DNA from: Telluria beijingensis
GTDB taxonomy: Bacteria; Pseudomonadota; Gammaproteobacteria; Burkholderiales; Burkholderiaceae_D
Assembly: GCF_030770395.1 (NCBI RefSeq)
Contig: NZ_CP132480.1
Span: 3,089,791 to 3,153,790 of the forward strand
Length of the DNA stretch: 64,000 bases
Direction: 5' to 3'
The position numbers were made by a program, and so were the translations under genes. Under the pieces are notes generated by a model that searched no databases, was not told where the DNA came from, and worked only from the letters and a program-made list of their open reading frames with translations. Below are positions 1 to 64,000 of this stretch, in pieces; within the stretch, counting starts at the first letter, position 1; each line of letters opens with the position of its first letter.

Positions 1-193
1 TGCTGACGCGGGCCACGGTCGGATCGGCGGCCAGCGGCCCGTTCAGGCCCAGGTCGAGATAGCCGACGGTACCGGCCAGCGCCGAGGTATCGAGCGAGAC
101 GCGGTACATCGGACCGGCCAGGGCCGCAGGGGCGCCGAGCGCGATCGACAGCGCCAGCAGCGCGCGGAACAACAGGGAGACGAGATTGGACAT
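1..193 (-). CDS. Partial secreted PEP-CTERM-type protein (N-terminus only)
   Basis: The first ~64 residues of a secreted protein whose remainder lies beyond the left edge. The ATG at 193 opens a classic signal peptide (charge-poor start, then LLFRALLALSIALG and an AxA-like APAALA cleavage region). The mature part begins with a beta-rich stretch, YRVSLDTSALAGTVGYLDLG, which I recognise from short Oxalobacteraceae PEP-CTERM proteins of the NF038129 type; the C-terminal sorting signal is not visible here. The start lies 12 bp after the stop of the nuclease gene upstream on the same strand, so the two are probably co-transcribed. Family assignment is from memory of the motif; function unknown. 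Confidence 0.6.
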   Translation of the reverse strand, partial: MSNLVSLLFRALLALSIALGAPAALAGPMYRVSLDTSALAGTVGYLDLGLNGPLAADPTVARVS

Positions 194-204
194 GGTGTTT
201 TCCT

Positions 205-3159
205 TTAGAACGCGCCGGAGACCAGCTGCGGCGTGTAGATGAAGTTACGCTTGGCGGTATTGGTGAACGCGGTGGCGACGGTCACGCTGGCGCCCGGGGC
301 GATGCTCGCCTGCGGCAGCGTGATGTACGGCGCGCCACCCTGCATGCCGCTCGGGCCGTCGAGCGTGATGCCTGCCGGCAGGCCGTTCAGCACCAGGTGC
401 AGCGGACCGCCCAGGGGCTGGTCGCTCGTATTGGTGATGGTGACGGTGCCGGTGGTCTTGCCAGTCGCGCGGTTGATGCTGAAGCCATTGATCACGATCT
501 TGCTCGATGCCGTGACATCGGTGGTGGAGCCGGCCAGGTTCAGGCTGACGACCAGCGGATCGTGGTCCGAGGCGCGGTAGGCGTTCTTGCGGTACACATC
601 GGTGCCGGTGTTTTCGATGTTGTAGTCGATGTCCTTCGGTTCGTCGGCATTGTTATGCCATTCGGCCGCGCCCACTACCTGCGGCGCCAGCGAGCTGCTG
701 GCCAGGACGTGGTCGAGCGAGCCGGCCAGGCCGTTGAACACATAGGAGTACGGCATCGCATGCGGCCGCACGAAGCGTTCGATCAGGTTGACCATGCCGG
801 CGGCGCCGGTCAGGTGGTTGATCGGGTTTTCGAAGGCGTAGGCGTTCAGGTCGCCCAGCACCAGCACGTCCGGATCCTTGGCTGCCGCCACCACCTGCGG
901 GATGAAGACATTGCTCAGGCGCTGGGCCTGGAGCACGCGGGTGGCGTCATAGCAACCCTGGCCATAGCCCTGGTCGGCGTCGCCGCCGCTGGCGCCGCCG
1001 CAACCCTTCGATTTCAGGTGGTTGGCGATGACCGAGAATTTGCCGCCATTGGCCGCCATGAAGGTCTGCGCCATCGGCGGACGGTTGTTGATCTCGTGTC
1101 CATCGGACAGCGCGCCGCCCACCAGGGTCAGCTTCGACGGCTTGTAGATCATGGCGACGCGGATCGCATCGGTGCCGAGCGCGACCGGGGCCGGCACCAC
1201 GGCATAGGTGCCGGGCGCGGTGACGCGGTTGATCTCGTCGACCAGGTACTTGGCCGCGATGTCGCCATTGTTCTGGATTTCCATCAGGCCGACCACGTCG
1301 GCATCCAGCGCGGCCAGCGAGGCGACGATCTTGTCGCGCTGGCGGACGAACTCGGCGCTGTTGTCGGCGCCGCGGCAATTGCCGGCCGATACGCGGCCAT
1401 CCAGCTCGCAGCCCTGGCCCGACCTGCCCCAGGCATCCCGGCCATCGGTGAAGGTGGTGAAGAAGTTCAGCACATTGGCGGCCGCCACCTTGATGCCTTC
1501 CGGCAGTACCGGCGCCGGCTGGCGCGCGTTGGCGCGCTCGATGACCGGGGTCTCGGTCGGCTGCAGCTTGAAGCCGGTGCTGGCCCCGCTGCTGGCGCCG
1601 GTCGAACCGAAATCGATCACGCCGGTCAGGTTGTCGATGGTGTCGCCGGCGCGCACGGTGCCGTCCTCGGCCAGGTAAGGCATGGCGGCCGGGGCGCGGA
1701 ACAGGCCGTCGTCCAGCACGATGCGGTTGGCCATGTGCTCACGATACAGTGCCTCGGCTTCTGGCGAACCCTGCGGGTAGCGGCTGGTCGGCTGCTCGCG
1801 GCGGCCGCTGGACAGGGTCAGCTCGCCACGGTTGGCCAGGTCGCCATTGCCGTTGATGGTGAGCGTGTTGGTGATGCGCACCAGCATGCCTTCGACGCTG
1901 GCCAGGTCGGTGCCCGGCACGTTGATATTGGTCGGCGCGATGGTCGGACCGGCGCCCAACGAAGTGATATTGGTGACGTCCTTGAATTCGGTATAGGTGC
2001 GCTCGGCGCCGTTCGGACGGAATTCGACCACCAGGCCGGTCACGCTCACCAGCGTGCCGACCGGGTGCGCAGTCTCGGTACCGTACACATAGATGCCGTC
2101 CGACGTGGTCGGATCGCCATCGCCCTGCGGATCCTGGATGAAGAAGCCGCCGTCGACCTTGGCGGTGATCACACCGCGCGCGGTCTGCACGGTATTGGCA
2201 TAGGGGCTGGTATCGCCCGCGCCCTGGATCTGCGGAATGGTCAATATGCCTGCGACGGCGACATTCACGGTGCAGCGCTCGGTCTCGTCCGCATCGTTGC
2301 CGAACTCGACCTGCACCGGATAGCGGCCGCCGGCCAGGGTGTCGGCGATGTCGAGGCGCGCCTCGGCCTTGCCGCCGGCCGCGCCGGCCGGGGTGAACTG
2401 GCCGAGGGTGATGCCGGCAACGCCGCCCGCCACGATGGTGGCGCGGTTGACGATGGCATCGCCATCGATCGCCGACAGCAGCGCCGAGCCGCCGCGGCCC
2501 TGCTCGACCTGCACCGTGGCCGGGCAAGTCAGGACGATCGGCTTCGGCGCCGGGCCGACGTCGCCGCAAGGCTGCAGCGGCGATACGGTGCTGCGTGGTC
2601 CGACTGGCGGCGCCAGCACGAAGTCGGCACTGTTATCGTCGGTGTCCTGGCAGCCGGCTGCGGCGCGCTGGAGCGAGAGGAGCAGCGTCGACGACGGGGC
2701 CGGCGATCCTTCGGACAGGTTGGCGCTGCCATAGCCGACCAGGTCGAGGATGCGGCTGCCGTCGCTGATGGCGACCTTGCCGGTCGCGCCTGCCATATTG
2801 AAGCTCGGCGCCTGGACGTCGAACACCTCGATCGGGTTCTTGCCCTGGTCACGGGCGCCGCGCATCAGGAAATACTGCCCCGGCGCCAGCGTGACCGACG
2901 GCAAGGGAGTGACGCTGCTCCAGCTGCTGCCACCCGCCGACTGGTATTGCAGCTGCAGGCCGGCCAGGCTGACCGGCGCGTCACTGCGGTTGTACAGTTC
3001 GACGAAATCGTGGCCGAAATTGCTGGCGGTGCTGTGCGAAAAAGCATACAGCTGGTTGATGACGACGTCGGCGGCAAGCGCCGGCGCGCTCGCCGCCAGG
3101 CCGGCGATGAGGCTTGCCAGCAGCGTGCGCCGTGGCGTGAAAGTTGCAAAGGTGGTCAT
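205..3159 (-). CDS. ExeM/NucH-family extracellular endonuclease
   Basis: A 984-aa secreted nuclease that probably degrades extracellular DNA. The reading frame extends to 3240, but the ATG at 3159 has a GGGGAA ribosome-binding site and opens a signal peptide ending ASAPALAA. A lamin-tail-like domain follows (about residues 30-150, VINQLYAF and FVELYNRS), then an OB-fold-like middle. The C-terminal half is an endonuclease/exonuclease/phosphatase domain: VVGLMEIQNN, VIANHLKSKGC, LVLGDLNAYAFENP and the catalytic ASDHDPLVV. Cysteine pairs in the domain suit an extracellular location. The C-terminus ends FIYTPQLVSGAF with no PEP-CTERM or membrane anchor, so it should be released. Followed after 12 bp by the PEP-CTERM gene at the window edge. 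Confidence 0.88.
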   Translation of the reverse strand: MTTFATFTPRRTLLASLIAGLAASAPALAADVVINQLYAFSHSTASNFGHDFVELYNRSDAPVSLAGLQLQYQSAGGSSWSSVTPLPSVTLAPGQYFLMRGARDQGKNPIEVFDVQAPSFNMAGATGKVAISDGSRILDLVGYGSANLSEGSPAPSSTLLLSLQRAAAGCQDTDDNSADFVLAPPVGPRSTVSPLQPCGDVGPAPKPIVLTCPATVQVEQGRGGSALLSAIDGDAIVNRATIVAGGVAGITLGQFTPAGAAGGKAEARLDIADTLAGGRYPVQVEFGNDADETERCTVNVAVAGILTIPQIQGAGDTSPYANTVQTARGVITAKVDGGFFIQDPQGDGDPTTSDGIYVYGTETAHPVGTLVSVTGLVVEFRPNGAERTYTEFKDVTNITSLGAGPTIAPTNINVPGTDLASVEGMLVRITNTLTINGNGDLANRGELTLSSGRREQPTSRYPQGSPEAEALYREHMANRIVLDDGLFRAPAAMPYLAEDGTVRAGDTIDNLTGVIDFGSTGASSGASTGFKLQPTETPVIERANARQPAPVLPEGIKVAAANVLNFFTTFTDGRDAWGRSGQGCELDGRVSAGNCRGADNSAEFVRQRDKIVASLAALDADVVGLMEIQNNGDIAAKYLVDEINRVTAPGTYAVVPAPVALGTDAIRVAMIYKPSKLTLVGGALSDGHEINNRPPMAQTFMAANGGKFSVIANHLKSKGCGGASGGDADQGYGQGCYDATRVLQAQRLSNVFIPQVVAAAKDPDVLVLGDLNAYAFENPINHLTGAAGMVNLIERFVRPHAMPYSYVFNGLAGSLDHVLASSSLAPQVVGAAEWHNNADEPKDIDYNIENTGTDVYRKNAYRASDHDPLVVSLNLAGSTTDVTASSKIVINGFSINRATGKTTGTVTITNTSDQPLGGPLHLVLNGLPAGITLDGPSGMQGGAPYITLPQASIAPGASVTVATAFTNTAKRNFIYTPQLVSGAF

Positions 3160-3332
3160 TGATTCCCCGTTAGTTGTCGCACAATATGTGCCCGCCACAT
3201 CCGTTAGCAGAATGATAGTAAATGCGGATATTGACAACATGATGACGAGAAATTAACCCCCTTGGGTAATTTCTAGCTTAGCGGAAATTTAATGCCGAGG
3301 AACCGGCTTGCCGCAGGGAAAATGCAGAGAAT

Positions 3333-4034
3333 TCAGCGCCAACGGCGGCATGCGACGAAGCCGACCAGGGCCAGCCCGGCGGCCAGCAGCGCAGGGGCTT
3401 GCGGCTCGGGCACCAGCGAAATCGCATAGACCTCGAGCGCCTCGACGCGCCGGAACTGCCCCCCATACGTGCCGTCGATGATACTGCGGCCTTCGAAGGC
3501 AGGGTCGCCATAGCTGAGTTGCCAGGAAATGGAGGTGGTGAGGAGGTCGTCGACGAACAGGTCGGGGCCGGCGCCGAAGGTGGGACCGTGATCTGGCCAG
3601 TTATAGGTCTGGCGCGAGCCCTGGCTGGGCAAAATATGGTCGGACAGGAGCTGGCGGTACACGGCCGGCTCGGTATAGTTGAACAGGAAGCCGGTGCGCT
3701 GCCAGTTGCGCTCGGCGACATGCCAGCCGTCGGTCGACGACCAGCTGCGCGGGTTGTAGCCGCCCACCACCCAGTTGGCGCCGGCGTCGTCGGCAATGCG
3801 CATCAGGGTGAAGTTGCTGCCGCGCCCATCGGCGGCCGCGTGAAAGTCGAGCGCATCGTCGCCCGCCTGGCGGGTGTAGACGTTCTCGAAATAGAGGGGG
3901 CCGGCCCCGAACCAGCGTTCGAGCTGGCCCTGCAGGCTCGGGTCGAGCAGCGGCGCATCGGTTTGCGCCACTGCCGGCGATGCCAGGGCGCCGAGGATGA
4001 CGGCCGCCCTGCCCGCTGCAAGAATCTTGTCCAT
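3333..4034 (-). CDS. PEP-CTERM-anchored protein with a TLDc-like domain
   Basis: A 233-aa exported protein. Residues 1-23 form a signal peptide ending SPAVAQ. The C-terminus VPEPQAPALLAAGLALVG followed by CRRWR is a textbook PEP-CTERM signal (VPEP, hydrophobic helix, basic tail), processed by an exosortase. No exosortase gene is in this window, so the enzyme must be elsewhere. The body resembles a TLDc fold: FTLMRIADDAGANWVVGGYN, then GWHVAERNWQRTGFLFNYT, then GPTFGAGPDLFVDD and LSYG. TLDc domains are best known from eukaryotic oxidation-resistance proteins; a bacterial surface version is unusual. The PEP-CTERM call is firm; the TLDc call is by motif only. Confidence 0.75.
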   Translation of the reverse strand: MDKILAAGRAAVILGALASPAVAQTDAPLLDPSLQGQLERWFGAGPLYFENVYTRQAGDDALDFHAAADGRGSNFTLMRIADDAGANWVVGGYNPRSWSSTDGWHVAERNWQRTGFLFNYTEPAVYRQLLSDHILPSQGSRQTYNWPDHGPTFGAGPDLFVDDLLTTSISWQLSYGDPAFEGRSIIDGTYGGQFRRVEALEVYAISLVPEPQAPALLAAGLALVGFVACRRWR

Positions 4035-4086
4035 GCAACGTCAGACTGCACGTCGCCGGACAAGTTCCAGCCGCGGATGATGCCGG

Positions 4087-5505
4087 TCAGGCGCGCTTGT
4101 AGATGTCCTCGAAGCGGACGATGTCGTCCTCGCCCAGGTAGCTGCCCGACTGCACTTCGATGATATGCAGCGGCAGCTTGCCCGGATTCTCGAGGCGGTG
4201 GTTCATGCCGATCGGGATATAGGTCGATTCGTTCTCGGACAGCAGGCTCACGGTATCGCCGCAGGTGACGCGCGCCGTGCCCGACACCACGACCCAGTGT
4301 TCGGCGCGGTGGTGGTGCATCTGCAGCGACAGTTTTTCGCCCGGCTTGACCGTGATGCGCTTGACCTGGAAGCGGTCGCCCGCATCGATGCCCTCGTAGT
4401 GGCCCCAGGGACGGTAGACACGGGTGTGATGCAGGTGCTCGGTGCGCTCCTTGGACGCCAGGTGTTCGACCACCTGCTTGACGCGCTGCACCTTGCTCTT
4501 ACAGGTGACCAGCACCGCATCCTGGGTCTCGACCACGACCACGTCTTCCAGGCCGACCACGGCCACGATGCGGCTTTCGGCGCGCACCAGCGAGTTCTTG
4601 ACGCCGTCCAGGTAGACGTCGCCGCGCTGGGCATTGCCGTTGGCGTCCTTGGCCTGGGTTTCCCACAGGGCCGACCACGAACCGACGTCGTTCCAGCCGA
4701 TATCGGCCGGCACCACGGCGGCGTCGCGGGTGTGTTCCATCACCGCATAGTCGATCGAATCGGACGGGCAGGCCGAGAACGCGCCTTCGTCGAGGCGGCA
4801 GAAATCGAGGTCGCGGTAGGCGGCGTGCATGGCCTGGCTGGCGGCGCCGGCGATCGCCGGGGCGTGCTGCTCGAGCTCGGTCAGGTAACGGGCGGCGGAG
4901 AACATGAACATGCCGCTGTTCCAGTAATAGCCGCCTTCGGCCAGGAAGCCTTCGGCGGTGGATGCATCGGGTTTCTCGACGAAGCGCGCCACCTTGTAGC
5001 ATTCGCCGCACTCGTCCACCGCCTCGCCGCGGCGGATATAGCCGTAGCCGGTTTCCGGGGTCTTGGGCACGATGCCGAAGGTCGCCAGCGCGCCCTTGGC
5101 CACCAGGCGGGTGGCGCGGTCGACCGCTTCGCGGAACGCTTCGCCGTTCTCAATCACGTGGTCGGCCGGCAGCACCAGCATCACGGCTTCGGGGTCGATC
5201 TGTTGCAGGTGATGGGCGGCGGCGGCCACGGCCGGCGCCGTGTTGCGGCCGACCGGCTCGAGCAGGATGCCCAGCGGCGTGATGCCGACTTCACGCAGTT
5301 GCTCGGCCACCATGAAGCGGTGGTCATTGCCGCACACCACGAGCGGCGCCATCATCTCTGGCCAGCCGGCCACGCGCAAGGCGGTTTCCTGCAGCATGGT
5401 CTTGTCGGCCACCAGCGGCAGCAGCTGCTTCGGCAAGACCTTGCGCGACAAGGGCCACAGGCGGGTGCCGGCGCCGCCGGAGAGGATGACTGGATAGATC
5501 TTCAT
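4087..5505 (-). CDS. manC: Mannose-1-phosphate guanylyltransferase / mannose-6-phosphate isomerase
   Basis: A 472-aa bifunctional enzyme making GDP-mannose for polysaccharide synthesis: it converts mannose-1-P plus GTP to GDP-mannose and carries a phosphomannose isomerase cupin. The N-terminus MKIYPVILSGGAGTRLWPLS holds the nucleotidyltransferase GGxGxRLWP signature and is followed by PKQLLPL. The C-terminal third is the type II isomerase cupin (YRPWGHYEGID, LSLQMHHHRAEHWVVVSGTA, ENESTYIPIGMNHRLENPG). Length is normal for ManC/AlgA. The ATG at 5505 overlaps the stop of the upstream nucleotidyltransferase as ATGA, indicating translational coupling. Confidence 0.95.
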   Translation of the reverse strand: MKIYPVILSGGAGTRLWPLSRKVLPKQLLPLVADKTMLQETALRVAGWPEMMAPLVVCGNDHRFMVAEQLREVGITPLGILLEPVGRNTAPAVAAAAHHLQQIDPEAVMLVLPADHVIENGEAFREAVDRATRLVAKGALATFGIVPKTPETGYGYIRRGEAVDECGECYKVARFVEKPDASTAEGFLAEGGYYWNSGMFMFSAARYLTELEQHAPAIAGAASQAMHAAYRDLDFCRLDEGAFSACPSDSIDYAVMEHTRDAAVVPADIGWNDVGSWSALWETQAKDANGNAQRGDVYLDGVKNSLVRAESRIVAVVGLEDVVVVETQDAVLVTCKSKVQRVKQVVEHLASKERTEHLHHTRVYRPWGHYEGIDAGDRFQVKRITVKPGEKLSLQMHHHRAEHWVVVSGTARVTCGDTVSLLSENESTYIPIGMNHRLENPGKLPLHIIEVQSGSYLGEDDIVRFEDIYKRA

Positions 5506-6674
5506 GCGCTGACTTTCTCTTTCTCTAACTCGTTGTTGTCCTGATCCGCGATTTCCTTGCGCCGGGAGCGGCGACGATCGCGTGCATTGAGCCATTCCTC
5601 TGAGGAATACTCGGAGGCGTGCTTCATTTCGCCTTTTCGGTCGACACTATATTCCTTAAAGACAATCATTTCATTCAATGTTACATCATGCAACACGCGG
5701 GTGTACTCGAACAGCACGCTGCGCACGATTTCGGCGCCTTCGCAGATATGGCTGCCGTGGCCGATCCAGGTCGGGCCCACGATGCGGGCGCCGGCCTCTA
5801 CTTTAACCCCGGAACCGATGTAGACGGGTCCCTCGATAGTCGTACCTTCCCAGTCGATGCTGGTATTCAGGCCCACCCAGACCCCGGGCTTGATCTGGAT
5901 ACCCGGCACGTCCATGTGGTTGACTTCGCCGGTGATGACGGATTGCAGCACTTCCCAGTAATCGCCCATGGTGCCGATGTCGAGCCAGTTGAACGGCCGG
6001 CCCTGGGCATAGAAAGGCAGGCCGCGCTCGGCCAGCAGCGGGAACAGCTCGGAACCGATGTCGAACGGCACGCCGGACGGAATCAGGTCGATCACTTCTG
6101 GTTCAAAAATATAGATGCCAGTGGAAATGAAGTTGGACTTCGCTTCTTGCTGGCTCGGTTTCTCTTGAAACTCCAGGATGCGGCCCTGCTCGTCCGAGAC
6201 CACCACGCCATAGGACGAGACCTTGTCCCATGGAACCTCTTTCGTGATGACCGTGGCCATGGCGCCCTTGCGGCGGTGTTCCAGCAGCGCGGCCTTGAGG
6301 TCGAGGTCGATCAGGGCGTCGCCGCACAGCACCACGGTGGTGTCGTCGAAGAAGCCGCCGAATTCCTGGATTTTCTTCATGCCGCCGGCCGAACCGATCG
6401 GCTCCGGCACGACTTCGCCGTCATCCTTCGTATAGCCCTCGAAGGAGTAGCCGATCTGGACGCCGAACTGCTCGCCCTCGCCGAAGTAATCTTCGATCTT
6501 GTCGTGCAGCCAGCTGACGTTGACCATGATTTCGGACACGCCATGCTTCTTGAGGTGTTCGACCAGGTAGGCCATCACGGGTTTGCCCAGCAGCGGGATC
6601 ATGGGTTTGGGCAGGTCATAGGTGAGCGGACGGACGCGTGTGCCCTTGCCTGCGGCGAGAATCATGGCTTTCAT
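5502..6674 (-). CDS. Sugar-1-phosphate nucleotidyltransferase (NDP-sugar synthase)
   Basis: A 390-aa nucleotidyltransferase, probably making an NDP-sugar for the EPS genes around it. The start MKAMILAAGKGTRVRPLT has the GxGTRxRPLT pyrophosphorylase signature, followed by PKPMIPLLGKPVMAYLVEHL. Conserved substrate residues appear in FQEKPS and GIYIFEP. After about residue 250 comes a left-handed beta-helix-like section (MDVPGIQIKPGVWVGLN and following) as in mannose-1-P guanylyltransferases and GlmU-like enzymes. The last ~40 residues are strongly charged. The frame runs far upstream, but the ATG at 6674 fits the family. Exact nucleotide and sugar are not decidable; GDP-mannose or dTDP/UDP-glucose are options. 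Confidence 0.82.
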   Translation of the reverse strand: MKAMILAAGKGTRVRPLTYDLPKPMIPLLGKPVMAYLVEHLKKHGVSEIMVNVSWLHDKIEDYFGEGEQFGVQIGYSFEGYTKDDGEVVPEPIGSAGGMKKIQEFGGFFDDTTVVLCGDALIDLDLKAALLEHRRKGAMATVITKEVPWDKVSSYGVVVSDEQGRILEFQEKPSQQEAKSNFISTGIYIFEPEVIDLIPSGVPFDIGSELFPLLAERGLPFYAQGRPFNWLDIGTMGDYWEVLQSVITGEVNHMDVPGIQIKPGVWVGLNTSIDWEGTTIEGPVYIGSGVKVEAGARIVGPTWIGHGSHICEGAEIVRSVLFEYTRVLHDVTLNEMIVFKEYSVDRKGEMKHASEYSSEEWLNARDRRRSRRKEIADQDNNELEKEKVSA

Positions 6675-6690
6675 TAGACTATCCTTTAGA

Positions 6691-7689
6691 TTATTTGGCT
6701 GTGGTTTGGTAGCGCCATACGTCGGCGCACATTTGAGCGACATCACGTTCGGCAGTCCAGCCCAGTTCCTCGCGCGCCAGCGACGGGTCGGCGTAGCACT
6801 TGGCCACGTCGCCGGGGCGGCGGTCGACGATCTGGTAGGCGACGGAACGCCCGCTGGCCGCCTCGAAGGCGCGTACCATTTCCAATACACTATTGCCCCG
6901 GCCAGTGCCGAGGTTGTAGGTGACGATGCCCGGCCCCTTGTTCAGGCGGTCCAGGGTCTTGACGTGGCCGATGGCGAGATCCACCACGTGGATATAGTCG
7001 CGCAAGCCGGTGCCGTCCGGGGTGTCGTAGTCGCCGCCGAACACCGACAGCTTGTCGCGCTGGCCGTTGGCGACCTGGGCGATGTACGGTACGAGGTTGT
7101 TGGGGATGCCGCTCGGCTCTTCGCCGATCAGGCCGCTTTGGTGGGCGCCGACCGGATTGAAATAGCGTAGCAGCGCGATGCGCCAGTCGGGCTCGGCCTT
7201 GGCCAGGTCGCGCAGGATGTCCTCGATCATCAGCTTGCTGCGGCCATAGGGATTGGTGGCCGACAGCGGGAAATCCTCGCGGATCGGCACCGAGGCCGGA
7301 TCGCCATACACGGTGGCCGAGGACGAGAACACCAGCGACTTGCAACCGAACTTGGCCATCGTCTCGAACAGCACCACGCTGCCGGTGACGTTGTTGTCGT
7401 AGTAGCGCAGCGGCTGGGCCACCGATTCGCCCACCGCCTTCAGGCCGGCGAAGTGGATCACCGCCTCGGGCTTGTGTTCGGCAAACGCCGCTTCCATGGC
7501 CGCGCGGTCGCGGATGTCGGCCTGCACGAAAGCGAACGGCTTGCCGCTGATGCGCTGCACGCGCTCGCACACCGACTGCTGGGCGTTCGACAGGTTGTCG
7601 ACCACCACCACGTCGTGGCCGGCGGCCTGCAGTTCGACGACGGTATGCGAACCGATATAGCCCACACCGCCAGTAACCAGGATCTTCAT
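6691..7689 (-). CDS. galE: UDP-glucose 4-epimerase
   Basis: A 332-aa SDR-type epimerase interconverting UDP-glucose and UDP-galactose, supplying UDP-Gal to the polysaccharide genes. The NAD-binding GGVGYIGS motif is at residues 7-14, followed by VVVDNLSNA. The catalytic Ser region is [10 protein letters not shown] and the YxxxK pair is in [16 protein letters not shown] and [14 protein letters not shown] are GalE hallmarks. Full normal length with ATG at 7689. It lies 17 bp upstream of the nucleotidyltransferase, in the same direction, as part of one sugar-nucleotide block. Confidence 0.96.
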
Positions 7690-7734
7690 GTCTTTCGCTC
7701 TCTGTTCAATAAGTATGTTGTTAATCTGCTAGCA

Positions 7735-8478
7735 CTACCTGCCCCTGGCTGCTTCCTTGACCAGCAGCCAGACAAAGACCATGTCGTCGATGAAGTAACG
7801 GCGGAACATCCGGCGCGGCTCCTGCAGGAAGCGGTAGAACCACTCCAGTCCGGATCGCTGCATCCAGGCCGGCGCCCGCTTCACCCTGCCGACCGCCACG
7901 TCGAAGCTGCCGCCCACCCCCATCGCGAACGGCACCCGCATCTCGGCCTGGTACTTGCCGAGAAACTGTTCCTTCGTGGGCGAGGAGATCGCCACGAACA
8001 GCAGGTCGGCGCGGCTGGCGCGGATCTGGCGCACCAGTTCCGCCTCTTCGTCCGCGCCCTGCCAATAGCCGTCGCGCACGCCGGCCAGCACCAGGCCCGG
8101 ATAGCGGCCGGCATAGGTCGCGGCCACCGCCCGCACGACCTCGGCCCGCGCCCCCAGCAGGAACACGCGCCAGCCGCGCTCGGCCGCGCGCCGCATCAGA
8201 GCCTCGAACAGGTCGATCCCGGCGACCCGTTCCTTGAGCGGCTTGCCCAGCAGGCGCGCCGCCCACACCACGGGCATGCCGTCCACATTGACGAGGTCGC
8301 AATCATTGATGATGCGGCGCAGCCCTTCGTCGCGGCTGGCCTTGACCAGCTTGTCGACGTTGACCACCACGTGCTGGTGCGGGCGCCCGGAGCGCACGAA
8401 ACCCTCGACGATCTCCAGGGTCTCTTCCATCGAAACGTTATCCATATTACAACCAAACAGCGTGACGCGCTCGTTCAT
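7735..8478 (-). CDS. WecG/TagA/CpsF-family glycosyltransferase
   Basis: A 247-aa transferase of the family that adds ManNAc-type sugars (GT26) to undecaprenyl-linked intermediates. Family marks are [17 protein letters not shown] at the start, [14 protein letters not shown], the conserved [15 protein letters not shown], and the second half GWRVFLLGA with [17 protein letters not shown]. No signal peptide; such enzymes sit on the inner face of the cytoplasmic membrane. In exosortase-linked EPS loci this family is a normal member. It lies 41 bp after the heparinase-like gene and 45 bp before galE. Confidence 0.9.
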
Positions 8479-8519
8479 GCGTGCCCTCCAGTCCGGTGAA
8501 TGACGTTTCTTGATTTTAA

Positions 8520-10502
8520 CTATTGGTCATCGACGAAGGTGATTGTAAACCTGCACTCGATGGGAACGGCGGACGATATCGTCGTGATGCGCAGCACCTC
8601 GCACGGCTCCTTCGTCTCGTAGGCCGCCGAATACCAGCCCAGCGGCGGATTCTCGGCGCCGCGCACCAGTTCCAGGTGCAGGTCTTCGCCGCTGGCCTGC
8701 ATCTGCAGCACGAAGCGCTTGCCGCGCACCGCCAGGCCGTGGCTGGTCAGGCGCACGTCGAGGCCGGGCGCGAAATGCCAGAAGGCCTCGACCTTGTGCG
8801 CCTTCTTGCCCGCCACCTCGTCGCGCACGACCAGGGTGTTGGCGGCGCCGTCGAAGCGCACGCTGCGCAGGTGCAGCACCGGGTCCGGCAGGCGCGCATA
8901 GCCGTCGTGCGAGCCGCGGAAATCGAAATCGTGGTGCGAGGCCGGCATGCGCTCGATGCTGGCGCGCGCCTTGCGCACCCACATGAAGCGTCCGCCCGGC
9001 ACCGACTGGTCGAGGCCATCGATGCGCACGGTATTGTGGCTCGACGTGCCGCGGAAATAATCGCGCCATTTCTGGTCTTGCCAGTACGAATAGGTGCCGG
9101 GGTCGACCAGGCAGGGCTCGCCCGCCACCGACAGGGTGAGCGCGAGCGCATCGGCGTGGCCGTGGGCGGCGATGCCGAGATAGCCCAACGGTCCGCAGTC
9201 GAGCAGGCCCTTGATCTCGTTCGCTTCGCCGAATTGGTTGCCGAACAGCAGGTAACCGCCATCGGGGAAGGACCAGCCGCTATCGACCTCGTGCGGATCG
9301 CAGTCGGGCCGCGGGCCGGGCAGCGCGTGCAGCAGCCAGCGCACGCCGGGATGGTGGTCGGGCTGGCCGCCGAACACGGTATCGCCCAGCGCCAGCAATT
9401 GCGCGGCGCGCCCGGCGCCGGGCCGCCGGGCGCCGGCGTGCAGGCGGAACACGCAGCCGTCGTCGGCGTCGCCCACCATCGGCAGGCCGCCGTCGACGTC
9501 GCGCACCGAACGCAGGAAGCGCAGCGCGCGCTGCAGCACGGCCCAGTAGCTGCGCGAGAACGACCTGCCGCCGGCCTGGCCCAGCAGGCCGGCCAGGAAC
9601 AGGAATTCACACGAAAACATGTGGTAACCAAAAGCCTGCTCGCGGTTGACGCCGTCGCGCGAGAATTGCGCCTGCGCTTCCTGCTCCAGCTCGCGCTGCG
9701 CCAGCGCTTCCCACTCCTTCGACTCCTTCCAGCACGGCCAGGTGACGGCGCCGGCATACAGGCCGGCCAGCTCGCCGATCAGGTGGTTGTTGGCCGACGA
9801 GTGGCGCGACAGGTGACTTGCGATGGTGCGGCAATGGGCGTGGATGCTGCCGAGCCAGTCGGCCTGCAGGCGGCGCCCGGCGTCGCCTTCGAACAGCGCG
9901 CTGCGCTCGCCGCCGACCAGTTGCCAGATGAGGCTCCAGTTGATGAGGCGGATGCCCAGCTCCATCGGGCTGGTCCAGTTGGGGCCGGTGAGCGGCGGGC
10001 AGGCCTCGAACCAGCTGCGCAGGTTGTTCTCCAATGCCTGCAGCCAGCGCGCATCGCGGGTCAAGGCCCAGGCCTGGGCCAGGGTCACCAGGTGCAGGTG
10101 GCGGTTGAGTTCCCAGACGTGCTTGATGTCGCCCACCAGTTCGCGGTCTTCGACCGCGATGTCGCCGCGGTACAGCGGCGGCGCCACGACGCCGGTCTCG
10201 GGATCGCGGTTCCAGGCGGTGGGCACGCCGACGTCGAAGCGGCGTTCGGCGAACAGCACCACGTGGCCGGCCTCGATGCGCTCGGCGTCGAGCAGCAGCG
10301 CCTCGACTTCAGGCGGCTCGAGCGCGGGCGCGCCGCGCACATCGAGCGTCAGCGCGCGCGGCAGCGGCGGCGGCGCGGCCCGCCCGGTCGCGCGGCGGCC
10401 CAGCTGGATCGCCGCGGCCTGGCGCAGCCGGTAAGCCATCTCGGGGACCGACATGCAGCGCAGGCGGTTGACGAGCCACGTCATGCGTACTGTTGCGTTC
10501 AT
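8520..10502 (-). CDS. Heparinase II/III-like / alginate lyase family protein
   Basis: A 660-aa protein of the heparinase II/III family, common in EPS gene clusters of this group, where it may trim or process the polymer. The N-terminal helical domain contains NWTSPMELGIRLINWSLIW and HLSRHSSANNHLIGE (alpha/alpha toroid signature). The C-terminal beta-sheet domain includes IAAHGHADALALTLS, LVDPGTYSYW and RGTSSHNTVRIDG. The ATG at 10502 has a GAGGG ribosome-binding site 7 bp ahead. No clear signal peptide is seen, which is unusual for a lyase acting outside the cell. Intact, in contrast to the three genes upstream. Confidence 0.85.
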   Translation of the reverse strand: MNATVRMTWLVNRLRCMSVPEMAYRLRQAAAIQLGRRATGRAAPPPLPRALTLDVRGAPALEPPEVEALLLDAERIEAGHVVLFAERRFDVGVPTAWNRDPETGVVAPPLYRGDIAVEDRELVGDIKHVWELNRHLHLVTLAQAWALTRDARWLQALENNLRSWFEACPPLTGPNWTSPMELGIRLINWSLIWQLVGGERSALFEGDAGRRLQADWLGSIHAHCRTIASHLSRHSSANNHLIGELAGLYAGAVTWPCWKESKEWEALAQRELEQEAQAQFSRDGVNREQAFGYHMFSCEFLFLAGLLGQAGGRSFSRSYWAVLQRALRFLRSVRDVDGGLPMVGDADDGCVFRLHAGARRPGAGRAAQLLALGDTVFGGQPDHHPGVRWLLHALPGPRPDCDPHEVDSGWSFPDGGYLLFGNQFGEANEIKGLLDCGPLGYLGIAAHGHADALALTLSVAGEPCLVDPGTYSYWQDQKWRDYFRGTSSHNTVRIDGLDQSVPGGRFMWVRKARASIERMPASHHDFDFRGSHDGYARLPDPVLHLRSVRFDGAANTLVVRDEVAGKKAHKVEAFWHFAPGLDVRLTSHGLAVRGKRFVLQMQASGEDLHLELVRGAENPPLGWYSAAYETKEPCEVLRITTISSAVPIECRFTITFVDDQ

Positions 10503-10512
10503 TCAATTTCCC

Positions 10513-11579
10513 TCACAATTTTGCTTTCTCGTTCGCCAGGTGCGCGTACAGCGTGGCCAGCCGGGCGCAGACGACGCCGGCTGAGTAGTGTCGTTCAATC
10601 GCCGCGCGCGCCGCGCACGCCAGCCGCGCATGCAGCGTTTCGTCGGCCAGCAGGCGTCCGATGGCATCCGCCAGGGCCTCGGCGTCGCGCGGCGGCACCA
10701 GCAGGCCCAGGAGGCCGTCGGCCAGCGCCTCGGGTATGCCGCCGACCCGCGTCGCCACCACCGGCACCCCGGCCGCCATCGCCTCGAGCATCGCCATCGG
10801 CAAGCCTTCGACATGGGACGGCAGGCAGAACAGCCAGGCGCGCGCCAGCTCGGCATCGCGCGCGCGGGCATCGAGCCAGCCCGGCAGCTCGACCCGGCCG
10901 GCAATGCCGAGTTCGGCGGCGCGCCGGCGCGCCCAGTCCAGATCGCCGGCGCCGCCCAGCACCAGGCGCAGGGCCGGATGGCGGGCGCAGGCCTGCAGCA
11001 ATTCGTCCACGCCCTTGGCCGGCTCGATGCGGCCGAGGAACAGGATGCGTCCCCTTTCCCCCTGGGCGCCCGCCGCTGCCAGGCGTACTGGATTGGGCAG
11101 CACCTCGACCCGCGCGCGCGGCGCGCAGTCGCGCACCATCGCGGCCCAGCCGGGCGACAGGGCGATCACGCGCGAACTCGCTTCGAGCGTGTGCCGGATC
11201 CAGCGCCGCAGCAGCGGTCCGGCCTCGACCAGGGCATAGCGGCGAAAGCCGCCGCCGTGCAGGTGGCACACGGTGCGCGCGCCGCCCAGGCGCGCCATCA
11301 GCAGCACCAGCGACTTGCGCAGGAAGCTGGCGTTCGATGCGCAATGGACGTGGACGATGGCCGGCCGCCGCGCCAGGCAGGCCAGCCCCGCCCGCGCCAG
11401 GCCGCCCAGCGCGGCGCCGAGCTTGTCCAGGCGCGCGCCGTCGACGTGGGTCGCCACGTAGGCGATGCCTTCGCGTTCGAACAGGCCGTCTTCGCGCAGC
11501 ACCTCGACCACGCTGGCGATGCCTCCCTTGCCTCCAACGCCGTCCCGACCATCAGCACGCGTGGGGAGGCCGTGTTCAT
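10513..11579 (-). pseudogene. GT4 glycosyltransferase with an apparent 1-bp frameshift near its start
   Basis: A GT4-type glycosyltransferase. The long frame gives RILFLGRIEPAKGVDELL, PSHVEGLPMAMLEAMAAGVP and VATRVGGIPEAL, the usual acceptor and nucleotide-sugar signatures. Its N-terminus is unnatural, while another frame opens with ATG at 11579 (AGGA ribosome-binding site), MNTASPRVLMVGTALEAR. The family expects this to run straight into GGIASVVEVLRE, which sits in the long frame. One extra G in the AGGGAGG run at about 11525-11527 would join them and give a 355-aa protein. Either a real null mutation or a sequencing error. It is followed by the heparinase gene after 10 bp. Confidence 0.8.
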
Positions 11580-11691
11580 GCAGGCATCCTGGTCGGGGAA
11601 TGTGTCGGCATCGCACTCATCGCTTCACGCAATTAGTAAAGGGGCAATATTTACAATCATACATGGCAGCTTGTCGAATCGCGCGCACGAT

Positions 11692-12938
11692 TCACTCATC
11701 CACGGCGATGAAGGTGAATTTGCCGTTGGCGCCGCGTGGGATCGATGCGACCCGCTCCACCGCGACCTGCACGCCGGGCACCCGCTGCAGGAAGCGTTCG
11801 CGCAGGGCGGCTTCGTTGCTGCCGTCGAAGGCGGCGGTGACGACCACCCGCAAGGTGAAGCGGCCCTGGCCGTGGTAGCGCACCTGACCCTCGAGAAGGC
11901 GCCCGTCCAAGCCCTGGAATACGCGATCCAGGCGCCCCACCCTGCGGCCGTTGGGCAGGGTCAGGAGGCGTTCCTGGCGTCCGATCACGGCCTCCACGGT
12001 CGGGAATACCCGACCGCAGGGACATGGCGCCTGCTCGCCGACGAACACGGTATCGCCGGTGCGGTAGCGCGCCAGCGCCATCGCGGGGTTGTTCAGGCTG
12101 GTGCCGACGAGTTCGCTGCTGCCGTCGGGCAGCGCCAGCAGTTCGACGCCGCCGTAGTCGGTCAGCACGTGGTAGCGGCCGTGCTCGCAGGTGCCGATGG
12201 CGGCGACCCGCTCGGCCTGGCCATACCAGTCGAACACGGCGACGCCGAAGGCGCGTTCGATGGCCGCGCGCACGGCGGGCTCCAGGGTCTCGGACGAGGT
12301 CATCACGCCGCGCAGGGCCCGGCCCGCATAGGGGCGGCCGGCCGCGATCAACCAGTTGGCGATGGCGCCGATCGAGGATGGATAGGCCTGGATCACCACC
12401 GGATCGTGGCTTTCCAGGGCCGCGACATAGGCGCCGATGGTCGCATCCGACAGGTGGTAGGACGACATGACGAGCATCTTGCCGGCCCGGTCGTGGCGCC
12501 AGTGGCGCTCGCCACTGAGCAGGTCGCCGCGGATCCAGGCGCGGCGTTGGCCGGGACGCCAGCCGATCCATCCCAGCTGGCGCTGGATGAACGCCTCTTC
12601 GCGGATCACGGCGCCCAGCGACTGCACCAGGCTCAGGGGCGTACCCGAGGTGCCGCTGGTGCGGATCGTGTTGCGCAGCAGGGTGCCGGCGCGGCGCGGC
12701 CGCAGGTGGCGCGCCGGGTCCTGGCGCAGCGCGGCCTTGGTCAGCAGGGCCGCGCCGGGCGGGACGGCCTGCGCCGGGTCGGGTCCGGCGCGGCGGCCAG
12801 GCCGAGGGCGTGCGCGCGGCGCGCCACGTAGCGCTCGAGGGCGGCGGCCGAGCGCTCGTTGCGCAGCAGGGCCGGCAGCACGAGGCAGCGCGCCGGCAGG
12901 CTGCGCACGAGGAGACGCACCAGAGGCCGCGGGTCCAT
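11692..12938 (-). pseudogene. CapK-like phenylacetate-CoA-ligase-family protein, frameshifted
   Basis: An adenylate-forming enzyme of the CapK/PaaK-like group found in capsule and EPS loci. The main part carries TIRTSGTSGTPLSL (AMP-binding loop), VIQAYPSSIGAIANWL, DWYGQAERVAAIG, and CPCGRVFPTVEAVIGRQ. The proper start is ATG 12938 (MDPRPLVRLLVRSLP), overlapping the stop of the upstream glycosyltransferase as TGATG, but that frame ends soon after PDPTRRRPSRP. The continuation PDPAQAVPPGAA is in another frame. A tandem GACCC-GACCC at about 12780-12790 suggests a 5-bp duplication; removing it leaves 414 codons in frame. The original function was presumably activation or modification of an EPS component. 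Confidence 0.78.
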
Positions 12939-14169
12939 CAATCGCCCTCGCCGGCCAGGATGCGGGCATAGGCCATGGCCACACCGCGGCCCAGCACCGC
13001 ATAGCTGCGGTGCTCCCGCACCCAGGCCGGGCCGTGCGCGGCGCAGGCGGCGGCCAGCGTCGGCTCGTCCAGCAGCCGGCGCACGGCGTCGGCGAAGGCA
13101 TCGAGCTCCATCGGCGCGCACAGCCCGGCGCTGCTCCCGGCCAGCACCCGGGCCTGGTCCGGGATGTCGTTGGCCACGCTCGGGATGCCGAGCGCCAGGT
13201 ATTCGACCAGCTTGGTCGGCGACGAGACGTCGAACAGCGCGCCGCGCGGGATCGGCGACAGGCCGACCTCGGCCCGCACCGCGTAGCCCAGCGCTTCGCG
13301 CTGCGGCAGCCAGCCGGTGAGCAGGACCTGGGCCGCAAGGCCGCGGCGCGCGATCTCGGAGCGCATCCAGGCCATCTCGTCCCGCGACGGGGCGTCGCCG
13401 GCGATCACCAGCAAGACCTCGGGCACCTCGTTTGCCAGGCGTTCGGCCAGGTCGAGCAGGAAGCTCGACGCGCGCGACTGCGCGACCCGGCCCAGGTAGA
13501 GCAGCACCCGGCGTCCGTCGAGGCGCGGGTCGGTGCTGGGCGCGATGCGGTCGCGGTCGAAGGCGGCGAGGTCGACGCCCATCGGCACCGCCGTCATGCG
13601 CTCGCGCCTGAAACCCTTGCCGGACAGCCAGTCGGCCATCGCTTCGCTCTGCACGAACACGTGATCGGCGCCCGGCAGCACCAGGCGGTACAGCAGCCAG
13701 CGCGAGGCGGCGGCGCGCGCGGCATGCGCCAGCCAGCGCGGCCCCCTGCCGCGGCGCGCGATCGCGTCGCGGCGCGACGCGTAGCCTTCGACGATCGGGA
13801 ACGACATCCAGTAGATGAACGGTACGCCGAGGATGGCGGCGGCGGCGCGGCCGACCAGGCCGGATGCGATCTTGTCGCGCACCTGGATCGCGTCCAGCCT
13901 GGCGCGACGCCGCGCGCGCAGCAGCCCCAGCAAGTCCCAGCACGGCGCCAGCAGGCTGGCCCACGGGCTGTCGGCGCGGCCGACCGCGTGCATGCCGCCC
14001 CGCTCCAGTCGACCGGGGAGTCGCCGCCCTGCCCCACCAGCGCGCTGCCGATGCCGTGGCGCGGCAGCTCGGCGCCGAACAGGGACCTCAGGTCGGCGCG
14101 GACCGGCGGCAGGGGGTCGCGCACGATATGCAGGATGCGCAATGGCGCGATGGGATCCAGTTGGCGCAT
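12938..14169 (-). pseudogene. GT4 glycosyltransferase with an apparent 1-bp frameshift
   Basis: A glycosyltransferase of about 410 residues split over two frames. The ATG at 14169 gives MRQLDPIAPLRILHIVRDPL and the donor-side N-terminal domain up to GQGGDSPVDWSG. From about 13995 the sense continues in another frame (MHAVGRADSPWASLLAPCWD), including MTAVPMGVDLAAF, RRVLLYLGRVAQSR, LLVIAGDAPS and SSPTKLVEYLALGIPSVAND. Inserting one base in the GGGGCGG run at about 13994-14001 restores a single frame. Its TGA overlaps the CapK-like start (TGATG). Substrate unknown; it belongs with the polysaccharide block. Confidence 0.8.
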
Positions 14170-14261
14170 GGCGCTCGTATCGATGGTGGAAGCTACGATA
14201 CTAGACCGCCATCCGCGCCGGATGTTTCAGCTAGCGCAGACTTGTGCGCCGCGGCGATGCG

Positions 14262-14783
14262 CTAGCGGTCGGTGTCGCGGTCGGCCGGGCCGTATTCGCC
14301 CACCTTCTTGGCCGGGGTGCGCAGGATGGACAGGATCACCAGGCCGAACAGCGCGCTGAGGATGGCCGTGGCTTCGCGCCCCATGCCGGCGGCGACGCCG
14401 ATGGCGGCCGTCATCCACACGCTGGCGGCGGTTGTCAGGCCCTTGATGTCGTTCTGTTCCTTCTGCTTGAGGATGGCCCCGGCGCCCAGGAAGCCGATGC
14501 CGGCCGTCACCCCTTGCAGCACGCGCGACAGGTCGGACACCTCCATGCCCGCCTGCAGCGGGATCAGCACGAACAGGGCCGAGCCGACCGAGACCAGCAT
14601 ATGGGTGCGCAGGCCTGCCGACGCGCCCACCGTCTCGCGCTCGTAGCCCAGCATCCCGCCCACCAGCGCCGCCACCAGCAGGCGCACCACGATCACGGTC
14701 ACGTCCTCGGCATTGCCGAGGTCGGAAAATTCACGCTGGATCGTCAACCAGCTTTCTCTCCACCACACTTGCGTTCCCTCCAT
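14262..14783 (-). CDS. MgtC/SapB-family membrane protein
   Basis: A 173-aa inner-membrane protein with about four or five hydrophobic segments. Marks of the family are VVRLLVAALVGGMLGYERE, the conserved GLRTHMLVSVGSALFVL, and GIGFLGAGAILKQ followed by GLTTAASVWMTAAIGVAAG. MgtC-like proteins affect Mg homeostasis and membrane physiology; the biochemical role of this one is not known. The frame is open further upstream, but ATG 14783 (MEGTQVWW) suits the family. Divergent from the VOC gene at 14900, with a 116-bp shared upstream region. Confidence 0.88.
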   Translation of the reverse strand: MEGTQVWWRESWLTIQREFSDLGNAEDVTVIVVRLLVAALVGGMLGYERETVGASAGLRTHMLVSVGSALFVLIPLQAGMEVSDLSRVLQGVTAGIGFLGAGAILKQKEQNDIKGLTTAASVWMTAAIGVAAGMGREATAILSALFGLVILSILRTPAKKVGEYGPADRDTDR

Positions 14784-14899
14784 GGTTGACCGGCATTCTT
14801 GGACGGAATCATGCCATCCATGCAAGATGCGTGTCGCCACGCTCAGCCTTACGCGACGTCCGTATAATCGGCGCTTCGGACTACCCACAAGGAGAAGCG

Positions 14900-15328
14900 A
14901 TGGAAACCAACGAGATTTACCGCGGACGCCTGATCGATCATATCCAGCTGGTGGTGCGCGACTTGCCCGCGTCGCGCAAGTTCTATACGGCAGTTTTCGA
15001 CGTGCTGGGCATTCCGCTGGGCGGCTCGGGCGACGATTACCTGTGGGCCGACGAGCTGTTCATCTCGTCCCCGGACAGCGAAGCGGCCCAGGGCCAGCTG
15101 ACCGGCCGCCACCACCTGGCCTTCCAGGCGCGCGACCGGGCGATGGTGGATGCCTTCTACCATGCGGCGCTGGCGGCCGGCGGCAAGGACAATGGCGCGC
15201 CGGGCGAACGTCCCTACCACCCGGGTTATTACGGCGCCTTCGTGATCGATCCTGACGGCAACAATATCGAAGCCGTGTACCACGGCGAGGCGACCTTCAG
15301 CGCGCGCGAGATCAAGGTCACTTTTTAA
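14900..15328 (+). CDS. VOC-family (glyoxalase/bleomycin-resistance fold) protein
   Basis: A 142-aa VOC protein, single domain with paired beta-alpha-beta-beta-beta modules: LIDHIQLVVRDLPASRKFY at the start (His metal ligand), TGRHHLAFQARD in the middle, and FVIDPDGNNIEAVYHG (Glu ligand) at the end. An AGGAG ribosome-binding site precedes ATG 14900. Substrate unknown; such proteins include dioxygenases, isomerases and drug-binding proteins. Its stop overlaps, by 3-4 bp, the stop of the convergent glycosyltransferase fragment on the other strand. Confidence 0.85.
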   Translation: METNEIYRGRLIDHIQLVVRDLPASRKFYTAVFDVLGIPLGGSGDDYLWADELFISSPDSEAAQGQLTGRHHLAFQARDRAMVDAFYHAALAAGGKDNGAPGERPYHPGYYGAFVIDPDGNNIEAVYHGEATFSAREIKVTF

Positions 15329-15695
15329 GCGGACCACCCTGCGCGGCCTTCCTTCCACGCCAGCAGGCGCGGCAGCAAGGCGGCGCTCGCCCGGCTGTCG
15401 AGCTTGCGGCAGAAGTGAGCGCCGGACGCTTGGATATGCGCCAGGTCATCCTCATCGAGCACCGTCGGATGGCAGGCGCCGCCCTCCGGCCACTGGATAT
15501 AGCGAAAATTATTCGGCAGCACCCGGCTGGCGAAGCGCGTATGCATGACCAGGGTCTGGAAAAACAGTTCGTCGGGCGACTGCACGCTGCCGCAAAAGCG
15601 CAGCAGGCGCGGATGCGCGTCCGCCAGCGCCAGCACCTCGCGCAGGCAGCCGCGCGTCAGGCTCCACCAGCATGAGCCGCCGTAAGGAGCAGGCT
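15325..15695 (-). pseudogene. 3'-end fragment of a branching N-acetylglucosaminyltransferase-like gene
   Basis: Only the C-terminal ~120 residues remain. GGSCWWSLTRGCL, FCGSVQSPDELFFQTLV, RYIQWPEGG, HPTVLDEDDLAHI and FCRKLDSRASAALL match the C-terminal region of core-2/I-branching beta-1,6-GlcNAc-transferase-like proteins (PF02485 type), which occur in EPS loci. The N-terminal part and start codon are absent: the sequence upstream switches to the body of epsE in a different frame at about 15675-15700. It is therefore a deletion remnant, not a functional gene. Family identification is from conserved motifs only. Confidence 0.65.
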
Positions 15696-16133
15696 GATCA
15701 TGTCGCCGCCGTCGCCGTGGATGCCGCCGGCCAGCGCCAGCATGTCGAGCACCTTGCGCCTGCCTTCGACCGGATAGCGGCCTGGCCGGTTCACATGGCC
15801 CAGCACCGACACCTGCTGGCTGGCCAGCGTGGTGACCAGCATATTGACCTGGGCCCGCTTGAGGTAGCCACCCTTCTCGAGCTGGCCGGCGATCTTCCTT
15901 TCGGCGGCGGCCACCGACAGGCCGCCCACGGCGACCTGGCCCAGCAGCGGGAACGTAATGTGACCGCTCTCGCTGACCCGGGTCTCGATCGACAGGTCCG
16001 GGCTGCCATACACCGACAGCTTGACCACGTCGCCCGCGCCCAGCAGGACCTCGGCCGCGCCTGCCGCACCAATCCCCATGCTGATACCCAACATGAAGGC
16101 GGCGCCCATCACCCATCTCGTCAAGCGTTGCAT
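15657..16133 (-). pseudogene. epsE: Truncated EPS export protein EpsE (Wza-like)
   Basis: The N-terminal ~148 residues of an outer-membrane polysaccharide export protein. The ATG at 16133 follows AGAGGAG. A signal peptide (VMGAAFMLGISMG, ending GAAGAA) leads into a poly-export domain (LLGAGDVVKLSVYGSPDLSI, HITFPLLGQVAVGG) and the first SLBB-like part (QQVSVLGHVNRPGRYPVEG, LDMLALAGGIHGDGGD). Normal EpsE proteins are much longer and continue with further SLBB repeats. Here the sequence breaks right after GGIHGDGGD and ends AAHAGGA with a stop read out of frame in the transferase fragment. It lies 59 bp downstream of epsD. Confidence 0.82.
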
Positions 16134-16192
16134 CGTCACTCCTCTGGCAACGAAGGTCGTCGCCAAGTGTTGGCGCCTATTGCGCCAGGCGC

Positions 16193-17257
16193 TTACTCAA
16201 GGCCGGCCACGCCGCGGTCGAGCGCGGCCTTGGCAGCGGGATCGCCGCCAGCGTCCGTGGCGGCGCCCGCCTGGCCGTCGTCGGCAAGACCCGCCAGTGA
16301 CGCCGGCGCCGCGGCCGCGGCTGGCAGGGCTCCAGGCGCGGTGGCATCGGGCGCCAGGTCCTTGTTCATGTATTCGATCTTGGCGCTGCCGCGCAGGCGC
16401 TGGATTTCGGCCTGGGCCAGCTCCGTGTTCTTGCGCTTGGCAAGGTATTGCGCGATCTGCGGCGCGGCGATGTCCAGCGCCACCGGCGCCTCGCGCACCT
16501 CGTCGACCGCGACCAGCATCGCGCGCTGCCCTTCCTGCACCAGGAATAGCTGGCCCTTGGGCATCGACAGCAGCTTCGATGCCAGCTCGGGCTTGAGGTC
16601 GGCCGTGCTGCGCGTGACCTGGGCGCGGCCGTGAACGACCTGGCGGGCGTCGAGGAAGGCCGCTACCTCGTCGAGCGACTTCGCGCGGTCGGCGGCGGTG
16701 CGCAGCTCGGGGGTCACGTTTGAAACCGGTAATACGAGCTGGCTCATCGTCAACTGGCGGCGCTTGGCGAAGAACTGCGGGTGCTTGTTGAAATAGTCTT
16801 CGATCTCGGACTGGCTCGGGCGGCCGGTATCGCCCACGCGCTTTTGCATATAGGCCTGGGCGATGATGAGGGAGCGCGCGCGTTCGATCGCCTGCATCAC
16901 CTTGGGGTCGCGGTCGAGCTTTTCCTTGGCCGCTTCGCTCTCGAGCAGTTCACGGTCAATCAAGGCTTGCAGCAATTGCTTGCTTGCCACTTGCTGCTGG
17001 GCCGCCGGCACCCCGGCGCGCTGCATTTCTTCGTTCAGCTGCAAGACCGTGATCTCTTCGCCGTTCACGCTTGCAAGCGCCTGGCCGGGCTTGGCATCCG
17101 CCGCCGGCTGGTCGCGCTGGCAGCCGGCCAGCGTCATGCCGGCCAAGGCCAGGACCAGCGCCGGGACCAGTGCAGGGACCATGCCCGTGCGCGCCGCCTC
17201 TCGCCCGAGAATAAACGAAAGGATGGTCGATCGGGCGTCGTGGTGCGGGTTGTTCAT
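16193..17257 (-). CDS. epsD: EpsD-family peptidyl-prolyl cis-trans isomerase (lipoprotein)
   Basis: A 354-aa SurA/parvulin-related protein of the EpsD family, tied to exosortase-linked EPS loci. The hydrophobic N-terminus ends LALAGMTLAGC, a lipobox, so it is probably a lipoprotein. The chaperone part follows (ASVNGEEITVLQLNEEMQRA, LLQALIDRELLESEA, IEDYFNKHPQFF), then a degenerate isomerase segment. A long frame extends upstream, but ATG 17257 fits. An Ala/Pro-rich tail closes the protein. Intact, although its neighbours on both sides (fcl, epsE) are broken. Confidence 0.82.
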   Translation of the reverse strand: MNNPHHDARSTILSFILGREAARTGMVPALVPALVLALAGMTLAGCQRDQPAADAKPGQALASVNGEEITVLQLNEEMQRAGVPAAQQQVASKQLLQALIDRELLESEAAKEKLDRDPKVMQAIERARSLIIAQAYMQKRVGDTGRPSQSEIEDYFNKHPQFFAKRRQLTMSQLVLPVSNVTPELRTAADRAKSLDEVAAFLDARQVVHGRAQVTRSTADLKPELASKLLSMPKGQLFLVQEGQRAMLVAVDEVREAPVALDIAAPQIAQYLAKRKNTELAQAEIQRLRGSAKIEYMNKDLAPDATAPGALPAAAAAPASLAGLADDGQAGAATDAGGDPAAKAALDRGVAGLE

Positions 17258-17294
17258 GCTGTACTCCAACGTGAGTGGACGCCGCTTGCCGGGA

Positions 17295-17815
17295 TCATGC
17301 ATGGGCGGTCCGGGTCGAAACCTGCCATTCTGGACCCCTTGCGCCGTCCTCTCTGTTCAGCATTTCACATCGTGCGTCGAGATAGGCGGCGTAGGCGCGC
17401 TGCAAGCCCTTGGCCAGCGGCGTGCTGGCGCGCCAGCCCAGCGCCGCCAGCCGGGAAACGTCGAGCAGCTTGCGCGGCGTGCCATCGGGCTTGCTCGCAT
17501 CGAAGACGATCCTGCCGCGGTAGCCCACGGTCTGCCCCACCAGGTGCGCCAGGTCGGCGATGCTGACGTCTTGCCCGGTGCCGATATTGATGTGCGAATG
17601 CATGGGATCGGTGCTGGCTGCGTACACCGCGGGCGCCAGGTCCATCACGCGGACGCTGGCGGCCGCCATGTCGTCGACGTAGAGGAATTCGCGCATCGGC
17701 TTGCCGCTGCCCCAGATCACGACCTCGGGCGCGGCACCGCTCTTGGCCTCGTAGAAGCGGCGCAGCAGGGCCGGGATCACGTGGCTGTTCTCGGGGTGGT
17801 AATTGTCGCCGGGGC
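17295..17815 (-). pseudogene. fcl: 3' part of GDP-L-fucose synthase (frameshifted)
   Basis: The C-terminal half of GDP-L-fucose synthase (GDP-4-keto-6-deoxymannose epimerase/reductase): [49 protein letters not shown] and [18 protein letters not shown]. The preceding segment of the same enzyme, including [20 protein letters not shown] with the catalytic YxxxK, lies in another frame, fused to wcaJ. One G missing at about 17809-17815 (TACGCCCC where TACGGCCCC is expected for LYGPGDN) causes the shift. The N-terminal NADP-binding GxxGxxG half is absent. Not functional as it stands. Confidence 0.85.
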
Positions 17816-19045
17816 GTACAGATTGTTCGGCATCACGCTGCGGTAGTCAGTGCCGTATTGGCGGTTATAGCTCTCGCACAGCTTGATGCCGGCGATCTTG
17901 GCCATGGCATAGGGCTCGTTGGTCGGCTCGAGCATGCCGTTCATGAGGTACTCTTCGCGGATTGGCTGGGCGCGGCGCAGGAAGCGTCCCAGGCGCGTGA
18001 CGCGGCCGTCGCCGGCCCGGGCCTGGACGATGGTGTGCCCGTCGTCCAGCACCGTCATCGAGCGGAATTTATAGATATAGATTTCTTCGCCATACAGGCC
18101 GTAGCGGCGCTGCCTGAACAGCACCGGGCCGGGCGAGCCGAGCTTCACGGCAATGGCGACCAGCAGCATCAGCGGCCCCAGCACTATCAGGGCGGACGCG
18201 CTTACCGCGATGTCCGTGCCGCGCTTGATCACGCTATTGAAGCCCATGAACGGCGTCTCGCTGATGGCGATGACCGGCATCCCGCCCACGGTATCGAAAC
18301 GCGCCTGCATCAGGTCGAACACATAAACATCCGGCAAGAAATAGACCGAGGCGGTGGTGTCCTTCAGTTCGTCGACCAGGCGCCGGATGCGTGGCTGGGC
18401 CGAGACCGGCTGGCTGATGAAAATCATCTTGATATTGTGCCGGCGCACATACGCCGCGACTTCAGTCATCGTGCCGAGCATCGGGTATGCCAGGCCGGCC
18501 GGCTGGCGTCCGTCGGCGCGGTCGTCGAAGAAACCCCGCACCTGCATGAACAGGTTCGGATGGCGCTCGCACACGCCGGCGAACTTGATGCCGGCATCGT
18601 TGGCGCCGACCACGACGATCGAGCGCAGCTCGCAGCCGTGCCGGCGGCTGTGCTTGCCGCTACCGGTGGCGAGTCGCACCGCGATATGGCTGGCCAGGAT
18701 CGTCAGCGGCGTGGCGATCGCCCAGGCCAGCAGTACCCGGTCATCGTAGTAATGGATCATGCCGCTGGCCGTGCCCAGGAAGTACAGCACCGCGAGCGTC
18801 AGGCACCAGCCGAACACCGTATCGCGGGCATAGGCCAGCATGCGGCCGCTGCGCCAGGTGCGGTAGGGATCGATATGCTGGTAGACGGCCGATGCGATGA
18901 AGAAGGCGAGGATCATGAGCACCAGGCAATAGCCAGAGAACGGTTCGCCGAAGGCCAGGGTTGCCAGGTACAGGCTGCCCATCACGATCAGCGGATCGAG
19001 CACGCGCTGGAAGAACGAGATGATGGGGATGTCGTTGACCGTCAT
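17777..19045 (-). pseudogene. wcaJ: Chimeric frame: truncated WcaJ-type sugar transferase fused to the middle of fcl
   Basis: Starts as an undecaprenyl-phosphate glycosylphosphotransferase (EPS priming enzyme). It has about four N-terminal membrane helices, a CoA-binding-like domain ([16 protein letters not shown]), another helix ([20 protein letters not shown]), then the catalytic start [13 protein letters not shown] and KFRSM. After TRLGRFLRR (about residue 359) the sequence should continue SLDELPQ; instead it reads [20 protein letters not shown], the middle of GDP-fucose synthase, in frame. The active-site C-terminus is thus lost. The junction is at about 17967-17975. ATG 19045 lies 18 bp after epsL. 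A deletion or an assembly mis-join would both explain it. Confidence 0.83.
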
Positions 19046-19063
19046 GCGCCGGACGAGCCTCGG

Positions 19064-20284
19064 TCAGAACAGCAGATTGGCGCTCAGCTGCACCATATTG
19101 GCGTCGAACTTGCCGGTGCCGAGTACCGGCGAGCCGGCGCGTGCCTGGTAGGCATAGCCGGCCACCACCTGCACCCTGGACCGGACCTGCCACAGCGCGC
19201 GCAGGCTGGCGCTGCGGATCGCGTCGGTCAGGTCGTCCGAGCCGGCGAACACGGTGCGCGCCGTGTAGTCGCGCTTCTCGTAGGCGGCGCTGGCATCGAC
19301 CCTGATCTTGTCGGAAGCGAGCCAGGTGGCTTGCAGGCTGGCGCCCTTGTTGAGGGTATAGCTGACGCTCGGGCTTTCGATCGGCGCGAACTCGCGCCAC
19401 AGGGCTGCGCTGTAGCTGATCTTGCCCGCCGGCTTGACGATGGCCGTGATACGGCCATTGATGCCGCTGGTGCTGCCCTCGCCATACGAGGGCTGCTCGC
19501 GCCGCGCATAGCCGGCCAGCGCCTGTACCGTGGTGGTTCCGCTGGCCAGCCAGTCGATTCGCGCCTTGAGTTCGTGTTGCGTGAAATCGTCGGTGAGCAC
19601 GCCGCTGGCGGAGGGGCGCCGGTAGGGATACGTGCCCTTGATGCGACGCGCGACGAGGCCGACCGAACTGCCGCTCCTGGGCCGGTACAGGAGTTCGGCC
19701 TCGACTGCCTTTTCGGTGCGGTTGTTGTAGCGCTGGGCCAGCAACTCGTACGTGTATTTGTCGCGCGCCGCACCGACCCGCAGCTTCCAGCTCGGATGCA
19801 TCTTCCAGCTGGCATCGACTACCTGGCGGCGCTGCTGGCGCAGGTTCCGTTCGTCGCTGTCGAAGTCGGTGTACGGCGCCAGCGTCTCGATGTACAGCGT
19901 TTCGGCGCGGCCCTCGAACCTGCTGCCGACTTCCCACAGCCAGCTCGCCTGCAGGTCGCGGCCATCGTAGTCGAGCTGGTCGAAGTGGTCGAACGCGACC
20001 TTCGACAGCCTGGCCGTGGCCGCGAGGCGCTGGCGGCCGATCGTCTCGTTGACGACCACGCCGGCCTCGAGCGTGCGATAGGTATCGCTGCGCCGGCCTT
20101 CGAACGGCGGCTCGTCGTCGGCCACCCGCAACAGATTGTCGTCATGGGTCCAGCCGATGGCGCCGAGCAGGCGCACGCCCTCTTGCTGCGCGTCTTTCTG
20201 TGCGGCCAGTGCCGGGAACGAACACAACAGGGTCGCCAGCGCAAGCAGGGTGCTATGCCGATGCGATGCAGGGTGGTAAGGCAT
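19064..20284 (-). CDS. epsL: EpsL-type outer-membrane protein of exosortase-linked EPS loci
   Basis: A 406-aa outer-membrane beta-barrel. The signal peptide ends CSFPALAA; the mature part consists of alternating amphipathic strands rich in aromatic residues and ends in NMVQLSANLLF, a typical C-terminal barrel strand ending in Phe. The pattern GWTHDDNLLRVAD near the start and the PEP-CTERM/XrtB context point to the EpsL family, proposed to take part in EPS passage through the outer membrane. First gene of the remaining export operon (epsL, wcaJ::fcl, epsD, epsE). Confidence 0.75.
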   Translation of the reverse strand: MPYHPASHRHSTLLALATLLCSFPALAAQKDAQQEGVRLLGAIGWTHDDNLLRVADDEPPFEGRRSDTYRTLEAGVVVNETIGRQRLAATARLSKVAFDHFDQLDYDGRDLQASWLWEVGSRFEGRAETLYIETLAPYTDFDSDERNLRQQRRQVVDASWKMHPSWKLRVGAARDKYTYELLAQRYNNRTEKAVEAELLYRPRSGSSVGLVARRIKGTYPYRRPSASGVLTDDFTQHELKARIDWLASGTTTVQALAGYARREQPSYGEGSTSGINGRITAIVKPAGKISYSAALWREFAPIESPSVSYTLNKGASLQATWLASDKIRVDASAAYEKRDYTARTVFAGSDDLTDAIRSASLRALWQVRSRVQVVAGYAYQARAGSPVLGTGKFDANMVQLSANLLF

Positions 20285-20320
20285 GTTCTAAGTGATCCCG
20301 GTGACACTGCGCCGAAGGAA

Positions 20321-21037
20321 TTACCAGAACTGCCAGCCTCCGGTATGCACCACCCAGATTCCCAGCAATCCATTCGTGATAGCGTGGGCCAGTATGGGCG
20401 ACCACAGCTTGCGGTGCCGCATATACAGCAAGCCGTAGGCCACGCCTGCCGCAATGCCGGCCAGCCAAAGCGTGTGTTCGAACCCGAACAACACGCATGG
20501 AATCACGAAAGCCTTGAAGCCGATGCGAGCCGGATCAACCGACATGAAATCGGACCGTTCGACCCAGCGCATCAAGAACGAGCGCCAGAACAATTCTTCC
20601 ATCACGGGCACGATCAGCGCAGCGCCGGCGATGCGGATCGCCACCAGCAGCCAGTCGATCTCGCCGTTCGTGCGCGGATCGTAGCCAGGCGAGCTGCCGA
20701 TCGTCATCCAGGGCGCGACCAGGTTGACCCACAGGACCAGCACCACGATACCGGCGACGATGGCGACGAGCACCTGCCGCAGCGACAGCGAGAACCGGTG
20801 CAATTCCTCGTAATCGCGCCAGAAGGCGGCCAGCAGCGCCAGCACGGCGCCGACCTGGACCGGATACAGCCAGCGCAGCTCGGCGCGGCCGATACCTGCC
20901 CGCTCGAGCAGGTCGCCGACGATGATGAAGAATATATAGGCGCCGAACGGCAGGATCCGCGCCCAGGCGGCGCGGCTGAGGAAGGGTTCGACAGCCGCAG
21001 CCGGCGGAGAACGATGTGGATCCCGGTATTCGCTCAT
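20321..21037 (-). CDS. CPBP-family intramembrane protease (exosortase-associated CAAX-protease type)
   Basis: A 238-aa polytopic membrane protein with about six to seven hydrophobic segments. The CPBP glutamate motif is VPVMEELFWRSFLMR, with the later FGFEHTLWLAGIAAG and HAITNGLLGIWV supplying the metal-binding His. This form is the CAAX-protease-related family seen next to PEP-CTERM/EPS loci. The annotated frame begins upstream, but ATG 21037 (MSEYRDPH) fits. Target unknown. It precedes epsL by 36 bp and may be in its operon. Confidence 0.82.
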   Translation of the reverse strand: MSEYRDPHRSPPAAAVEPFLSRAAWARILPFGAYIFFIIVGDLLERAGIGRAELRWLYPVQVGAVLALLAAFWRDYEELHRFSLSLRQVLVAIVAGIVVLVLWVNLVAPWMTIGSSPGYDPRTNGEIDWLLVAIRIAGAALIVPVMEELFWRSFLMRWVERSDFMSVDPARIGFKAFVIPCVLFGFEHTLWLAGIAAGVAYGLLYMRHRKLWSPILAHAITNGLLGIWVVHTGGWQFW

Positions 21038-21074
21038 CGATATGCCTCTCCGGCGCGGCTGCGTCGTAACAGCT

Positions 21075-22991
21075 TTATTCGCCCCGGGCCCGCGCCTCGA
21101 TGCGCTCCCAGCGGTCCAGCGCGTCGAGCAGCAGGTCCTCGATCTCGGCAAAGCGCGCATTGATGCGCTTGGCGTCGGCCGGATTCGTCTTGTAGAAGTC
21201 CGGCGCGTTCAGTTGCTGGGTGATGGCCGATTGCTCGTCCTCGAGGGTGGCGATCAGTTGCGGCAGTTCTTCCAGCTCGCGCTGTTCCTTGTAGCTCAGC
21301 TTGACCTTCTTGGCCGCTGCCGGGCTTGCAGGCGCCGCCTCTTCGGTCTTGGCCGGGCTCGCCTTCGCCGCGACCGGCGCCTGGACCACCGGGGCCGCGG
21401 CCCTGACGCGCTCCCAGTCAGTATAACCGCCCACATACTCGCGCCACTTGCCGCCGCCTTCGGCCACGATGACCTGGGTCACGACATTGTCCAGGAAGGT
21501 ACGGTCGTGGCTGACGAGGAAGACGGTGCCGGTGTATTCCTCGAGCAGTTCTTCCAGCAGCTCGAGGGTATCGATGTCGAGGTCGTTGGTCGGTTCGTCC
21601 AGCACCAGGCAGTTGGCCGGCTTGGCGAACAGGCGCGCCAGCAGCAGGCGGTTGCGTTCGCCGCCAGAGAGCGACTTGACCGGCGAACGCGCCCGCTCCG
21701 GCGAGAACAGGAAGTCGTTCAGGTAAGTCATGACGTGCTTGCGCTGGCCATTGATCTCGACCCAGTCGCTGCCCGGCGCGATGGTGTCGGCCAGGCTCGC
21801 CTCTTCGTTGAGCTGGGTGCGCATCTGGTCGAAATATGCCACGTTCAGCTTGGTGCCGAGACGCACGGCGCCGCTGTCGGCGGTTTCCTCGCCCAGGATG
21901 ATCTTGAGCAGGGTGGTCTTGCCGGCGCCGTTCGGGCCGATCAGGCCGACCTTGTCGCCGCGCATGATGGTGCCGGTGAAATGCTCGACGATGACCTTGT
22001 CGCCGTAGCGCTTCGACACGCCTTCGAGGTCAGCCACGATCTTGCCGGAGCGCTCGCCGGTGGCGACGTCGAGCTTGATCTGGCCCTGCTGGTCGCGGCG
22101 CGCGGCGCGCTGCAGGCGCAGCGCTTCCAGGCGGCGCACGCGGCCTTCGTCGCGGGTACGGCGCGCCTGCACGCCCTTGCGGATCCACACTTCTTCTTGC
22201 GCCAAAAATTTATCGAACTTGGCGTTCTCGACTTCTTCATTGGCCAGCAGTTCGCGCTTGCGCTCCTGGTAGGTCGTGAAATTGCCAGGGAACGACAGCA
22301 GGATGCCGCGGTCGAGTTCGATGATGCGGGTGGAGACATTGTCCAGGAAGCTGCGATCGTGGGTGATGAACAGGATCGAGCCGCGGAAGTCGCGCAGCAA
22401 GCTCTCCAGCCACTTGATCGAAGTAAAGTCCAGGTGGTTGGTCGGTTCGTCGAGCAGCAGCACGTCGGGCGCCGACACCAGGGCCACGGCCAGCGCCACG
22501 CGCTTCTGCATGCCGCCGGACAAGGTGCCCATCTTCGCATCGCCCGCCAGGTTCAGGCGGCCCAGCGTGGTCTCGACCTTGTTCGCCAGGTTCCAGCCAT
22601 CGGTGGCGTCGAGTTTGGTCTGCAGCACGTGCATGCGCTCCATCAGGGCGTCGTCGTCGCCCTGGCCGAACTTGCCGGTGAGCTCTTCATATTCCGTCAG
22701 CATCGCCTGCTGGTCGCCCATGCCCAGTGCGACCACCTCGAACACCGACATCTCCGGGTCGAATACCGGTTCCTGCTCCACGTAGGCGATGCTCAGGCCC
22801 TGCTGCATGACGAGCAGGCCGTCGTCGAGTTTCGAGCGGCCCGAGATAATCTTCAGGAGCGAGGATTTGCCGGTGCCGTTACGGCCGATGAGGCCGACGC
22901 GCTCGCCGGTTTCCAGCGAAAAATCGGCGTGGTCGAGCAGCGGGACGTGGCCGAAGGCCAGTTGCGCGGAAGTGAGGGAGATGACTGCCAT
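21075..22991 (-). CDS. uup: ABC-F ATPase, Uup type
   Basis: A 638-aa soluble tandem ABC ATPase of the ABC-F group, ribosome-associated rather than a transporter. First domain: MAVISLTSAQLAFGHVPLLD, Walker A GRNGTGKSS, signature TLSGGMQKRVALA. Second domain: Walker A GPNGAGKTT, signature KSLSGGERNRLLLA. The linker between them is rich in charged residues. The tail (about 550-638) has an Ala/Pro linker and a coiled coil (LSYKEQRELEELPQL), the Uup DNA-binding coiled-coil region. ATG 22991 begins the conserved core. Confidence 0.92.
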   Translation of the reverse strand: MAVISLTSAQLAFGHVPLLDHADFSLETGERVGLIGRNGTGKSSLLKIISGRSKLDDGLLVMQQGLSIAYVEQEPVFDPEMSVFEVVALGMGDQQAMLTEYEELTGKFGQGDDDALMERMHVLQTKLDATDGWNLANKVETTLGRLNLAGDAKMGTLSGGMQKRVALAVALVSAPDVLLLDEPTNHLDFTSIKWLESLLRDFRGSILFITHDRSFLDNVSTRIIELDRGILLSFPGNFTTYQERKRELLANEEVENAKFDKFLAQEEVWIRKGVQARRTRDEGRVRRLEALRLQRAARRDQQGQIKLDVATGERSGKIVADLEGVSKRYGDKVIVEHFTGTIMRGDKVGLIGPNGAGKTTLLKIILGEETADSGAVRLGTKLNVAYFDQMRTQLNEEASLADTIAPGSDWVEINGQRKHVMTYLNDFLFSPERARSPVKSLSGGERNRLLLARLFAKPANCLVLDEPTNDLDIDTLELLEELLEEYTGTVFLVSHDRTFLDNVVTQVIVAEGGGKWREYVGGYTDWERVRAAAPVVQAPVAAKASPAKTEEAAPASPAAAKKVKLSYKEQRELEELPQLIATLEDEQSAITQQLNAPDFYKTNPADAKRINARFAEIEDLLLDALDRWERIEARARGE

Positions 22992-23142
22992 ATTCGGTGT
23001 GCGGCCCGGTGCGGGAACTGGTCGCCGGCGCGGGCAAAAGCGTGAGTTGATTGAGTAAGGCGCACATTGTACCGACTGCACGGGCCGGCGGCGTCAATTC
23101 TCGGATATTCAGGGGGAGCGCAACAGCTGCAGGAAGGGGAAA

Positions 23143-23217
23143 TGGTATCGCCAGCAGGAATCGAACCTGCATCTAACCCTTAGGAGGGGCTTGTACTATC
23201 CATTGTACGATGGCGAC
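23143..23217 (-). tRNA. tRNA-Arg (anticodon CCT)
   Basis: Read on the minus strand, this 75-nt sequence folds as a cloverleaf. The acceptor GTCGCCA pairs with TGGCGAT, the D arm is GTAC/GTAC with loop AATGGATA, and the anticodon arm is AGCCC-CTCCTAA-GGGTT. The T arm is GCAGG-TTCGATT-CCTGC. The discriminator is A and CCA is encoded. The anticodon CCT reads AGG (Arg). It is the intact counterpart of the interrupted gene at 24375-24801. Confidence 0.95.
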
Positions 23218-23338
23218 ACTCCGGGCGAATTGTACCAGCCGCAGGCGCCTTGTGTCAGTGCCAAGGTGCAAATGTCAGCTTGTCGCACCCGACTCCTTAA
23301 TGTCGATCACCGCAACATCGACGACCCGTGCTGGCCGA

Positions 23339-23368
23339 TTGATATTTATCCAATAGCCTGGATACAAC
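23339..23368 (+). promoter_or_regulatory. Possible sigma-70 promoter for the tai4-tae4 pair
   Basis: TTGATA at 23339-23344 and TACAAC at 23363-23368 with an 18-bp spacer, 38 bp upstream of the Tai4 start. Only a by-eye match. Confidence 0.35.
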
Positions 23369-23405
23369 TCTGCCACGATCCTTCCACTACCACCAGGAGG
23401 ATCCC

Positions 23406-23756
23406 ATGCGCAGGCAGACCTGTCTCGGTTTGATGTTGCCGCTCACGGCGCTGGCCGCGCCCTACTCTCCAACCATGGATGGCAACCGCTTCATCGAGAT
23501 GATGAGCCACCCGTCGCCTTCCGGCCAGGCCTACCTGGACCGCGAGAAAGCCTACAGCTACCTCGACGGCCTGCGCGACGGCGCCGAGGGTCGGGTCTGG
23601 TGCGACGTGAGCCAGCTCAAGACGCCGGACCTGGCATACGAGATGGCCAGCAAGCTCGCACAGCTTCCGGCCACCGAGCGCAAGAAAAACGCTTCGCAGC
23701 TATTGCTGGAGCAACTGGGTCGCACCTACCCTTGCCGCAACGGCGGCAAGCGATGA
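23406..23756 (+). CDS. tai4: T6SS amidase immunity protein, Tai4-like
   Basis: A 116-aa periplasmic protein. A perfect AGGAGG site precedes ATG 23406; residues 1-18 form a signal peptide ending ALAA. The mature helical part (MDGNRFIEMMSHPS, YSYLDGLRDGAEGRVWCD, QLLLEQLGRTYPC) has two conserved cysteines, as in Tai4/Rap1a-type immunity proteins that block peptidoglycan amidase effectors. The next gene is a Tae4-type amidase and overlaps it by 4 bp (ATGA), the strongest argument for the call. Immunity precedes toxin, which ensures protection is made first. No T6SS structural gene is present in the window. Confidence 0.78.
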   Translation: MRRQTCLGLMLPLTALAAPYSPTMDGNRFIEMMSHPSPSGQAYLDREKAYSYLDGLRDGAEGRVWCDVSQLKTPDLAYEMASKLAQLPATERKKNASQLLLEQLGRTYPCRNGGKR

Positions 23757-24211
23757 AACCGCTTTTCGCCGTGCTGAACCAGCATTATCCCAGGCACGAG
23801 AGCAAGGAAAACCTGTACCGCCGGATAGGCTGGGCCGACGTCATCCAGCATCCCGGCTTCAACGATACCTGCGCCATCCGGATGAGCGTCGGACTCGCAG
23901 GCGCCGGCGTGCCCGTGCGCGGCGCGATGAAGGCGAAATTGGGCGACCTCAAGAACAAGCGTATCGAACCGCGCCAGGCAAATCTTTCGCGCATGCTCAG
24001 GGGGCTATGGGGCGAGCCCGACATCTATGCCAGCGAGCAGGATGCGCGCGACGGCATTGCCAACCGCAGCGGCGTGATTTCCTTCTTTCGCATCGGCGGC
24101 GGCCCGGGCGGCCACATCGACTTGATCTCACCCGGCCCGTATGGATTCCCGCAATGCGCCCGCAGCTGCTTCTTCGCATCCGAGGAAATCTGGTTCTGGC
24201 CGCTGCAATGA
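23753..24211 (+). CDS. tae4: T6SS peptidoglycan amidase effector, Tae4-like
   Basis: A 152-aa NlpC/P60-like amidase of the Tae4 family that cleaves the D-Glu-mDAP bond of peptidoglycan in rival cells. The catalytic Cys is in NDTCAIRMSVGLAGAG. The His is in GGPGGHIDLISPG. A further cysteine pair, QCARSC, near the C-terminus probably forms the disulfide seen in Tae4. No signal peptide, as expected for a T6SS-delivered effector. The start overlaps the stop of tai4. The pair sits between a tRNA gene and a mobile-element block, suggesting acquired cargo. Confidence 0.83.
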   Translation: MKPLFAVLNQHYPRHESKENLYRRIGWADVIQHPGFNDTCAIRMSVGLAGAGVPVRGAMKAKLGDLKNKRIEPRQANLSRMLRGLWGEPDIYASEQDARDGIANRSGVISFFRIGGGPGGHIDLISPGPYGFPQCARSCFFASEEIWFWPLQ

Positions 24212-24237
24212 CCCTGGCGGCGTCAGGACGCGCCGCC

Positions 24238-24326
24238 ATCCTCCACCCGCAGCGTGTGCTTCATGGTCGACAACAAAGCGACCATGCCCGCCTTGTCCTC
24301 GCCGGGTATATCCGCCAGCATCTCCT
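24238..24326 (-). repeat. Partial duplicate of the marR 3' end
   Basis: An 89-bp stretch about 90% identical by eye to 25190-25278, the last codons of the marR gene, in the same orientation. It encodes EMLADIPGEDKAGMVALLST, as in the intact protein, then stops. It is not a gene: no start and no DNA-binding domain. Together the two copies form direct repeats around the 24.33-25.19 kb block of IS relics and the split tRNA. Confidence 0.85.
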
Positions 24327-24374
24327 TTGCAAGCGCGTCTTGCGAGGCTCCGCCGTCTTGGCAACACTTGCCTC

Positions 24375-24801
24375 CTCTCCGTAGCACAATGGATAGTGCA
24401 CATGCCTGCTATCAAAAACGTGAACAAATGTGCTCAGCGTTTTCTTCCTGCCCCGAACCGTCCTATTGACCGTGCTCGTATCTGACAGGCGTGACTTTCC
24501 CGCCTACCATCGGCAAAACGCCGGAAGTAGTGCCTGACGTTGCCGTCAGACTCGCCACGGGTAGCGCAGCATGCGTCGCGAGGACGCTGGTTGCGAGCCG
24601 TCTTTCATATGTAAGTTGGCAAGGAGCTGATTCGACGACCGCATTCTTACACTCTCGTTCTTCCGCTTGGTTTTCGCGGAATGGAAGAGCAATTCAATAG
24701 CACTGCGTCTTACCTGCTTACGTAGTTTCAGACACCGAGACCCCGACCAGAGTTCCGCTCCTAAGCGTGGGATACTGGTTCGATTCCAGTCGGGGGGACC
24801 A
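24375..24801 (+). pseudogene. tRNA-Arg(CCT) gene split in the anticodon loop
   Basis: The 5' half (24375-24407) and 3' half (24760-24801) join to a perfect 75-nt tRNA. Acceptor CTCTCCG pairs with CGGGGGG, the D arm is GCAC/GTGC with loop AATGGATA (same loop as the intact tRNA-Arg), and the anticodon arm is CATGC-CTCCTAA-GCGTG. The T arm is ACTGG-TTCGATT-CCAGT, then A and CCA. The halves are separated by a 352-bp insert between T33 and C34. All stems pair across the gap, so the gene was functional before insertion, or is still functional if the insert is removed from RNA. Confidence 0.85.
24408..24759 (-). mobile_element. IS607-type relic (tnpB 3' end plus left end) inside the tRNA
   Basis: The left ~200 bp match the end of the intact IS607-type tnpB at 46611-46810 (shared TGCTATCAAA, TGACAGGCGTGACTTTCCCG, CAGACTCGCCACGGGTAGCG). 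The last ~35 bp (CAGACACCGAG, then AGAGTTCCGCT) match the opposite end of that element at 48607-48640. It is thus an internally deleted derivative with both ends, resembling a MITE. The tnpB-like strand is minus. It keeps the region that in TnpB elements encodes the guide (omega) RNA. Confidence 0.75.
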
Positions 24802-24838
24802 CCCTCTTCAGCACGTCACGCCGATTCTGCCAGCAGGC

Positions 24839-25079
24839 GCGGAACTGCGCCGATTTTCCGATGTCATAATCACGTAGTCAGCCATCAGGCTCGCACCCTG
24901 CGTCTTCACGACGCGATCTGCGCTACCCGTGGCGAGTCCAGCGGCAACGCTGGGCACTGCCGCCGTTCTGTTATCGGCGGGAGGCGGGAAAGTCACGCCT
25001 GTCAGATACGAGCACGGTCAGCAAGACGACTCGGGGCAGGAAGAAAGCATATGCGCAGGCATGTGCTCTCGATAGCAGG
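24839..25079 (+). mobile_element. Second IS607-type tnpB 3'-end relic, opposite orientation
   Basis: The reverse complement shares CCTGCTATC, TGACAGGCGTGACTTTCCCG and ACTCGCCACGGGTAGCG with the intact element and with the relic at 24408-24759. The inner part has diverged. The other end shows a weak left-end match, AGTTCCGC. Immediately outside its tnpB end, at 25085-25096, the minus strand reads AATGGATAGTAC, the D-loop sequence of tRNA-Arg. This suggests the same kind of target. Bases 25097-25180 show nothing recognisable. Confidence 0.65.
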
Positions 25080-25180
25080 ACCCCGTACTATCCATTCGGC
25101 CTTAACGCCGCCATGGTTGTACGCTCGGTGAAAATGTTCGACCTTCTGCGCGGGCAACGCTGTGACGTCGCCCGCGCCTT

Positions 25181-25699
25181 TCACGTCGCATCATCGACCC
25201 GCAGCTTGCGCTTCATGGTCGACAACAACGCCACCATGCCCGCCTTGTCCTCTCCAGGTATATCCGCCAGCATCTCCTCGATCCAGCGCTCGTGCACCGC
25301 CGCCATCTCGGCAAACGCCACCCTGCCCGCCTCGGTCAGCTTGACCGCCGACGCCCGCCGGTCGCGCGCATCCTGCACCCGCACGACCAGTTCCTCGCGC
25401 TCGAGCTGGTCGGTGATCCCGGTGATATTCCCCCCGGTCACCATCATGCGCTTCGACAGCTCGCCCATGCGCAAACCTTCCGGATGCCGCTCCAGTTGCG
25501 CCATCAGGTCGAAGCGCGGCAGGGTAATGCCGAAGGTGGTGCGCAGGCGGCTGCGGATCTCGTTCTCGATGCGCGTCGTGCACGACAGCATGCGCAGCCA
25601 CAGCCGCAGCGACTGGTGGTGTTCGTCCGTCAGGCGGCTTTCCAGGTCCAGGTCGGCCGCGTCGTCGTCGCCGGCCCGTGTGCGCCTGTCGTCATCCAT
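25181..25699 (-). CDS. MarR-family transcriptional regulator
   Basis: A 172-aa winged-helix regulator. The core includes RIENEIRSRLRTTFGITLPRF (helix 1), LMAQLERHPEGLRMGELSKR, the recognition part VTGGNITGITDQLEREELV, and the wing VQDARDRRASAVKLTEAGR. It lies 7 bp downstream of the CoA ligase gene on the same strand, so it likely senses the aromatic acid or its CoA ester and controls that gene. Its 3' end is duplicated at 24238-24326. Confidence 0.9.
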   Translation of the reverse strand: MDDDRRTRAGDDDAADLDLESRLTDEHHQSLRLWLRMLSCTTRIENEIRSRLRTTFGITLPRFDLMAQLERHPEGLRMGELSKRMMVTGGNITGITDQLEREELVVRVQDARDRRASAVKLTEAGRVAFAEMAAVHERWIEEMLADIPGEDKAGMVALLSTMKRKLRVDDAT

Positions 25700-25706
25700 A
25701 TGCCCC

Positions 25707-27353
25707 TCAAACCGCTTTCGTGCGTAATTTAAACCGTTGCAGTTTACCGGTTTCGGTCCGCGGCAGCTGTTCCGTAAACAGAATCGCGCGCGGGTATTTA
25801 TACGGCGCGATCTGGCGCTTCACGAACTCCTGCAACTGGTGCGCCAGGTCGTCGGTCCCGACATGGCCCGCGCGCAGCACCACGTGCGCCTCGACCACCT
25901 GCCCACGCACCGGGTCGGCCCGCCCCACCACCCCGCATTCGGCCACCGCCGGATGGTGCAGCAGCGCTTCTTCGACTTCGGCGCCGGCGATGTTGTAGCC
26001 GGACGAGATGATCATGTCGTCCAGCCGCGAGCGGTAATAGAAATAGCCGTCTTCGTCCATCTCGTAGGCGTCGCCGGTCAGGTTCCAGCCATCCTGCACA
26101 TAGTCGCGCTGGCGCTCGTCGGCCAGGTAGCGGCAGCCGGTCGGGCCCTTCACGGCCAGCCGCCCGATCACGCCCGGTCCCAGGCGCCGGCCCAGGCCAT
26201 CGACGATGCAGGCCTGGTAGCCCGGCACCGGCTTGCCGGTGGCTCCGGGACGGATGTCGTCGCCCGCGCTCGAGATGAAGATGTGCAGCAGTTCGGTCGC
26301 GCCGATCCCGTCGATCATGGCCAGCCCGGTCGCCGCCTGCCAGGCTTCGCGCGTCGCCACCGGCAAGGCCTCGCCGGCCGACACGCTGGCGCGCAGGCTC
26401 GACAGGTCGGCCTGGCCGGCCTGCGCCGCCATCTGCCGGTAGAAGGTCGGCGCCGTGAAGCACACGGTGGCGCGGTGTTCGGCGATCGCGGCGAGCAGCG
26501 TGTCGGGCGTGAGCTTCTCGATCAGCACCCCGCAAGCGCCCACCCGCAGCGGAAACAGCAGCAGGCCGCCCAGCCCGAACGTAAACGCCAGCGGCGGCGT
26601 GCCAATGAACACGTCATCCGCCCGCGAACGCAGGATCGAGCGCGGGAAGCAGTCGCAGATCGCCAGCAGGTCGCGGTGGAAGTGCATGGTCCCTTTCGGG
26701 ATGCCCGTGGTGCCGGACGTGAAGCCGATCAGGCAGACGTCGTCCAGCGCCGTGTCGGCGGCGGCGAACGGCGCGTCGTGGCGCGCCATGCGCGGCTCCA
26801 GCGCGTTCGGCAGGTTCGACACATTTGGCGCAGGGTCGTCGAACACCAGCACCGGCACGCTCAAGCCGAGCGTCTCGATCTCGCCAACCAGGGCGCCGGC
26901 GCACAGCACAGCGTTGACCTGCGCCTTGTCGGCGATGGCGCCGAGTTCGCGTGCGCGCAGCAGCGGCATGGTGGGCACCGCGATGTAGCCGGCCTTGATC
27001 ACGCCCAGGATGCAGGCCGCCATCGTCAAGCAGTTGGCGCCGCGCACCAGCACCCGGTTGCCGGTGACCAGGCCCAGGTCGTGGCGCAGCACGTGGGCGA
27101 TGCGGTCGACCCGCGCCAGCAGTTCGGCATAGGTCAGCCGCTCGCGCGCGCCGATCAGCGCCGTGCGTCCACCCCAGCCGCGCGCGACGGCGCCGTCGAG
27201 CAGTTCGGCGACGCAGTTCAGACGTGGCGGGTAATGCAGTTCGGGCAGGTCGAACAGGAATTGCGGCCAGGCGTGCGCCGGCGGCAGGTTGGCGCGGGCG
27301 AAGCCGTCGGCGTGGCCGGATGGCGACAGCGGAGCGAAGGTGGCGTCGTTCAT
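25707..27353 (-). CDS. Benzoate / 2-aminobenzoate-CoA ligase family protein
   Basis: A 548-aa ANL-superfamily ligase activating an aromatic acid to its CoA thioester. AMP-binding motif IGFTSGTTGIPKGTMHFH; later APTFYRQMA, DGIGATELLHIFIS, RSRLDDMIISSGYNIAGAEV (hinge region) and the catalytic lysine tail PRTETGKLQRFKLR. The sequence style (ELHYPPRLNCVAELLD) is that of benzoate- and 2-aminobenzoate-CoA ligases, the latter used in anthranilate/kynurenine breakdown. A MarR regulator follows directly. No other pathway gene is adjacent, so the substrate is not fixed. Confidence 0.83.
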   Translation of the reverse strand: MNDATFAPLSPSGHADGFARANLPPAHAWPQFLFDLPELHYPPRLNCVAELLDGAVARGWGGRTALIGARERLTYAELLARVDRIAHVLRHDLGLVTGNRVLVRGANCLTMAACILGVIKAGYIAVPTMPLLRARELGAIADKAQVNAVLCAGALVGEIETLGLSVPVLVFDDPAPNVSNLPNALEPRMARHDAPFAAADTALDDVCLIGFTSGTTGIPKGTMHFHRDLLAICDCFPRSILRSRADDVFIGTPPLAFTFGLGGLLLFPLRVGACGVLIEKLTPDTLLAAIAEHRATVCFTAPTFYRQMAAQAGQADLSSLRASVSAGEALPVATREAWQAATGLAMIDGIGATELLHIFISSAGDDIRPGATGKPVPGYQACIVDGLGRRLGPGVIGRLAVKGPTGCRYLADERQRDYVQDGWNLTGDAYEMDEDGYFYYRSRLDDMIISSGYNIAGAEVEEALLHHPAVAECGVVGRADPVRGQVVEAHVVLRAGHVGTDDLAHQLQEFVKRQIAPYKYPRAILFTEQLPRTETGKLQRFKLRTKAV

Positions 27354-27494
27354 GAATGGTCCCGAGCGTTGATCAAGGCGTGGACAAGCGGGTGAAACGA
27401 GGCGACGACCCGATGATTCCTCAAGCGGCGATCCAGGGATACTTTAAATCTAAAGCAACCCAGCGGCAAGCGGATTCGCGGCCTCTCCTTGCGC

Positions 27495-28190
27495 TCAGCC
27501 GCATGCCGCGCGTTCGGCCTGGCGCGCGACCGCCGCGCTGGCGACGCCCAGTGCCGCCAGCACCTGGTCGGGCTCCGGACTGCGCGCCTCGGCCACGCGC
27601 GCCAGCGCCGTGGCGGCGGCGTACAGGCCGAGCGTCTTGCAGCCTTCGCGCAGGCGGTTCAGGCGCGCCTGCGCGCCTTCGTCGTTCGCCGGCGGCTCGC
27701 GCATCGCCACCTGCAGCTGGCGCGCCAGGCCGTCCAGGTAGAGCCGCAGGCGCGCATGGTCGATGCCGAGCCGGCGCGCCACTTCGTGCGGGGCCTCGTC
27801 CGGCGTCTCCTCGGCCGCGGGAGCAGCCGGGAACAGGCGCTCGAACTGGGCGCGCACGTCGTCCTGGCGGAACGGCTTGACGATGTAGCCGCTGGCGCCC
27901 AGCGCCGCCGCCTCGCCCTGGGTGACGGCGTCGGAGGCGGCCGAGACCAGCACGAAGGGCAGCGTCGCCATGCGCGCGTCGGCGCGCACCCGCTGCAGCA
28001 GCTCCAGGCCGGACAGGTGCGGCATGCGCAGGTCGCAGAATACGATGCCGGGCCGCAGGCCGGCTTCCAGCTGGCGCCAGGCGTCGGCGCCGTCCTCCGC
28101 TTCCAGGATCGCATGGCTGCCGCAGCTGTCGACCAGATGCATCAGCATCATGCGCGCCACGATGTCGTCGTCCACTACCAGCACCTTCAT
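27495..28190 (-). CDS. Response regulator with helical C-terminal region (no DNA-binding domain)
   Basis: A 231-aa protein. The receiver domain (residues 1-120) has the acidic pair LVVDDD, phospho-acceptor Asp in GIVFCDLRMPHLSG and conserved Lys in GYIVKPFRQDD. The remainder is alpha-helical and Ala/Arg-rich, not a known output domain, possibly Hpt- or dimerisation-like. The open frame begins with TTG, but ATG 28190 has a GGAG site at proper distance. It lies 53 bp downstream of the hybrid kinase, so it probably receives phosphate from that kinase's Hpt domain. Confidence 0.85.
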   Translation of the reverse strand: MKVLVVDDDIVARMMLMHLVDSCGSHAILEAEDGADAWRQLEAGLRPGIVFCDLRMPHLSGLELLQRVRADARMATLPFVLVSAASDAVTQGEAAALGASGYIVKPFRQDDVRAQFERLFPAAPAAEETPDEAPHEVARRLGIDHARLRLYLDGLARQLQVAMREPPANDEGAQARLNRLREGCKTLGLYAAATALARVAEARSPEPDQVLAALGVASAAVARQAERAACG

Positions 28191-28243
28191 CAACTCTCCG
28201 CCAGATCGTTCAAACCTGCATTATATAAGCAGCCGTTACAGCA

Positions 28244-31200
28244 TCAGTGTGACTGGAAGGCGTCCAGCAGCGCATGCAGGCGCGGCAGGCCGTCATGCAG
28301 GCGCGCATGGTCGCCGTCGTCGGCCGCCGCTTCCAGCTCGCCGCACAGGGCCGCGAGTTCCGGTTCGGCCAGGTGGCCGGCGCTGCCGCGCAGGCCGTGC
28401 AGGATGCGGCCGGCCGCATCCAGGTCGTTTGACGCGACCGCGGCCGCCAGCTCGCGGCGCCGGCGCGGCAGGTCGGCGCCGAAGGCGGCGCGCAGGCGCG
28501 CGGCCAGCGGTTCGCCGTTGGCCGCTGGGGCCGGGGTCGGCGCTGCCGGCGGCTCGGACTCGTCGAAGGTCACCTCGAACATCGCGTCTAGCGCCGCCAT
28601 GGCCTGGGCGCGGCTGTCGGCGGCGCGCTGGTCGGCCGACTCCGGCGCCGGCATGGGCTCGAGCGCCAGGCCGCGCTGCAGCTGGCGCTCGATCGCGCGC
28701 GCCAGTTGCATGTGCAGCGTCGCCTCGTCGATCGGCTTGGTCAGGAAGGCATCCATGCCGCAGGCCAGGTAGCGCGAACGGTCCTCGTCGCTGGCGTTCG
28801 CGGTCAGCGCCACGATCATCACGTGCTGGTCGAGTACCGGCGTGTCCAGCGAGCCGCCGGCGCGGATCAGGCGGGTGGCGCTGGCGCCGTCCATCTCGGG
28901 CATGCGGCCATCCATCAGCACCAGGTCGTAGCGCTTGCGGGCGCAGGCGGCGACCGCTTCCACGCCGTTGTCGACGATGTCGATCTCGTGCCCCATCTCC
29001 TCGACCATCAGGCGCGCGATGATCTGGTTGGTCGGGAAGTCCTCGGCGCACAACACCCTGAGGCGGTGGCTGTGCGGCGCGCGCGGCGCCTGCTCGGCGT
29101 GGGCCGGCTCAACGCCGTCCGGCAGCGGCAGCAGCACGCTGAACACGCTGCCCTTGCTTTCCTCGCTGTTGACGCCGATCGTGCCGCCCATCAGCTCCAC
29201 CAGCTGGCGGCAGATCGCCAGTCCCAGGCCGGTGCCGCCGTAGCGGCGCGTGGTGGTGCTGTCGGCCTGCTCGAACTTCTGGAACAGGCGCGGCAGCGCC
29301 GCGGCCGGGATGCCGATGCCGGTGTCGCGCACCGTGAAGCGGATCATGTGCATGCCTGGCGGCCGGTCCTGGTCGTCAGGCCGGCATTCCACCTGCACCG
29401 TCACGCTGCCCGATTTGGTGAACTTGAAGGCATTGCCGATCAGGTTGACCAGCACCTGGCGCACGCGGGTCGGGTCGCCCACCAGGTAGCGCGGCACGTC
29501 GTCGGCCACGTCCACCCTGAACTCCAGGCTGTGGCCGGCCGCCTGCTGCTGGAACAGGCTGGCCACGTTGCGCATATTGGCGTGCAGGTCGAAGTCGATC
29601 CGCTCGACGGTCAGCTTGCCGGCCTCGATCTTCGAGAAGTCGAGCAGGTCGTTGATGATCGCCAGCAGCGCCTCGGCATTGGCCTGGCCGCGCAGGATCT
29701 GTTCGCGCGTATTGTCCTTGAGCGCCAGGTCGCGCAGCGCGAAGCCGAGCATGCCGATCACGCCGGCCAGCGGGGTGCGCATCTCGTGGCTCATATTGGC
29801 CAGGAATTCCGATTTCTGGCGCGTCGCGTCCTCGGCGCGCTCCTTCGCCTGGCGCAGGAATTCCTCGTTCTCCTGCAGCGCGCGGTAGGCGCGCGCCAGC
29901 TCGTTGCTCTGGTGGCGTCCGCGCCGCTCCTGCTCGCGCAATTCCTGGGTCTGGAGTTCGAGCATGCGGTTCTGCTGCTCCACCTGCTCGGTGCGCGCAC
30001 TGACCTGGCGCTCCAGCCGCTCTTTCTGGCGCCGCAGGCCGGCAAAGCGCATGCGCAGGCCGACATAAACCGCGCCGCAGGCCGCCAGGATCATGCCGAT
30101 CCTGGCCCAGGGCGTGCCCCACGGCGGCGGCTCGATGGTCAGCGCCAGCGCCGCCACGTCCTCGCTCCAAACCTCGTCCTTGTTGGCGGCGCGCACCCGG
30201 AACACGTAGGTGCCGGGATCGAGGTTGGTATAGGTGGCGAAGCGCTGCTCGGCGCCGGCATTCACCCAGCCCTGGTCGAAGCCGTCCAGGCGGTAGGCGA
30301 ACTTGTTGCGCTCGGGCGCGGCAAAGTGCAGCGCCGCGAATTCGAGCGTGATCACGGCGGCGTCGGCCGGCAGGGTCACGGCGCTGGCGTTCTCGATCGG
30401 TCCCGGCAGCAGGCCGGGGAACACCTGGTCCAGCGGCCGGTTATAGACCTGCAGCCCGGTGATCACGGGACGCGGCGCGATGCGGTTGTCGCGGATCGCG
30501 CGCGGATCGAAGGCGGTGATGCCGTTGAAGCCGCCGAAGTACAGGGTGCCGTCGCTCGTCCTGAGGACCGCGGCGTCGAAGAAGGCGCCCTCGGTGATGC
30601 CGTCGGCCGCCGTGTAGCTGCGCCACCTGCCGCTGGCCGGGTCGAAGCTCGAGATGCCGCTCGCGGTGCTGGCCCAGATGCGGCCATCCTGGTCTTCCAC
30701 GATCGCCGCCACCGCATCGTCCACCAGGCCGTCGCGCGTGGTGTAGCGGGTGAAGGCCAGCGCGCCGTCGGGGCCGGTCACCATGCGATTCAGGCCAACG
30801 GCGGTGCCGATCCAGATGTCGCCGCGGCTGTCTTCCATCAGGTGGTGTACCTCGTCGTGGCTGATGCTGTTGGGGTCATAGGGATCGTGGCGGAAGTGGC
30901 GGAAGCGGCCGCTGGCGCGGTCCAGCAGGTCGAGGCCGGCGAAGGTGCCGACCCAGAAGCGGCCGTGGCGGTCTTCCAGCATCGGCCGCGCGATGTCGTC
31001 CGACAGGCTGGTGAACCTGGCCGGGTCGTGGCGGTAGCTGATCACGTCATGCGTTCGCGGGTCGAGCCGGTGCATGCCGCCGCGGGTCGTGATCCAGATG
31101 CCGCCTTCGCGGTCGACCAGCATCGCGCGCACATTGTTGGCGTCGGCGTCGCCCGGCAGCGTCATGCGCCGGAAGCGGCGCGCCTGCGGATCGAAAGAAG

Positions 31201-32512
31201 TGATGCCGGAGCGGCTGCCGATCCACAGCAGGCCGGCATGGTCGCGCACGATGGCGGCCGCCGGCACGTCGACCAGGCTGTTGGGGTCGTCCTTCCGGTG
31301 GCGGAATACCTCGGCCTTGCCGCTCGAGGGATCGTAAAGGTGCAAGGCGGTGGCCGAGCCCACCCATAGCCGCTCGCCGTCCTGCAGCAGCGCGCGCACC
31401 TTGTTGTCGGCCAGCGAGTCGCTCGCGCCGGGCCGCGCGTTCAGGCGCGCGAAGCCGCCGCTGCCCAGGTCCACGCGCGACACCCCGCCATACCAGGTGC
31501 CGGCCCAGAAGGTGCCGACCCGGTCGCGGTACAGGGCCGAGACGTAGTTGTCCACCAGGCTGTGGCGGTCGGTGACGACATTGCGGAAGGCGTCGAAGCG
31601 CTCGCGGTCGGCGCGCCAGCGCAGCAGCCCGTCCTCGTGCTTGCCGGCCCACACCGTGCCGTCGGCATCCTGGTACAGGGTGGTGATCCAGGCCGCGCCG
31701 ATGCCCTCCCCCGGCCCGAAGCCGCGCACGCTGCCCGCATCCAGCCCGCGCAGCGCGCGCCGTTCCAGCCCGCCAAAACGGCCGATCCACAGGCGCTGCT
31801 CGCTGTCGACCAGCAGCGCATGCACCGGCCGCGCGCGCGAATCCAGGTGCGTCGGATGGTGTTCGACGGTCTTGCGGTCCGGGGCCAGGCTGTCGAGTCC
31901 GGCCGCGGTCCCGATCCACAGCCGGCCGTCGGCGTCCAGCGCCAGCGCCTGGATGCCGTCGTCGCGCAGGGTCCGCACGTCATTCGGCACGTGGTGCCAG
32001 ACCGTGAACCTGCCGGTCTCGGTATCGAAGTGCTGCAGGCCGTCGGCGGTGCCGATCCACAGGCCATCGCCGCCGTCGCCGACCATGGCCCGGATCTGGC
32101 GGTTGCCGGTGCCGCGCCGCGCCGGCTCGTGCGGGACGTACAGGGTGAAGCTGCGGGTGGCGGGGTCGTAGCGATTCAGGCCGCCGTCGGTGCCCAGCCA
32201 CATGCGGCCATGCCGGTCCAGGTGCAGCACCCGCACCCAGTTGCTGGCCAGGCTGCGCGGATTGCCGATCTCGCTGCGGTAGTTCACGAAACGGTAGCCG
32301 TCATAGCGCGCCAGGCCGGACTGGGTGCCGAACCACATGAAGCCGTCGCGGTCCTGGACCATCGCCAGGATCGATTCCTGCGGCAGGCCCTGTTGCACCG
32401 ACAGGTGCTCGAAGCGCAGGGTCGGCTCGGGCGCGGCCGCGTGCAGGGGCAACGCCTGCGGCAGCGCCAGGACCAGCACCAGCAGCGACAGGAAGAGGCG
32501 CAGCATGTTCAT
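28244..32512 (-). CDS. Hybrid histidine kinase with two-component propeller sensor, receiver and Hpt
   Basis: A 1422-aa membrane-bound phosphorelay kinase. Signal peptide (residues 1-26), then about 14 propeller repeats ([41 protein letters not shown] and so on) and a Y_Y_Y domain. One membrane helix lies near residue 814, followed by a coiled coil. The HisKA His is near 905 ([13 protein letters not shown]), the ATPase has [10 protein letters not shown] and GGTGLGLAI, and the receiver Asp is near 1199 ([13 protein letters not shown]). The Hpt His is near 1375 ([12 protein letters not shown]). The periplasmic propeller recalls the BT-type hybrid systems that sense polysaccharide fragments. The start overlaps the patatin stop (ATGA). 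Confidence 0.93.
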
Positions 32513-33678
32513 GGGGCGAAGAATTCCAGCACGTCGGCGCGCCGCGCCAGGGTGTCGTGTTCGCCCAACCGGATCAGTTCGCGCGTATAGCTGGCCTCGA
32601 ACAGCAGGTAGGACGCCAGCGCCGCGCCGCGCGTCTCGAGCGCGCCCAGCGCCCCGAGCAGCGTGCGCACCGGCGCCGGCAGGCTGGCCGTGTGGCGGGC
32701 GGCGATGTCGTCCAGCGGCTCGGAGGGGGCGATGGTGAGCAGGTCCACCTGGCGTAGCGGCATGGTGGCGCGCACCTCGAGGGGAATGCGCGCCAGCGTA
32801 TGGTTCACCCGCTGCAGGCGCTCGACGTCGGCCGCCAGGCTGTCGAGGAAGATCGAGGACAGCGCATGGCCGGCCACCTGCGCCAGGCTCGGATAACCTG
32901 CCTGGGCCGGCTCGAGCGAAGCCGGCTCGCCCATGCGGCCGGCGCCGACCACCAGCACCCGGGTGGCGCCCAGGTGGATGGCGGGCGCGATCGGCGCCGC
33001 CTGGCGCATCGAGCCGTCGCCGCAGAATTCGCGATGGCCGGCCAGGTACAGCGGCACGGCCGGGAACACGAAGGGGATGGCGCTCGAGGCCAGCAGGTGC
33101 TCGACCCCGATCTGGGTGGGCAGCGCCATGCGCTGGTGGCGCACCCAGGGTTCGACGCGGGCCGCGCTCTGGTAGAAGGTCAGGTGGTGGCCGCTGCTGT
33201 ACGAGGACGCGGTGATGGCCAGCGCGTGCAGGCGGCCGCTCTCCAGGTTGGCGTCCAGGCGCGGCAGGTCGAGCGCGCGGTGCAGCAGGCCGGCCAGCGG
33301 CGTGTTGTCGAGCAGCGAACGGGGCGGCGCGGCATGCCATTTGCGCAGCAGCCAGCCGAACGACAGCAGCGACAGCCAGCGCGCGCCGGAGCGCAGCACG
33401 GCCAGCGAATCGGCGCGGTAGACGGCGTGCGTGACCACGTTTTCCCACACCGCCAGCAGGCCGCGCACGCCGCCGGCGAAGTTGTCGGCGCGGCAGGCCA
33501 GCGCGGTCGCGTTCAGGGCGCCGGCCGAAGTGCCGCAGATGATGTCGAACGGCGAATACGCGGCCGGCCGCCCGGCATCCTGCAGGATGCGCGAGATCGC
33601 ATGCAGGACCCCGGCCTGGTAGGCGGCGCGCGCTCCTCCCCCCGTCAGGATCAATCCGGTTTTCTGTTCGCTATCCAC
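32509..33678 (-). CDS. Patatin-like phospholipase family protein
   Basis: A ~389-aa putative serine acyl hydrolase. Oxyanion loop [17 protein letters not shown]; nucleophile elbow [15 protein letters not shown]; catalytic Asp in [14 protein letters not shown]. The reading frame runs far upstream in implausible sequence. The first credible start is a GTG at 33678 directly before DSEQKTG; no clear ribosome-binding site precedes it, so the start is uncertain. It ends in an ATGA overlap with the hybrid kinase, so both are made from one message. Confidence 0.83.
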
Positions 33679-33773
33679 GGCGACAGGGTAGCAAACTCTG
33701 CTTGTCTTGAGGCAAATAAGGGACAGGGAAAGCCATAAATTGTCGCGATCTGTCGCTTCCCTGCCCCACCCCT

Positions 33774-35549
33774 TCAGTCGCCTTTGGCGATACCCTCGCG
33801 GCGCGGGTCGGCGCCGCCGAACCACATCGGCACGCCGTGCACGCGGATGCGCTCGATGCCGTGCAGGCCCGAGGTCTGGTCGCTCACCCGGATCGCATGG
33901 CCGCGCGCGCGCAGCACGTCCTGCGTGGCTTGCGGGAAGCGTCCGCGTTCGAGCTCGGTCGGGCCGTTGCGGCTGCCGAAATTGGGCAGCGCGATCGCCT
34001 GTTGCACGTTCAGGCCCCAGTCGAGGGTCCCGACCAGCACCTTGGCCACATAATTGATGATGGCCGGGCCGCCGGGAGAACCGACGGTCAGCACCAGCCG
34101 GCCACTCTCGCGCTCGAACACGATGGTCGGCGACATGGCGCTGCGCGGCCGTTTATTCGCCTCGACCCGGTTGGCCACCGGGCCGTCGGCATCACGCGCG
34201 CTGAACGAAAAATCGGTCAGCTGGTTGTTGAGGATGAAGCCGTCGACCATCTGGCGCGAACCGAAGGCGTCCTCGATGGTGGTCGTCATCGCCAGGCCGC
34301 GGCCGTCGGCGTCGACCACCGACAGGTGCGAGGTGGACGGCGTCTCGATCGCATTGTCCGTGCCCCAGGCGACGTCCATGCCCGGCGGCGTGCCGGCCTT
34401 CGCCTCGCCCATCGAATTGGCGCCGACCAGGGCCGCGCGCGCCTTCAGGTAGCCCTTGTCGACCAGGCTCGGGATGCCGCGGCCCGGCAGCGGCACGAAA
34501 TCGGTGTCGGCAGCGTAGCGGTTGCGGTCGGCGTAGGCCAGGCGCCCCACTTCGGAGAACAGGTGCACGGCCTGCGCGCCCGGCACGCCGTCTTTAGGCG
34601 CCAGCGCCTTCATGTCGAAGGTCTCGAACATGCCCAGCATCTGCGCCACCGCGATCCCGCCCGACGACGGCGGCGGCATGCCGCATACGGTGTACTGCCG
34701 GTAGTCGGTGCATACCGGCGTGCGCACCTTGGGCCGGTAGCCGGCGATGTCCTGCGCCGTCAACAGGCCGGGATTGGTCGGATGGCGCGCGACCTTCTCC
34801 GCGATATTGCGCGCGATGCGGCCGGTGTAGAACACGTTGGCGCCGCCCTCGGCGATCTCGCGCAAGGTCCTGGCCAGCGCCGGGTTCTTCAGGACATGGC
34901 CGACCGGCCAGGCCTGGCCCTTGCTGTCGTAGAAGTAGGCCAGCGCCACCGGGTCCTTGCGCAGGTGGGTCTCGCCCGACAGCATCTTGTGCATGCGCGG
35001 GCTGACCGCGAAGCCCTGTTCCGACAGACGGATCGCCGGCTCGAACAGGGTTTTCCAGGGCAGCTTTCCGTGCTGGCGGTGGGCCAGTTCGAGCATGCGC
35101 AGCACGCCCGGCGCGCCGACCGAGCGGCCGCCGACCACGCCCTCGGTGCGCGACAGCGGCGTGCCGTCCTTGTGTTCGAACAGGTGCTCGTCGGCTTTAC
35201 CCGGCGCGGTCTCGCGGCCGTCGAAGGCCTGCGTCTGCTTGCCGTCGTAATGGACCATGAAGGCGCCGCCGCCGATGCCCGACGATTGCGGCTCGACCAG
35301 CGTCAGCACCATCTGGGTCGCGATCGCGGCGTCGATCGCGCTGCCGCCGCGGCGCAGGATCTGGTAGCCGGCATCGACCGCCAGTGGATTGGCGGCGGCG
35401 ACCATGTATTTCTGGGCCGGCCAGCCGGTCTTTTCCTGGAAACCGCTGGCCGCTTCCGGCGCGGCCTGCAAGGAATCCTGCGCGCCGGCAGGAAAATTGA
35501 AAGCGCCGGCCAGGGCCAGGCCGAGTGCAAAGGTGCTGAACTGTTTCAA
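33774..35549 (-). CDS. ggt: Gamma-glutamyltransferase
   Basis: A 591-aa periplasmic enzyme that hydrolyses or transfers the gamma-glutamyl group of glutathione. TTG start at 35549 with GGGAG upstream; the signal peptide ends FNFPAGA. The large-subunit part has GGSAIDAAIATQMVLTLVEP and SSGIGGGAFMVH. The autoprocessing threonine is in IETPSTSHLSVVDADG; the small subunit carries GSPGGPAIINYVAKVL. Length and motifs are complete, so it should mature into two subunits. Single-gene transcription unit. Confidence 0.93.
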   Translation of the reverse strand: MKQFSTFALGLALAGAFNFPAGAQDSLQAAPEAASGFQEKTGWPAQKYMVAAANPLAVDAGYQILRRGGSAIDAAIATQMVLTLVEPQSSGIGGGAFMVHYDGKQTQAFDGRETAPGKADEHLFEHKDGTPLSRTEGVVGGRSVGAPGVLRMLELAHRQHGKLPWKTLFEPAIRLSEQGFAVSPRMHKMLSGETHLRKDPVALAYFYDSKGQAWPVGHVLKNPALARTLREIAEGGANVFYTGRIARNIAEKVARHPTNPGLLTAQDIAGYRPKVRTPVCTDYRQYTVCGMPPPSSGGIAVAQMLGMFETFDMKALAPKDGVPGAQAVHLFSEVGRLAYADRNRYAADTDFVPLPGRGIPSLVDKGYLKARAALVGANSMGEAKAGTPPGMDVAWGTDNAIETPSTSHLSVVDADGRGLAMTTTIEDAFGSRQMVDGFILNNQLTDFSFSARDADGPVANRVEANKRPRSAMSPTIVFERESGRLVLTVGSPGGPAIINYVAKVLVGTLDWGLNVQQAIALPNFGSRNGPTELERGRFPQATQDVLRARGHAIRVSDQTSGLHGIERIRVHGVPMWFGGADPRREGIAKGD

Positions 35550-35659
35550 GTGGATCTCCCAAAAGCCAACGGGCGCGCCGCCGCATGACAGCGGCGACGC
35601 GCCCGACATCGCAACATGCTACCGCATGTCGCGCGAGCTTGCTTTCAGGACAATAGCTC

Positions 35660-36418
35660 TTACTTCGGCTGCATGCGGATCGCGCCGTCCAGGCGGATCG
35701 TCTCGCCGTTGAGCATCACGTTCTCGATGATGGCCTTGGCCAGGTGGGCATACTCCTTCGGCAGGCCGAGGCGCGGCGGGAACGGCACCATCTTGCCCAG
35801 CGAATCGCGCACTTCCTGCGGCATGTTCATCAGCATCGGGGTCTCGAAGATGCCCGGCGCGATCGTCATCACGCGGATGCCGTTGCGGGCCAGGTCGCGC
35901 GCCATCGGCAGGGTCATGCCGGCCACGGCCGCTTTCGACGAGCCGTAGGCAGCCTGCCCCATCTGGCCGTCGAAGGCCGCGACCGAGGCGGTGTTGATGA
36001 TGACGCCGCGCTCGCCGTATTCGGCTTCTTCCGTCTTGCTCATGGCCTCGGCCGCCAGGCGCGCCATATTGAAGGTGCCGACCAGGTTGATGTTGACGGC
36101 GCGCTGGAACACGTCCAGCGGATGCGGACCGTCCTTGCCGACGGTCTTGACGGCCGGCGCCACGCCGGCGCAGTTGACCAGGCCGCGCAGGTTGCCCAGG
36201 GCGACGGCGGTCTCGATCACGGCCTTGCCGTCCGCTTCCTGGGTGACGTCGCATTTGACGAACTGGCCACCGATTTCGGCCGCCAGTGCCTTGCCGGCTT
36301 CTTCCTGGACGTCGGCGATCACGACTTTCGCGCCGCCCTCCGCCAGCATGCGCGCGCTGGCCGCGCCCAGGCCCGAGGCGCCGCCGGTGACGATGAAGAC
36401 GTTGTTCTGGATTTGCAT
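35660..36418 (-). CDS. SDR-family 3-hydroxyacyl-CoA dehydrogenase-like protein
   Basis: A 252-aa short-chain dehydrogenase. NAD site [21 protein letters not shown]; catalytic [12 protein letters not shown] and [10 protein letters not shown] (YxxxK). The C-terminus ([41 protein letters not shown]) matches type-2 3-hydroxyacyl-CoA dehydrogenases involved in branched-chain amino acid or fatty acid breakdown. The perfect palindrome at 36464-36479 in its promoter region supports regulated catabolic expression. Confidence 0.88.
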
Positions 36419-36463
36419 GGTGTGTCCCTTATAAAAGTTCTGTGTGCCGCATGTCTAACGTTT

Positions 36464-36479
36464 ACGTTTACGTAAACGT
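36464..36479. promoter_or_regulatory. Perfect 16-bp palindrome, probable operator
   Basis: ACGTTTACGTAAACGT, 45 bp upstream of the SDR start, preceded by a further half-like ACGTTT. It resembles operator sequences I recall for MerR-type LiuR regulators of branched-chain amino acid breakdown, consistent with the downstream enzyme. The regulator is not in the window. Confidence 0.6.
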
Positions 36480-36532
36480 CAGCGCCAACCGACATTGTAG
36501 CGAACTTTTAAGCCGAACAACCATGCCTCAGG

Positions 36533-37048
36533 TCAGAAGCACTGCATCGAATTGCCGGTGCGGTTGCACAGGCGGCCTTCGCTGTTGACGCTGGCGTTAC
36601 CGACCTGGCCGGCGGTGGTGGCGCCGCTGGTGTCGGTGCAGGTGGCGCCGACGCAGCCGGCGACCGGACGCGACGTCGGGCCGACCGGAGCCGGAGCCAC
36701 CGCAGGTGCGGGCGGCGGCGTGATGCGCGCCGTTGGCTGGACCGTCGCATCCTGCTGCGGACGCGGAACCGGGCTCGGTTGGGGACGCACGTTCTGCGGC
36801 TGTGGATGGGTGGCCGGGTCGATGTCCTTCAGGCGCGACGGTTCCTGGCGCCCGGTGGCTTTTTCTTCCTGCGTCATGGGACGCATGTCGATGGTCGGGG
36901 CCGGCGTGGAGGTCTGCTGGCCGTCCAGCGACGGCCGATAGGTCGCGCCGGAAGCTGGCTGGCCCTGGGCGGCGCCGGTGGTCTGGGCGCCGGCGCCGAT
37001 GGCAGTGGCTGCGAGCAGGACGGCAAGGATGGCTTTCGACGTGTTCAT
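36533..37048 (-). CDS. Secreted Pro/Gln-rich hypothetical protein with C-terminal cysteines
   Basis: A 171-aa protein I do not recognise. A signal peptide (residues 1-21, ending IGAGAQ) is followed by ~100 low-complexity residues rich in Pro, Gln, Thr and Ala (PQPQNVRPQPSPVPRPQQ). The small C-terminal module has four cysteines (VAGCVGATC, RLCNRTGNSMQCF) that could form two disulfides. It looks like a periplasmic or surface linker protein. Own promoter region; no operon partner. Confidence 0.65.
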   Translation of the reverse strand: MNTSKAILAVLLAATAIGAGAQTTGAAQGQPASGATYRPSLDGQQTSTPAPTIDMRPMTQEEKATGRQEPSRLKDIDPATHPQPQNVRPQPSPVPRPQQDATVQPTARITPPPAPAVAPAPVGPTSRPVAGCVGATCTDTSGATTAGQVGNASVNSEGRLCNRTGNSMQCF

Positions 37049-37164
37049 GGTAGACCTCTCTCCGTATTTATATGATCGGTGAACCTATTATCGTCTTGAT
37101 AACCCGCGCACGGCGCACTCGAAACAATTGCTCACATAATCATCTGCCAGCACATGTGTAAACG

Positions 37165-37249
37165 CGTCGTTCCCGCGGAGGCGGGAACCCAAGTCATACG
37201 CGTATTGGTAACGCTGCAAACTTGGGTTCCCGCCTGCGCGGGAACGACG
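37165..37249. repeat. REP-like nested inverted repeat downstream of adk
   Basis: CGTCGTTCCCGC at 37165 is mirrored by GCGGGAACGACG ending at 37249. Inside lie ACCCAAGT and AACTTGGGT, and each arm contains its own small hairpin (CCCGCggaGGCGGG type). It lies after the adk stop, where it may act as a terminator or mRNA 3' stabiliser. A second copy with compensating changes is at 59361-59448. Confidence 0.8.
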
Positions 37250-37269
37250 GGGCTACTGAGTGTAGCGGT

Positions 37270-37941
<672 letters not shown>

Positions 37942-38110
37942 CTAGAAAATAATGAAAGTTTTGGGGAATGTACAAATATTGATTGATGCTGCCAGGACTT
38001 CCTTGACACGGAAGTTACCACAAAAGTTGGCTTATAAGCCAGTTTTGGGGCCCTGCGATAGGGAATATTGATCCATCGCAGATAGCCCCACCACTACTCT
38101 GTGGTTCGCA

Positions 38111-38863
38111 TCAAGACGTGTAATGCAGGCGTACCCGCGCCAGGTCGTCTGGCGTGTCGACGCCGCCTGGCGGCGCCTCTTGTGTGACATGGACGGCGAT
38201 CGGATAGCCGTGCCACAGCACGCGCAACTGTTCCAGCGCCTCGATCCCTTCGAGCGGCGAGACCTCCAGCTTCGGATACGCCTGCAGGAAGGCATTGCTG
38301 TAGGCGTAGAGGCCGACATGGCGCAGCGGCGCATAACCGAGCGGCAGCGAGTCCTGGGTCGCGGCGAAGGCGTCGCGGTGCCACGGGATCGTGGCGCGCG
38401 AGAAATACAGCGCGCGGCCCGCCTTGTCGAGCACCACCTTGACGATGTTCGGGTTGAACACCTCGGCGGCGTCGAGGATCGGATGGGCGCAGGTGGCCAT
38501 CGGCGTACTGGCGTCGATGCGGGCGGCGCAGGCGGCCAGCAGGGCCGGGTCGATCAGGGGCTCGTCGCCCTGCAGGTTGACCACGACTTCATCCTCGCCC
38601 AGGCCCAGCACTTGCGCCACTTCGGCGATGCGGTCGGTGCCCGACGGGTGGTCGGCGCGGGTCAGCACGGCGCTCACGCCATGCGCGGCGCAGGCGGTGG
38701 CGATGTCTTCATGGTCGGTGGCGACGATGATGCGCGTGGCGCCCGAGAGGCGCGCGCGCTCGGCGACGCGCACCACCATCGGCTTGCCGCCCAGGTCGGC
38801 CAGCGGCTTGTTCGGCAGGCGGGTCGACGCCAGGCGCGCCGGGATGATGACGGTAAAGCCCAT
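38111..38863 (-). CDS. kdsB: 3-deoxy-manno-octulosonate cytidylyltransferase
   Basis: A 250-aa enzyme activating Kdo with CTP for lipid A-core synthesis. [20 protein letters not shown] is the family start; [26 protein letters not shown] and [19 protein letters not shown] are conserved. It follows Trm112 by 3 bp and lpxK by about 150 bp, another lipid A gene, so the three form an LPS unit. Confidence 0.97.
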
Positions 38864-38866
38864 CGC

Positions 38867-39037
38867 TCAGGCGGGCTCGATCTTGCGCGCCTGGTCGGCC
38901 CACATGATCGGGATGTCGTCGCGGATCGGATAGGCCAGGCGGTCGGCGCGGCACGTCAGTTCCTGCGCCTTTTTGTCGAGTTCAAGCGGTCCCTTGCACA
39001 GCGGGCAGACCAGGATATCAAGCAAGCGAGCGTCCAC
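38867..39037 (-). CDS. Trm112-family (YcaR-like) small protein
   Basis: A 56-aa protein. GTG start at 39037 with a GGAGAA site 5 bp ahead. Sequence [20 protein letters not shown], then [24 protein letters not shown] and a third cysteine form the incomplete zinc-ribbon typical of the bacterial family. Such proteins sit between lpxK and kdsB in many proteobacteria; the role is unproven. It overlaps the lpxK 3' end by 20 bp in another frame. Confidence 0.9.
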
Positions 39038-40043
39038 GACATTTCTCCACGATTTGTTCGGCCAGTGCAGGGTCGAGCTGCGCCGTGACCGGCACGACCC
39101 ACAGCCGTGGATCGTTCTTCAGATGATCAATTTGCCGACATTTTACTGCATCCTTCTCGGTGATCAGGATGACATCGGCATCGACCTTGCCGAACGGGTC
39201 GTCCAGGAAGTCGTGGTGGTCGGGCAAGGGCAGCTCTTCCACCGCCAATCCGGCCGCGCGCAGCATGGCGAAGAAGCGGCCCGGGTTGCCGATGCCGGCG
39301 GCGGCCACGATGCGCTTGTCGCGCAACTGCGCCAGCGGCAGGCGCCTGCCGCCCTGCAGCGGCTCGGCAACTTCCCCGGCCAGGTGCATGCGCCAGGGCT
39401 GGCCGCCGACCGCGCGCGCCAGCGCCGGCGTGAGTTCGGGTGCATTGACGACGGTAAAATCGCGGCGGCGCGACGGCGGCTCGCGCAGCGGGCCCGCCGG
39501 CAGCAGCCAGCCATTGCCGACGCCGCGGCCGTCGAACAGCACGATCTCGACGTCGCGCTCCAGCGCATAGTGCTGCAGGCCGTCGTCGGCGATCAGCACG
39601 TCGACGTCCGGATGCGCCTGCAGCAGCGCCCTGCCCGCCTCGACACGGCGGCGGCCGACCACCACCGGGCAGCCAGTGCGGGTCGCGATCAGCAGGGGCT
39701 CATCGCCCACCTGGCGCGGATCGGCATCCAGGCTGACGGCGCGCGGCGCACCTTCGGCGCCGCCATGGCCGCGCGAGATCACGCCGGGACGCAGGCCGGC
39801 CGCGCGCAGGCTGTCGGCCAGCCAGATCGTCAGCGGCGTCTTGCCGGTGCCGCCAATGAAAATATTGCCGACCACGATGACCGGCACCGGCAGGCGTTCG
39901 GACCGTATCAGGCCGCTCTGGAAAAGCAGCCGACGCAGGCCGGCGAGCAGGCGAAACAGCAGCGCCACCGGCAGCAGCAGGATGGCGAGCGGCCCGCGCC
40001 GGAGCCAGGCGCGGGTCAGGGTCGATTCGAGGTGGGAAGCCAT
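39018..40043 (-). CDS. lpxK: Tetraacyldisaccharide 4'-kinase
   Basis: A 341-aa inner-membrane-associated kinase that phosphorylates the 4' position of the lipid A precursor. N-terminal hydrophobic segment [20 protein letters not shown], then [20 protein letters not shown] (P-loop). [20 protein letters not shown] and [20 protein letters not shown] are family hallmarks. Between exbD (35 bp) and Trm112 (overlapping). Confidence 0.96.
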
Positions 40044-40078
40044 GCGGAGGAAAACGGGGGCACGTGTGCCCCCGGGGA

Positions 40079-40519
40079 TTATTTGGCGGCGCCGGTCTGG
40101 GCCGCGAAGGTCAGCTTGTCGTAGCCGGCCACGCGCGCCGCTTCCAGCACATTGATCACCATCTGGTGCATCGCGAACTGATCGGCATTGACGATCACCA
40201 CCGGGCTGGCCACGACCTGGCCGTCCGGCGTGCGGGCGGCGTTCTTCATGTCCTGGGCCAGGCCGGCCACGCTGTGGAAAGCCACCGGCGTGTTGTTGAC
40301 CGTGTAGTTGCCCTTGGCGTCGATGGTGACGTTGATCTCGAACGGCTTCTCGGCCTGCTTCTCGGCCTCGGCGGTCGGCAGGGTGATCTGCAGCTCGGTG
40401 AACTTGCTATAGGTGGTCGTGACCATCACGAAGATCAGGATCACCAGCAGCACGTCGATGAACGGGATCAGGTTGATCTCCGGTTCCTCGCGCTTGCGGC
40501 CGCGGCGAAAGTCCATCAT
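40079..40519 (-). CDS. exbD: ExbD/TolR-family biopolymer transport protein
   Basis: A 146-aa inner-membrane protein with one N-terminal helix and a periplasmic domain. The membrane Asp needed for proton coupling is in IPFIDVLLVILIFVMV. It works with the ExbB partner just upstream, whose stop it overlaps (ATGA), to energise TonB. The C-terminal domain (VVIVNADQFAMHQMVINVLE) is standard. No tonB gene is visible here. Confidence 0.94.
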   Translation of the reverse strand: MMDFRRGRKREEPEINLIPFIDVLLVILIFVMVTTTYSKFTELQITLPTAEAEKQAEKPFEINVTIDAKGNYTVNNTPVAFHSVAGLAQDMKNAARTPDGQVVASPVVIVNADQFAMHQMVINVLEAARVAGYDKLTFAAQTGAAK

Positions 40520-41124
40520 TTGCGGGCACCGTGGACGACGTCGACCAGCTTCACCGCCTGCAGTTCCATGTCGACCACATAGGTATCGACCAGGTTGCGG
40601 AAGTGGCGGTAGAACACCAGGGCCGGCATGGCGATCGCGATGCCGAAGCCGGTGTTGTACAGGGCGACCGAGATGCCGTGCGCCAGCTGGGCCGGGTTAT
40701 TGCCGCCGGTCGGCGTCGCGGCGCCGAAGATCTCGATCATGCCGACAATCGTGCCGAACAGGCCCATCAGCGGCGCCAGCGAGGCGATCGTGCCGAGCGT
40801 GGTGAGGAAGCGTTCCAGGTTCTGGGCCACGCCGCGGCCGGTCTCCTCGATCGACTCCTTCATCACGTCGCGCGGTGCGTCGACGTTGCGCAGCGCGGCT
40901 GCCAGCACGGTGCCGAGCGGCGAGTTGTGTTCCAGCTTGTCCACGACGTCCGGGGTGACCTTGCCGCTGCGGTAGACGCGGATGACTTCATCGAGCAGGT
41001 TGCGGGGCAGGATCTTCTCGCGGCGCAGGGTGATCAGGCGTTCGACGATGAGGGCGACGGCGACGATCGACGCGACCAGCAGGAACCAGATGGGCCAGCC
41101 TGCGGCTTGGAAAATGGCGAGCAA
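40516..41124 (-). CDS. exbB: ExbB/TolQ/MotA-family proton channel protein
   Basis: A 202-aa polytopic inner-membrane protein with three helices (AGWPIWFLLVASIVAVALI, LTTLGTIASLAPLMGLFGTI, IAIAMPALVFYRHF). The conserved APLMGLFGTIVGMIEIF is the family signature. TTG start at 41124 with AGGAG 7 bp ahead. First gene of the envelope operon. Its upstream region is the DnaA-box-like repeat array. Confidence 0.94.
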   Translation of the reverse strand: MLAIFQAAGWPIWFLLVASIVAVALIVERLITLRREKILPRNLLDEVIRVYRSGKVTPDVVDKLEHNSPLGTVLAAALRNVDAPRDVMKESIEETGRGVAQNLERFLTTLGTIASLAPLMGLFGTIVGMIEIFGAATPTGGNNPAQLAHGISVALYNTGFGIAIAMPALVFYRHFRNLVDTYVVDMELQAVKLVDVVHGARK

Positions 41125-41194
41125 GAGATACTCCTGAGAGGAAAAAGATCAATTCGGCAATGTAGCAAGTTGGCAGCGAAGCGGCAAGTAGAGT

Positions 41195-42055
41195 TCTTCA
41201 CAACTTCTGTGGATAAAATTGTGCGCAATGGGGGCGGTCTTGGTGAAGCACCTTGATTTGTAAGGGCTTTCTGCGCCTGCGCAAGAAAATGGCAGTCTCA
41301 TGACTTGGCTCAAACGCGCGTTCGCCGCGTGTGTTGCCCACCGACACGATGTAGTTGCGAACAAATTCTGTGGACAAAATTGTGCGCAAGGGTAGGCGGG
41401 CTCTGCCAAGCCACTGATTTCATTCGGTTTAATCGCCGAGCTCAAATTGCGGGCAGAAAAACGCGGCTGTACTTCCCATCCTGACGTCCCCGGTTTCGCA
41501 CATTTTTTGTGGACAAAAGTGTGAGCAAGGCGGTTCATATGACACTAAGCCTTTGATTTACCTCAATTAAATCCACCTGCTCAAAATATTGGCATGAGGC
41601 ATTTTTTGCCAATAAATGCTGCCTTGGGAACCTTTTCTGCCCTGTTTGTTCGGCCTGGCATATCGTTGTTCACACAATATTCGTCATGTGCACAATTTTT
41701 GTGGATAAGAGTGTGAGAAAGGTCGAACATTACACCCTAAGCCCTTGATTTCATTAGTTCCAGCTGATACTGCCACAAAAATAGGCATGGCCTGGCATAG
41801 CGTTTCCGGCCAGGCCAACGGCTTGCTGGGGTCCCGAATGGGCGTTAGCGCTGGTCGAAAGGTTTGCACAGATTCTGTGGACAACTTTGTGATCAAGCGA
41901 CCGGCTAGCGGTTTAAGTCATTGATTCGTAACAATTCTACTTAGCCTGCCCAAACGCTACGCATCCCCCGTCCAAATGCACGAGTTCCCCACAGTTTTTG
42001 TGGATAAATCCCGCTCAAACGACATTGCCCCATCCATAAGCCATTGATTAAAAAA
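41195..42055. repeat. Array of six degenerate repeats, each with a DnaA-box-like TGTGGAYAA
   Basis: In the ~1-kb gap between exbB and xseA no credible gene exists and the sequence is AT-richer than its surroundings. TGTGGATAA or TGTGGACAA occurs at 41208, 41369, 41508, 41700, 41876 and 41999, all in the same direction (spacing 161, 139, 192, 176 and 123 bp). In most copies CACA lies a few bases before the box (making CACA...TGTG) and TGTG with CAA follows it. Each unit then ends about 40 bp on with AAGCC-TTGATT-like sequence. TGTGGATAA is the exact complement of the DnaA box TTATCCACA. Possible roles: DnaA titration, a secondary origin, or regulation of xseA/exbB. Confidence 0.75.
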
Positions 42056-42170
42056 GGATTTCAATAGATTGCATTGAAAAGCAGCAACTTTAGCGCACGG
42101 CGTAGGAAAACACTTGTGCTTTGCCAATAGATGGATAATCATCCCTGTCCCCGTTTTTTGCCCACATACC

Positions 42171-43532
42171 ATGCAACCATCGAACGACGTCGACCCAGCC
42201 TACGCCGCCCCCGCCGTGCTGAGCGTGACCGCCCTGAACCAGCAGGTGGCGCGCCTGCTGGAACGCTCGTTCCCGCTGGTGTGGATCAGCGGCGAGATCT
42301 CCAACTTCACGCGCGCCGCGTCGGGCCACTGGTATTTCACCTTGAAGGACGATGCGGCCCAGGTGCGCGCCGTGATGTTCCGCAGCCGCGCGCAGTCGGC
42401 CGGCTTTACCCCGCGCGAAGGCGACAAGGTCGAGGTGCGCGCGCTGGTGACGCTGTATGGCGCACGCGGCGACTACCAGATCAATGTCGAGGCGATCCGC
42501 CGCGCCGGTGTCGGACAGCTGTATGAAGCCTTCCTGCGCCTGAAGGACAAGCTGGCGGCGCAGGGCCTGTTCGATGCCGACCGCAAGCGCCCGCTGCCGC
42601 TGTTCGCGCGCAGCATCGGCATCGTCACCAGCCCGCAGGCGGCCGCCCTGCGCGACGTGCTGACCGCGCTGCGCCGGCGCGCGCCCCATGTGCGGATCGT
42701 GCTCTACCCGGCCCCGGTCCAGGGCCAGTTCGCAGCCGACAAGATTGCCGAAGCCATCATGACGGCCTCGCGCCGCGGCGAGGTCGATGTGCTGCTGGTC
42801 TGCCGCGGCGGCGGCTCGATCGAAGACCTGTGGAGCTTCAACGAGGAATGCGTGGCGCGCGCGATCGACGCCTGCGCGATTCCCGTGATCTCGGGCGTCG
42901 GCCACGAAACCGACGTCACCATCGCCGACTTCGCCGCCGACGTGCGCGCCGCCACGCCGACCGCGGCCGCCGAACTGGCCGCCACGCCGCGCGCCGACTG
43001 GCTCGCCTCGCTCGAAGGCGACGCCCGCGACCTGCAACGCGCCATGGAACGTCGCCTGCACGACGCGGCGCAGGGCCTGGACAAGCTGAGCAGCCGGCTA
43101 TTGAATCCCACGGCCCAGATCGGCCACCAGCGCCTGAAACTGCTGTCCATGGCCACCGCCATGAGCCATGCGGTCAAGCTGCCGGTGGGCCGCCACGGCC
43201 TGCTGCTGGCCCAGCTGCAGCAGCGCATGTCGCGCCACCGCCCCGACATGCGCGCCCTGCGCGCGCAACTGCTGTCCGACGGACGCCACCTGAACGCCAG
43301 CCTGTGCAACCGCATCAAGCAACAGCGCGATGCGCTGGCCGGCCTAGCGGCCCAGCTCGAATTGCTGAACCCGCAGCGCACGTTGGAACGCGGCTATGCC
43401 ATCGTGCGCGACGGCAAAGGCCAGATCGTGCGCGACCCGGCCCAGATCCATGCCCGCGACACGCTGACGGTACGCCTGGCGGGCGGCAGCGCCGAGGTCG
43501 GCGTGGCCCAGGTGCAAAGCGTCCTCGAGTGA
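42171..43532 (+). CDS. xseA: Exodeoxyribonuclease VII large subunit
   Basis: A 453-aa subunit of the nuclease that degrades single-stranded DNA to short oligonucleotides. N-terminal OB fold ([20 protein letters not shown]), catalytic region [39 protein letters not shown] and [20 protein letters not shown], then a long coiled coil. The end, [14 protein letters not shown], is typical. ATG 42171 fits the family; there is no strong ribosome-binding site. The small subunit xseB is not adjacent. Confidence 0.96.
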
Positions 43533-43638
43533 ACGGGAAGGGTTGCTGTCGTTGATAGCCTGCAACGTTGGCGCAGACCGCGTAGAATAACGGCGCTATC
43601 AGAACAGCAACCTTTCCCAACCACTAAGGAACGCACAC

Positions 43639-44217
43639 ATGGAACACACCCTGCCGCCACTGCCGTATGCCAAGGACGCCCTGCAACCGCACATCTCGGC
43701 CGAGACGCTGGAGTATCACCACGGTAAGCACCACCAGACCTATGTGACCAACCTGAACAACATGATCAAGGGCACCGAGTTCGAGAACCTGGAGCTGGAA
43801 GAGATCGTCAAGAAGTCGTCGGGCGGCGTGTTCAACAACTCGGCCCAGATCTGGAACCACACCTTCTTCTGGAACTGCCTGAGCCCGAACGGCGGCGGCG
43901 CGCCGACCGGCAAGGCACTGGACGCGATCAACGCCAAATGGGGTTCGTTCGACAAGTTCAAGGAAGAGTTCAACAAATCGGCACTGGGCAACTTCGGCTC
44001 GGGCTGGACCTGGCTGGTGCAGAAGGCCGACGGCAGCGTCGACATCGTCAACACGACCGGCGCCGGCACCCCGCTGACCACCGCCGACGTGCCGCTGCTG
44101 ACCGCCGACGTCTGGGAACACGCCTACTACATCGACTACCGCAACGCGCGCGCCAAGTTCCTGGAAGCGTTCTGGAATGTCGCCAACTGGGAATTCGTGA
44201 ACAAGAATTTCGTCTGA
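43639..44217 (+). CDS. sodB: Superoxide dismutase (Fe type)
   Basis: A 192-aa cytoplasmic enzyme converting superoxide to peroxide and oxygen. Metal ligands: His in [14 protein letters not shown], His in [14 protein letters not shown], Asp and His in [15 protein letters not shown]. The N-terminus [18 protein letters not shown] is that of FeSOD. An AAGGAA site precedes the ATG at 43639. Monocistronic, followed by a hairpin. Confidence 0.97.
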
Positions 44218-44260
44218 ATGCGCTGACGGTCGCGCCGACAACGGCGTGACGCGTCGACGA

Positions 44261-44290
44261 CCAGGGCCCGCTCGCGCGGGCCTTGTCATT
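44261..44290 (+). terminator. Probable terminator after sodB
   Basis: GGGCCCGC-tcgc-GCGGGCC followed by TTGTCATTTC. The T-tract is weak, but the hairpin lies directly after sodB and before a convergent gene. Confidence 0.5.
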
Positions 44291-44304
44291 TCATCGGCCG
44301 CCGC

Positions 44305-45060
44305 TCAATCTCCGCCACAGCCGCCGCAACCGCCACCTCCCCCACCGCCGCCATCGGCGCAACCGTTGCCACCACCGCCATCGGCAATGACGACGCCGCC
44401 ATCGCCCGTTTGCGAAGCGGCCGGCGACCCCGCTTCGTATTTCTTCATGAGCGCCAGGTAAGCCATTTCACTGACCAGCCCCGCGCCGAACAGGGCCGGC
44501 AGCGCCAGGTCGGGATGCACGCTGGCCGGCCCCGCCTTGCGTCCCGCCGCATCGAGGCGCCGGTAGACGATGTCGCCATGCTCGATCCAGTAGCCGTGGC
44601 CGTTCGGCATGCGCAAGCCGGCATCCAGGCCGAACAGCGCCGGCAGTCCGGGCCCCTGGGCCGGCCGCCCTTCCAGCGCGCGGCAGCCGACCAGCGTCTG
44701 CGCCAGGGCCGTACGATCGAGCGCGGATTGCGGCAGGTGCACGATCGGCATGCCGAAGTGGCGGCGGCAAAAGCGCGCCAGGTCGTCCGCGTCCCATGCC
44801 GACCAGGCATGCCAGACCGAATCGGCAGCCAGCGACGGCAATGCACAGGGCTGGCCGCGGCGCGCGGAAACGTCGAAGAAGTCCACCAAGCCCGCGAGTG
44901 CCCGATGGAAGAACAGGCGGCCTGTCGGCATGCCCGGAAACTCTTGCGGCCCGTTGCGCTGCCAGGCCGCGCGCAGCGCCGGCGAGATGTGTTCCAGCCG
45001 TTCACGGTGAGGTGAACAGCGCAGCGCGCGCCGTACGCGCAGCTCATCGATCCAGTCCAT
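44305..45060 (-). CDS. GRDP-like protein with a Gly/Cys-rich tail
   Basis: A 251-aa protein. The middle resembles glycine-rich-domain-containing proteins: LAADSVWHAWSAWDADDLAR then FCRRHFGMPIVHLP matches the vWH...fG..ihH pattern. A short helical, Ala-rich segment precedes the tail. The last ~35 residues are nearly all Gly, with Cys pairs (NGCADGGGGGGGGCGGCGGD). No signal peptide. Function unknown; the start at 45060 is chosen over an upstream alternative because WIDELRVRRAL looks like a proper N-terminus. Confidence 0.6.
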   Translation of the reverse strand: MDWIDELRVRRALRCSPHRERLEHISPALRAAWQRNGPQEFPGMPTGRLFFHRALAGLVDFFDVSARRGQPCALPSLAADSVWHAWSAWDADDLARFCRRHFGMPIVHLPQSALDRTALAQTLVGCRALEGRPAQGPGLPALFGLDAGLRMPNGHGYWIEHGDIVYRRLDAAGRKAGPASVHPDLALPALFGAGLVSEMAYLALMKKYEAGSPAASQTGDGGVVIADGGGGNGCADGGGGGGGGCGGCGGD

Positions 45061-45150
45061 ATGCACCCATGGCGTTGGTTGACATGATTGCATGATGCCC
45101 GCGCATGGCGCCGTCGTCTACAGCCGCATGGCGTAGCTCACCGCCCTATC

Positions 45151-46515
45151 CTATTTCCGGTTGTACCAGACGCCGATCTGCGAACCGATCAGCGTGACGT
45201 TGCCGCCCGTGCTGGCGCTGCCGCTGGGCAGGACCGGGCACTGCGGATACGGTACGCCGTCGGCATTCACGAAGATCAGTTCCTTGCCGGGCAGCTTTTC
45301 GTAGAGGATGGCGAAGGACGAGCCGCCGTAATTGAACATCCCCATTTCCTGGCCCTTGCGCACCCGCGCGCCGCGCCGCATCGCGGGGTCGAACACGACA
45401 CTGGACACCTCGCTCATGCCGAGCGGGATGCAGCACACGTGCCCGAAATCCTCGGTCTTGATGACGATCACGCCGCGCGCATTGACCTGCGCCAGGTAAG
45501 GCAGCGAGGCCGTGGTGGCGCCGCCGAAGTCCGGCAAGACCAGCTTGTTGAAGAAGCAGCCGGGAATGGTGAACGGGTCGAACAGCACTTCGCCATTGAC
45601 CGGCACCCACCAGCGGTGGAAGTTATACGGATTCAGGTAGGTCTGGAAGATATAGCCGCCTTCGAACAGGTCGACCAACGGATATTCGTCCACCAGCGCC
45701 TGTTGCTGCGGCACCGGCGAATTCAGGATATCGGTCAGCGAATAATTCATGTCCTTGAACCAGAATGCATCCTTGCGCGCGATATTCGCATCCCAGCGAA
45801 ATAGCGAGCCGTCGTTCGGGCAAATGACGGTCTGGTTGGATGCCGGATCGGCGATCGGCCGCGCCTGTTCCGGATGCTTGAAGGTGCGGGTAAAGAAGGA
45901 GTTCCAGCTTTTCCAGTAAGGCAGGGTTTCGGAATCCTTTTTCCATAATGGGAACTGGTATTGTTCCTTGGCCGCCGGCGACAGCCACTGCTCGCCGTCG
46001 ACCCGGAAACCGACGTTCGAGGCCGGGGTGTCGAGGAAGGCGTTCCAATCGCACAGGATGTTCGACATCAGCACATTGAAGGTGGGCAGGCGGAACAGGG
46101 TCGTGCCGCTCTGGGTCGGGTCGATGCCCACCACGAAGGCGGAGAACGGCAGGCCGACCAGTTCGTCGTTGATGAAACTCGGCGCGTGGGTCAGGATGGT
46201 ATTGAAGCCGTGCAGCAGCGTATCGACGTCCTTGATGCGCGGGATCGGCACGCCTTTCGCTTCCGGCGAGTGCGCATCGATGATGTTCAGGTTTTCGGCG
46301 CAGGCGTTATTGACCAGGAAGCGCACCACTTCGTTTTCCTGGATATACGTGCTCAGCGCCTGCACCGAGGGCGCCAGCGGCTTGCGTTCGGCGCCCAGCA
46401 CGCGCTCGAAATAGGTTTGCATGCCCGGGCTGCCATAGCGCGGCAGCCAGCCGCTTTGCAGATTGCTCGGATACGGATTGATTTCGAATTGCGTGTAACG
46501 CGGTGCAGTCGTCAT
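45151..46515 (-). CDS. Phosphatidylserine-decarboxylase-like protein (PsiD type)
   Basis: A 454-aa protein. The N-terminal ~200 residues correspond to the helical extension seen in PsiD-like tryptophan decarboxylase relatives (FLVNNACAENLNIID, MSNILCDWNAFLDTPA). The C-terminal half is the PSD fold: SWNSFFTRTFKHPEQARPI, NLYNFHRW-like NPYNFHRWWVPVNGEV, and the self-cleavage-type site FNYGGSSFAILYEK, where Ser would give the pyruvoyl group. Such proteins decarboxylate amino acids or PS. The ATG at 46515 follows AAGGA. Monocistronic; its left end borders no partner. Confidence 0.82.
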   Translation of the reverse strand: MTTAPRYTQFEINPYPSNLQSGWLPRYGSPGMQTYFERVLGAERKPLAPSVQALSTYIQENEVVRFLVNNACAENLNIIDAHSPEAKGVPIPRIKDVDTLLHGFNTILTHAPSFINDELVGLPFSAFVVGIDPTQSGTTLFRLPTFNVLMSNILCDWNAFLDTPASNVGFRVDGEQWLSPAAKEQYQFPLWKKDSETLPYWKSWNSFFTRTFKHPEQARPIADPASNQTVICPNDGSLFRWDANIARKDAFWFKDMNYSLTDILNSPVPQQQALVDEYPLVDLFEGGYIFQTYLNPYNFHRWWVPVNGEVLFDPFTIPGCFFNKLVLPDFGGATTASLPYLAQVNARGVIVIKTEDFGHVCCIPLGMSEVSSVVFDPAMRRGARVRKGQEMGMFNYGGSSFAILYEKLPGKELIFVNADGVPYPQCPVLPSGSASTGGNVTLIGSQIGVWYNRK

Positions 46516-46617
46516 GGCATATCCTTGGACAGAAAATAAGGGAATCATCGAAAACAACGATCACCTTTTTAACTGCCGCCCACCCGACCTCGTTTGATAT
46601 TGATCAGCTACCTGCTA

Positions 46618-47964
46618 TCAAAGACGTGAGCAAATGTGCTCAGCGTCCTCTTCCTGCCCTGAGCCGTCCTGCTGACCGTACTCATACCTGACAGGCGTGA
46701 CTTTCCCGCCTCCCGCCAACAGTATGTTGGCGGCAGTGCCTGACGTTACCGTCAGACTCGCCACGGGTAGCGCCGTTATCGCCACGAGGGCGTCGGTGGC
46801 GAGCCGTTCCAGGTTGATCGCCGCGTTCACATCACGATCATGGCGCGCGCCGCACTGGCAGCTCCATTCGCGCTCACCTAATTTCAACGCAGCGTAATGT
46901 GCACCACATGCCGAGCACAATTTGCTCGATGGGTACCAGCGATCAGCCACTACCAGCAAGGTACGATAACGCTGCGCCTTGTACTGAAGCTGGCGCCGTA
47001 TCTCGTCAAATCCGACGTCCGCAATCGCGCGCGCCAGCCGGTGATTGGCCAGCATTCCGCGCATATTCAGATCCTCGATCGCCACCGCTTGGTTTTCGCG
47101 GCACAATCGCGTCGTCAGTTTGTGGGTGAAATCGGCACGGACATGCGCGATCCGCGCATGCGTTCGTGCCAGGGCCCGCGCGCTCTTTTTGCGATTGCAG
47201 GATACCGGCAAGCGCGCGCCTTTGGGTATTGCACCAACGATGCCAGCAGCCTTCTTTTCGGCCTTCAGTTTACGCGTATGGCGTCGAGAGCGGATGCGCA
47301 GCCGCCGCTTCGACTTTCGTAATGGCCGAGGTGCCGAGATCTTTTCCCCGCTGGATAGGACCGCTGCGGCGCTTATGCCAAGATCGACGCCGATCACACC
47401 ATCGCCACTGCGCTGCAGAATGCTCTCCTGCTCTGGCAGATCGATTTGCACCGCAAGATACCAGTGGTCCGCTTCACGTAATACGTACGCTCCCATGATT
47501 TTGCCAGTCAACCGCAGGGACTCGACCAGCGCCACCTTGCCGATTTTTGGCAGCACAGCATACTTGCCCTCCAGTCGAACCTTGTCATTGGCGATATAAA
47601 AGCTATCCCTGCATCTGCCTTTCTTCTTGAACACTGGCGGGAAGGCACGCTCTCCAGCTTGTCGCTGCTTGAAGTAGTGGCTCAATGCGCGCTCCAAATG
47701 CATGAACGGCTGTGAATGCGCGTCTCGGTGAATTGTTTTTAGCCACGGATTGCCTTGCTCATCAAGCCAGTCCGGATGGACATACTTGATCGCGTTGAAC
47801 GCCTTTTTCAGCGCCTTCGCCTGTGGCCGCTGCCCTAACTCCACTTGCCTGTGCCACTCAGCCAGGGCCCAGTTCCAGACCTTGCGTGCTGTTCCCGCCG
47901 CACGTGCGAAGTAATCGCTCTGCTCGGGCGTGGCTTCAAGCCGGATTCGGTGCGCCAACATCAT
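46618..47964 (-). CDS. tnpB: TnpB RNA-guided nuclease (IS607 type)
   Basis: A 448-aa TnpB. RuvC residues: Asp in VIGVDLGISAAAVLS, Glu in AVAIEDLNMRGML, Asp in HDRDVNAAINLERL. Zinc finger CSACG and CQCG. N-terminal helical and WED-like part (HRIRLEATPEQSDYFARAAG). All catalytic positions are present, so the nuclease may be active. The 3' end of the gene and the ~10 bp after it should encode the omega RNA, with the guide taken from DNA beyond 46611. The N-terminus overlaps tnpA by 29 bp. Confidence 0.93.
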   Translation of the reverse strand: MMLAHRIRLEATPEQSDYFARAAGTARKVWNWALAEWHRQVELGQRPQAKALKKAFNAIKYVHPDWLDEQGNPWLKTIHRDAHSQPFMHLERALSHYFKQRQAGERAFPPVFKKKGRCRDSFYIANDKVRLEGKYAVLPKIGKVALVESLRLTGKIMGAYVLREADHWYLAVQIDLPEQESILQRSGDGVIGVDLGISAAAVLSSGEKISAPRPLRKSKRRLRIRSRRHTRKLKAEKKAAGIVGAIPKGARLPVSCNRKKSARALARTHARIAHVRADFTHKLTTRLCRENQAVAIEDLNMRGMLANHRLARAIADVGFDEIRRQLQYKAQRYRTLLVVADRWYPSSKLCSACGAHYAALKLGEREWSCQCGARHDRDVNAAINLERLATDALVAITALPVASLTVTSGTAANILLAGGGKVTPVRYEYGQQDGSGQEEDAEHICSRL

Positions 47965-48577
47965 GCTCTGTGTCCTTGTTGAGTGCAGCGTTGAGCTGTT
48001 TGCGGTAGTTTCGCAGCCCGTACAAGCGGCTAGAGAAACAGTGCATGATGGTCACCATGTCTTGCACCATCTCCTGTTCCGGGGATAGCCGTTCCTGGTT
48101 CAACACGAGCAGCTCACCGCCGTGCTTTTGCGCAAGATGCTCGAACCACTCATAGCCAAAACGTGTCAGCCGATCCCGGTGCGCCAGGATGAGCATCCGC
48201 ACCTCGCGTCGGGCGATCGCATCGGTCAGATCTAGCAAGCCACGCCGCTTGAAGTTCAATCCGCCGCAATCTCTTCAACAAATTCGACATTCGCCAAACC
48301 GCGCGCCGAGCAAAATTCCTCTAGAACCCTGCGCTGGTTGCGCAAATCAGGTTTTTACGCGGTACTCGATACTCTGCAGTAGTCGACGATTCGTTGCGCC
48401 GCAGGGCGTGACTGCAATCCAATATGTTCTGAAATTTGCGCTTCAACTATAAAGGCGCAGACCGGTCGGGATACGCGCGAGCGGAGAGAAAGTGCCGCAG
48501 CGGTCCCAGCGTTGCAATGGCTTGGGCGTCACCCCAAGGCGACGTGCTGCAGCTCCCGTCTTGAACGTTGTTTCCAT
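47936..48577 (-). pseudogene. tnpA: IS607-type serine recombinase TnpA, disrupted
   Basis: Begins METTFKTGAAARRLGVTPKP with a MerR-like helix-turn-helix, then stops after GLRLYS. Fragments in other frames (YCRVSS, RRVLEEFCSARGLANVEF) lead to an open C-terminal part (LNFKRRGLLDLTDAIARREV, ILAHRDRLTRFGYEW, HCFSSRLYGLRNYRKQL). At least two frameshifts or stops separate the HTH from the resolvase core, so the element cannot move on its own. Confidence 0.88.
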
Positions 48578-48844
48578 GGTGTCTCTCCATACACACCTAC
48601 GTATGCTCAGACACGAGAACTGGGACTAGAGTTCCGCTCCCCAAACATCCTGGATGAATAATATCGACACTGGACAATGTCATATTTCAGCCTACACTTG
48701 ATATGCCTGCCACAGCCGTGATCTTCCCGACAAGCCGCAAGCCCGCCTATTTGTCGTCAAACTGTAATTAACTGTCTTCTATGTCAGGAGGATGTGTTAA
48801 TTGGACACTTGGTCTTATACAATGGCAGACCAAGGAGAAAATGT

Positions 48845-49531
48845 ATGTACCGAGTGATGTTGGTGGAAGACGATGCGCGCCTGGCCGAGCTCGTCACCGA
48901 ATACCTGTCCGGCTATGAATTCGCGGTCGAACTGGTCACGCGCGGCGATGCCGCCGTCGAGCGCTTCAAGGAATTGACGCCCGACGTCGTGATCCTCGAC
49001 CTGATGCTGCCGGGCCTGGACGGCATGGTCGTCTGCCGCCAGATTCGCGACCAGTCCGACGTCCCCATCCTCATCCTCACCGCGCGCGAAGATTCCTACG
49101 ATGAAGTCTCGGGCCTCGAGCAAGGCGCCGACGATTTCGTCAACAAGCCGGTGCAGCCGCGTGTCCTGCTGGCGCGCCTGCGCGCGCTGCTGCGCCGCAC
49201 CCAGGCCAAGTCGGGCGTCGATTCGCGCGTGCTGCAGTTCGGGGCGCTGCGCATCGTGACGTCCGACCGCAGTGTGGTCTGGCGCGGCCAGCCCTGCGTG
49301 CTGTCGAACACCGAATACAAGCTGCTGCTGGTGCTGGCCGAGGCGGCCGGCCGCGTACTGTCGCGCGACGCCCTGCTCAAGAAGATGCGCGGCATCGAGT
49401 TCGACGGCCTGGACCGCAGCATCGACAACTGCATCTCCAAGCTGCGCCGCAAGTTCGACGATGCCGAGTCCGAAAAAATCAAGACCGTGTGGGGCGAAGG
49501 CTATCTGTTCTCGCCTTCGGCCTGGAATTGA
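48845..49531 (+). CDS. OmpR-family response regulator (RstA-like)
   Basis: A 228-aa regulator. Receiver: MLVEDDARLAELV, phospho-Asp in VVILDLMLPGLDG, Lys in DDFVNKPVQPRVL. Winged-helix output from about residue 130 (VLSNTEYKLLLVLAEAAGR, RSIDNCISKLRRKFDD, VWGEGYLF). The ATG at 48845 follows GGAG. The likely partner kinase begins at 51576, separated by two genes on the other strand. The 200 bp between the IS element and this gene show no other feature. Confidence 0.9.
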   Translation: MYRVMLVEDDARLAELVTEYLSGYEFAVELVTRGDAAVERFKELTPDVVILDLMLPGLDGMVVCRQIRDQSDVPILILTAREDSYDEVSGLEQGADDFVNKPVQPRVLLARLRALLRRTQAKSGVDSRVLQFGALRIVTSDRSVVWRGQPCVLSNTEYKLLLVLAEAAGRVLSRDALLKKMRGIEFDGLDRSIDNCISKLRRKFDDAESEKIKTVWGEGYLFSPSAWN

Positions 49532-49544
49532 AGGCTTGTCCATG

Positions 49545-49569
49545 AAACCTGCTGCTTGCAGGTTTTTTT
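49545..49569 (+). terminator. Rho-independent terminator of the response regulator gene
   Basis: AACCTGC-tgctt-GCAGGTT followed by a run of T, 15 bp after the stop. Confidence 0.85.
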
Positions 49570-49577
49570 GCGCCGCT

Positions 49578-50312
49578 TTATTCGAACAGCGGCACGATCG
49601 CCAATGGCGCTTGATAGGTCTGCACCGTCGACGTCGCCAGGCGCGAGGTCACCAGTTGCAGGGTAGCCTGCTCCGGGGCCTGGGCGAAGCGGTAGGTGAC
49701 GACCGGCAGGTCGTCGTCGACGTCGCCGGCGAAGGCCGCGCCGCGCGTCTGCGGCAGCACGGTCTCCGTGCCGCCCAGGCGGACGTGCACGCTGGCCGCC
49801 GCGCCGTCGCGCGGGAAGATCAAACGCACGCCGACGCATTGGCGGCCGCGCGCCGAGCTGTCGGCATAGCGGGCGTAGCCCAGCGCCTGCTCGCAGGCCG
49901 CGCGCAGTTCGGTGACGTCATAGGCGCCGTCGGCGCGCAGCGCCAGCGACACCCGCGGCCTGACGGTGAAGCCGCCCAGCGCACGGTTCGGCGTCAACAC
50001 CGCATTCTCGTCATAGGCCGCCTTGAGCAGCGGCAGCGTGGTGCGTCCCAGCGCATCGAGCGCCAGGCCGGTCTCGACCGTCTTGCCCTTCATGAACAGC
50101 TGCACGCCCTGCCCCAGCACGCCCTTGTCGCGCGGCAGCACCTGCAAGTGGTTGTGCAACAGGTTCTTGGGACCACCGTATTTATCAAACAGCACCATCG
50201 CGCGGTAGGCGTCGCGATAGTTCACCCATTCCCCGGCGCGCGGCTGCGCCACGGCCATACCGGCCGTCAGCAGCAGGGTCACGCAAGCGGTGAGGTGTGC
50301 GCGTCGCATCAT
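49578..50312 (-). CDS. Periplasmic protein of unknown function
   Basis: A 244-aa protein with a signal peptide (LLLTAGMAVAQ). The mature part begins EWVNYRDAYRAMVLFDKYGG and contains a beta-rich second half with two Cys (LRAACEQAL, RGRQCVGVRL). I do not recognise a family with certainty. Its start overlaps the stop of mipA (TGATG), so it is co-translated with an outer-membrane scaffold protein, and both lie inside a two-component locus. A role in envelope stress is an inference from context. Confidence 0.7.
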   Translation of the reverse strand: MMRRAHLTACVTLLLTAGMAVAQPRAGEWVNYRDAYRAMVLFDKYGGPKNLLHNHLQVLPRDKGVLGQGVQLFMKGKTVETGLALDALGRTTLPLLKAAYDENAVLTPNRALGGFTVRPRVSLALRADGAYDVTELRAACEQALGYARYADSSARGRQCVGVRLIFPRDGAAASVHVRLGGTETVLPQTRGAAFAGDVDDDLPVVTYRFAQAPEQATLQLVTSRLATSTVQTYQAPLAIVPLFE

Positions 50313-51145
50313 CAGAACCGGTAAGCGAAGGCGGCCGAAACCGTCACGTTGGTGGGCCGCTCGACGAGCGGGCTATGGCGGACCTGGCCGACCAGGCGCA
50401 TGGCCTGGACATTGGTGACCAGCATCCATGAAGGGCTCAGGGCCCAGTTCCAGCGGGCGCCGACGCGCACGTCCTTGATCCCGCCGCCCGGCCGGTAGAC
50501 CGGATTGCCGCTTTGCCAGGCTTCCTCGCCCGTCACGCCGAAATAGGCGCGGTTGTAGTCGGCATTGACGATCGTGACGCCGGCATTGAACGACATGGTG
50601 TGCCGTGGCGCCAGTTGCACGGCCAGGCGCTGCACGCCCAGTTCCATGCGCGCGCCGTCGCGGTCGTTGCCCGCGCCGAACAGCGCGCTGCTGGTCAGCC
50701 GCCATTCCGGCGCCAGGTAGTAATTGAAGAAGAATCCGCCCTCGAGCCGGGTGCTGACATCCTGCATGCCGGCCAGGCGATTCTGTGCGCGCATGGCCGT
50801 CACCGGCCCCGTGGTAACGCCGACGCCGTCCACGATATGGCCGGAGCCGGACTCGTCCCGATTCGGGTGGACCGTCAGCAGCGGGCCGTATTCGACCGTC
50901 GGACGGTTGGACAAATGCATCCCTGCGCTCATGCCGGAAATAAAAAGGCCGTTGCTCCATTGCACCTGGAGCACCGGCAAGGCTGAAACCTTGTGACTGT
51001 CCGCCCCCTCGTAACGCGGCCGCGAGACGGCGCCCAGCCCTGCGTACATGTCGCGGCTGCCGTCGGGCATCGGGTTGGTGGCCGGCGTCTGCGCACTTGC
51101 TGCGGTGCTCGCAGCCGCCAGGGCCAGGGCGAAGAATGGTTTCAT
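50312..51145 (-). CDS. MipA/OmpV-family outer-membrane protein
   Basis: A 277-aa outer-membrane barrel. The signal peptide ends ASTAASAQ. Family signatures: MYAGLGAVSRPRYEGAD, LPVLQVQWSNGLFISG, and a final strand NVTVSAAFAYRF with the terminal Phe. MipA proteins link murein synthesis and hydrolysis machines or act as pores; they are often controlled by an adjacent RstAB-like system, as may be true here. A hairpin terminator lies 180 bp upstream on the same strand. Confidence 0.88.
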   Translation of the reverse strand: MKPFFALALAAASTAASAQTPATNPMPDGSRDMYAGLGAVSRPRYEGADSHKVSALPVLQVQWSNGLFISGMSAGMHLSNRPTVEYGPLLTVHPNRDESGSGHIVDGVGVTTGPVTAMRAQNRLAGMQDVSTRLEGGFFFNYYLAPEWRLTSSALFGAGNDRDGARMELGVQRLAVQLAPRHTMSFNAGVTIVNADYNRAYFGVTGEEAWQSGNPVYRPGGGIKDVRVGARWNWALSPSWMLVTNVQAMRLVGQVRHSPLVERPTNVTVSAAFAYRF

Positions 51146-51327
51146 CGTGATCGTGCTCGGAGAGTTCGTTTGTCGATATTTTACGTCGAGCAAGCTTCGC
51201 TCTCCCATCCCATGATGATCGGCGTCGCATTCCTGTCGAATGCGCCGCCGCGCTGGGTACTGCCGTGCGCCGGATTGGCGCTTCGGAATCGACCGTGGAA
51301 CCGCTCCGGGTCGCTTCCTACTTGAAT

Positions 51328-51361
51328 AAAAAAACCCACCGACACTTGCGCATCAGGTGGG
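51328..51361 (-). terminator. Hairpin with T-run on the minus strand, upstream of mipA
   Basis: Minus strand: CCCACC-15 nt-GGTGGG followed by seven T. No gene ends here, so it is either a leader attenuator of mipA or the end of a small RNA lying within 51362-51570. Confidence 0.7.
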
Positions 51362-51575
51362 CAAACGGAAAACCTGATGATGGGAAAGATAGTAATCGTT
51401 CGCCCCCCTGTCATTCATCCCTGAGATGTCGGCCAATTGTCGTCAATTTGTAAGCCATGCCGCGCCTCTCCCTTGTGGCTTACCGGGGCAGGCATTGCAC
51501 CTGTACAATCCGGGACCGAGGAGAAGCCATGCAGCGGGCAGCAACGCCATACCGACAGTCAACGAGGACGCGACC

Positions 51576-52883
51576 GTGAACCGGATATTCTTCCGTTTCT
51601 TCGTGCTCGTCATGCTGTCGATCACGGCGGCGACTTTCGTCATTTATTTCGCCTTCGCGCGCCTGTTCGGCGACCCGCTCGACGACATCGCGCGGCGCCA
51701 GGCGGCGGCCCAGATCTTCCTGCTCGAGCAATACGTCGACCAGGCGCCCACCGACGAATGGCTGACGCGCCTGAACAATGTGCGCGAAGTGTCCGACGTG
51801 CGCTACGACCTGATGTCGCTCGAACAAGCCCGCGAGGCGCTCGGCGCCGGCCAGCGCGCCGAGCTCGAGCGCGGCGCCATCGTGCTCGACGCCGCCGGCA
51901 AATCCTTCTACCGGCGGGTCGACCTCGATGGCGAACGCTATATCGGCAGCCAGGACGAAGTGCTGCATGCGCAAGACTTGCCGATCGATATTGGGCAGGC
52001 GCTCAAGATGGAAGTGCTGCGCTATGTGATCGTCGCCATCGCCATCCTGGTCCCGATCGCGCTGTGGTCGCGCTCGCACTGGAAGGCCCTGCAATCGCTG
52101 TCGCGCATGGCGGACGAGTTCGGCGCCGGCAAGCTGTCGGTGCGCGCCCACTTGCAACCGTCCGACGCCGTCTATCCGCTGGCCGAGCGCATCAACCACA
52201 TGGCCGGCCGCATCGAGGAATTGATGGAGGCGCAGCGCAGCCTGCTGCATTCGGTGTCGCATGAGCTGCGCACGCCGATCGCGCGCCTGGAGTTCGGGCT
52301 GGAACTGCTCGATGCCAAGGCCAATAACCCGGACCTCAGCAAGCGCATCGCGGCCATGGAAGGCGACCTCGCCGAACTGAACAACCTGGTGAAGGAATTG
52401 CTCGATATGAGCAAGCTCGACAGCGCACGCAGCCTGCAGTGCGCTTCGCTCGACCTGGACGCCCTGCTGCGCGACTGCTGCGCCACCCTGCCGCCCTCGA
52501 CGCAACAAGTCGCCTGCGAGCTGGCGCCGCAACTCGGCGCGGTCGAGGGTGACGCCCGCCTGCTGGCGCGCGCGGTGGGCAATCTGCTGCGCAATGCCCA
52601 GAAATATGCGCAGGGGAATATCGTTCTGTCGGCGCGGCGCCTGCCGGACACGGGCGGCGTCGAGATCGCGGTCGACGACGACGGCCCCGGCATTCCCGCG
52701 GAAGAACGCGAGCGCATCTTCGATCCGTTCTACCGCCTCGACCGCAGCCGCGACCGGGCCACCGGCGGCTTCGGGCTCGGCCTGTCGATCGCGCAAAAGG
52801 CGGTGGCGTTGCATGGCGGGAGCCTGCGGGTGGAGACCTCGGCGCTGGGCGGGGCGCGTTTCGTCATCGGGCTGCCGGCATGA
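51576..52883 (+). CDS. Sensor histidine kinase (RstB-like)
   Basis: A 435-aa membrane kinase. GTG start at 51576 after GAGGA. TM1 near residues 7-27 (FVLVMLSITAATFVIYFAFA), a periplasmic domain of ~120 residues, TM2 (VLRYVIVAIAILVPIALW), HAMP, then HisKA with His near 228 (LLHSVSHELRTPIARLEFG). The ATPase has LLRNAQKYA, DDDGPGIP and GGFGLGLSIAQK. All kinase residues are intact. Stop overlaps the MFS start. Likely partner of the regulator at 48845. Confidence 0.9.
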   Translation: MNRIFFRFFVLVMLSITAATFVIYFAFARLFGDPLDDIARRQAAAQIFLLEQYVDQAPTDEWLTRLNNVREVSDVRYDLMSLEQAREALGAGQRAELERGAIVLDAAGKSFYRRVDLDGERYIGSQDEVLHAQDLPIDIGQALKMEVLRYVIVAIAILVPIALWSRSHWKALQSLSRMADEFGAGKLSVRAHLQPSDAVYPLAERINHMAGRIEELMEAQRSLLHSVSHELRTPIARLEFGLELLDAKANNPDLSKRIAAMEGDLAELNNLVKELLDMSKLDSARSLQCASLDLDALLRDCCATLPPSTQQVACELAPQLGAVEGDARLLARAVGNLLRNAQKYAQGNIVLSARRLPDTGGVEIAVDDDGPGIPAEERERIFDPFYRLDRSRDRATGGFGLGLSIAQKAVALHGGSLRVETSALGGARFVIGLPA

Positions 52884-54103
52884 ACGAGCGCCTCCTGATC
52901 GCCACCCTGTGCGCGCTGGGTTTGCTGTCCACCGTCGGCGCCTCGCTGCCCTATCCGATGCTGGCGCCGCTGTTCGCCGACGGCAATGTCAATGGCCTCA
53001 ACAGCTTCCTCGGCCTGCCGCCCAAACTCTTGCTGGGGATCGCCCTGATGATCAATCCGGTCGGCCTGCTGATCGGCAGCGCGGTGCTGGGGCCGCTGTC
53101 GGACGGCTTCGGCCGGCGCCGCGCCCTGCTCCTGACCACGGTCGGCGCGGCGCTCGGCCACCTGCTCACGGCGGTCGCGATGGTGATGGAATCCTATCCG
53201 CTATTCCTGGCGGCGCGCTTTTTCACCGGCCTACTGGAAGGCAATGGCGCGGTGATGCGGGCGCTGGTCATCGAGCGCATCTCGGGGCCGCTGCGCAATC
53301 ACGCGCTGTCGTGGCTCAATGGCGCCTTCAACCTCGGCTGGCTGGTGGGGCCGCTGCTGGCCGGCTTCACCATGGCCATCAGTCCCGCGTTTCCGTTTTA
53401 TATCGCCGCCGGCGCGCTGCTGCTGGGCACGCTGGGCGTGCTTATCTCTCTCCCGGCGACTCCGATCGCGCCGCACGGGCGCCGCTGGTGGACGGTGGCG
53501 CGCGAACGCCATGCGCTGACCCTGCTGCGCCATCCGCCGCTGCGCACCCTGTTCACGGTCCACCTCGGCTACTGCTGCGGCGTGGCGGCGCTGTACGAAT
53601 TCTTTCCGCTATGGCTGGTGGACGTGGGCGGCTACGATGCGCGCCAGATCGCCCTCGTGAACATGGGCATGTGCGCGCTGATGACCACCGCCGCCCTGTT
53701 CGCCGGACGCGCCAGCCCGGTCGAAGGCCGCCTGCGCGCCGGCTGGTATGCCGCGGTGGCGGCCACCGCCATCCTGTGCGTGGGCTTCGGCAACCTGTGG
53801 GTGGGCATCGCGGGCATCCTGCTGTTCGGCGCGCCGCATGCCTTTTATAACACCGCCCTGCAGACCTGGGCGGCGGACGAGTTCGCACTGCACGGCCAGG
53901 GTTCCGTGATGGCCTTGCTGTCGACGATTTTTTGCCTGGCGAATATCCTGATGGCGCTGGCCGGGTCCGTGCTGACCCTGGTCGATACCCGCCTGGTGCT
54001 GGTCGTCGGCGGCCTGCTGGCGGCCTGGGCCTCTGTGGCGCTGCGCCGATGGAGCGTGCGCAGTCCGCATCCTCACCTGGAGTCGCCGGCGGCGGCCCCA
54101 TGA
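52880..54103 (+). CDS. MFS transporter
   Basis: A 407-aa protein with about 12 hydrophobic helices. The loop between helices 2 and 3 has LSDGFGRRRALL, the MFS DRxGRR-type motif; LAARFFTGLLEGNGAVMRAL follows. Substrate unknown. Its ATG overlaps the kinase stop by 4 bp, so it is probably regulated with, or by, the two-component system. A strong terminator follows immediately. Confidence 0.88.
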   Translation: MNERLLIATLCALGLLSTVGASLPYPMLAPLFADGNVNGLNSFLGLPPKLLLGIALMINPVGLLIGSAVLGPLSDGFGRRRALLLTTVGAALGHLLTAVAMVMESYPLFLAARFFTGLLEGNGAVMRALVIERISGPLRNHALSWLNGAFNLGWLVGPLLAGFTMAISPAFPFYIAAGALLLGTLGVLISLPATPIAPHGRRWWTVARERHALTLLRHPPLRTLFTVHLGYCCGVAALYEFFPLWLVDVGGYDARQIALVNMGMCALMTTAALFAGRASPVEGRLRAGWYAAVAATAILCVGFGNLWVGIAGILLFGAPHAFYNTALQTWAADEFALHGQGSVMALLSTIFCLANILMALAGSVLTLVDTRLVLVVGGLLAAWASVALRRWSVRSPHPHLESPAAAP

Positions 54104-54132
54104 AAAAACGGCGTCCACTGGACGCCGTTTTT
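54104..54132. terminator. Bidirectional terminator
   Basis: AAAAACGGCGTCC-act-GGACGCCGTTTTT, between the convergent MFS and DsbA-operon genes; A and T runs on both sides serve both strands. Confidence 0.92.
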
Positions 54133-54133
54133 C

Positions 54134-54478
54134 TTAATTGCGGGTATCGATGCGGCCGTCGTGGACGGGCCGGGCGCGCACATGCGTCACGCCGTACCAC
54201 AGATGCTGCCACCAGTGATCGCGCGAACGCACGGTGGTCAGGCACTTCTGGTCGATCCCTGTCTTGAACACTTTATCAGGACAGAGATTGGTGGCAATCG
54301 CATGACGCTGGTTTTCGGCATGGACGAGCGCGATGCCGAGCCAGATGGTCGTCAGGATGAAGATCAGCGCCAGCGACCACGCGACGTGATTCACATTACT
54401 GGTCTCGAACAAGGTTTCCTCTTTGGGTCGTGACCCTTCATAGATCTTGAGGATCTCGCCTTCGACTTTGTCGCTCAT
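54134..54478 (-). CDS. Small inner-membrane protein of unknown function
   Basis: A 114-aa protein with one central helix (HVAWSLALIFILTTIWLGIAL), a short acidic cytoplasmic N-terminus, and a C-terminal part with two cysteines (TNLCPDKV, DQKCLTT) that could be periplasmic and disulfide-bonded. Its start overlaps the dsbA stop (ATGA). The link to dsbA and the Cys pair are suggestive. Family not recognised. Confidence 0.7.
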   Translation of the reverse strand: MSDKVEGEILKIYEGSRPKEETLFETSNVNHVAWSLALIFILTTIWLGIALVHAENQRHAIATNLCPDKVFKTGIDQKCLTTVRSRDHWWQHLWYGVTHVRARPVHDGRIDTRN

Positions 54479-55137
54479 TTTGCCTTGGCTGCCTTCGCCA
54501 CCAGTGCATCGAGGACCTGGCCGGTGGCCGTCATCAGCTGGCCCATGTCCTGGATTTTGTTGGATTGCGCCACCGTTGCCGGCGACACGACGTATTTACC
54601 GTCGATGACGACGGTCGGGGTGCTGCTGGCCTTGTAGGCCTCGGCGATCTGCGGCAGGCGCTTGAGCTTGGTCTGCACGCCAAACGAGTTCCACGCTTCC
54701 ATGAACTTGGCCTTGTCCAGGCCGTTGGCGGCAGCCCACGCGATGATGTCGTCGTCCTTCATCAGGCGCTTGCGCTCGACGTGCACGGCGCGGAACACGC
54801 GATGATGATATTCCTCCAGCTTGCCCATGGCGTCAAGCGTCAGGAACAGGCGTGCTTCCGGGTCGGTTGCGCCCTGGAACGGCAGCGGAATGCGGCGCAT
54901 CACGATATTGTCGCCCTGTTTCTTGACCCAGTTGACCAGGGTCGGCTCGAACGCGTTGCAGGCGCCGCAGTGGTAGGCGAAGAACTCGACCACTTCGACC
55001 TTCTTGCCCACGGTCTGGGTCGGCTGCGGAGTCGCGAGCACGGTGTATTCGGCGCCAACGCGCGGATCGGTCGGCGAGGCATTGGCGAAACCGGCGACCA
55101 GGGCAGCGGCAACGAGGGCGAAACGCAGGGTGCGCAT
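54475..55137 (-). CDS. dsbA: DsbA-family thiol:disulfide interchange protein
   Basis: A 220-aa periplasmic oxidoreductase. Signal peptide ends AGFANAS. Thioredoxin-fold start KKVEVVEFFAYHCGACNAFE: the active site is CGAC, not the usual CPHC. The helical insertion and the cis-Pro region STPTVVIDGKYVVSP are normal. ATG 55137 is preferred over an upstream alternative because it begins the signal peptide. The changed dipeptide between the cysteines should alter its redox potential. Confidence 0.87.
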   Translation of the reverse strand: MRTLRFALVAAALVAGFANASPTDPRVGAEYTVLATPQPTQTVGKKVEVVEFFAYHCGACNAFEPTLVNWVKKQGDNIVMRRIPLPFQGATDPEARLFLTLDAMGKLEEYHHRVFRAVHVERKRLMKDDDIIAWAAANGLDKAKFMEAWNSFGVQTKLKRLPQIAEAYKASSTPTVVIDGKYVVSPATVAQSNKIQDMGQLMTATGQVLDALVAKAAKAK

Positions 55138-55287
55138 AAAATCCTTCCAGTGAGAATGAACGAACGACCGCGAGATTACCACTTTTTGCCTTTCCCCTGT
55201 CCCGAGAGCGCGTTTTTTTGCATTTGCTTACGGCTGAAACAAGCGCGTGGTGACATTCACTATAGATTAGCTGCCAAGATGATCAAG

Positions 55288-56166
55288 TCAGCGGGGCCGG
55301 CGCCCGCGCGCCTCTTCCAGCATCGCGCATAACTGCTCGGCGCCCTCGGCCGTGCGCGGCCCGGCGCGGTTGGTCAGATCGCCATCGATCAGGAACAGGT
55401 TGTCGCGCTTCACGGCGGTCATGCCCTTGAAGGCTTGCCACATCTTGCCGCCCGGGTCCTTGGGATCGTCGCGCCTGCCGACCAGGATCACTTCGGGATC
55501 GGCCTCGATCACCGCCTCGACGCCGACCTCGGGCGCGATCGTCTTCAGCCTCCCGAACAGATTGCGTCCGCCGCACAGGCGCACCATATCGCTGGCGATA
55601 TGGTCGTCGTTGAGGGTGTACAGCGGCCGGTCCCAGACCTGGTAGAACACGGTGACCGTCGGCCGCCCGGCGTAGCGCGTCCTGAGCGCCGCGATGCGAC
55701 CGTCGTAGTCCTGCGCCGCCTGGCGCGCGACCGGTTCGGTGCCCAGCAGCCGCCCCAGGCGCAGCAGGTTGACGCCGACCTGTTCCAGCCGGTTCGGTTC
55801 GCTGTGGTAGACCGGGATGCCGAGGCGCTCCAGTTGCTCGACCTGGCGCACCGGATTGCCGCTGTGCCAGACCACGACCAGGTCGGGCTTGAGCGCCAGC
55901 ACGCGCTCGAAGTCGATCTTGTTGTAGCTGCCCACCTGCGGCAGCTTCTTCGCAGCCTCCGGATAGTCGCTGTAGTCGACGGCGCCGACGAGCCGCGCCC
56001 CGCCGCCGGCCGCGTACAGCAGCTCGGTGACGTGGGGCGCCAGCGCGATCACGCGCTGGGCCGGCCGCGCCAGCGTGACCGTGCGGCCGGCGTCGTCGAC
56101 GACGGCGATGGCGGCCGACGCATTGGCACAGAGTACGGCCAGCACGGCCCCCAGCAAGACCTTCAT
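55288..56166 (-). CDS. btuF: Cobalamin-binding periplasmic protein (BtuF-like)
   Basis: A 292-aa substrate-binding protein of a vitamin B12 ABC importer. Signal peptide ends ANASAA. TroA/BtuF-type fold: RVIALAPHVTELLYAAGGG, LVGAVDYSDYPEAAKKLPQV, LKPDLVVVWHSGNP, YQVWDRPLYTLNDDHIASDM. The ATG at 56166 lies 4 bp after the btuB stop, so both are under the B12 riboswitch. The permease and ATPase genes are not in the next 1 kb; they may lie elsewhere. Confidence 0.87.
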   Translation of the reverse strand: MKVLLGAVLAVLCANASAAIAVVDDAGRTVTLARPAQRVIALAPHVTELLYAAGGGARLVGAVDYSDYPEAAKKLPQVGSYNKIDFERVLALKPDLVVVWHSGNPVRQVEQLERLGIPVYHSEPNRLEQVGVNLLRLGRLLGTEPVARQAAQDYDGRIAALRTRYAGRPTVTVFYQVWDRPLYTLNDDHIASDMVRLCGGRNLFGRLKTIAPEVGVEAVIEADPEVILVGRRDDPKDPGGKMWQAFKGMTAVKRDNLFLIDGDLTNRAGPRTAEGAEQLCAMLEEARGRRPR

Positions 56167-56170
56167 GGCA

Positions 56171-58123
56171 TCAGAAGTCGAAACGCGCCGACAGTTTCAG
56201 TTGGCGGCCGTCGCTCGGATAGATGCCGGCGCGGCAGTTGTAGGCTTGGCTGTAGTACTGGCGGTCGGCCAGGTTCAGGCCCGAGACCGCCACTTCCCAT
56301 GGGCCGAAGCGGCGCGCATAGCGGGCGTCGAGCGTGGTGAACGACGGCATGCGGGTGCTGCAGCTATTGGTGAAATCGTCGCCATAGCGCTGGCTGTCGA
56401 CCCACTGGGCGCCGATGTCGGCGGTCTGGCCGTTGCCCGGGGCCCAGGCCAGGCGCGCGGTGACGACGTGCTTCGGCACCAGCACCATCTCGCGGCCGGC
56501 GTTGGGGCCGTCGCGGAACTCGGCCTGCACGTACTGCCACGCCCCGGTCAGGCGCCAGTCCCTGGCAAAGACGGCCTGCCCTTCGAGCTCCACGCCCTGG
56601 CGGCGGGTCGGATCGAGGTTGGTATTGGCGCCGAAGCCGATGGTCGGGTCGAAGTAGATCTCGTTGGTCAGGCGGTGGCGGAACAGGCGCGCGGTCGCTT
56701 TACGGGCTTCGGTGCCGGCGCTGACGCCCAGCTCCAGGTCGCGCGAGGTTTGCGGCGCCAAGACGTCCAGGGTCGAACGGTAGCTGTTTTCGTCGATATT
56801 GGCGATGCGGTAGCTGCGGCCGGCCTTGGCGAACACGGTCACGAGCGGCATCACGTCGATGCTGCCCTCGACGGTCCAGGCATTGAGCGACTGCTTGCGG
56901 TGCTCCCCGACCACTGGCGGGAAGGCCAGCGGGTCGCTGTAGTCTTTTTCGAAACGCTCGTGGCGGCCGCCGATCGCCAGGCGGGCATTGTGCGGCGCGT
57001 TCCACAGCAGTTCGTCGCGCAGGTAGAAGGCCTTCGAATCCTGGCGCGCATCGCCGGCCGAAAAGTCGGACGTCACGTCGCGCTCCCAGCGCATCAGGTC
57101 GATGCCGGCGACGAATTCGTTGCGCTGGCCGCCAAGGTCGGCGGTATGGCGCAGGCGCGGCGAGAACTGGGTCTGCTCGGCCTCATAGACCGAGGTCGAC
57201 AGCGTGCCGAAATCGTAGGTCGACGAGACTTCGCGTTCGCGATGCGACAGCTCGGCGGCCAGCTCGAAGGCGCCCACGCGGTGCTCGACGAAGGCGGTCA
57301 CGCGGTCGGTGTCGAGCGAGCCGAAGTTGTTCGGCGTGTCGGTCTGGGTCGGGATGGCCAGGAATTGCGCTTCGGTCAGCGCGCCGGGCAGGCGCGAATC
57401 CGAGCGCGAACTTTCGAAGCGCAGGCCGGCGCGGCCGTTCGGCGCATAGGCGTACTGCAGGCCACCGCTGAAGCTCGTCTGCTCATACTTGTTGTTGTCG
57501 CGGTAGTTGTCGGTGCGGCGGTCGCTGACTGCGGCGTCGAACGACCAGGGACCGGCGCCGTGGGCAATCGAGGCGCGCAGGTCGAGGTGGTCGAAGCGGC
57601 CGGCTTCGGCGAACAGCGAGCCCGAGGTGCCTTCCTTGCCCGCGCCGCGGCGGGTGACGATATTGATCACGCCGCCGGTGGCGCCGTCGCCATACAGCAC
57701 GCTGCTGCCGCCGCGCGTGATCTCGATGCGCTCGACGGTGTCCACGGGAATCGTCGACAGCACGGTATGCGCCAGTTCGTTCTCGTTCAGGCGCACGCCG
57801 TCGACCAGCACCACGGTGTTCTGGGCGCTGTTGGTGCCGAAGCCGCGCAGGTCGAGGCCGAAGTCGGGCGAGCCGTCCAGGCTCTGGCGGCCGAAGACGC
57901 CGCCGATCTTGCGGATCGCCTGGTTGACGTCGGTGGCGCCGGCGCTGCGGATCTGCTCGGCGCTGATGACGGTGGCGCCGATCGGCGTGGCCTGGGCCGG
58001 GAAGCGCGGGCCGGTGATGACGACCGATGGCAAGGTGTCCTGGGCGACAACGTTCGGGGCGAACAGGGCGAAGGCGCAGGCCAATGCGAGTGGCGCGCGG
58101 CGCGGTGCGGCAGCAAAAATCAT
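56171..58123 (-). CDS. btuB: TonB-dependent vitamin B12 receptor (BtuB-like)
   Basis: A 650-aa outer-membrane receptor. Signal peptide ends NVVAQ; TonB-box-like region DTLPSVVITG; plug QAIRKIGGVFGRQSLDGS, VVLVDGVRLNENELAH, RIEITRGGSSVLYGDGATGG. Barrel ends RQLKLSARFDF with terminal Phe. The ATG at 58123 begins the signal peptide; a GTG at 58150 is the alternative. Direct control by the cobalamin riboswitch upstream fixes the substrate as a corrinoid. It is energised by TonB-ExbBD. Confidence 0.93.
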   Translation of the reverse strand: MIFAAAPRRAPLALACAFALFAPNVVAQDTLPSVVITGPRFPAQATPIGATVISAEQIRSAGATDVNQAIRKIGGVFGRQSLDGSPDFGLDLRGFGTNSAQNTVVLVDGVRLNENELAHTVLSTIPVDTVERIEITRGGSSVLYGDGATGGVINIVTRRGAGKEGTSGSLFAEAGRFDHLDLRASIAHGAGPWSFDAAVSDRRTDNYRDNNKYEQTSFSGGLQYAYAPNGRAGLRFESSRSDSRLPGALTEAQFLAIPTQTDTPNNFGSLDTDRVTAFVEHRVGAFELAAELSHREREVSSTYDFGTLSTSVYEAEQTQFSPRLRHTADLGGQRNEFVAGIDLMRWERDVTSDFSAGDARQDSKAFYLRDELLWNAPHNARLAIGGRHERFEKDYSDPLAFPPVVGEHRKQSLNAWTVEGSIDVMPLVTVFAKAGRSYRIANIDENSYRSTLDVLAPQTSRDLELGVSAGTEARKATARLFRHRLTNEIYFDPTIGFGANTNLDPTRRQGVELEGQAVFARDWRLTGAWQYVQAEFRDGPNAGREMVLVPKHVVTARLAWAPGNGQTADIGAQWVDSQRYGDDFTNSCSTRMPSFTTLDARYARRFGPWEVAVSGLNLADRQYYSQAYNCRAGIYPSDGRQLKLSARFDF

Positions 58124-58194
58124 GATGAATGTGTTCTCGGTAAAAGGCACCGGCCCGCGTCCCCGCAGGCCAGAGTCAACGGAAGCACGTACGA

Positions 58195-58400
58195 CGCGCT
58201 TCCACCTGTTTGGCCGGTATCCGGGCTGGCAAGCATGACGGCCTCACCTTCCTGCGCGTCATGCACAGTGGTTGTCGAGACCGCCTGCCGCGCTGCAAGA
58301 GCAGGCGCGGCGCTTGTTGACCGTTGCGGGGGCAGCACACCTCCATGGCGGCGCGGGGCGCGGCCATGTCGTGTTTCCCGTTTAACTTCGCGCACCTGGA
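58195..58400 (-). promoter_or_regulatory. Cobalamin riboswitch
   Basis: Minus-strand order: GAAACACGACATGG, then GTGCTGCCCCCGCAACGGTC (consensus GCUGCCCCCGCAACUGU), CCACTGTGCATGACG, GGAAGGTGAGGCCGTCATG, and the B12 box AGCCCGGATACCGGCC at about 58206-58224. It ends ~85 bp before btuB and should turn off btuB-btuF when B12 is bound. Limits are approximate. Confidence 0.9.
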
Positions 58401-58522
58401 CGCGCGCGAGAGCACCAAAACGGGGCGATTATAACCTGACAAGCCGCCCGCTGCCCGGCCGCCGGCAGCCTGGCGCGGGATCGGCTACCATCGTCGTTTT
58501 CATGCTCATCACGGGAGTGTCC

Positions 58523-59338
58523 ATGGCGCGTCTACCCACTTATTTCGTGTCGCACGGCGGCGGTCCCTGGCCGTGGATGCGCGAGCAGTACGGCACTGCC
58601 TATGACCAGCTGGCCGCCTCGCTCGCTGCCATGCGGGTCGAGGCTGGCGATGCGGTGCGCGCGGTGCTGGTCGTGACTGCGCACTGGGAGACGCCGCAGT
58701 TCATGGTGTCGTCCGGGGCGGCGCCGGGCATGATTTATGACTATGGCGGCTTTCCGTCGCATACCTACCAGATCACCTACCCGGCCCCGGGAGAACCGGC
58801 TTTGGCGCGGCGCATGGCCGATCTGCTGAACGAGGCCGGCCATCCCGCGACGCTGGACGCCGAACGCGGCTTCGACCATGGGACGTTCTCAATGCTGTAT
58901 CCGGTGTATCCGGAAGCGCGCATGCCGGTGGTGCAGCTGTCGCTCAGGGCCGACCTCGATCCGGCCGCCCACCTGGCCGCGGGCCGTGCGCTGGCGCCGC
59001 TGCGCGACGAGGGCGTGTTGATCATCGGCAGCGGGCTGTCGTACCACAACCTGCGCCAGTTCGGGCCGAATGGACGCGAGGCCTCGCGGGCGTTCGATGG
59101 GTGGTTGCAGCAGACGCTGCTCGGACGCGATCCTGCCGAACGCGCGCAGGACTTGCTGCAATGGGAGTCGGCGCCGATGGCGCGGGCGGCGCATCCGCGC
59201 GAAGAACACCTGATCCCGCTGATGGTGGCGCTGGGGGCGGCCGAACACGAGGCCGCGGCCTGCGTCTATCATGAAGACGCGTTCATGGGCAATTTGGCGG
59301 TGTCGAGTTTCAGGTTCGGGGCGGCGCCGCAGTCATAA
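58523..59338 (+). CDS. DODA-type extradiol ring-cleavage dioxygenase-like protein
   Basis: A 271-aa protein of the LigB/DODA family. Metal His in YFVSHGGGPW, then VVTAHWETPQFMVSSG, GFDHGTFSMLYPVYPEARMP and LIIGSGLSYHNLRQF. The normal length is ~260 aa. ATG 58523 follows GGGAGTG. Substrate is unknown; many bacterial members are annotated only by fold. Monocistronic; a REP-like repeat follows. Confidence 0.9.
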   Translation: MARLPTYFVSHGGGPWPWMREQYGTAYDQLAASLAAMRVEAGDAVRAVLVVTAHWETPQFMVSSGAAPGMIYDYGGFPSHTYQITYPAPGEPALARRMADLLNEAGHPATLDAERGFDHGTFSMLYPVYPEARMPVVQLSLRADLDPAAHLAAGRALAPLRDEGVLIIGSGLSYHNLRQFGPNGREASRAFDGWLQQTLLGRDPAERAQDLLQWESAPMARAAHPREEHLIPLMVALGAAEHEAAACVYHEDAFMGNLAVSSFRFGAAPQS

Positions 59339-59360
59339 GCAAGCAACCATACCGCTCACA

Positions 59361-59448
59361 CGTCGTACCCGCGCAGGCGGGTACCCAAGTACTGCTCATG
59401 CTGTCGAAACGCTAGCAAACTTGGGTACCCGCCTGCGCGGGTACGACG
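59361..59448. repeat. REP-like nested inverted repeat, second copy
   Basis: CGTCGTACCCGC ... GCGGGTACGACG with inner ACCCAAGT ... AACTTGGGT, same plan as 37165-37249, but TACCC/GGGTA replaces TTCCC/GGGAA on both arms. Lies between the convergent ends of the dioxygenase and ylqF. Confidence 0.8.
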
Positions 59449-59486
59449 TTTCGAGGCTTACGCAGGGAGCGCGCTAGCGGCGAATA

Positions 59487-60434
59487 TCACGTCCCCCGCT
59501 TGCCGCGCGCCGCTTCCTCGGCCTTCGCCGCGGCCTTCTCGGCCGCGATGCGCGCCTTCTCGGCCATCTCGGCCTCGTGCGCCGCCAGGCTGGCCGCGCG
59601 CGACTCGGGCGTTTCCAGGCTGATGCGGCCCAGGGCGCCCTGGCGATAATCCTGCAGCAGCGTATGCGCCGCCTTCTCGTAATCGAAGTCGCCGCCGCGT
59701 ACGCGGAAACCGCGGCGCTGGGCCACGCCCTCGATCACCGCCACGCCATCCATGCCCTCGGTCTTGAAGCCATAGCGCGCGGTGAGCAGTTGAGGGTAGC
59801 GCTGCAGCAGCAGCTCGCCCAGGTATTCGGCCACTTCTTCCTCGACCAGGGCATTGGTGCCGATCGCGTGGCTGGCGGCCAGCATCAGGCCGTCGCTGGC
59901 CATGGCGATCTTGGGCCACAGCATGCCGGGGGTGTCGACCAGCACCACGTTCTTGTTCAGGTACAGGCGCTGCTGGGTCTTGGTCACGGCCGGCTCGTCG
60001 CCCACCTTGGCCACGCGCTTCTTCAGCAGCGCGTTCATCAGGGTCGATTTGCCGACATTGGGGATACCCATGATCATGATGCGCAGCGGCTTGGTCGGCA
60101 CGCCGCGGTGCGGCGCCAGCGACAGCGCCAGGTCGGGGATGCGGGCCACATCGGCCGGCTTCTTGGTCGTCATCGGATAGGCGGTCACGCCGTCCTGCGC
60201 ATCGTAATAGGCTTTCCAGGCGGCGGTCGCATTGGGGTCGGCCAGGTCGATCTTGTTCAAGACCTTCAGGCAGGGGCGTTGGCGGAACTTGCGCAACTGG
60301 TCCACCAGCGGGTTGCAGCTCGCCTCGGGCAGGCGCGCGTCGAGCACCTCGATCACCAGATCGATGTTTTCCATCTGCTCGGCCGCTTCCCGCTTGGCCG
60401 CGTTCATGTGGCCAGGGAACCATTGAATCGACAT
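59487..60434 (-). CDS. ylqF: Ribosome biogenesis GTPase YlqF/RbgA
   Basis: A 315-aa circularly permuted GTPase that helps assemble the large ribosomal subunit. MSIQWFPGHMNAAKREAAEQ is the family start. G4 motif LNKIDLAD comes before G1 GIPNVGKSTLMNAL, and G3 DTPGMLWP follows, proving the permutation. The C-terminal tail is an Ala/Glu/Lys-rich helix (EMAEKARIAAEKAAAKAEE) longer than usual. Confidence 0.95.
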   Translation of the reverse strand: MSIQWFPGHMNAAKREAAEQMENIDLVIEVLDARLPEASCNPLVDQLRKFRQRPCLKVLNKIDLADPNATAAWKAYYDAQDGVTAYPMTTKKPADVARIPDLALSLAPHRGVPTKPLRIMIMGIPNVGKSTLMNALLKKRVAKVGDEPAVTKTQQRLYLNKNVVLVDTPGMLWPKIAMASDGLMLAASHAIGTNALVEEEVAEYLGELLLQRYPQLLTARYGFKTEGMDGVAVIEGVAQRRGFRVRGGDFDYEKAAHTLLQDYRQGALGRISLETPESRAASLAAHEAEMAEKARIAAEKAAAKAEEAARGKRGT

Positions 60435-60609
60435 ACTATTGCTCTCTTAATCTTTCGTCCAAGGCGCTATTTTACGCTGAGCCTAGTTGCAAACGTAGCG
60501 CGACGGCCACAACCCCGCTTTTCACGGCACGTACCGTTGAGCTGTTGCAACACTGTTGACATATTCGAGGCGCACACTCCCGTCTTGCCTGCACACGACG
60601 GAGATGGGA

Positions 60610-60726
60610 ATGCGCGCACGGGAAAAACTGAAACGGTCGCTGGTGCGCTGGTATGGCGTGCTGATGCTGTGCTGCGCCATCGTGGTGTCGGCGCTGGTCG
60701 ACCAGTTGCCGCTGCTGCCTTATTGA
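60610..60726 (+). CDS. Small single-helix membrane protein (38 aa)
   Basis: Not in the usual size range. ATG 60610 is preceded by GGAGATGGGA (a good ribosome-binding site). The product has a basic N-terminus (MRAREKLKRSLVRW) and one hydrophobic helix (YGVLMLCCAIVVSALV), ending DQLPLLPY. No homologue is known to me. The codon use is normal for the genome. The rest of 60435-60994 shows nothing else convincing. Confidence 0.5.
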   Translation: MRAREKLKRSLVRWYGVLMLCCAIVVSALVDQLPLLPY

Positions 60727-60994
60727 TCCGCGGCCAAGTTCCGAACCACTCAAGGCGCACGATACTACCCGCAGCCACTCGAATAGTTGCGGCGGCAAAC
60801 CTCGCTATTCACTGCCGGGGCAGGCGCAGACGGCGGAGCTGTCCTCGTCATCGTCAGTGCAGGGGCAGCCGATATTCGATGTACCGCTGTATAGCGGCAA
60901 TGGGTGCGCCGCTCCAGAGCTTCGTACGAATACTGGTTAATTCTTCATTGACGTATGTCGTTATCACTGCTCGTAGACCGACGACAATCGAAGC

Positions 60995-62284
60995 ATGTTA
61001 CGTCTACAAGCGTATAAGTACGAACTGATGCCCAGTGGCGAGCAAGCACGTGCCATGCGTCGCTACGCCGGAGCGTGCCGCTTCGTCTACAACAAGGCGC
61101 TGGCGCTGCAAAAGGAAAACCACGACGCTGGTAACAAGTTCATCGGATACGTCGCCATGGCGAAGCACTTGACCAGTTGGCGCAACAGTGCTGAAACGCC
61201 ATGGCTGAAAGACTCGCCTTGCCACCCATTGCAACAAGCCTTGAAGAACTTAGATAAGGCGTACAAGAACTTTTTCGAGAACCGAGCCGACTTCCCCAGC
61301 TTCAAGCGCAAAGGCGCCGGCGAGAGCTTCCACTACCCTGATCCGAAGCAGATCAAGCTCGACCAGGCCAACGATCGCATCTCCTTGCCGAAGCTCGGGT
61401 GGTTACGCTACCGCAAAAGCCGTGAGGTACTGGGCGAAGTCCGCAACGTCACCGTCAGCAAGTCAGGCGGAAAGTGGTTCGCGTCGATCCAGACGCAACG
61501 CGAAGTCGAACAGCCGCTTCCCACAGCGACAACGGCCATCGGCATCGATGTCGGTATCGGTCGATTCGTCACGATGAGCGACGGCGAATTCATCGTCCCG
61601 CTAAACTGTTTCAAGAAGCATCTACCTCGCCTGGCACGCTGCCAGCGCAGCATGAGCCGCAAGGTCAAGTTCAGCAACAACTGGAAGAAGGCGAAAGCCC
61701 GCGTCCAGAAGATTCACACCGGCATCGCGAACGCGCGAAAAGACTTCCTGCATAAAACCACAACGGCGATCAGCAAAAACCACGCACTCGTCTGCATTGA
61801 GGATTTGCAGGTACGGAATATGTCCAGGTCTTCCAAGGGCACAATCGAACAGCCGGGCAAGAAGGTCAGCCAGAAAAGCGGTCTGAACCGCGCCATTCTC
61901 GATCAGGGATGGGGCGAATTCCGGCGGCAGCTCAACTACAAGATGGCGTGGTGTGGCGGCGTATTGCTATGCGTGCCACCGCAACACACCAGCCAGACTT
62001 GCCCGTGGTGTGGTCACGTCTCGAGAGAGAATCGGCAAACTCAGGCGTCATTCTTGTGCGTCGATTGCGGCTACAAAAATCATGCCGATGTAGTCGCCGC
62101 AATTAACGTCTTAGCGCGAGGACATCGCGTATTAGCCTGTGGAGAGATGGTGCAGCCAGGCCGCTCGACGAAGCAGGAACCCACCGAAGCGCCCAACAGC
62201 TCAGCGTGCGGCGCCGTAGGAATTCTCGTCCTTCAGGGCGGGGAGGATGTCAAGTTCCAGCCGCCCTGCACGCAGCCAATGTAG
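60995..62284 (+). CDS. tnpB: TnpB RNA-guided nuclease (IS200/IS605 type), lone
   Basis: A 429-aa TnpB unrelated in detail to the one at 46618. RuvC Asp in [16 protein letters not shown], Glu in [14 protein letters not shown], Asp in [18 protein letters not shown]; zinc finger CPWCGH and CVDCGY. The N-terminus [20 protein letters not shown] is typical. No tnpA is nearby, so it resembles IS1341-type elements. The tail LQGGEDVK marks the right end of the element; the last ~9 residues are read from host DNA. The omega RNA should end around 62252. Confidence 0.92.
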
Positions 62285-62477
62285 CCGCAGACGCCGGCGG
62301 CGTTGGGATGGGCGCCCTTGAGGGCACGCGGGGCGCCGCCGAAATTGGCCAGCGCGTGCCCAAGCAACAGCTAGCTGCTGCTGCTGTCGTCAGGATATAG
62401 CAAGCGTACTGACCAAGCGGCCGGTCATGCGTGACTGCGCGAAAAGCGCCGTTGGGTTTCCTGACCGTTCCCGTGTT

Positions 62478-63410
62478 TTACTCCAGATCCGCCATCGCCT
62501 TCAGGTGCGCCACCACGCTGCGCCCCAGCGCCGACAGGTCGTAGCCGCCTTCGAGGCAGCTCACCACGCGCCCGCCGGCGTGCTCGTTCGCCACCGCCAT
62601 CACCTGGCGCGTGATCCATGCATAATCGGCCTCCACCAGGCCCATGCCGCCCATATCGTCGTCGCGGTGGCCGTCGAAGCCGGCAGAGATGAAGATCATC
62701 TGCGGCTTGAAGGCGTGCAGCGCCGGCAGCCAATGCTCGCGCACCAGCTTGCGCACCGCGTCGCCGTCGCACAGCGCCGGCACCGGCAGGTTGATGCGGT
62801 TGGCCGTGACCGGCTCCGGCTCGCTGTACGGATAGAACGGATGCTGGAAGAAGCTGGCCATCAGCACCCGCGGCTCGTCGCGGAAGGCGTCGGCGGTGCC
62901 GTTGCCGTGGTGGACGTCGAAGTCGACGATGGCGACCCGCTCCAGGCCGTGGGCCTCGAGCGCATGGCGCGCCGCGATCGCGACGTTGTTGAAGAAGCAG
63001 AACCCCATCGGCGTGGTCGGGGTGGCGTGGTGGCCGGGCGGGCGCACCGAGCAGAAGGCATTCGACACGCTGCCCTTGATGACGTCGTCGGTCGCGGCCA
63101 CCGCGGCCCCGGCCGCGCGCAGCGCCGCCTGGTAGCTGTAATGACAGAGCGAGGTGTCGCCATCGAGCGGGTAATAGTCGCCCGGCGTGGCCGGCACGTT
63201 CTCGCGCACCAGCGCCAGCGCGCCCGGCGTATGGTTGCGCAACACCTGGTCCAGCTCGGCCAGCGGCGCGCTGCGCTGCTCGAGCAGCCCGTCCAGCCGG
63301 GCCAGGATCAGCTGGTCGTCGATCGCCTGCAGGCGGGCCGGGGATTCGGGGTGCCAGCTGCCCATCTCGTGCCGCAGGCAGTCGGGGTGGCTGTAAATCG
63401 CTGTGCTCAT
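62478..63410 (-). CDS. Histone-deacetylase-like amidohydrolase
   Basis: A 310-aa zinc hydrolase of the class II HDAC/acetylpolyamine amidohydrolase family. Catalytic His pair in RPPGHHATPTTPMG, zinc ligands in VDFDVHHGNGTAD and ISAGFDGHRDDDMGG, C-terminal CLEGGYDLSALGRSVV. ATG 63410 begins the conserved MSTAIYSHPDCLRHEMGSWH; a second ATG at 63437 is possible. Natural bacterial substrates are acetylated polyamines or proteins. The 190 bp before it (62285-62477) show no feature. Confidence 0.92.
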   Translation of the reverse strand: MSTAIYSHPDCLRHEMGSWHPESPARLQAIDDQLILARLDGLLEQRSAPLAELDQVLRNHTPGALALVRENVPATPGDYYPLDGDTSLCHYSYQAALRAAGAAVAATDDVIKGSVSNAFCSVRPPGHHATPTTPMGFCFFNNVAIAARHALEAHGLERVAIVDFDVHHGNGTADAFRDEPRVLMASFFQHPFYPYSEPEPVTANRINLPVPALCDGDAVRKLVREHWLPALHAFKPQMIFISAGFDGHRDDDMGGMGLVEADYAWITRQVMAVANEHAGGRVVSCLEGGYDLSALGRSVVAHLKAMADLE

Positions 63411-63574
63411 GATGCTGTCGTCTCCGCCAATGCTCATCCATTCATACCCCGCGCCGCCGTTCTCGCATAGAATCCCCCGGGACGGCTGTACCTTGCAGGG
63501 CATGAAGCTTGCCAATGGCGCTAATCTACCACGCCGGCCGCCGAATTGAAGACGACCACTACCGGAATCCATCC

Positions 63575-64000
<426 letters not shown>

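Follow-up and report, generated by a model that had tools for sequence, protein, structure and literature searches.

The anticodon loop is one of the places used by tRNA introns, classically by group I introns in the tRNA-Arg(CCU) gene of Agrobacterium and the tRNA-Ile gene of Azoarcus. Putative group I introns are also described in tRNA-Arg(TCT) genes of large sulfur bacteria (PMC4853749), and IStrons, in which a group I intron is joined to an IS605 or IS607 element, include IS607-type members that PMC4227781 reports only from Firmicutes and Fusobacteria. At a tRNA-Thr locus of Caldiarchaeum that is disrupted by a mobile element, an orphan tRNA 5' fragment lies 1.8 kb from another copy (PMC3293823). 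For IS607 elements, GG is reported as the shared dinucleotide (PMC6188088), and their RNA-guided TnpB proteins use a guide RNA that is encoded at the right end (RE) and whose guide portion derives from the adjoining DNA (PMC11061315, PMC10711439). Among RAGATH-18-type IS607 TnpBs the TAM is AGGAG in 18/22 strains and GAGGG in 4/22, and AG-rich motifs adjoin the left end (LE) of these elements (PMC11061315); TnpB of ISXfa1, also an IS607 element, prefers GGG (PMC10711439).

Here we describe a tRNA-Arg(CCT) gene of Telluria beijingensis interrupted in the anticodon loop by a 352-bp IS607-type mini-element, located in a 64,000-nucleotide stretch of DNA (the window, whose positions are used throughout). 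As in IS607 elements and their gene-less derivatives, both ends are common to a TnpB/TnpA element in the same genome, the target is G-rich, and there is no target-site duplication beyond the shared dinucleotide; unlike in those described, the core is AG instead of GG, and the 352-bp, gene-less insert sits inside a tRNA gene. The interruption of a tRNA-Arg gene in its anticodon loop recalls group I introns, but the locus gave no Rfam match, the insert has IS607-type ends and copies elsewhere in the genome, and the promoter motif is lost. IStrons likewise interrupt genes with IS607-type ends, but no ribozyme was found here and the host falls outside the phyla reported in PMC4227781. With the Caldiarchaeum case, as described in PMC3293823, the locus shares a mobile element at a tRNA gene and an orphan tRNA 5' fragment; that system is archaeal and integrase-type, and intron gain with splicing is proposed for it, whereas ours is bacterial and IS607-type, and no splicing is expected. 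The likeness to RNA-guided IS607 systems (PMC11061315, PMC10711439) extends to an RE guide RNA, a guide read from flanking DNA and AGGAG as a published TAM, but in our case a tRNA half is predicted to serve as the guide, and trans action of TnpB would be required. Taken together, we consider it highly likely that the interrupted gene, which we call B, is an inactivated relic carrying a gene-less IS607 derivative, and that a second, intact gene, A, is the working one.

An IS607-type mini-element in the anticodon loop of tRNA-Arg(CCT)

The two halves of the B-type gene lie on the + strand, the 5' half from the acceptor strand to T33 at 24375-24407 (33 nt) and the 3' half from the anticodon to the CCA at 24760-24801 (42 nt, CCA included). 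When joined, they were called by ARAGORN as a complete 75-nt tRNA-Arg(CCT) cloverleaf with every stem paired, including three T.G wobbles (two in the acceptor stem, one in the anticodon stem), whereas no tRNA was called on the unjoined window sequence at 24375-24801. Homologues agree with this assignment: a full-length B gene with 85-100% identity is present in 29/62 genomes of the genus, so that the halves are no chance match, and the uninterrupted gene that the earlier note suggested looking for in relatives does exist. The commonest B allele among the fetched loci differs from the joined halves only at acceptor position 4, where the T.G pair is kept, and a B query matches its own genome split, as 1-37 and 32-75. 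The earlier note had placed the insertion exactly between T33 and C34; the anticodon loop is right, but the insert is flanked on either side by CT (C32-T33), which leaves the exact junction ambiguous by these 2 nt. Relatives have a single CT at the uninterrupted site.

The insert itself (24408-24759, minus strand in the omegaRNA sense, with RE at 24408 and LE at 24759) was delimited by alignment with four further loci (L002, L003, L004 and L005), the copy in the relative genome G011 and the full-length element of the window; alignment A2 omits L005, L018, L020, L021 and a second decayed copy, which are partial or divergent. It holds both IS607-type ends and a guide-RNA region and no gene. Three other copies in the same genome are 90-93% identical and one is 72% identical, and the G011 copy shows 91% identity. 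As the earlier note had it, the insert carries both ends of the element at 46.6 kb: its left ~195 bp correspond to the RE region of that element (82% identity), a region that also matches elements in many relatives, and the right terminus AGAGTTCCGCT is common to both. Read along the omegaRNA strand, all copies inspected at RE terminate in GCAG, and LE starts with AGCGGAAC in 5/8 copies seen; we therefore take AG (CT on the tRNA strand) as the crossover core. The crossover thus falls at a shared dinucleotide without target-site duplication, as in IS607, with AG/CT in place of GG.

The full-length element (46614-48638, minus strand; Pfam and NCBIfam) combines an open tnpB frame at 46621-48051 with a broken tnpA. 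The tnpB product matches Pfam HTH_OrfB_IS605, OrfB_IS605 and Cas12f1-like_TNB as well as NCBIfam guided_TnpB (NF040570, 263.5 bits against a cut-off of 100), while the narrower 'exception' models stay under their cut-offs (IS607_TnpB, 226.3 of 350; IS200_TnpB, 258 of 425). The tnpA gene lies in separate pieces (47939-48625), of which the one at 47939-48274 matches NF033518 transpos_IS607 (E 2.9e-30; 105.2 bits, cut-off 110) and, above cut-off, Pfam Resolvase; for the N-terminal piece, a MerR match below its cut-off was the sole result. Because this tnpA is broken, the transposase that moved the mini-element would have come from elsewhere or from an earlier state of the element.

Distribution of the two tRNA-Arg(CCT) alleles across the genus

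The intact A-type tRNA-Arg(CCT) gene lies 1.16 kb away at 23143-23217 on the minus strand, where the earlier note had seen it, and was the only one found in the genome by ARAGORN, an RF00005 inventory and the genus search. The inventory, which comprises 74 RF00005 matches with 74 tRNAs named by ARAGORN in those stretches and is incomplete since it lacks tRNA-Ile(GAT) and tRNA-Ala(TGC), contains no other tRNA-Arg(CCT), and the genus search returned only A and the two B halves for this genome. Across the 62 genomes, 29 carry a full-length B-like gene and 31 an A-like gene (which the B query matches in part, with 75-80% identity), one genome (83% complete) has neither, and the window genome alone has both. 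All 35 fetched loci (18 of the 29 B, L059-L076, and 17 of the 31 A, L077 and L079-L094) are tRNA-Arg(CCT) by ARAGORN and lie near the same ABC-F gene (21075-23081, minus strand, in the window), B on the opposite strand in 18/18 and A on the same strand in 17/17. Since both are found beside this gene, the two types seem to occupy a single locus as alternatives.

In a tree of 36 ABC-F protein sequences (one gene, FastTree local supports), the window genome forms a group with two relatives of type A (support 0.915), next to relatives of type B (0.989, 0.989). Its place among B-type relatives suggests a replacement of B by A in the ancestry of this genome, with the insert sitting in the relic. As other parts of the tree also show a mixture of A and B, such switches may be frequent. 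The proposal that the gene was killed by insertion and buffered by a second copy is thus supported in substance, with the correction that this copy is no duplicate but a different allele, which occupies the same locus in relatives.

Several further features were observed. Between the two tRNA-Arg genes lies a Rap1a-type immunity gene with a Tae4 amidase effector of type VI secretion (23406-24211, + strand, Pfam), for which no match at E 1e-8 was found in the 39 fetched loci searched. A cobalamin riboswitch is located at 58195-58434 (minus strand, 60 bits). Orphan copies of the B tRNA 3' end (22-25 nt) occur in five genomes (G002:C12:544844-544867, G066:C87:81985-82007, G025:C281, G029:C26 and G062:C140), in G002 and G066 at 12 and 16 kb from the gene, and are possibly attachment-site repeats of integrated islands. 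A plasmid search gave six partial matches, none covering the tRNA genes.

Promoter and divergence of the interrupted gene

In all 18 fetched B loci a CTATAAT motif starts 18-116 bp upstream of the tRNA gene. This motif is absent from the 300 bp upstream of the interrupted B gene, and a promoter scan found no + strand site in 24100-24374, so that the promoter of the relatives is not seen here; one promoter-like + strand site lies inside the insert (24482-24510). The region that holds the motif in most B-type relatives is occupied by a 90-bp duplicate of the 3' end of marR (24237-24326, minus strand; 91% identity to 25189-25278 in the marR gene at 25181-25699, minus strand), which is closest to marR of the same lineage.

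The good preservation of the halves, as would be expected of a spliced gene, speaks against a relic, but neutral change would leave a similar picture. Over its 352 bp the insert carries 5 or 7 private changes, depending on whether L005 is included, a rate that predicts 1.1-1.5 changes in 75 bp, and the tRNA halves have one. Conservation of the halves is for this reason uninformative, also as evidence for splicing: judged from the sequences, their divergence neither shows nor excludes constraint. Also against a relic, the split gene might be transcribed from a weak promoter or by read-through from the upstream + strand gene pair, and the promoter-like site inside the insert counts on the same side.

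The relic reading can be laid out as a series of steps. Beside the ABC-F gene there is normally a single tRNA-Arg(CCT), A or B, as in the fetched loci. Type A would have taken over in the lineage of the window genome, leaving type B redundant. A non-autonomous mini IS607-type element would then have entered B by serine-recombinase crossover at the AG/CT core, with TnpA presumably supplied in trans. The insert probably stays in any RNA made from the split gene, which lacks the promoter motif of its relatives, and the decoding of AGG would be left to the intact A gene.

The target motif at the insertion site

We next consider why this position was hit. Bases 32-36 read CTCCT in 37/37 tRNA-Arg(CCT) loci checked, the complement of which is AGGAG, and the insertion site accordingly presents AGGAG on the strand of the element, as the complement of C32-T33-C34-C35-T36. 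Among the eight copies seen, NGGAG precedes LE in four (the tRNA copy, the full element, L003 and the G011 copy); the full AGGAG is seen in just one of them, the tRNA copy. These mixed flanks, the GAGGG and GGG preferences of other IS607 TnpBs and the AG core in place of GG speak against AGGAG as the target motif of the element family, but the motif may have guided the insertion into the anticodon loop. Because the loop fits a known IS607 target through its decoding identity, no intron biology is needed to account for the place; the earlier note was right that bacterial group I introns use the same loop, but this coincidence appears better explained by the IS607 target motif.

A literature search over titles and abstract openings returned no report of anticodon loops interrupted by IS607 elements. 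When the junction pattern was searched in the 62 genomes of the genus with up to two mismatches, two exact matches were obtained, both in the window genome, together with nine further raw matches with 1-2 mismatches in eight other genomes. At one mismatch, raw one-mismatch matches were found in 10 other genomes of the order (399 genomes) and in 6 other genomes of the family (245 genomes); by eye, no tRNA was seen at one such family-level match in each of two genomes. An LE-side pattern run over genome contigs gave 61 matches in scattered phyla, with no Burkholderiales genus recognised in the titles; this is fewer than the ~100 expected by chance on a rough hand estimate, and the window's own genome was perhaps excluded. 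As these patterns fit the mini-element family's own ends, they would overlook tRNA-Arg genes hit by other IS607 subfamilies.

A second, decayed mini-element abuts an A-type tRNA-Arg fragment

The other exact junction match lies immediately downstream. Here, a second, decayed mini IS607 element is present in inverted orientation (about 24839-25076, + strand, recognised by its matches to the first element, with the left limit set by eye). Its segment 24888-25046 matches the first element at 81%, and an LE-like GCGGAACT is found at 24839-24846. Its RE is abutted at the C32-T33 point by a tRNA-Arg 5' fragment, AATGGATAGTACGGGGTCCT (25077-25096, minus strand), which in register matches the common A allele at 18/20 positions, the genome's own A at 16/20 and B at 14/20; the next best of the genome's 74 tRNAs reaches 14/20 at another register. 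On the LE side no recognisable tRNA half was found. Since the fragment fits A best, the pieces of tRNA-Arg next to the two mini-elements belong to different alleles, each cut at the same point. A 12-nt exact inverted match was also noticed between the B junction (24398-24409) and the terminal hairpin of the second element (25055-25069), which we cannot explain and which may be a template switch or chance.

The pair of elements at one point could reflect duplication and recombination within the locus, retention driven by the guide, or the fact that insertions survive only where the tRNA gene is redundant. That both derive from a single insertion, after which the locus was duplicated, inverted and recombined, is a serious contender, although we lean somewhat away from it. 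The two elements make up an inverted repeat whose 159-nt arms are spaced 288 nt apart, the marR fragment attests to local duplication, and the hairpin match to the B junction would fit a common origin. Moreover, two independent insertions are unlikely by chance, at 4.7e-6 for 8 copies, 2 target genes and an estimated 4,889 AGGAG sites, or 4.6e-4 if a tenth of these sites are tolerated, both crude values because most copies of the element family do not sit at AGGAG. Against a single insertion, however, the tRNA pieces come from different alleles, and the two elements differ by 19% over the 159 nt.

The omegaRNA-like region and its predicted guide

The RE part of the mini-element (24408-24601, minus strand) forms an omegaRNA-like scaffold region with a 61-pair consensus structure. 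In an alignment of 14 sequences, from which the structure was itself derived, 96.8% of cells are paired compared with 92.0% in shuffles, and 14 pairs show changes on both sides. Among 500 shuffles none scored as high in four of the five measures used; for the remaining measure, further pair types, 201 did so. Pairing in slid controls does not exceed 46.4%. These 14 sequences thus point to a conserved structured RNA at RE, part of whose conservation may be coding, as the region overlaps the end of tnpB in full elements. The scaffold of the tRNA copy is 82% identical to that of the full element, and by eye two pairs of one stem are broken.

The predicted guide, which follows the AG core, would be the tRNA 5' half on the minus strand, GCATGTGCACTATCCATTGT. 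It matches the empty B allele exactly over 20 nt behind AGGAG and has five mismatches to the A allele, four of them at guide positions 2-5. The mini-element might be kept in place by its tRNA-derived guide, with a TnpB supplied in trans from the 46.6-kb element, for which AGGAG would be the TAM, cutting uninterrupted B genes; the interrupted allele would thereby become fixed while A escapes through the seed mismatches. Beyond this match, the covarying scaffold, the open frame of the guided_TnpB family, the two elements at the same tRNA position and a published case of gene drive by TnpB, for IS200/605 in plasmids (PMC11870625), are in its favour. However, the scaffold has diverged and lost pairs as described above, and B-type genomes such as G004 carry relatives of the element, though with other guides; overall we regard such retention as quite improbable. 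In its widest form, IS607 elements would be natural parasites of tRNA-Arg(CCT): as the anticodon loop encodes an IS607 TAM, insertion would yield a tRNA-derived guide RNA, and a TnpB acting in trans would destroy uninterrupted alleles and so drive the replacement of one tRNA-Arg(CCT) allele by another with seed mismatches across the genus. We consider this a long shot. If it were true, the two tRNA-embedded elements would be footprints of allele replacement, and an interrupted allele with TnpB in trans would destroy intact B alleles and spare A.

Splicing of the insert

An Rfam search of 24230-25200 returned no family at E up to 5, and at the gathering threshold none was matched in four loci with sister copies. 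Hence no ribozyme core was found by covariance model in the region, and none joined to the IS ends, and neither a group I intron nor an IStron is supported as the identity of the insert; the group I model suggested as a check in the earlier note came out negative. That the insert is nevertheless intron-like, an IStron or a novel self-splicing RNA which leaves the transcript so that B still makes tRNA, agrees with its position in the anticodon loop, the intact stems, the single wobble-compatible change in 75 nt and the IStron and tRNA-Arg(TCT) precedents (PMC4227781, PMC4853749), but is hardly credible given the Rfam results, the report of IStrons only in Firmicutes and Fusobacteria (PMC4227781), the missing CTATAAT and the finding that the structured part of the insert coincides with the omegaRNA region, whose model lies on the other strand from the tRNA. 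Together with the neutral-looking divergence, these observations also argue against the earlier note's other option, that the insert leaves the RNA.

Implications

The spare B gene is very probably dead and its job done by the second gene, a situation that is ordinary in kind but unusually well resolved. For annotation, the locus is a warning that an interruption of a tRNA gene at the anticodon loop, taken alone, is no evidence for an intron. It captures a tRNA gene between replacement and loss, with the intact allele and the broken relic together in one genome and the empty site in relatives. Finally, the identity between a published IS607 TnpB target motif and the anticodon loop predicts that IS607 elements of other lineages can hit tRNA-Arg(CCT) at the same point, and that such insertions would be survivable only where the tRNA is redundant.
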